Virus record (IMG/VR): IMGVR_UViG_3300033182_000235
Span: 1-21,528 of that record
Length of the DNA: 21,528 nucleotides
Reading direction: 5' to 3' (one strand)
Source of the DNA: a virus
Of this stretch, positions 1-21,528 are shown in pieces (the stretch's first letter is position 1; each line of letters starts with the position of its first letter). The notes under the pieces were generated by a model. The model had not been told where the DNA came from, searched no databases, and saw nothing but the letters and a program-made list of their open reading frames with translations. Position numbers and translations under genes: made by a program.

Positions 1-1047
1 AACATCAATTTTATCGTAAAGTTCCAGAAAAGACTGTTTAGTTTCATCGTCAAAGCGATTAATGCAAACTTGAATTGCTTTTGCTTTATCTTTAAAAATA
101 GCATAAGCACGAATGATATGAACCAAGCGGCGGGTGCTGATAATTTCCTCAATACCACCATCGTAGAACGTCTTCCTAATAATATCAGACCAATTTACCA
201 ACTGCTTGCAGAAGTCGGCATCATTGACACCAAGACCAGCAGCAACACCCTCAAGGATCTTCTGCTCTGTTTTAGGAGTCGGATACTCCTGCTCAAAAGT
301 CACAGGGAAACGCTCAAGGAACGCCTCATTCAGAACGTTGGTGCCGATGAAGCGACCGTCATCAGAACCCTTACCCTTGGTGTTAGCAGTGGCAATGACG
401 TTGAAACCAGCAGCAGGCTTGACCCACTTACCAATCTTCTTCAGAAACACACCCTTACCTTCAAGGATGGATTGGAGACAGAGGATTTTATTGGAAGCCA
501 GGTCGATTTCGTCCAGGAGAAGGACTGCTCCTCGCTCCAGTGCTTCGATGACGGGACCGTTGTGCCATGCAGTGTTCCCATCAACAAGCCTAAAACCACC
601 CACCAGGTCATCCTCATCAGTCTCAATCGTAATGTTTACACGGATCAACTCACGCTTCAGTTGAGCACAAGCTTGCTCCACACCAAACGTTTTGCCGTTA
701 CCAGAAAGTCCAGTGATGAAAGTAGGATAGAAAAGACGGGACTCAATAATTTTCCGAATATCACCAAAGTTACCAAACTTGACGAAGGTATCATCTTTCG
801 CGGGGATAAGGTTTTGCTGTTCCTGAACGGGAACAATTGCAGCAGGTGCCTGGTAGGTTTGCTCCATTTGTTCCCGAACGGTAAGGTTCCACTTACCACG
901 ACCAGTTTTATATTGATCCAGTTTTTTAGTAACGGTCTGGTAGTTGGCACCATTCATAGCACACCAGGCACGAATTTCGGCGGCAGTCACAGACTCGCCG
1001 TACACTGCTTGGAGCGAAGTGCGGATGTAGTCGGCGGAGATGGTCAT
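1..1047 (-). CDS. cobS: CobS/MoxR-like AAA+ ATPase, C-terminus cut by window edge
   Basis: I read 349 uninterrupted codons from an ATG at 1045-1047 to the window edge, so the stop codon lies outside. Residues 1-60 look like a small helical DNA-binding-like domain and residues 90-310 form an AAA+ module. Visible motifs are Walker A GLSGNGKT (113-120), Walker B LLLDEID (176-182), a sensor-1 type IATAN (218-222), an arginine-finger type FLERF (243-247) and a sensor-2 type STRR (304-307). These fit the MoxR/CobS family, whose members remodel targets together with a VWA partner; in cobaltochelatase the partner is CobT. The CobT-like partner is encoded just upstream at 1425-3569, which supports a working pair. 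Cyanophage copies are usually annotated CobS, but no cobalt-insertion subunit (CobN) is visible here, so a role in cobalamin synthesis is unproven. A promoter and terminator lie just upstream. No clear Shine-Dalgarno sequence precedes the ATG. Confidence 0.9.
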   Translation of the reverse strand, partial: MTISADYIRTSLQAVYGESVTAAEIRAWCAMNGANYQTVTKKLDQYKTGRGKWNLTVREQMEQTYQAPAAIVPVQEQQNLIPAKDDTFVKFGNFGDIRKIIESRLFYPTFITGLSGNGKTFGVEQACAQLKRELIRVNITIETDEDDLVGGFRLVDGNTAWHNGPVIEALERGAVLLLDEIDLASNKILCLQSILEGKGVFLKKIGKWVKPAAGFNVIATANTKGKGSDDGRFIGTNVLNEAFLERFPVTFEQEYPTPKTEQKILEGVAAGLGVNDADFCKQLVNWSDIIRKTFYDGGIEEIISTRRLVHIIRAYAIFKDKAKAIQVCINRFDDETKQSFLELYDKIDV

Positions 1048-1076
1048 GATGTCGTTTGTGTTTTTCAACTGAAGTT

Positions 1077-1082
1077 ATTATA
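1077..1082 (-). promoter_or_regulatory. Putative -10 element (TATAAT) upstream of the cobS-like gene
   Basis: A perfect TATAAT on the minus strand sits 29 bases before the cobS-like ATG and directly after the T-run of the preceding terminator. No good -35 hexamer is visible at the normal distance, so it may be weak or need an activator. The same ten-base context TTGTATAATA occurs upstream of the CobT-like gene. Confidence 0.5.
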
Positions 1083-1086
1083 CAAG

Positions 1087-1110
1087 AAAAAAGGGGGTCC
1101 GAAGACCCCC
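1087..1110 (-). terminator. Rho-independent terminator after the 90-residue gene
   Basis: The minus strand reads GGGGGTC, loop TTCG, GACCCCC, followed by six T. This is a seven-pair GC-rich stem with a stable TTCG tetraloop, 11 bases after the stop of the gene at 1122-1394. Confidence 0.93.
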
Positions 1111-1121
1111 AATGTGCCAGT

Positions 1122-1394
1122 TCAAGAATCGGACAACAAGAATTCTTCTAGTTCTTGTGCCATTCTTCGTCTGGAATGTCTTTTGTCAAGTTCAATACCG
1201 ACCGTTCTTCCATACTCTTCCAATTCATCCTTGGTCATTTCGTGGAGGTTAACCTCACTTTCATATGGAAGAAGTTCAACAACTTCTTCCTCAGCAGCAG
1301 GTGCTTCTACTACTTCTTCTACTACTGGTTCGGGAGTTGGTGCAGGAGCTGGTGCTGCTTTTTTACCTCCAAGTAATTCTCCAAATCTAGACAT
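1122..1394 (-). CDS. Pro/Ala/Glu-rich small protein with SAP/HeH-like C-terminus
   Basis: This is a 90-residue protein of unknown function. Residues 1-11 (MSRFGELLGGK) precede a low-complexity Ala-Pro-Glu-Val region (about 12-42) that is probably a flexible acidic linker. Residues 50-88 (NLHEMTKDELEEYGRTVGIE and following) look like a helix-extension-helix/SAP-type fold: the pattern is Leu, MTKDEL, then a basic KRHSRRR segment and a final amphipathic helix. Such folds often bind nucleic acid, but this assignment is by pattern only. The gene lies between the CobT-like and CobS-like genes, 30 bases after the first, with a GATAAATA late-promoter motif overlapping the upstream stop codon and a strong terminator right behind it. 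An AGG about 11 bases before the ATG could be a weak ribosome-binding site. Confidence 0.8.
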   Translation of the reverse strand: MSRFGELLGGKKAAPAPAPTPEPVVEEVVEAPAAEEEVVELLPYESEVNLHEMTKDELEEYGRTVGIELDKRHSRRRMAQELEEFLLSDS

Positions 1395-1418
1395 TTTTAA
1401 TACCTATTATTATAGAAA

Positions 1419-1426
1419 TATTTATC
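1419..1426 (-). promoter_or_regulatory. Putative late promoter (GATAAATA) for the 90-residue gene
   Basis: GATAAATA matches the T4-type late consensus NATAAATA. It lies about 25 bases before the ATG at 1394 and overlaps the TGA stop (1425-1427) of the CobT-like gene. Confidence 0.5.
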
Positions 1427-3569
1427 AGGCAACAAGTTCCACAAACTCTCCAAGGATTTTCTTGTTCATCTTTTTAGATTTGAGACTCTTAACAAAGGCA
1501 GATTTGATCTGTGTCTTAGTAGCATCTTCCTTCACCTCAAACTCAGTGTCCTGAGCGAGAGCATTTGCAGAAATACCAAAGTAAGCGTTGTATCCAGACT
1601 TCTTGATGGTAAATGCTTTTTCCTTACGCCAAACGCTCATGGTCTTATCGTGCTCAGGACCAAAGTATCCACAATAACGACGGATAAAGGAACCAGCATC
1701 ACGAGACTCAAGAACTCGGATACCAATGAAGTTGATATCTTTGAACTTGTCGCGGAGGTTGCGAAGAAGAATATCGGTAAACTCATACCACTCACAATCC
1801 AGAGAGTAAGTCATGCCAGTCTTACGATCGCGGAGGAAAGAATTGGGATAGATGTTGGAAGTACCCATGAAAGGTTCCTTCTCATAGTGGCGTTGAATTT
1901 CGCGGTGATACTTACACATTGCTGCCTCACCATCAGTTAGAACGACACACTGAACCTTTTGGAGTTTGTTTTCCTTCTGGAACTTAGGAAGAATCTGATG
2001 GAGAGCAATCAGAGTCTCATTCAGAGGAGTTCCAGAGAGACTCATACCATAAGGAACGGGATAACGAACATAACAGTTATAACGGAAGGAAGAAGCAAGA
2101 CGGAACAGGTTCTTCATCTGTTCTTCCAGAGTTTTACCATTAGTCTTGCTGGTAAGCATATTCATCAAAGAGAACCACTCACCAACCTGAACCAGTCCAT
2201 CTTTCTTGGTGTAGGCAAGTTCACGAATGTCTGCCTTACCTTCAATATCATATTTCACCAAAGGATAGTCACTAGTAAATGCATAAACCTCAAACGGGAT
2301 GGCAACTTTCTTACAGAACCAAACAAGGTTGAAGAGTTGCTTGACCGTATCCAGCATCACATCACCCATAGAACCCGACCAATCAAGAATGAACACCAGA
2401 CCGTGGTTCTTACCATCAGCAAGAGTGGTGACCTTCTTGAAGAGGTCTTCATTGTACTTGTAGGTGTGGAGTTTAGTACAATCCAACACACCAGTGCGAG
2501 AAGTAGTAGCACGGGCATAAGAATCTGCTGCCTTACGGCACTCAAACTCTTTCACCAGATAGTTGACCTCTTTCTGTGCGGAACGCTTGAACTCTACAAA
2601 CTTACGATCGACTTCACCAAAGATTTCTTCGGTAGAGTGCTCTCGTTCTTCGAGATAAGCATTCCAGTATTCTTTACACTTATTATGGATTTCGGAGTTG
2701 GGTATGATAATTTTATTCAGGTCAAGTTGAGGCAACTCAAGGTAAACGTTCTCAGGACCACCATTCTCAACCAGTTGCTTGAGTGCTTCCTCAAGAGACT
2801 CCATGGTTTTGACTTCAGGTTCTTCATTGGTTTCGCCACCAGAAGCAGTAGGTTGCTGATCACCTTCAGCAGTACCACCGAAAGAATCAGTTTCACCTGG
2901 TTGCTCCTGATCATTATCATTCTCACCCTCAGGTTGGTCAGAGAAGTCGGATGCAGGTTGGTTACCACCAGTTTGCTGCGACTCCAAAGAATCCATTGGA
3001 GTCTTAGTCTCTTCTTCTTGCTTCTTCTTACAAAACTTATAAAGAAACTCTGCTGCGATAAGAACATCGGAGAAGGTCTCACAAGCACCAATCATACGAA
3101 CGATAGGCATCTCATCAAATTCCACAAAAGGAATATCAACAAAATTACCAATCTTATAATACAGATTCACCTTATCGGCAAGGTTATATTCTTTTACATC
3201 ATCATCACCGATTTGGAAGAAGTCTTGTTCGGCAAGCTCTTTGTATCCATTATAGAAGGTCTTGGAAAGACCAGCATAACGACGCTTCATCAGTTTCTCA
3301 ATGCGAGCATCCTCAACCACATTCACGAACTGAGGAGGAACCTTACAAGTTTCCAACCAATTCTCATCTGGAGTGTAGAGAGCGTGACCCACCTCGTGAC
3401 CAACCAGAAGATCATAAACAGTATTGCTTGCTTTCTCCCACATAGGAAGAGTCAACACACGGGTATGGACATTGAAACAAGCAGTCTCAACCTTCTTGTG
3501 CTCAACCACAAGATCCTCAGTGGCAAGGAGTTTAGCAAGTTGGGACTTGATTTCGTGGCGAACGGTCAT
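1425..3569 (-). CDS. cobT: CobT-like protein: zincin-type HExxH domain plus VWA domain
   Basis: This is a 714-residue protein counted from the ATG at 3567-3569. A TTG 30 bases further upstream keeps the frame but lies inside the terminator/promoter region, so I prefer the ATG. The N-terminal part carries HEVGH (residues 58-62), followed 24 residues later by VVEDARIE; H58, H62 and E86 could form a gluzincin-type zinc site. Residues about 180-255 are a very acidic Gln/Glu/Asp/Gly linker, as in CobT proteins. The C-terminal part is a VWA domain with the MIDAS metal motif DWSGS (396-400). Cyanophage homologues are annotated CobT-like or peptidase. The CobS-like AAA+ protein downstream is the expected partner. 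Catalytic peptidase activity is inferred from the motif only. Confidence 0.88.
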   Translation of the reverse strand: MTVRHEIKSQLAKLLATEDLVVEHKKVETACFNVHTRVLTLPMWEKASNTVYDLLVGHEVGHALYTPDENWLETCKVPPQFVNVVEDARIEKLMKRRYAGLSKTFYNGYKELAEQDFFQIGDDDVKEYNLADKVNLYYKIGNFVDIPFVEFDEMPIVRMIGACETFSDVLIAAEFLYKFCKKKQEEETKTPMDSLESQQTGGNQPASDFSDQPEGENDNDQEQPGETDSFGGTAEGDQQPTASGGETNEEPEVKTMESLEEALKQLVENGGPENVYLELPQLDLNKIIIPNSEIHNKCKEYWNAYLEEREHSTEEIFGEVDRKFVEFKRSAQKEVNYLVKEFECRKAADSYARATTSRTGVLDCTKLHTYKYNEDLFKKVTTLADGKNHGLVFILDWSGSMGDVMLDTVKQLFNLVWFCKKVAIPFEVYAFTSDYPLVKYDIEGKADIRELAYTKKDGLVQVGEWFSLMNMLTSKTNGKTLEEQMKNLFRLASSFRYNCYVRYPVPYGMSLSGTPLNETLIALHQILPKFQKENKLQKVQCVVLTDGEAAMCKYHREIQRHYEKEPFMGTSNIYPNSFLRDRKTGMTYSLDCEWYEFTDILLRNLRDKFKDINFIGIRVLESRDAGSFIRRYCGYFGPEHDKTMSVWRKEKAFTIKKSGYNAYFGISANALAQDTEFEVKEDATKTQIKSAFVKSLKSKKMNKKILGEFVELVA

Positions 3570-3591
3570 TGGTCTGTTGCGTATGGACCTA

Positions 3592-3597
3592 TTATAC
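3592..3597 (-). promoter_or_regulatory. Putative -10 element (TATAAT) upstream of the CobT-like gene
   Basis: A perfect TATAAT sits 22 bases upstream of the ATG at 3569, and its first bases are the stop codon of the 48-residue ORF. It directly follows a terminator T-run and has no clear -35 box. A start point about seven bases downstream would exclude the alternative TTG start of the CobT-like gene. Confidence 0.5.
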
Positions 3598-3738
3598 AAA
3601 AGAACCTCGCTGTTTAGGCGAGGTCATGTGACGCTTTTTAAACTGGCGCAGTGCTTCTCGCCGTGCTCTCATTGCTTGAGGTTTAAGTTTTCGTTTTTGC
3701 TCCTTCTTGGAGTGATGCTGCCAGTTTGGGGTGTTCAT
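3592..3738 (-). CDS. 48-residue strongly basic peptide
   Basis: A small ORF starts MNTPNWQHHSKKEQKRKLKP and ends RGSFV-stop. Lys, Arg and His make up well over a third of it, which suggests nucleic-acid binding, but I recognise no family. It begins five bases after the gp46 stop with a purine-rich AAGAAG directly before its ATG, so it fits as the last gene of the gp46 transcript. Its final codons also encode the terminator hairpin at 3598-3623, and its TAA stop is shared with a TATAAT promoter element. The tight fit and good start signal favour a real gene, though its short length leaves doubt. Confidence 0.6.
   Translation of the reverse strand: MNTPNWQHHSKKEQKRKLKPQAMRARREALRQFKKRHMTSPKQRGSFV
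3598..3623 (-). terminator. Rho-independent terminator after gp46 and the 48-residue ORF
   Basis: The minus strand reads CCTCGC, a seven-base loop, GCGAGG, then TTCTTTT. The stem is a perfect six pairs and lies inside the 3' end of the 48-residue ORF. Confidence 0.8.
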
Positions 3739-3743
3739 TCTTC

Positions 3744-5465
3744 TTATGCCTGTGAAGACACCATACGTGAAAAACCTTTGACTTTATCAAATCTGAGGAC
3801 ACTTTCAAATTTGTCCTGTAGGTCCGTCTTATGGGAGATGACAAAAATATTAGCATCTTTAATCACATAACGAATAATCTTAAGGAACTCATCTGTTCCA
3901 AATCCGTCAAGTGAAGAATCAAATACCTCATCCATAATCAGCAGGTTGGTGTTCACCGAGTTCTTGAGTCTTGCAACTTCCCTCCAAGTAAAGAGAAGTG
4001 CTAAGTCAATTCTCATCTTCTCACCTTCACTAAACGAACTATAAGAAAAGTCTTCGTGGATGGGAGATTTTACAGTTTCGTTAAACTCTTCATTAAGATG
4101 GAAGTTAATATAAAAATCCATCAGTTGGAGATAACGATTGACCTGCTGATTTATGAACGGAAGATACTTCTTGATTATCTTCGTTTTTACACCATCATCT
4201 CTGAGTAGAGAATAGGCAAAATCGTAATGAACGATTTCCTGTTTTTTAGTAGAGAGGTCTTCTATTGTCTTGTGGAGATTTTCTTTAAATTCTTCTAGTT
4301 TCTCATGTTCAGTATTTCGGTTTGCAAGGTTCTCGGTAATTGTTTGAATTTCATGCTCAAGATCTCTGATTTGTCTCTGGTTGAGGCTAATCCGAGTATT
4401 GTTTTGAGAAATGCCATGCGTTAAGTTTGTGATCTCCTGGGAAAGTGCGGTGAATTGACGCTCTCTTTCTTGTTCGAACTCAATTGTTTTTTCAAGTTCG
4501 TTATAACCATCTTTAAGTTCCTTTGCTTTATTTTGAGCGTCGCTAATTCTATTTAACCGAAACTCTTCCTCAATACTCTGAGTGCATGTAGGGCATACCG
4601 TATTTTCAGTGAAAAACTTATGCTCTTTCGTAATAGCAGACACTTTCTGGGAGATTTTACCTCTAAGATTGTTTAGTTTTACTAACTTTTTACTGGCATC
4701 TGTAAGACCTTGTTGCTGTTCAGTAAGTTTGCTTAGTTGCTCATTAGTCTTATCATTTTCTTCCATGTAAATACCAACTTCTTTGAATAAGTTGGTAATT
4801 TTTTCTTTGTTGGTATTGATATTGGCGTTTCCCCTATTCTCCAACTCATCGATGAAGTCCTGTTGCATCTTCATCTTGTCCTTAAGAGTTTCTTTCTTCA
4901 ACTCCAAAGATTTGATTTGATCCTTCTTCTCACGAATCTTGTCCTTGATGAGAGCATTCATCGCAGAGAAGATACGAATATCCAATAGATCCTCAATCAC
5001 CTCACGACGATTAGAAGTCGTCAGTTGCATGAATGGAACAAAGGTGCTGCTGCCCAGAATCACAATCTGAATAAAACTCCGGAAGTTTACCTTAAGAATA
5101 TTTTCTTCTAATATTTTTTGATTAGCGCGGTCATCTGCTTCCTTATGAAGAGCAATTCCGTTCACTTCAATATCAAATAGAGATGGTTTGATACCACGTC
5201 TAATCATATATTCTTTATTGTTGATAGAAAACTCAATCTCAACAACACAATCTTTCTCATTAGTGGTGTTTACTAACTGTGGTTTGTTAATCTTACGAAA
5301 AGCACGATTGAATAAAACAAAACAAATTGCGTCAAGGCAGGTGCTCTTTCCTGCTCCATTTGTCCCAATAATTAAATTGGTTTTATGTTTTAAGAAATCA
5401 ATTTCAGTAAAGTTATTTCCAGTGCTTAAAAAGTTCTTATAACGAAGTTTCTTAAATGTAATCAC
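3744..5465 (-). CDS. gp46: Recombination endonuclease large subunit gp46 (Rad50/SbcC-like)
   Basis: This 573-residue SMC-type ATPase forms, with gp47, the Mre11/Rad50-like nuclease that resects DNA ends for recombination-dependent replication; T4 gp46 is about 560 residues. Motifs seen are Walker A GTNGAGKST (34-42), a Q-loop region near 136-148, the zinc-hook CPTC (291-294) in the middle of a long coiled coil (about 170-440), the ABC signature FSEGEK (478-483) and Walker B LLIMDE (508-513), followed by the D-loop FDSSLDG and the H-loop His in VISHK (about 545). The start is GTG at 5463-5465; no upstream ATG keeps the frame and MITFKKLRYKNF matches the family N-terminus. No clear Shine-Dalgarno sequence is present. 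A near-consensus sigma70 promoter lies about 22 bases upstream. Confidence 0.96.
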   Translation of the reverse strand: MITFKKLRYKNFLSTGNNFTEIDFLKHKTNLIIGTNGAGKSTCLDAICFVLFNRAFRKINKPQLVNTTNEKDCVVEIEFSINNKEYMIRRGIKPSLFDIEVNGIALHKEADDRANQKILEENILKVNFRSFIQIVILGSSTFVPFMQLTTSNRREVIEDLLDIRIFSAMNALIKDKIREKKDQIKSLELKKETLKDKMKMQQDFIDELENRGNANINTNKEKITNLFKEVGIYMEENDKTNEQLSKLTEQQQGLTDASKKLVKLNNLRGKISQKVSAITKEHKFFTENTVCPTCTQSIEEEFRLNRISDAQNKAKELKDGYNELEKTIEFEQERERQFTALSQEITNLTHGISQNNTRISLNQRQIRDLEHEIQTITENLANRNTEHEKLEEFKENLHKTIEDLSTKKQEIVHYDFAYSLLRDDGVKTKIIKKYLPFINQQVNRYLQLMDFYINFHLNEEFNETVKSPIHEDFSYSSFSEGEKMRIDLALLFTWREVARLKNSVNTNLLIMDEVFDSSLDGFGTDEFLKIIRYVIKDANIFVISHKTDLQDKFESVLRFDKVKGFSRMVSSQA

Positions 5466-5487
5466 AATCGCACTATTCAGTAGAACT

Positions 5488-5516
5488 ATTATAGGGCATT
5501 ATACGCCCAAAGTCAA
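5488..5516 (-). promoter_or_regulatory. Sigma70-type promoter for gp46
   Basis: The minus strand has TTGACT (5511-5516), a 17-base spacer, then a perfect TATAAT (5488-5493). The spacer contains GGGC-GTATAAT-GCCC, a four-pair inverted repeat holding a second TATAAT. The expected start point near 5481 leaves a leader of only about 16 bases before the GTG. It is the best host-type promoter in the window and implies expression before gp55 is made. Confidence 0.8.
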
Positions 5517-5528
5517 GTTTTCTTCTTT

Positions 5529-5804
5529 CTATTTTTGTCCAGTATCATTCAATCTAGGAGGAATAACGATATCATCTGGCGTTATGATAGCATACTTATA
5601 TGAGTAATGCTTGCAGGTCTTTATGGCAAGATCATCATCAACCTCCACAACGTCCATTGAGGTTTCTTCATTGTCTTCAAGCATCATAGCATAACGCTCT
5701 GCATCATCCTCATCCTCAAAGAGAAATAAAACTTTATGTCCGTGCTGGTCTTGGACGGCATAAGCACCGTCTTCTTTATTGTCTTTAAGGGTAAGGAGAA
5801 ACAT
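5529..5804 (-). CDS. DUF3110-like small protein between gp47 and gp46
   Basis: This is a 91-residue protein from the ATG at 5802-5804. An in-frame TTG at 5819 would add five residues, but the ATG overlaps the gp47 stop as TAATG, a typical translational coupling. The sequence holds the pattern VLFLFEDEDDAERYAMMLED, which I recognise as characteristic of DUF3110, a family of unknown function found in cyanobacteria and plants. The N-terminus (MFLLTLKDNKEDGAYAV) would be the first strand of that fold. The C-terminus is short and polar. Its place inside the gp47-gp46 operon suggests that it is expressed with recombination functions; any role there is inference. Confidence 0.85.
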   Translation of the reverse strand: MFLLTLKDNKEDGAYAVQDQHGHKVLFLFEDEDDAERYAMMLEDNEETSMDVVEVDDDLAIKTCKHYSYKYAIITPDDIVIPPRLNDTGQK

Positions 5805-6844
5805 TATTCTACTTCGCAAGCTTGTCTATACAAATCTTGGAAGATACCTTTGATTACAGTTTTATCAAACTCAAATTCTGATTCTTCAATATAACGATTT
5901 AGAATAGAAATTGTGCTTTCTTCTTCGTCAATATCAAACTCTTCGCTTTCATGGACATCAAAGTTCTCAACAATTTTGAGATCTTGAATTCCTACACTAT
6001 GAAGTTTATCAATGAATCTTTCAAAATCTTTGGGGTTTGTCTTTTTACGGACGATTACCTTGACGATTTTGTTTTCATACTCCGTAGCATTGAAGAGTTT
6101 GTAGTTGGTATCCTCATAATAGATATTATAGAATAATTTATAAGGATTGTTTACTGGGGTCAGAGTGAGGGTTTCCGTATCAAAGATATGAAAACCACGA
6201 GTATCATTCACATCCGTCCAATACATCTCATAAGGATTTCCTAGGTATGAGATTCTTCCGTCAGACGATCGAGTGTGATAGTGTCCCGAGAAGACATGAT
6301 CGAACTTCTCAAATAGTTTGCTTTCCAAACCATGCTCCATGATGATTTGTCGATTAACTCTAAATCCTTGTAATTCCAAGTGCCCCAGCGAACACCGGCA
6401 AGAAGTCTTTTTAATAGCGTTGAGAGATAATTCTTCATTTTCTTGATTAATCCACGGTAAAAATAACATTTTCAAACCACCAAGTTTAACTTCGGTAGGT
6501 TCTTTATAAACTTTTATATTTGAATAATTTTGTAAGAGAAGTTCTGGTGAATTTAAATTGTTAGTATTTTTAAAATATACATCATGATTCCCAGTAATAA
6601 TATGAAAATCTATATTTCGTTTTAAAGCAGGATCAAATATAACTCTTTTTCCCCATTCTATCGCTTTATAGTCAATAGATTTTCTATTATCAAAACAATC
6701 TCCCATATGAATGATTGTTTTTACATTGTATTGGTCAAGGGCAGGAAAAAATACCTCGTTATAAAACTTCTCAAAATAATCATGAAGATATTGAGATGTT
6801 TTTCTTGCCCCTATGTGGGTATCAGAAATAATTGCGACGAGCAT
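5804..6844 (-). CDS. gp47: Recombination endonuclease subunit gp47 (Mre11/SbcD-like)
   Basis: This 346-residue calcineurin-like phosphoesterase is the nuclease partner of gp46; T4 gp47 is 339 residues. All metal-binding motifs are visible: DTH (8-10), MGDCFDNR (47-54), TGNHD (84-88), GHLEL (154-158), SGHYHTR (186-192) and GNPYE shortly after. The C-terminal third (about 230-346) is the acidic capping and partner-binding part. The ATG is at 6842-6844, one base after the stop of the HNH gene, so translation is probably coupled. The stop overlaps the start of the next gene. It lacks its own evident sigma70 promoter, and the nearest motif upstream is the late-type TATAAATA in front of the HNH gene. 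Confidence 0.96.
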   Translation of the reverse strand: MLVAIISDTHIGARKTSQYLHDYFEKFYNEVFFPALDQYNVKTIIHMGDCFDNRKSIDYKAIEWGKRVIFDPALKRNIDFHIITGNHDVYFKNTNNLNSPELLLQNYSNIKVYKEPTEVKLGGLKMLFLPWINQENEELSLNAIKKTSCRCSLGHLELQGFRVNRQIIMEHGLESKLFEKFDHVFSGHYHTRSSDGRISYLGNPYEMYWTDVNDTRGFHIFDTETLTLTPVNNPYKLFYNIYYEDTNYKLFNATEYENKIVKVIVRKKTNPKDFERFIDKLHSVGIQDLKIVENFDVHESEEFDIDEEESTISILNRYIEESEFEFDKTVIKGIFQDLYRQACEVE

Positions 6845-6845
6845 A

Positions 6846-7304
6846 TCAACCTTTTAAACGATTTTCTTTCCAAGGAAGCATTTGTAAGTTTTCTACTCTA
6901 CAACATTGTTCAGGTGATAATCCCAAATCAAAACATTCTTTTACAGACTGTATGTGGTCGAGTTGATATCCACCATCTACACCGGCAATAGTGCGTCGGT
7001 AGTTGTTTGGATTTATAACATGATTATACTCCGCATACACCAATTCCGTCAAGTAGGAGCATCTCCCCCTATACCTCTTCCATTCAGAAATATCATATCC
7101 TCTTTTTGAGGTGAGTGTTTCCGACATTTTTCTTTTAGTTTCTTCACTTCTAGGTCCGGTTTTTAGACCTTTATTCCAAGGAGGTTTACCAGAAACTCCA
7201 TATCCTTTACCCTTCCGAGTTTCAGACATTCTCTTTTTAGTTTCTTCGGAATGTTTCTGAACTCCTTTAAGTCCCTTATTCCAAGGAACAACTTTTTTAG
7301 TCAT
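6846..7304 (-). CDS. HNH homing endonuclease with two NUMOD3-like repeats
   Basis: This is a 152-residue free-standing homing endonuclease, counted from the ATG at 7302-7304. A GTG at 7325 would add seven residues but lies at or before the expected start point of the TATAAATA promoter. The N-terminal half holds two copies of a DNA-binding element: PWNKGLK (7-13) followed by HSEETKKRMSETRKG, and PWNKGLK (42-48) followed by SEETKRKMSET. The C-terminal half carries the HNH core: LDHIQS (about 115-120), then VENLQMLPWKENR near the end. It cuts DNA to spread its own gene. It sits between gene 55 and gene 47, which are neighbours in related phages, bringing its own promoter and a bordering terminator. 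Confidence 0.88.
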   Translation of the reverse strand: MTKKVVPWNKGLKGVQKHSEETKKRMSETRKGKGYGVSGKPPWNKGLKTGPRSEETKRKMSETLTSKRGYDISEWKRYRGRCSYLTELVYAEYNHVINPNNYRRTIAGVDGGYQLDHIQSVKECFDLGLSPEQCCRVENLQMLPWKENRLKG

Positions 7305-7328
7305 CTGCTTTATGTTGTGTCGCACTTT

Positions 7329-7336
7329 TATTTATA
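7329..7336 (-). promoter_or_regulatory. Late promoter (TATAAATA) for the HNH gene and gp47
   Basis: TATAAATA is an exact match to the T4 late -10. It lies about 25 bases before the ATG at 7304 and three bases after the T-run of the hairpin at 7339-7366. Confidence 0.65.
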
Positions 7337-7338
7337 TG

Positions 7339-7366
7339 AAAAGGGGGGGAGAAATCCCCCCCTTTT
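7339..7366 (-). terminator. Strong terminator after gp55, near-symmetrical
   Basis: Seven G, a seven-base loop and seven C form the stem, flanked by A-run and T-run on both sides, so it could stop transcription in either direction. It follows gene 55 by about 36 bases and immediately precedes the TATAAATA of the HNH gene. Confidence 0.88.
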
Positions 7367-7396
7367 GCTTAGGGTTGCGACACACATAAGCATGAT

Positions 7397-7404
7397 TATT
7401 TATT
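7397..7404 (-). promoter_or_regulatory. Possible late promoter motif (AATAAATA) at the end of gene 55
   Basis: It matches NATAAATA but overlaps the gp55 stop and lies upstream of the terminator at 7339-7366, so a transcript from it would be stopped early. It is probably weak or fortuitous. Confidence 0.25.
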
Positions 7405-7927
7405 AACGGTTCTTGTATTGGATTTGATCTTTGATGCTATTATACTCCGAACTGTGCCCAGAAAGCAAGCTGTCGTCAACCATCATAACCTCATCAAATC
7501 CAGTTCGCTCAATGATTTTAGTTTTGATATCCAGTTGCTTCTTCTCCTTCTGAATGCGTCTCAGAAAGGCGTAGTGAATGATCTGCGTAAAGTAAGCAAA
7601 TGGATTCTTGGACTTTTCTGGATCGAAATTGTGAATGTATTGAACGCAATTTTCAATTCCGTCCGAAATCATGTCCTCACGGAACATATAGTTTACAAAG
7701 TTGGGTTTATAGGAAAGATGAGTTGCGATTTTAAGAAAACATTCACCAAGATAATTCGGAATTGGTGGTTTACCTTCCCACTGCTTTCCTCTTTCTTGTT
7801 TAGGTTGCTCAGTGAGATCTTTATTGAAAGTCTTTTTGTATGATACTTCTACCCTTGCACGGTAGTTAATCATTGCCTCTAACAACTCTTTATTATTTAC
7901 ATAGTGTTCTGTCTTCTTTTTGGGCAT
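7403..7927 (-). CDS. gp55: Late-promoter sigma factor gp55
   Basis: This 174-residue small sigma factor replaces host sigma on RNA polymerase to read late promoters; T4 gp55 is 185 residues. The conserved region-2-like segment is at about 80-130: YMFREDMISDGIENCVQYIH, then FDPEKSKNPFAYFTQIIHYA and FLRRIQKEKKQ. It has no region 4, as usual for gp55. The N-terminus is Lys-rich. In T4 the extreme C-terminus binds the sliding clamp; I do not see an obvious hydrophobic clamp motif in the last residues (NSIKDQIQYKNR). The gene stands alone between a sigma70-type promoter and a strong terminator, which fits expression ahead of the late genes that it controls. Confidence 0.93.
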   Translation of the reverse strand: MPKKKTEHYVNNKELLEAMINYRARVEVSYKKTFNKDLTEQPKQERGKQWEGKPPIPNYLGECFLKIATHLSYKPNFVNYMFREDMISDGIENCVQYIHNFDPEKSKNPFAYFTQIIHYAFLRRIQKEKKQLDIKTKIIERTGFDEVMMVDDSLLSGHSSEYNSIKDQIQYKNR

Positions 7928-7959
7928 AACATCGGACTCTTCTAATATAAGTTGTTATT

Positions 7960-7987
7960 ATTATACCATACTTTGGGGACTTGACAA
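7960..7987 (-). promoter_or_regulatory. Sigma70-type promoter for gp55
   Basis: TTGTCA (7982-7987), a 16-base spacer and a perfect TATAAT (7960-7965) lie about 33 bases before the ATG at 7927. A host-type promoter is expected for the gene that turns on late transcription. The remaining part of the gap up to 8036 shows nothing else that I recognise. Confidence 0.7.
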
Positions 7988-8036
7988 CATTGGAAAATAT
8001 GTGTAGACTACCTTTGTCCGGGTTGAAGAGTCAGCT

Positions 8037-8465
8037 CTAGCTTTCTATTGAGTTATTAAAGATATCTTCAAGTTTCTTTCGAGCATCTTCTACCGATGAT
8101 ATATATCCCATCTTTTTAGAAGGTCTAGTAGGACCAGATTCCTTGTTATTGGATGAGTGATAAACATCTATTCCATCATCCTCTTCATCATTGATATAAT
8201 TGTTGTAAATATCAATCAACCTATCATCGGTGGTTTCCGTCATGGTAATAATTCTATCAGGTTTTATAATAAAGATATTATCGGAAGACATTTCAATCCA
8301 TGACTTTACCTTTATATGCATCCCATGATGAGTATTATAAACTTTCATCGTAATTGGGTTTTGCAATAGAAGCAATGGATCACCATCATTCTCATCAATA
8401 GAGACTAGTGATAGAATCTCTTCACCAGATGTAAGTTTTATGATTGCGTAGAATTCGTCTCCCAT
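8037..8465 (-). CDS. Conserved unknown, possibly Lsm-like, coupled to uvsW
   Basis: This is a 142-residue protein of unknown function. Residues 1-78 show a small beta-barrel-like pattern: FYAIIKLTSGEEILSLV, then LLLLQNPITMKVY, then IKVKSWIEM and a last strand IFIIKPDRIITMTE. The KLxSGEE...NP arrangement recalls Sm/Lsm-like domains. Residues about 85-142 are polar, with an acidic NDEEDDG stretch and a Lys-rich helical end. The ATG overlaps the uvsW stop as TAATG, so the two are probably translated together, which hints at a nucleic-acid-related job. The fold call is by eye and unproven. Confidence 0.8.
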   Translation of the reverse strand: MGDEFYAIIKLTSGEEILSLVSIDENDGDPLLLLQNPITMKVYNTHHGMHIKVKSWIEMSSDNIFIIKPDRIITMTETTDDRLIDIYNNYINDEEDDGIDVYHSSNNKESGPTRPSKKMGYISSVEDARKKLEDIFNNSIES

Positions 8466-9928
8466 TAGTTTTTAAGCGGAATGTTTACAATATCGTAATT
8501 AAAATTCTCCTCGTTATAAACTTTAATTCTTTCGATTAGATGATTAAGGGTGTAATTTCTCCTAGACTTGTAGGAAATGTCGTCAGCAATATCATATAAA
8601 GTTGCTTTTGTCTTGTTATTGCCTTTCCTGAGGACCCTTCCAATACTTTGCAGATTTCTAATTCTGGACTTTGAAGGAGAAGCAAAAATAACATTGTGGA
8701 GATTCTTGATGTTAATTCCTGTAGAGAATGTTCCGTATGAAGCGACGATAATCGCGTTGTTTTCTCTTTCTGTAATCTCCCTCACCTTCTCTCTATCTTC
8801 TGTTGCCACTCCACCATGAACAAAGAAGACATGACGTTCATCTGCCTTAGAGTTATTTATTAAATCGTAAAGTGGTTGTCCGTGCCCTTCAACACGGGAG
8901 AATAGTATGAGCGTATTGCCTTTAAGATCAAGGGCAAGGTTACGTATAAACTTGTTGCGTCGTTCATGATTGATAATGTACTGGACTTCTTCTTCAAAAT
9001 TTTCAAACTTATGTGGTGAGTGTTTTAATAGAAGCACGTTGATATCCAATTTGGCAACGTGCCCTTTCTTCATCAGTTCTTCCGTTCTGATGATCTTATA
9101 TGATGGTCCAAACAGACCTTCCAACACCCACTTATGAGTTTGAGTTCCGTCTAGCGTGCCTGTAAAACCGAAACGATATTTACAGTCAGCAAGCTTAGAC
9201 ATTATAGATATTAAAGACTTAGACTTAAACTGGTGTGCTTCATCTCCAACAACCACATTAAATCTTGAAAAATATTTGCGGGGAAGTTTGTAGATGGACT
9301 GCCAGGTGGTGATAATCACCTGTGAGTCAGTCTCTCTTTCTTTTCCCGCATATATTTTGTGGCAAAATGAACCTACGTCAAACCCATAACTTGAAAAATC
9401 TTTATACATCTGCTCTACAAGGGATGTCGTTGGGACAACTACGAGAATATTTTGTCCTTTCTCAACGTAATATCTCACAATCGAGTATATCATCAGGGAC
9501 TTTCCAGAAGCAGTTGGAGATATCAACAACTTTCTATTATGTTTTAGGGCGTCGTATACTCCCTCAACTTGATAATCACGGGGAGTATAAGCACAAATAG
9601 AATTCATATAGTCTTTTACACCTTCTTTTGAAATATGTTCATTTACCTCAAAAGGAAGTCCATAAAATTTATTATTCTTAAATTCATATGTGTAGTTGTG
9701 ATTTTCACAAAATTTAATAAGTTTATCTAGTAAACCACAATATATTTCACCAGTATTAACATTAAACAAATAAATGAAACCGTCCCACCATTTATTTTTA
9801 TACGCTGGTGAAAATTTTGCGTTTGGAACTTCAAACTGAAATGTATCTCTTAATTCATAATAGACGTGAGGTTCTGCCGTAACGTGTAAAAAAACCTCAT
9901 TTTTCTTTTCTATAATCAAATGACTCAT
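8465..9928 (-). CDS. uvsW: UvsW-type RNA-DNA and branched-DNA helicase
   Basis: This 487-residue superfamily 2 helicase processes R-loops, branched DNA and stalled forks in the T4 recombination pathway; T4 UvsW is about 500 residues. An N-terminal substrate-binding domain covers about 1-110. Helicase motifs are Q-like YTPRDYQ (114-120), Walker A SPTASGKS (137-144), Ia VVPTTSLVEQ, motif II DEAH (229-232), motif III FTGTLDG, motif V YGTFSTGINI and motif VI QSIGRVLRKG. All key residues are present. An AATAAATA late motif lies about 24 bases upstream, in keeping with late expression of UvsW in T4. A homing endonuclease gene separates it from uvsY. Confidence 0.95.
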   Translation of the reverse strand: MSHLIIEKKNEVFLHVTAEPHVYYELRDTFQFEVPNAKFSPAYKNKWWDGFIYLFNVNTGEIYCGLLDKLIKFCENHNYTYEFKNNKFYGLPFEVNEHISKEGVKDYMNSICAYTPRDYQVEGVYDALKHNRKLLISPTASGKSLMIYSIVRYYVEKGQNILVVVPTTSLVEQMYKDFSSYGFDVGSFCHKIYAGKERETDSQVIITTWQSIYKLPRKYFSRFNVVVGDEAHQFKSKSLISIMSKLADCKYRFGFTGTLDGTQTHKWVLEGLFGPSYKIIRTEELMKKGHVAKLDINVLLLKHSPHKFENFEEEVQYIINHERRNKFIRNLALDLKGNTLILFSRVEGHGQPLYDLINNSKADERHVFFVHGGVATEDREKVREITERENNAIIVASYGTFSTGINIKNLHNVIFASPSKSRIRNLQSIGRVLRKGNNKTKATLYDIADDISYKSRRNYTLNHLIERIKVYNEENFNYDIVNIPLKN

Positions 9929-9951
9929 ATTTTATATCATTCTGATACAAA

Positions 9952-9959
9952 TATTTATT
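9952..9959 (-). promoter_or_regulatory. Putative late promoter (AATAAATA) for uvsW
   Basis: It matches NATAAATA about 24 bases before the uvsW ATG and overlaps the stop of the GIY-YIG gene. Confidence 0.5.
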
Positions 9960-10512
9960 TTGGTAAAAAACGACCTTTATCATCTCTTTTTTTATTCAAA
10001 GTTGTATTTTGACCTTTTCTTTCCTTGTTAAGTCTAATCATATTTTCTCTCCTCCTCTGCCTATCTTCTTCACTAACATTTAATTTATATCCACTTCCTT
10101 TTTTCTCATTCATCATTTTCGCCCTATTAGAAAGAATATCTCTTTGCTCTTCACTTAAAGTTTGTTTTGTTCCCTTTGGACATCCAGTTATTTTTTCCTT
10201 TGTTTCTTTTGAGTGTTTATACCCTAAACAACCCTCTCCTCCTTTTGTTAAGTTATAGTCTGGTTTAAAATATTTAATCCAATATTTTTCTCTTTCTTTT
10301 AAGAGTTTTTTATTATCACCTTGTTCTATTTCTTCAACTATAAAAAAATCTTCTCCATACTTTCTAATTGCAGAGTGGAGATATGTATGTCTTTTTTTAT
10401 TTTGTCTTGATGCTCTTATATGATTTCTCAATCTTACTTGAATTTCATTTATTGTAAACCCAATATAAATTTTATTATTTTTTAAATTAGTTATTTTGTA
10501 AATATATGCCAT
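9955..10512 (-). CDS. GIY-YIG homing endonuclease with NUMOD3-like motif
   Basis: This is a 185-residue SegA-type free-standing homing endonuclease. The GIY-YIG domain covers about 1-90: YIYKITN (3-9), KIYIG (14-18), the likely catalytic Arg in QVRLRNH (R27), a Glu-rich helix KEREKYWIKYF with the metal-binding Glu, and YNLTKGGEG (86-94). Then comes a NUMOD3-like GYKHSKETKEKI (97-108) and a long Lys/Arg-rich tail with segments such as SEEDRQRRRENMIRLNKERK for DNA contact. The gene is visibly more A/T-rich than uvsY and uvsW on either side, a sign of separate origin. The ATG is at 10510-10512 with no strong Shine-Dalgarno sequence. It is inserted between uvsY and uvsW. Confidence 0.92.
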   Translation of the reverse strand: MAYIYKITNLKNNKIYIGFTINEIQVRLRNHIRASRQNKKRHTYLHSAIRKYGEDFFIVEEIEQGDNKKLLKEREKYWIKYFKPDYNLTKGGEGCLGYKHSKETKEKITGCPKGTKQTLSEEQRDILSNRAKMMNEKKGSGYKLNVSEEDRQRRRENMIRLNKERKGQNTTLNKKRDDKGRFLPK

Positions 10513-10534
10513 TTAAATTGACCACCCATAGTCC

Positions 10535-10542
10535 CATTTATA
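10535..10542 (-). promoter_or_regulatory. Possible late promoter variant (TATAAATG) for the GIY-YIG gene
   Basis: It matches seven of eight bases of the late motif, about 23 bases before the ATG at 10512 and just after the uvsY terminator. Confidence 0.35.
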
Positions 10543-10558
10543 TAAAAAAATACACATT

Positions 10559-10579
10559 AAAAAGAGGCATTTCTGCCTC
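10559..10579 (-). terminator. Rho-independent terminator at the end of uvsY
   Basis: The stem is GAGGCA/TGCCTC with a GAAA loop, followed by five T. The TGA stop of uvsY overlaps the first bases of the stem. Confidence 0.85.
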
Positions 10580-11009
10580 AATTATACCCGGCGGTAAATT
10601 TTAAAAATTCTATACTATTCTTAATTTGATAAGTTCTGTTAGAAATGGTCTTGATAATGTCCTCAAGAAAACGAAGCATCACATCATAATACCGAATCTT
10701 GACATCAATCTTATTCAGTTTCTCATCGGCGTCCATATGCCTCTGTAAGGCGTCTTTGTCTCTTACCTTATATGGGAATGGTTCTTCGGCATAAACCTCT
10801 GGATCTGCCTTTCCTGTGTAGTAGTTATACCTTTCAAGTTTGACTCTATTATAAGTCTCTCTTGCTCTTTCTTTTAGAAGAGTAATTGTATTATACATGG
10901 TATAATACTTGGCATGAAGTTGAGGAATTTTTAAAGACTCATCATGTAGGTTATCTGGATCAATGACAGAATCTCTCTGCCACATCTCCTGAATTTGATC
11001 AAGGTTCAT
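10578..11009 (-). CDS. uvsY: Recombination mediator UvsY
   Basis: This 143-residue protein loads the UvsX recombinase onto single-stranded DNA coated with gp32; T4 UvsY is 137 residues. It starts MNLDQIQEMWQRDSVIDPDN, the typical UvsY N-terminus, followed by LHDESLKIPQLHAKYYTMYN. A helical central part includes LLKERARETYNRVKLERYNY, and a C-terminal oligomerisation helix near 100-135 includes IRYYDVMLRFLEDIIKTISN. The ATG overlaps the TGA of the upstream tail gene as ATGA, so it is translationally coupled. Its own stop is built into a terminator stem, ending the transcript before the homing endonuclease gene. Confidence 0.94.
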   Translation of the reverse strand: MNLDQIQEMWQRDSVIDPDNLHDESLKIPQLHAKYYTMYNTITLLKERARETYNRVKLERYNYYTGKADPEVYAEEPFPYKVRDKDALQRHMDADEKLNKIDVKIRYYDVMLRFLEDIIKTISNRTYQIKNSIEFLKFTAGYN

Positions 11010-11551
11010 AAGGGTGTTCTGCCGTCGGCACCTAAGATATTATACACAGTATACTTGAAAGTGACATCTGCTGTAAAGTAGTTGATGTCAGAATCTGTTG
11101 CCTCAAAATCTAGGGAAGTCAAGTATATTGGAAACAAGTCTTTAAATTTTACAACAGCAACGTCTCTAAAATTACTGTTTAAGATGTGTAAACTTCCATC
11201 ACTAAACTGTTTTTTTAAATCTTGTACTTCACTGGTGGTCACCAAATCTTTAAAATCTTGCGTAGTTTCTGAATATCCAAGACCGGTCAACCAATTATGA
11301 ATTGCCATATAGTTACTAAGATTTTCATCAACCAAAAATCTCAGTGAAAAATCACCATAAGTGAGTTTATCGCCAGGAACATCAAGGTCCTTTAAGTATG
11401 ATGGTTGTACGGCAGTTCCTAAACTAATCTCAGGTATTCTTGCAGAGTTGCAGAAAAAAGAAACCTTCGGTTCTTTTGTCAATCTAAAATTAAAACCAAC
11501 AGGTGATAAAAAGTTTCTATTTCCTATTTGCTTATCAAATGCACCAGCCAT
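11006..11551 (-). CDS. Tail-tube-fold structural protein at the gp3 position
   Basis: This 181-residue virion protein resembles the gp19 tail tube at 17012-17605. The central IPEISLG...PGDKLTYGDFSLRF...NWLTGL and the C-terminal FKDLFPIYLTSLDFEATDSD line up with gp19 segments LPASTVA...AGDRTFETWTITV...KWMNTI and FYDVFPTNISTIDLSYETTD. In T4-like cyanophages this locus, right after gene 23, is often labelled gp3 (tail completion) or tail tube monomer. The fold likeness to gp19 is what the sequence shows; a tail tip, cap or baseplate-tube role is inference. No Shine-Dalgarno sequence precedes the ATG; a CTAAATA motif lies 14 bases upstream, next to the gene 23 terminator. It overlaps uvsY by four bases. 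Confidence 0.8.
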   Translation of the reverse strand: MAGAFDKQIGNRNFLSPVGFNFRLTKEPKVSFFCNSARIPEISLGTAVQPSYLKDLDVPGDKLTYGDFSLRFLVDENLSNYMAIHNWLTGLGYSETTQDFKDLVTTSEVQDLKKQFSDGSLHILNSNFRDVAVVKFKDLFPIYLTSLDFEATDSDINYFTADVTFKYTVYNILGADGRTPL

Positions 11552-11564
11552 TTGTTTTTATTTG

Positions 11565-11571
11565 TATTTAG
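11565..11571 (-). promoter_or_regulatory. Possible late promoter variant (CTAAATA)
   Basis: CTAAATA lies between the gene 23 terminator and the ATG at 11551. It differs from ATAAATA by one base and leaves a very short leader. The same heptamer recurs upstream of genes 18 and 20. Confidence 0.3.
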
Positions 11572-11573
11572 AT

Positions 11574-11600
11574 AAAAAAAGAGGGTTCCGAAGAACCCTC
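11574..11600 (-). terminator. Rho-independent terminator after gene 23
   Basis: The minus strand reads GAGGGTTC, loop TTCG, GAACCCTC, then seven T. The eight-pair stem with a TTCG tetraloop sits 22 bases after the major capsid gene, as expected for a very highly expressed gene. Confidence 0.94.
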
Positions 11601-11622
11601 TGAGAAACCTTGTGAAAATGGA

Positions 11623-12999
11623 TCACATGAGGTTGAGAACCTTGACTCTTCTGTAGTAGCGGTTGACTCCAGTTTGAACACCGTTATCGGCAACAGCGCC
11701 AGAAGCGGCACCAGCGTTTGCGAATGGGTTAGCAACGATACCGTAGCGAGTCTTAAAGCCGATCTTAGGCTGGAAGGTGTTCTCGCCAACGGCACGTACC
11801 ATCTGCAGAGGAACGTATGGGCAATAGAACAGACCTGCGTCATAAGGTGAAGTACCCTTATAACCAACAACGTAGTACTGTGAACCAGAACCAACGTTTG
11901 CCGAATAAGGATCGATGTAGACGCGATACTTACCTTGCAGAACACCAGCGAAGGTGTTACCAGTGTCATCAACGTTCAGGTTAGCGTTGAGTGCAGGGGT
12001 GTAATCGAGAACGCCTGCCATGGTCAGTGCAGAAGCAACGTCTGCAGAGCACATGATGACGTTGCCCTTTCCTCTACGAGTTCTTTGTGCGATAGCGTTG
12101 GCATCGCGCTCGATTTGGAAGATCAGACCCTTGAACTTCTCAACAGACCAACGACCGTTGGAGTCAACGTCGAGGTCGAAAGTACCAGCGTTAGCAACGT
12201 TGTCCTGAGCACCAGTCTCAGCAGACTTGTAAATGGTACGGATAACTTCACGGTTGATTTCAGCGAGGATCTCAGTTGACAGAATGTTTGCCAACTCAGC
12301 TTCTGCATTCAGACCGTGAATTGCCTTGAGGTCCTGAGCGAGTTCTAAGGAGTACTCAGCCTTCAGTGCTCTTGACTGTGCAGTAACGGTGACCTTCTCA
12401 ATCGAGAATGCCATCTCGTTGAACTGGTTGTCGCCATCGTTACCAAGACGCTCAGCGTCTCCAGTCTGCATACCGCCACCAGTGGTGTAGTTGGACTGTG
12501 CGTCGTTGAGGAGAGCAGGATTAGATCCGGTAGAAGCAGCGGTAGTACCAATACCCAGAACATCACCCATTCCGGTTGCCTGAGCACCAGAGAAGTTGGT
12601 GTTTGCTTCGTCGAACAGTGCCTCAGCACCAGACTGGCTGGTATAACGGGAGCGCATTGCGAAGATGAGTCCAGTAGGACCGTTCATTGGTTGAACGCCT
12701 GCGAGGTCATAAGCGACCAGGTTAGGCATGGAGCGTCTGATCAGGGAGATCAGAACAGGGTCGAAACCTGCGGTGGTCTGACCTGAACCACTACCGAAAC
12801 CACCAGAGCTATTAACACTGTTGGAATATGAAGGTGCTTCGGACAGGAACTCACGCTCTTCGCGGAGTGCTTTTTCTTGGTTCTCCAGGAGAACTGCGGT
12901 AACCATTCTCTTGTGAGCATCGTTGATGCCACCGAGTCCCTCATGGTTGAGGATAGGTGCCCACTTCTCCTGCAGAGCTTCAGCATTGAAACCTTGCAT
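11623..12999 (-). CDS. gp23: Major capsid protein gp23
   Basis: This 458-residue HK97-fold protein forms the hexamers of the head; T4 gp23 is 521 residues and cyanophage copies are shorter. The N-terminal region (about 1-54, including LQEKWAPILNHE) is the delta-domain. FLSE-APSYS at 51-59 fits the gp21 cleavage rule (Leu-x-Glu before a small residue), so removal of the first 54 residues is likely. Conserved parts include PNLVAYDLAGVQPMNGPTGL (about 94-113), the E-loop and spine region, and the C-terminal YGIVANPFAN. AAGAGG about 12 bases before the ATG is one of the better ribosome-binding sites in the window. No exact late motif precedes it; TTATAAGT at 13030-13040 is the nearest candidate. 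Confidence 0.97.
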   Translation of the reverse strand: MQGFNAEALQEKWAPILNHEGLGGINDAHKRMVTAVLLENQEKALREEREFLSEAPSYSNSVNSSGGFGSGSGQTTAGFDPVLISLIRRSMPNLVAYDLAGVQPMNGPTGLIFAMRSRYTSQSGAEALFDEANTNFSGAQATGMGDVLGIGTTAASTGSNPALLNDAQSNYTTGGGMQTGDAERLGNDGDNQFNEMAFSIEKVTVTAQSRALKAEYSLELAQDLKAIHGLNAEAELANILSTEILAEINREVIRTIYKSAETGAQDNVANAGTFDLDVDSNGRWSVEKFKGLIFQIERDANAIAQRTRRGKGNVIMCSADVASALTMAGVLDYTPALNANLNVDDTGNTFAGVLQGKYRVYIDPYSANVGSGSQYYVVGYKGTSPYDAGLFYCPYVPLQMVRAVGENTFQPKIGFKTRYGIVANPFANAGAASGAVADNGVQTGVNRYYRRVKVLNLM

Positions 13000-13046
13000 T
13001 TGAATTTTACCTCTTAAAAGTTTTAGTTTGACTTATAATCTAAAAA

Positions 13047-14156
13047 TCACTTTCTAGAAACTCTGGTCAGAGTGCTGAGATACGACTCCATCAAACCAGA
13101 AACTGGTTGTGAGGAGATCTCAGTATTCTCAGAAATATTCTCTGAGTTGTCTCTTTGAGTACCGGCGTTTGCTGGGAAATAAGAATTTCTCAGAGTTACC
13201 AGTTTCTCACGATAGGTGTCTTCACTATCAAACTCAACATTTTCTGCAAGAGAAGCGAGTTTTTCTTTCTGTGAAAGTGCGAGACCTTCACATACTTCTG
13301 AGAAGATCGTATCTGCGACCGACTCTGCTAATCTTTGTTTGAGAGCAATATTTGACTTAATTTGCTCGTTGAGTTTATCTTCCATCTCATCTAATTTCTC
13401 TACCATAGTAGAGAGTACATCATATTTCTCTTCAGGGATAGTTACATAATGTTCTTCAAAAAGACTCTTCATTCCAACAAGGAATGATTCGGTCATTTCG
13501 GTCTTGAGTCCTTGCTCAACTGCGAGTTGATTTTCGGTCATCCACTCTTCAGCGACATACTCAAGATATGCATCAACTCTGTCAGTCAGTTCTTCCTTAA
13601 TGGAAGAAACTTGCTCCTCAAGAGCCTCTTCATATTGTGCAGTCAGTTCTTCTTGAACTTGTGCGACTTTTGCCTTAATAGCAGTTTCAAAAATGGTGCG
13701 TGCTTTCTCTTGGAATTCCTCGGAGAGTTCTTCGCCCGCAAGAAGTGCCTCAACATCTTCTTCCATGCTGTACTCTACAACTTCTTCCTCTTCGGCAACC
13801 ACTTCCTCTTCGGTAGTTTCCTCTTCGGTAACTACTTCTTCCTCAGCAGTTTCTTCTTCTGCTTCGGCAACTACTTCGCCTTCGACCTCTGCCTCTTCCT
13901 CAGCCATTTTTTTCATTGGCTCAGCAGGCTTAGCACCTCTCTTTACAACGTCTGCGACTGTTGCGATTGAAGGTTCTTTGAGTTTAGCAGAAGCATCGTC
14001 TGCTTTATAGTTTTCTGGAGTAGGACCACCGAGATCTTCCCAAGAACCAGTTTGTCCATCAGGAATACCTGTGGATAACTTCTTCATTGGTTCAGATTTA
14101 GCAGCGCCTTTCGTTACTACATTTTCCATTTCTTGTAAATTGCTACCAACGGACAT
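13047..14156 (-). CDS. gp22: Prohead scaffold (core) protein gp22
   Basis: This 369-residue scaffold protein directs head assembly and is degraded by gp21; T4 gp22 is 269 residues, so this one is long. Residues 1-84 are a polar leader with a duplicated segment, VVTKGAAKSEPMKK (13-26) and VVKRGAKPAEPMKK (70-83). Residues 85-135 are a Glu/Val-rich acidic run made of EEEVV-type repeats. Residues about 140-310 are alpha-helical and coiled-coil-like. The C-terminus MESYLSTLTRVSRK is the typical capsid-contacting end. The gene lies between 21 and 23 as in T4. There is no Shine-Dalgarno sequence, only an A/T-rich leader with a TATAAATA late promoter upstream. Confidence 0.9.
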   Translation of the reverse strand: MSVGSNLQEMENVVTKGAAKSEPMKKLSTGIPDGQTGSWEDLGGPTPENYKADDASAKLKEPSIATVADVVKRGAKPAEPMKKMAEEEAEVEGEVVAEAEEETAEEEVVTEEETTEEEVVAEEEEVVEYSMEEDVEALLAGEELSEEFQEKARTIFETAIKAKVAQVQEELTAQYEEALEEQVSSIKEELTDRVDAYLEYVAEEWMTENQLAVEQGLKTEMTESFLVGMKSLFEEHYVTIPEEKYDVLSTMVEKLDEMEDKLNEQIKSNIALKQRLAESVADTIFSEVCEGLALSQKEKLASLAENVEFDSEDTYREKLVTLRNSYFPANAGTQRDNSENISENTEISSQPVSGLMESYLSTLTRVSRK

Positions 14157-14189
14157 TTGATTTATTTAGATTTTTGTATAATCTATATT

Positions 14190-14197
14190 TATTTATA
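14190..14197 (-). promoter_or_regulatory. Late promoter (TATAAATA) for genes 22 and 23
   Basis: An exact TATAAATA, overlapped by AATAAATA, lies about 35 bases before the gene 22 ATG and just after the gene 21 stop. A CTAAATA at 14163-14169 is too close to the ATG to serve. Confidence 0.7.
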
Positions 14198-14199
14198 AT

Positions 14200-14850
14200 T
14201 TAAAGATCTAAGAGAAATGTCTTAAACAGGTCAAGTTTATGCTCTTCGAGTCTTCTTTGGTCAACAAGAGTGTTAATTCTCTTCTTGGTCTTTTCTGCGA
14301 GTTGCTCACGAAGGATTCCACCTTCCCATACCCACTCTTTTCCTTCCATAATTCCCTGAACAAAAGCATCAGGAGCAGAAGGATCGGCAACGATATCAGC
14401 AGCAGTTGCCAACATGAAATCTTCACCGACAACTTTGTGACCTTCATTTGTAGTTCTTAATGAACCAACACCACGAGAAGAAACACCAAGCATTACACCT
14501 TCATCAAGAAGTGAAGATGCAATCTTACCCATTGGGGTATTGAGGATTTGTGCTTTTCCTCTGAAATTACTTCCTTCTTGAACGAGTGAAGTGATTTTGT
14601 GAGAAACGCGATCAAGGTTCACAGTAGGACCATCGGGGTGACCAAGTTCACCGAGAGCACGACCTTTCTTGACGAAAGTTTCGTTGTATCTCTTTACCTC
14701 ACGGGAAAGAGTTTCCATAGGATACATTCTACCGTTACGGTTTTTGATGTCTCCTTGGAGGAAAACTCCTTCAATATACAGTTTCTTATTAGCACCTTTT
14801 CCTTCGGTGATAATCTGTACGTTTGAAATTTCTTCTGTGATAAGTTTCAT
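14200..14850 (-). CDS. gp21: Prohead core protease gp21
   Basis: This 216-residue serine protease degrades the scaffold and trims the capsid protein during head maturation; T4 gp21 is 212 residues. Visible are KNRNGRMYP (36-44), which opens the conserved core, GELGHPDGPTV (67-77) with the likely catalytic His71, and LGVSSRGVGS (121-130) with the nucleophile Ser124 or Ser125. The Asp-rich TAADIVADPSAPDA follows at about 149-162. The C-terminal part is a Lys/Arg-rich helix, probably self-cleaved or bound to the scaffold. AGGA six to seven bases before the ATG is a good ribosome-binding site. It starts three bases after the preceding gene. Confidence 0.95.
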   Translation of the reverse strand: MKLITEEISNVQIITEGKGANKKLYIEGVFLQGDIKNRNGRMYPMETLSREVKRYNETFVKKGRALGELGHPDGPTVNLDRVSHKITSLVQEGSNFRGKAQILNTPMGKIASSLLDEGVMLGVSSRGVGSLRTTNEGHKVVGEDFMLATAADIVADPSAPDAFVQGIMEGKEWVWEGGILREQLAEKTKKRINTLVDQRRLEEHKLDLFKTFLLDL

Positions 14851-14853
14851 TGT

Positions 14854-15129
14854 TTATCCTGTGAATCCTACTTTAAATCCTTTTACTGATGAATCGGATG
14901 CTGAAATTTGATCATTTGGTCCTTTCTCAAAAAACTCAATTCTTCCGGCAGGCATTGATACTGTTGCAGTGCTTGCATACCCAGAAGTAGTGCTTTTCGC
15001 AACACTTACTGTTTGAGTATTAGTAGCATGACTATTCCAAACTCTAATGACAGTTGCATTATCTAAAGTAGTTGCTGCATTAAGTGCAACCTCAGATCCA
15101 GTTCCAACTAATAAAGTTCTTTGAGCCAT
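14854..15129 (-). CDS. Small unknown beta-rich protein at the gp68 position
   Basis: This is a 91-residue protein that I do not recognise. The composition (many Val, Thr, Ser and Ala, few charges) and alternating pattern, as in NATVIRVWNSHATNTQTVSV and GYASTATVSMPAGRIEFFEK, suggest an all-beta domain, like small head-decoration or fibre-type domains. It lies between the portal/core-peptide genes and the protease, where T4 has gene 68, but it does not resemble the charged helical gp68. Its ATG overlaps the upstream stop as TAATG, so it is made with the core peptide. A virion or prohead role is inferred from position alone. Confidence 0.8.
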   Translation of the reverse strand: MAQRTLLVGTGSEVALNAATTLDNATVIRVWNSHATNTQTVSVAKSTTSGYASTATVSMPAGRIEFFEKGPNDQISASDSSVKGFKVGFTG

Positions 15130-15296
15130 TATTCTTGATCCTCTGATTGTTGTTCGTCATTAAACATGGATGCGCCAACATTTGGACGAACAGCATCAAT
15201 TCTTTGTGCAGATTTTGCATAAAGAACATCTTTGATCTTGTCGCTAATATCCGAAGCGGAAGCATCCGATCCTATCAAATTTACAATTTCTTCCAT
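15129..15296 (-). CDS. gp67: 55-residue putative prohead core protein, gp67-like
   Basis: A small ORF starts MEEIVNLIGSDASASDISDK and ends QQSEDQE-stop. It lies directly after the portal gene, exactly where T4 has gene 67, an 80-residue acidic core protein. The arrangement is similar: an amphipathic helix with KIKDVLYAKSAQRIDAVR (20-37), then a short acidic tail. It has its own TATAAATA late promoter upstream and its stop overlaps the next start as TAATG, so it is very likely translated. It is shorter and less acidic than T4 gp67, so the match rests on position and general character. Confidence 0.72.
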   Translation of the reverse strand: MEEIVNLIGSDASASDISDKIKDVLYAKSAQRIDAVRPNVGASMFNDEQQSEDQE

Positions 15297-15321
15297 GAAA
15301 AGTGATTATAACTATATTTTT

Positions 15322-15329
15322 TATTTATA
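15322..15329 (-). promoter_or_regulatory. Late promoter (TATAAATA) upstream of the gp67-like gene
   Basis: An exact late motif about 26 bases before the ATG at 15296, overlapping the portal gene stop codon. It would drive the 67-like, 91-residue and 21 genes. Confidence 0.7.
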
Positions 15330-16980
15330 TCTCGCCACCTTTTGGTTCTTTTACTTGTGTGATATTTCCTTGTGCTTCTAGATCTGGTTCCATGGGAACA
15401 TCGCCCATCATTCCCATTTCACCTTCTTGTGGCAATGGTTCTCCTGTGATTGGGTCAATAGAATTTGGATCGGGAATAATGCCATCCTTGATTTCTTGTT
15501 CAATCTGTTCGTCCATTTCGATCATTTCTGCATCAGTCTGGCGAAGAACCTTTCTACGAACCCATTCGGTAGAATAATACTTACCAATATAAGGTTCGAT
15601 GGTTGCAAGAATACCAAGACGCTCGTTGAGCATCTCAGTTTCTTTTAATTCTGCAAATTGATTGTCATATAAGAAATCATATTGAATATGATCAGCGATC
15701 ATTTCCCAATCTTCTGGGGACACGATGTTTTTGAGAATCAATTGCGTTTTCAACATGTCGTTAAACATTTGAGCAAAACGCTTTCTTAAACGACCAACAA
15801 ACTTAGCAAATTTAAGTTCGTCTCTCAGAATCTCAGAAGAACGACCAAGATTGAAACCACCATCGGAAGCGATTCTTGACTCAGGAACTCCAAGTGCTCT
15901 ATAAAGTTTCTTTTGGAAATACTCAATATCGGCAAGTTCACCAAGATTTTGACCACCAGGAAGTGTAGAAATTTCGGTTCCTCTACCACCCTCTCTTCTT
16001 GGAAGCCAGAAATCTTCAAGCATACTCATATGCTTTTTGTCGTCACGAACTTCTCCGGTGTTGGCATCATAAACCAACTTGTTACGATAACGCATCATAA
16101 CATCACGGAGATATTGTTCTGCCTTTACTTTTGGAAGATTGCCAACATCAATATAGAAAATACGACGTTCTGGTGCGCGTGACAAACGGTAAATGACCAG
16201 AGAGTCCTCAATCATTCTAAGTTGATTGAGTGCTTTGATTGCTTTATGAAGATATGAAAGAACTGATCCTTTATTTCTATCAACTAGACCAGAAGTTACA
16301 TATGTGATAGAATCTTTTGCAATCTTAATAGTATTCTTTTTCTGAGCACCTGCCATCACAGGATAGTTGGGAGTCGGAGAATACATAAAGTATTCTTCAA
16401 TCTCTGGGTTTGCTACCTTTTCTTCCGACGCAAGTCTAAGATTTACTAATCTCTGTTCTCCCTCTTTTTTCTTTTCTTGTCTGACATATTTGATTTTTAA
16501 TGGATCAATATATCTGAGTTCCTTAATTCCTTCTTGTGGTTTTTTGGTATCGATTACTTTCAAATAATAAAGTCTTCCATCAACATACCAATTTCTAAAA
16601 ATTTCGTGTGATTTTCTATCAAAATCAAGTATTTCTTTAATTCTTTTGAATTCTTCTCTGATTGCTTTCTTTAACTTATCGGTTGCATTCAGGTTAGATA
16701 ATTCAATTTCGATTGGTGAATCATAAAGATCACTGACAATTGCCTCATTAACAACATCTTCAATGGCACCATCACATTCTGGATGAAGTGCCATCTCACG
16801 ATATCTTCTGATTAAATCATACTCAGTTCTATATACACCTTCAATATCTACGTATTGACCATAAAATCCGCTAGAAATATAATGATCAACCCCGTCCTCA
16901 TTTGACTGAGGAACGGGGGACACTATAGAAGCGGATTTTTTATCTTTATCCTCAATTGAAAAACCAAAAAGTTTTGCCAT
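15325..16980 (-). CDS. gp20: Portal vertex protein gp20
   Basis: This 551-residue portal protein forms the dodecameric ring through which DNA enters and leaves the head and on which the head is built; T4 gp20 is 524 residues. Conserved stretches include ISSGFYGQYVD near residue 35, the basic VIYRLSRAPERRIFYIDVGN near 255, and LPGGQNLGELADIEYFQKKL with YRALGVPESRI near 340-370. Gene 20 of cyanophages is a standard diversity marker. The acidic, Pro/Gly/Met-rich C-terminus (about 505-551) is typical of the group. AAGAT lies just before TATAATG, a modest start signal. It follows gene 19 by 31 bases with a CTAAATA motif at that junction. Confidence 0.96.
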   Translation of the reverse strand: MAKLFGFSIEDKDKKSASIVSPVPQSNEDGVDHYISSGFYGQYVDIEGVYRTEYDLIRRYREMALHPECDGAIEDVVNEAIVSDLYDSPIEIELSNLNATDKLKKAIREEFKRIKEILDFDRKSHEIFRNWYVDGRLYYLKVIDTKKPQEGIKELRYIDPLKIKYVRQEKKKEGEQRLVNLRLASEEKVANPEIEEYFMYSPTPNYPVMAGAQKKNTIKIAKDSITYVTSGLVDRNKGSVLSYLHKAIKALNQLRMIEDSLVIYRLSRAPERRIFYIDVGNLPKVKAEQYLRDVMMRYRNKLVYDANTGEVRDDKKHMSMLEDFWLPRREGGRGTEISTLPGGQNLGELADIEYFQKKLYRALGVPESRIASDGGFNLGRSSEILRDELKFAKFVGRLRKRFAQMFNDMLKTQLILKNIVSPEDWEMIADHIQYDFLYDNQFAELKETEMLNERLGILATIEPYIGKYYSTEWVRRKVLRQTDAEMIEMDEQIEQEIKDGIIPDPNSIDPITGEPLPQEGEMGMMGDVPMEPDLEAQGNITQVKEPKGGEI

Positions 16981-17008
16981 TATAATCTTGACTAGACTGT
17001 TATTTTAC

Positions 17009-17015
17009 TATTTAG
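17009..17015 (-). promoter_or_regulatory. Possible late promoter variant (CTAAATA) for gp20
   Basis: It overlaps the gene 19 stop and lies 29 bases before the gene 20 ATG, the same spacing as the exact late motifs elsewhere in the window. Confidence 0.35.
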
Positions 17016-17605
17016 GCGATGTCCTCACCACCAGCATTAGGAGATGTTCCTCTTGATGCTTCCCACCACTGAACCTGAAGTTCTACAGTGAACTCTTCAA
17101 TGGTGTCAGTTGTTTCATAACTCAGGTCGATAGTAGAAATATTGGTTGGGAACACATCATAGAAATGATATGATCTCAGGATTCCTCCATCACGACCAAG
17201 TTGATAAACATAAGCATCTGCCTGATATGCTTCTGGGTCAGTCAGTCCAGTGCCATCATTCATCTTGTTGATCGTGTTCATCCACTTCTCGAATGCCGAG
17301 CGAATGGAGAAATCAACATCGTTGATGACGGTGATTGTCCAGGTTTCGAATGTTCTATCACCAGCGATCTTGAGAACACGACCTCTGAATGGAACATCGA
17401 TTGGAGCAACTGTTGATGCAGGCAGTGCCGCTGCCTTGACAAGGAATCTTGCCTTTTGGAGAGTGTCATTATCGACACCAACGGCACCTGGGAATGCTAA
17501 CTCAACTTCAAAGAGATTGGGTCTTGCACCACCACCAGTTAACTTACTCTTAAAATCGGTGATTTTTCTGAGTGGAATGTTGTTTTGTTGTTGACGGGTT
17601 GCCAT
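17012..17605 (-). CDS. gp19: Tail tube protein gp19
   Basis: This 197-residue protein stacks in rings to form the inner tail tube; T4 gp19 is 163 residues. The N-terminus is Gln-rich and disordered-looking (MATRQQQNNIPLRKITDFKS), followed by the strand-rich core with ARPNLFEVELAFPG, DVPFRGRVLKIAGDRTFETW and FYDVFPTNISTIDLSYETTD. The C-terminal strand FTVELQVQWWEAS is characteristic. The gene lies between 18 and 20, as in T4. AGAGG about 14 bases upstream is a loosely spaced ribosome-binding site. A second protein with the same fold is encoded at 11006-11551. Confidence 0.94.
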   Translation of the reverse strand: MATRQQQNNIPLRKITDFKSKLTGGGARPNLFEVELAFPGAVGVDNDTLQKARFLVKAAALPASTVAPIDVPFRGRVLKIAGDRTFETWTITVINDVDFSIRSAFEKWMNTINKMNDGTGLTDPEAYQADAYVYQLGRDGGILRSYHFYDVFPTNISTIDLSYETTDTIEEFTVELQVQWWEASRGTSPNAGGEDIA

Positions 17606-17628
17606 AGTTCTTTAAACCTCTAATTTAA

Positions 17629-20031
17629 TTAAACGTTACCAATTACTTCTTCAAAAGCAACACCAGTTTTGGTGGCAACAAATGTAAGACCGATGAAGTT
17701 AATCGACCTTGCAGGTTTGATATAGATGTCAGCGACAAACTCATTGTTGTCGATAACGGCAGCAGTGTTATTTGTTTCATCGCAAATAACGACATAATCC
17801 TGAATTCCTCTCTTGGCTTGAACATCACGGAGGAATGGTTCAACGATATTTACAAAGTTTGTTCTCGTAATCTCATCATTGAACTCGAAGAGTTGATCCT
17901 TGGCAGCAGCAGAGATTGCATCTTCAAGATATACAAACAGACGACGGACATTGATTCTGTCGAATGCCGATGCCTTAGCAAGTCCAGTTTTGTCTCCGAA
18001 GAGAACAATACCAGCGCCAGGTGAGAAGATGACTGGATTTACTCTTGCGGAGTAAAGTCTATCTCTCTGAATCTTGGAAGGATTATAAGCAAGTTTAACT
18101 GCATTGAGGATTGCACCCCTTGCCGTTCCTGCTGGTGAGAACCATGGGAATTGATTAATATCGTTGCGAGCACAGGTTCCAGCAATGTCTCCATTTAGAG
18201 GAACATAACGGAAGGTGTTTGCAAATCTGTCATACATGTACTTATAACCACTATCAAATACTGCATAAGATGAAGATGTGACGGGAGCAAAGAAACTCAG
18301 GACATTGTTGGTAATATCTGAATCTGAATTAATTGCGGCAGCTCTGTCATCTGAAGTATCTGTAATAGCAGCTGCTCTGTAAGGAGAAATGAATGCAAGT
18401 GCATCCTTTCTTGCTTCTGCTACTGCAATCAATTTGTTTGCAAGTGCCTGAGCATCTTGCTTAGAGTAAGAAGCAGATCCCATCAACAGGAAATCAACTT
18501 CATAATTTTCAGTATTCTCAAGAAGTCCATAACTAGTAACTAAACTGCTGAGATCCGATGATAAAGCACCAGAGGAATTAATGTCTGTTCCTCCATCATA
18601 ATTGTATCCAGTTCCTAAAGTATTATTTGAGTTACCTGTCGCAGCAAAAGTAATGCCCTCAGCATCCTGATCCCAACCTACATCAGATTCAAGAGTGAAT
18701 CCAGAAGAATATCCAGTAGTTACAATTCCTGTAGGAGCACTTCCACCAAAGAGGTACTCGGAATTATTTGCAAGATACTTTCTCCAATAAGATGGTGATC
18801 CTACAGAGAATTCTGCATCTTTTGCCTTAGAGAGACTGAGGTGCTTCTCAAGAACAGTACCAGCATTTCCAGTTATTTTTCCTTGAGCATCAATGACAAC
18901 AACATGAACCTCATCAAATCTTGAGTTTCTTGCTGCAGCATACTCAGAAGTTCCTGGACGGTCAGCAATAGTATTCCACTTAATTGTGGATGAAGAAGTC
19001 AGAGTAAGATTCTGTTGATCAAACCAATCTGCCTGAGCAGTTACTGCTGTCGTTCCATATGATACTGATTGACCATTAGTGTGAATAGCAACTGTACCAT
19101 TAGAAAACTTGTAAACACCAGATGGTTGATAATCGACGTTAGTTTCAGTTCCACCGGCAGAAACGTGTGAAAGAACCTTTACATCAACTTGTCCACTTCC
19201 AACATTGGTAATAACACCTTTAAGGTAACCATCAAGAGTGGTTGTTGATCCAACTCCAGGAAGAACTGTTGAAATTGCTTGCGTAATACCATATCCTACT
19301 ACAGGTGCTACTGCAGATACGGTTTCTACAGCAAAATTCAATAAGTATGTATCTGAAACTGTATTAGTGGAATCAGTGGATGCTACTACTTCTAATGCGC
19401 CAGTATCAATAGAAATAACCGTAGTTCCTACTCCAAATGGACCATTTCTAATAACATCGCCAACTACAATTCCTGTTGTTGTAGTTAATCCAGTAATTAA
19501 ATTAGTAGTAACACCAACAGTACCAGCAATTTCAACTTCACTAGTAAATGTTGAGACATTACTTGTGTTCATCGTAAGGGTTTGGTCTGCTTTAGCATCA
19601 ATGATGCCTACTCTTAATCCATTTGCCCAAGAACCTGGGGTTCTTGCTGCAACTATAACATTGGTAATGGCATTCTCATCATATCCAAGTTGCTCATAGT
19701 GCTCAACGCTCTTGATCTTTACGCTACTTGCAGTACCAACAAAAGCGTTGGTAATATTTGCGTCATCGGTTCTTATAACTCTCAAAGGACCGCCATATGC
19801 CAGGAACGACGATGCCGTTAACCAGTGCTCGTAGTGCTTGTCCTGAGAATATGGTTTACCGAATACGTTCAGTAAGTCTTGTTCGTTTTCAACTAACGTA
19901 GGAAGTTCTACTGGACCTTGGGCAAAAGGTGCCGCAATAGCTCCAATACTAGCAGAAGTTGGATCAACTCTTCCTACTGTAAGGTCTACTTCCCTTACTA
20001 CAATACCAGGAGATGCTAAATTTAATGGCAT
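17629..20031 (-). CDS. gp18: Contractile tail sheath protein gp18
   Basis: This is an 800-residue protein whose contraction drives the tube into the host; T4 gp18 is 659 residues. The N-terminus LASPGIVVREVDLTVGRVDP and the C-terminal part (about 560-800: QRDRLYSARVNPVIFSPGAG, FGDKTGLAKASAFDRINVRR, LFVYLEDAISAAAKDQLFEF, INFIGLTFVATKTGVAFEEV) are the conserved tube-contacting core. The middle (about 140-330) is rich in Thr, Val, Ser and Gly and is probably a surface-exposed domain; such insertions vary between phages and account for the extra length. GAGGA about nine bases before the ATG is a good ribosome-binding site. Confidence 0.96.
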   Translation of the reverse strand: MPLNLASPGIVVREVDLTVGRVDPTSASIGAIAAPFAQGPVELPTLVENEQDLLNVFGKPYSQDKHYEHWLTASSFLAYGGPLRVIRTDDANITNAFVGTASSVKIKSVEHYEQLGYDENAITNVIVAARTPGSWANGLRVGIIDAKADQTLTMNTSNVSTFTSEVEIAGTVGVTTNLITGLTTTTGIVVGDVIRNGPFGVGTTVISIDTGALEVVASTDSTNTVSDTYLLNFAVETVSAVAPVVGYGITQAISTVLPGVGSTTTLDGYLKGVITNVGSGQVDVKVLSHVSAGGTETNVDYQPSGVYKFSNGTVAIHTNGQSVSYGTTAVTAQADWFDQQNLTLTSSSTIKWNTIADRPGTSEYAAARNSRFDEVHVVVIDAQGKITGNAGTVLEKHLSLSKAKDAEFSVGSPSYWRKYLANNSEYLFGGSAPTGIVTTGYSSGFTLESDVGWDQDAEGITFAATGNSNNTLGTGYNYDGGTDINSSGALSSDLSSLVTSYGLLENTENYEVDFLLMGSASYSKQDAQALANKLIAVAEARKDALAFISPYRAAAITDTSDDRAAAINSDSDITNNVLSFFAPVTSSSYAVFDSGYKYMYDRFANTFRYVPLNGDIAGTCARNDINQFPWFSPAGTARGAILNAVKLAYNPSKIQRDRLYSARVNPVIFSPGAGIVLFGDKTGLAKASAFDRINVRRLFVYLEDAISAAAKDQLFEFNDEITRTNFVNIVEPFLRDVQAKRGIQDYVVICDETNNTAAVIDNNEFVADIYIKPARSINFIGLTFVATKTGVAFEEVIGNV

Positions 20032-20059
20032 CTTGTTTGTCCTCGCAATCCAAATTTAT

Positions 20060-20073
20060 CTAAAAATATTTAG
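20060..20073 (-). promoter_or_regulatory. CTAAATA motif within an inverted repeat upstream of gp18
   Basis: The minus strand reads CTAAATATTTTTAG, a five-pair inverted repeat with a four-base loop, about 30-40 bases before the gp18 ATG. The CTAAATA (20067-20073) may act as a late promoter; GATAAATT follows it. The rest of the 82-base gap has only a loose hairpin-like CCCC region. Confidence 0.3.
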
Positions 20074-20113
20074 GAAAAGGGGTATTTTCAGCGGGGAAAT
20101 CGTGCGTGAATAT

Positions 20114-20335
20114 CTACCAATCAGGATATTCCCAAACAATATCCTTTTTCTTTTTAGATTTGACTCTTTTTATAGTACACTGCTTACATTCATAAGAGTA
20201 TGCCGATGGTAAAGTCCCTCTATCTCTTCTAGTCAAATAGTAATCATCCATCAAACTTTTTATTTGTCCACAAGACCTGCATTTACGATCAAAGAACAAT
20301 AAATGTTCCAATTCCATTTGATCGTCAAATTCCAT
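20114..20335 (-). CDS. 73-residue zinc-knuckle protein between gp17 and gp18
   Basis: A small protein with two Cys pairs, CRSC (19-22) and CKQC (50-53), 27 residues apart, which could bind one zinc ion in a treble-clef or knuckle fold. The N-terminus is acidic; the C-terminus has KRVKSKKKKD and ends WEYPDW. It recalls the first half of HNH/endonuclease VII-type domains (CxxCG...YY...ECKxC) but lacks the catalytic His/Asn part, so I do not call it a nuclease. Its ATG overlaps the gp17 stop as TAATG, so it is made together with the terminase. A DNA-packaging accessory role is conceivable but unproven. Confidence 0.82.
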   Translation of the reverse strand: MEFDDQMELEHLLFFDRKCRSCGQIKSLMDDYYLTRRDRGTLPSAYSYECKQCTIKRVKSKKKKDIVWEYPDW

Positions 20336-21528
20336 TATCTATAATCCCACATGTAAGACATATCACCATATTCATCGGCATACCATCTATCACCATTTGA
20401 ATCCACAAACTCACTTTCATCATCTACTCCATTTAAAATAAATCCAAACGGTGCCATGTCTTGTTCTATTTGATTTTTCTGTTCTTCATAAATTCTTTTA
20501 CGAACATCATTATCCGTCATCTCCTTGAAGTAGTCTTGTGCTACCAACCAAGAGAAAATAACAAGACACATTGCTAGGTCATCGTTACATCCTTCTTCTG
20601 CCTCAAAAGAATTGTGCTTCTGTGCAAATGTTGTAAGTTCTGATATAATCTCATAGTCAACAGTCAGTAACTTATCATCTTCTAACAGAGTTTTTAAGTT
20701 AGAGCATCCCAACTTTTTGACAGCAGCAGTCATTCTTACACCAAGTTGAGATTTCTTACCACTAAAACCAGATCCTACAATTTGACCAGCACGTCCTCTC
20801 ATCGCACACATAAGGACATTCTCATATTCCAAGTCAAAGTGGAGAATATTCGCTACCTGATCTCCAATATCATTGACTTCTATCAATAACCATGCTTGAT
20901 TATATCCCTTTGCCACATCATGGATGACACTAGGAAATAACATTGGTTTGATTTCGTTATTTCTATATTTTGCTACTACCTTATAAGGAAACTCTGTAAT
21001 ATCAAAAACAATAAATGCGGAATAGTCATTGCCCAATCCACGAGCAACATCAACTGTGATTAAGTAATTATGTTCTTCTTTTGGATTTTCGTAAATATCA
21101 AGTCCAGCATTTCTTTTTAGCGGACTCTCATATACAAGATTTCTAAGTTTTGCTGGATTGATAAGTGTATTAACTGATCCTAAGAATTCGCACTCAAACT
21201 CAACCTTAAACTGTTGTTCGGAAGTGTTGGCAATGGTTTGCTCTTTCCAAGCATCATCTCTACCGGGAACTTCAGACCAGTGGACATCAGTAGGTACATA
21301 TTCATTCTTCCCTCTTTCCGAATCATGCCACATTCGGTAGAAATGATTCATACCCCTTGGGGTGGAAACGATAATTACCTTTGTGCTCTGTCCAGAAGAA
21401 ATAGTAGGATAAACAGAGGCAAAGAAGTCATCAGCAATGTGATTCGGGATGAACGCGAACTCGTCAAGAAAGATGACATTATAGGATCCGCCTCGGACAG
21501 CAGATGAAGAAGTAGAGTTAGACGAAAT
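20335..21528 (-). CDS. gp17: Terminase large subunit gp17, N-terminus cut by window edge
   Basis: 398 codons are open to the right edge, so the start codon and Walker A lie outside; T4 gp17 is 610 residues. Counting from the edge, Walker B VIFLDE (18-23) and the coupling motif VSTPRG (54-59) belong to the ATPase domain that pumps DNA into the head. The C-terminal RuvC/RNase H-like nuclease shows its acidic residues in ITVDVARG (Asp160), LLIEVND (Glu217) and GCNDDLA (Asp316/317), matching T4 Asp401, Glu458 and Asp542. The ATG at 21351 is internal (it follows the STPRG motif) and is not the gene start. Confidence 0.96.
   Translation of the reverse strand: MSSNSTSSSAVRGGSYNVIFLDEFAFIPNHIADDFFASVYPTISSGQSTKVIIVSTPRGMNHFYRMWHDSERGKNEYVPTDVHWSEVPGRDDAWKEQTIANTSEQQFKVEFECEFLGSVNTLINPAKLRNLVYESPLKRNAGLDIYENPKEEHNYLITVDVARGLGNDYSAFIVFDITEFPYKVVAKYRNNEIKPMLFPSVIHDVAKGYNQAWLLIEVNDIGDQVANILHFDLEYENVLMCAMRGRAGQIVGSGFSGKKSQLGVRMTAAVKKLGCSNLKTLLEDDKLLTVDYEIISELTTFAQKHNSFEAEEGCNDDLAMCLVIFSWLVAQDYFKEMTDNDVRKRIYEEQKNQIEQDMAPFGFILNGVDDESEFVDSNGDRWYADEYGDMSYMWDYR

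Follow-up and report, generated by a model that had tools for sequence, protein, structure and literature searches.

The 714-amino-acid protein that is encoded at positions 1425-3569, on the minus strand of the window (the whole stretch of 21,528 nucleotides that we analyzed), is probably a gluzincin-type zinc metallopeptidase fused to a VWA domain, and it probably acts with the MoxR-type AAA+ ATPase encoded downstream. This view is based on sequence comparisons and on a predicted structure. A previous reading, from the sequence alone, had also proposed an ATPase-controlled metalloprotease rather than a chelatase subunit. That proposal is favored by the invariance of the putative metal site, the order of the helices in an AlphaFold2 model, the adjacent MoxR gene, the lack of HExxH in the genuine CobT proteins that we examined, the lack of CobN in eight complete phage genomes, and the B12 auxotrophy of some of the hosts. 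We infer zinc binding, catalysis (that is, proteolysis), and coupling to the ATPase.

Systems that combine a metallopeptidase, a VWA domain, and a MoxR ATPase are already known. The protein is a full-length member of phrog_459 ("peptidase"), which corresponds to T4-GC 146 of the cyanomyoviruses (E = 5.7e-271, residues 3-714), and we see no essential difference from that family; we found no published test behind the family's name. GenBank mostly names the homologs "peptidase" as well. Independently, a system of this kind was predicted by Iyer et al. 2021 (PMC7824862) for group 2.2 jumbo phages, with ASV44728 as an example protein; they proposed that it acts in virion maturation. The likeness to the window is in the architecture: an N-terminal metallopeptidase, a vWA domain, and an adjacent MoxR ATPase. 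The main text of that paper describes the system in group 2.2, which is mostly gammaproteobacterial, whereas cyanophages and Ochrobactrum phage OC belong to group 2.1 (PMC7824862).

Domains, predicted fold, and gene neighborhood

Translation places HEVGH at 3384-3398, a glutamate at 3312-3314, and DWSGS at 2370-2384 in one open reading frame, at exactly the positions given by the sequence-only reading. The protein has an N-terminal zincin-like domain (residues 1-190, positions 3000-3569), which was delimited from the AlphaFold2 model and from conservation; a linker (residues 191-253, positions 2811-2999) that is acidic, of low complexity, and mostly predicted to be disordered, with pLDDT below 50 at residues 194-239 and no invariant columns; and a C-terminal VWA domain (residues 381-714, positions 1428-2429). 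HEVGH (residues 58-62) is the only HExxH in the protein, while 0.02 would be expected from its composition. H58 and H62 are predicted to be zinc ligands and E59 to be the general base. The predicted third ligand is E86 of VVEDARIE, which lies exactly 24 residues past H62 and within the segment N83-V-V-E86-D87 (positions 3309-3323). The alignment of homologs shows that the MIDAS is complete: it comprises D396, S398, and S400, which form the first motif (D-x-S-x-S, here DWSGS, residues 396-400), as well as T514 and D546. Position 514 is threonine or serine in 333 of 334 homologs. A beta-hairpin region that includes LRDRKTG (roughly residues 567-590) is conserved as well, and it is a candidate for a finger that docks the VWA domain in the AAA+ pore.

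The AlphaFold2 model was built on a 146-row alignment and had a mean pLDDT of 85.7 overall, with values of about 90-97 across most of residues 20-185. In the N-terminal domain, three strands (residues 21-25, 31-33, and 38-42) are followed by a helix that contains HEVGH (residues 49-65) and by another helix that contains E86 (residues 79-97). In this confident model, the order of three strands, HExxH helix, and glutamate helix matches that of gluzincins; the minimal zincin scaffold likewise has a three-stranded sheet (PMC3890501). The sequence-only reading had looked to a predicted structure to bring the two histidines and the glutamate together. The model agrees with this in part, as HEVGH and E86 lie on consecutive helices that come after the three short strands. 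From the model, convergence of H58, H62, and E86 on one metal is likely.

When we searched the PDB for folds similar to the whole model (Foldseek was also run), the matches listed were all to VWA domains and none was to a zincin, which says nothing about the N-terminal domain. The best matches, to roughly residues 300-714, were the MIDAS domain of midasin (Rea1/MDN1; Z = 17.0, rmsd of 3.7 over 224 residues) and NorD bound to NorQ (Z = 15.4, rmsd of 5.9 over 262 residues). Both are systems in which a MIDAS-bearing VWA domain works with an AAA+ ring. Sequence searches of the protein gave no match to named peptidase families and no relevant match to solved structures.

From its reading frames and a search against PHROGs, the window is a fragment of a T4-like cyanophage. 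Its genes are in the order terminase, tail sheath, tube, portal, gp21 head protease (14200-14850), scaffold, gp23, UvsY, UvsW, gp55 (the late sigma factor), gp47, and gp46; then come the metallopeptidase-VWA gene, an ORF of 90 amino acids, and the ATPase. There are also two genes of the homing-endonuclease type, both on the minus strand: a GIY-YIG gene between uvsY and uvsW (9955-10512) and a NUMOD3/HNH-like gene between gp55 and gp47 (6846-7325).

The ATPase gene (1-1068, minus strand) is at the edge of the window and has a TTG start in the ORF call. It encodes a "CobS-like" member of the MoxR family, with matches to AAA_5 (E = 1.8e-17), CbbQ_C (E = 3.9e-5), and phrog_249, and both Walker A (GLSGNGKT) and Walker B (VLLLDE) are intact. 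Among cyanophage-type loci with enough flanking sequence, 216 of 221 have the MoxR gene downstream, as do all 73 loci of a second viral clade (see below). The VWA protein is followed by the ATPase in Syn9, P-SSM2, S-PM2, S-ShM2, and MED4-213, in some cases after small intervening genes, and in relatives gp45 is next after the ATPase. In the window, the intervening ORF (1122-1394, minus strand), which is known from the ORF list and the PHROG search, encodes an acidic protein that is only a putative member of the system. Its C-terminal half has weak likeness to two phage families in which prohead protease inhibitors occur, phrog_8608 (E = 0.0036) and phrog_1051 (E = 0.033). An inhibitor encoded next to a protease would be sensible, but the match is too weak to call.

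Conservation of the putative metal site

By tblastn, the protein is present in 463 phage records, nearly all of them from cyanophages; the other carriers are phages of Pelagibacter, Stenotrophomonas, Pseudoalteromonas, and Ochrobactrum. The 342 homologous ORFs that we assembled came from viral contigs and phage genomes, plus a small number of bacterial assemblies. In all of the approximately 339 ORFs that reach the site, H58, E59, H62, N83, E86, and D87 are identical. We also analyzed a reduced set of 146 sequences with less than 80% mutual identity. Just 30 of the 714 columns are invariant in this set, and these six residues are among them. The sequence-only reading had named variation in H58, E59, H62, or E86 as a possible refutation; neither the 146 sequences nor the larger set holds a single exception, and the chance that these four residues would all fall among the 30 invariant positions is about 2.6e-6. 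Three of the 13 histidines are invariant in the reduced set (H58, H62, and H389).

Across the 146 sequences, H62 and E86 are constant but lie 20 to 43 residues apart. A loop that varies in length between two fixed ends is what a metal site would produce, and not what a segment that is merely conserved would. Furthermore, the invariance of E59, which would be the catalytic glutamate, is more than plain metal binding requires. Some of our scans for homologs used patterns that contained HE, which could have biased the collection. However, the site is kept equally in 80 loci that were found with HExxH-free peptide patterns and in 8 GenBank phages that were found by tblastn, so search bias does not explain the conservation.

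The second clade of viral proteins is far diverged and was gathered with VWA patterns only. It includes proteins from Rhizobium, E. coli, Klebsiella, Salmonella, Roseobacter, and other phages, which are often annotated as "CobT." HExxH and the glutamate of NxxED are kept in 76 of its 86 rows (several rows are identical or near-identical copies). The remaining rows are either gapped (4 rows) or do not fit (6 rows). Among the latter, Pseudomonas phage nickie and Stenotrophomonas phage ANB28 are clear losses; two near-copies have HEVAR; and the other two, which are ORFs that are short or start late, may be misaligned. In place of HExxH, nickie has SEISK and ANB28 has REVST: both histidines are gone, and the rest of each protein is complete. 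Judging from their sequences, these seem to be natural peptidase-dead versions. That a few relatives lack both histidines implies that some lineages can dispense with the site and still have a working machine. HExxH is also present in relatives from Gordonia, Vibrio ICP2, and Roseobacter phages.

In Pseudoalteromonas phage vB_Psh_XG4, the VWA domain (2851-4065) and the zincin domain (4059-5108) are encoded by separate, overlapping genes, followed by the ATPase; thus, the zincin domain stands alone. The order of the two domains is the opposite of that in the other phages that we examined. Although this record carries an UNVERIFIED flag, no point error in sequencing could invert the order of two genes. 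The MIDAS motif of XG4 is DFSWS.

We also considered DUF2201 (PF13203), whose proteins combine HExxH-type and VWA-like domains and whose gene adjoins a MoxR-type ATPase in an Acidimicrobiaceae assembly. As the parent family, it is not supported: in comparisons to two single DUF2201 sequences, there was no significant profile match beyond the HExxH helix. Another protein, with a weak match to DUF2201, turned out to be an M48-like peptidase. The Acidimicrobiaceae protein, with the ATPase gene adjacent, has HQxxH instead of HExxH, which may be a cellular parallel of the decay of the site.

How the protein might act with its ATPase

If the protein is a metallopeptidase, then its VWA domain would probably dock on the hexameric ATPase, in the way that NorD docks on NorQ, and the MIDAS would grip the substrate at an acidic residue. 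Movement powered by ATP would stretch or present the substrate, which would be cut by the N-terminal zincin domain, tethered by the flexible acidic linker. NorQD is reported to act by twisting and stretching the tethered NorD (PMC13036017). The candidate substrates are a virion protein or late protein of the phage, or a host protein.

A metallopeptidase of this type might cleave a phage structural protein, so that the pair would be a virion-maturation device, as proposed by Iyer et al. 2021, and not an anti-host weapon. We view this as possible but somewhat doubtful. The cobS partner belongs to the core set of the cyanomyoviruses (PMC3037559), which is expected for a basic phage function, and an archaeal virus requires a MoxR-vWA pair to assemble its tail, according to work cited in PMC7824862. 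However, a head protease, gp21, is already encoded by the phage, and the two genes lie between gp46 and (in relatives) gp45, in a block for replication and late transcription, not a block for heads or tails. The gene is not named in the text that we consulted on expression timing and virion proteomics.

Another explanation is that the pair is a MoxR-VWA chaperone or metal-insertion machine similar to NorQD. The HExxH-E site would then serve to hold or deliver a metal, or to bind the substrate, with no cleavage. The VWA fold is nearest to midasin and NorD, NorQD inserts iron (PMC13036017), and relatives such as nickie lack both histidines while keeping the rest of the protein. Nevertheless, this seems unlikely: E59, the putative general base, is as invariant as the ligands, which metal storage alone would not demand, and the NorQD papers that we consulted describe no such site in NorD, whose likeness to our protein is in the VWA part.

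The cobalt-chelation reading and a possible origin of CobT

Liu et al. 2021 (PMC8651126) called the "peptidase" label a mistake. In their view, the protein is a viral CobT that, together with the CobS-like ATPase, replaces the motor of the host's chelatase, joins the host's CobN, and raises the output of cobalamin. A partner would be available in some hosts, where such a takeover is conceivable: CobN is present in Prochlorococcus and Synechococcus genomes, and CobT is found in 0 of 41 genomes from the genus Prochlorococcus. There is also distant homology to CobT, by way of relatives, and the ATPase resembles CobS. However, the window protein does not match Pfam's CobT or CobT_C even at E values of up to 10, nor does it match the CobT models in NCBIfam, and its score against a putative-cobaltochelatase model in the NCBIfam search was 9.7 bits (the cutoff is 779). 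Similarly, the ATPase scores 66 bits against TIGR01650 (CobS), whose cutoff is 559. HExxH, which is constant in the cyanophage-type family, is missing from all 25 of the genuine CobT proteins that we examined, which are all from one bacterial order (that of Faunimonas).

The sequence-only reading had noted the lack of a CobN-like gene in the window, which is true but is uninformative for a 21.5-kb fragment. In complete genomes, we found CobN in 0 of 8 phages. Furthermore, the pair is present in Pelagibacter phage Mosig, even though SAR11 is auxotrophic for B12, a trait shared by 99% of Flavo- and Sphingobacteria (PMC9296465). The Nonlabens xiamenensis assembly, in which we did not find a CobN-family protein, includes a T4-like contig that bears both genes; more broadly, we found no CobN in the Nonlabens or Sphingobacteriales assemblies in which these phage genes occur. 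Because an assembly may include contaminating contigs, evidence of this type is supporting and not decisive. Overall, a viral CobT seems very improbable. The protein is not a cobaltochelatase subunit in any demonstrated sense, and the data favor "peptidase" over "mis-annotated CobT."

CobT (PF06213 and PF11775) does share an N-terminal domain, an acidic linker, a VWA domain with a MIDAS, and a CobS-like ATPase partner with the window protein. The difference is at the site, where CobT has [AS]-x-x-L-[RK] instead of the viral HExxH and retains only the third-ligand glutamate, and the window protein falls outside the CobT models. In the alignment, D-[AS]-x-x-L-[RK] of CobT lies opposite D-H-E-x-x-H of the viral proteins, and the glutamate of E-Q-A-R lies opposite E86. 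When we compared the cyanophage profile directly to CobT with hhalign, the match was marginal (E of about 0.008-0.01) and covered the motif region and the start of the VWA domain. The link to CobT rests on intermediates, namely a CobT-like protein from Faunimonas, E. coli phage PhiR41_1, and Roseobacter phage CRP-810. Pfam's CobT model matches the zincin-intact viral domains of PhiR41_1 (9e-27) and CRP-810 (2e-15), so the N-terminal domain of CobT and the viral zincin domain are homologous.

Based on these alignments, the N-terminal domain of CobT may be a decayed zincin, possibly one that still binds a metal. In the genuine CobT proteins from the one order, the third-ligand glutamate (EQARxE) is kept, and two invariant histidines (HDxxxH) adjoin the lost HExxH site. 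The zincin-intact CobT-like gene of Faunimonas pinastri (5959-9525) has its own CobS-like ATPase and a sigma-factor-like gene and is probably part of a prophage; the genome also contains a genuine CobS-CobT pair.

In a tree of VWA domains, cellular CobT proteins lie inside the peptidase-bearing viral clade, and the cyanophage family lies outside, on a very long branch. The rooting depends on that branch, and the support values are quick ones, so the direction of change is inferential. Cellular CobT apparently carries a dead zincin domain. We tentatively suggest, as a possibility and not as our expectation, that CobT branched off from a large viral family of VWA metallopeptidases driven by MoxR and that its peptidase is dead. 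Under this scenario, cells would have recruited a phage machine for protein processing; HExxH would have decayed to [AS]xxL[RK], with the third-ligand glutamate retained; and the motor would have been reused to push cobalt into the corrin ring.

What is new here is a test that favors "peptidase" over "mis-annotated CobT," the extension of the system to cover two clades of viruses, and the interpretation of CobT as a pseudo-zincin, which offers an origin for a B12 enzyme that can be tested. These results are also relevant to the published disagreement about the peptidase label. cobS is a core gene of the cyanomyoviruses, has served as a marker of phage communities in the ocean, and has been read as an "auxiliary metabolic gene" for B12 (PMC3037559, PMC2984593, and PMC9983427), and the gene for the VWA partner is beside cobS in nearly all cyanomyoviruses. 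If CobT is a peptidase-dead offshoot, then the cyanophage "cobS," to which a role in B12 metabolism is widely assigned, would encode the motor that drives a protease. Should its partner be a metallopeptidase, the ecological story about B12 would need revision, and an uncharacterized ATP-driven protease would be at work in a very common group of ocean viruses.
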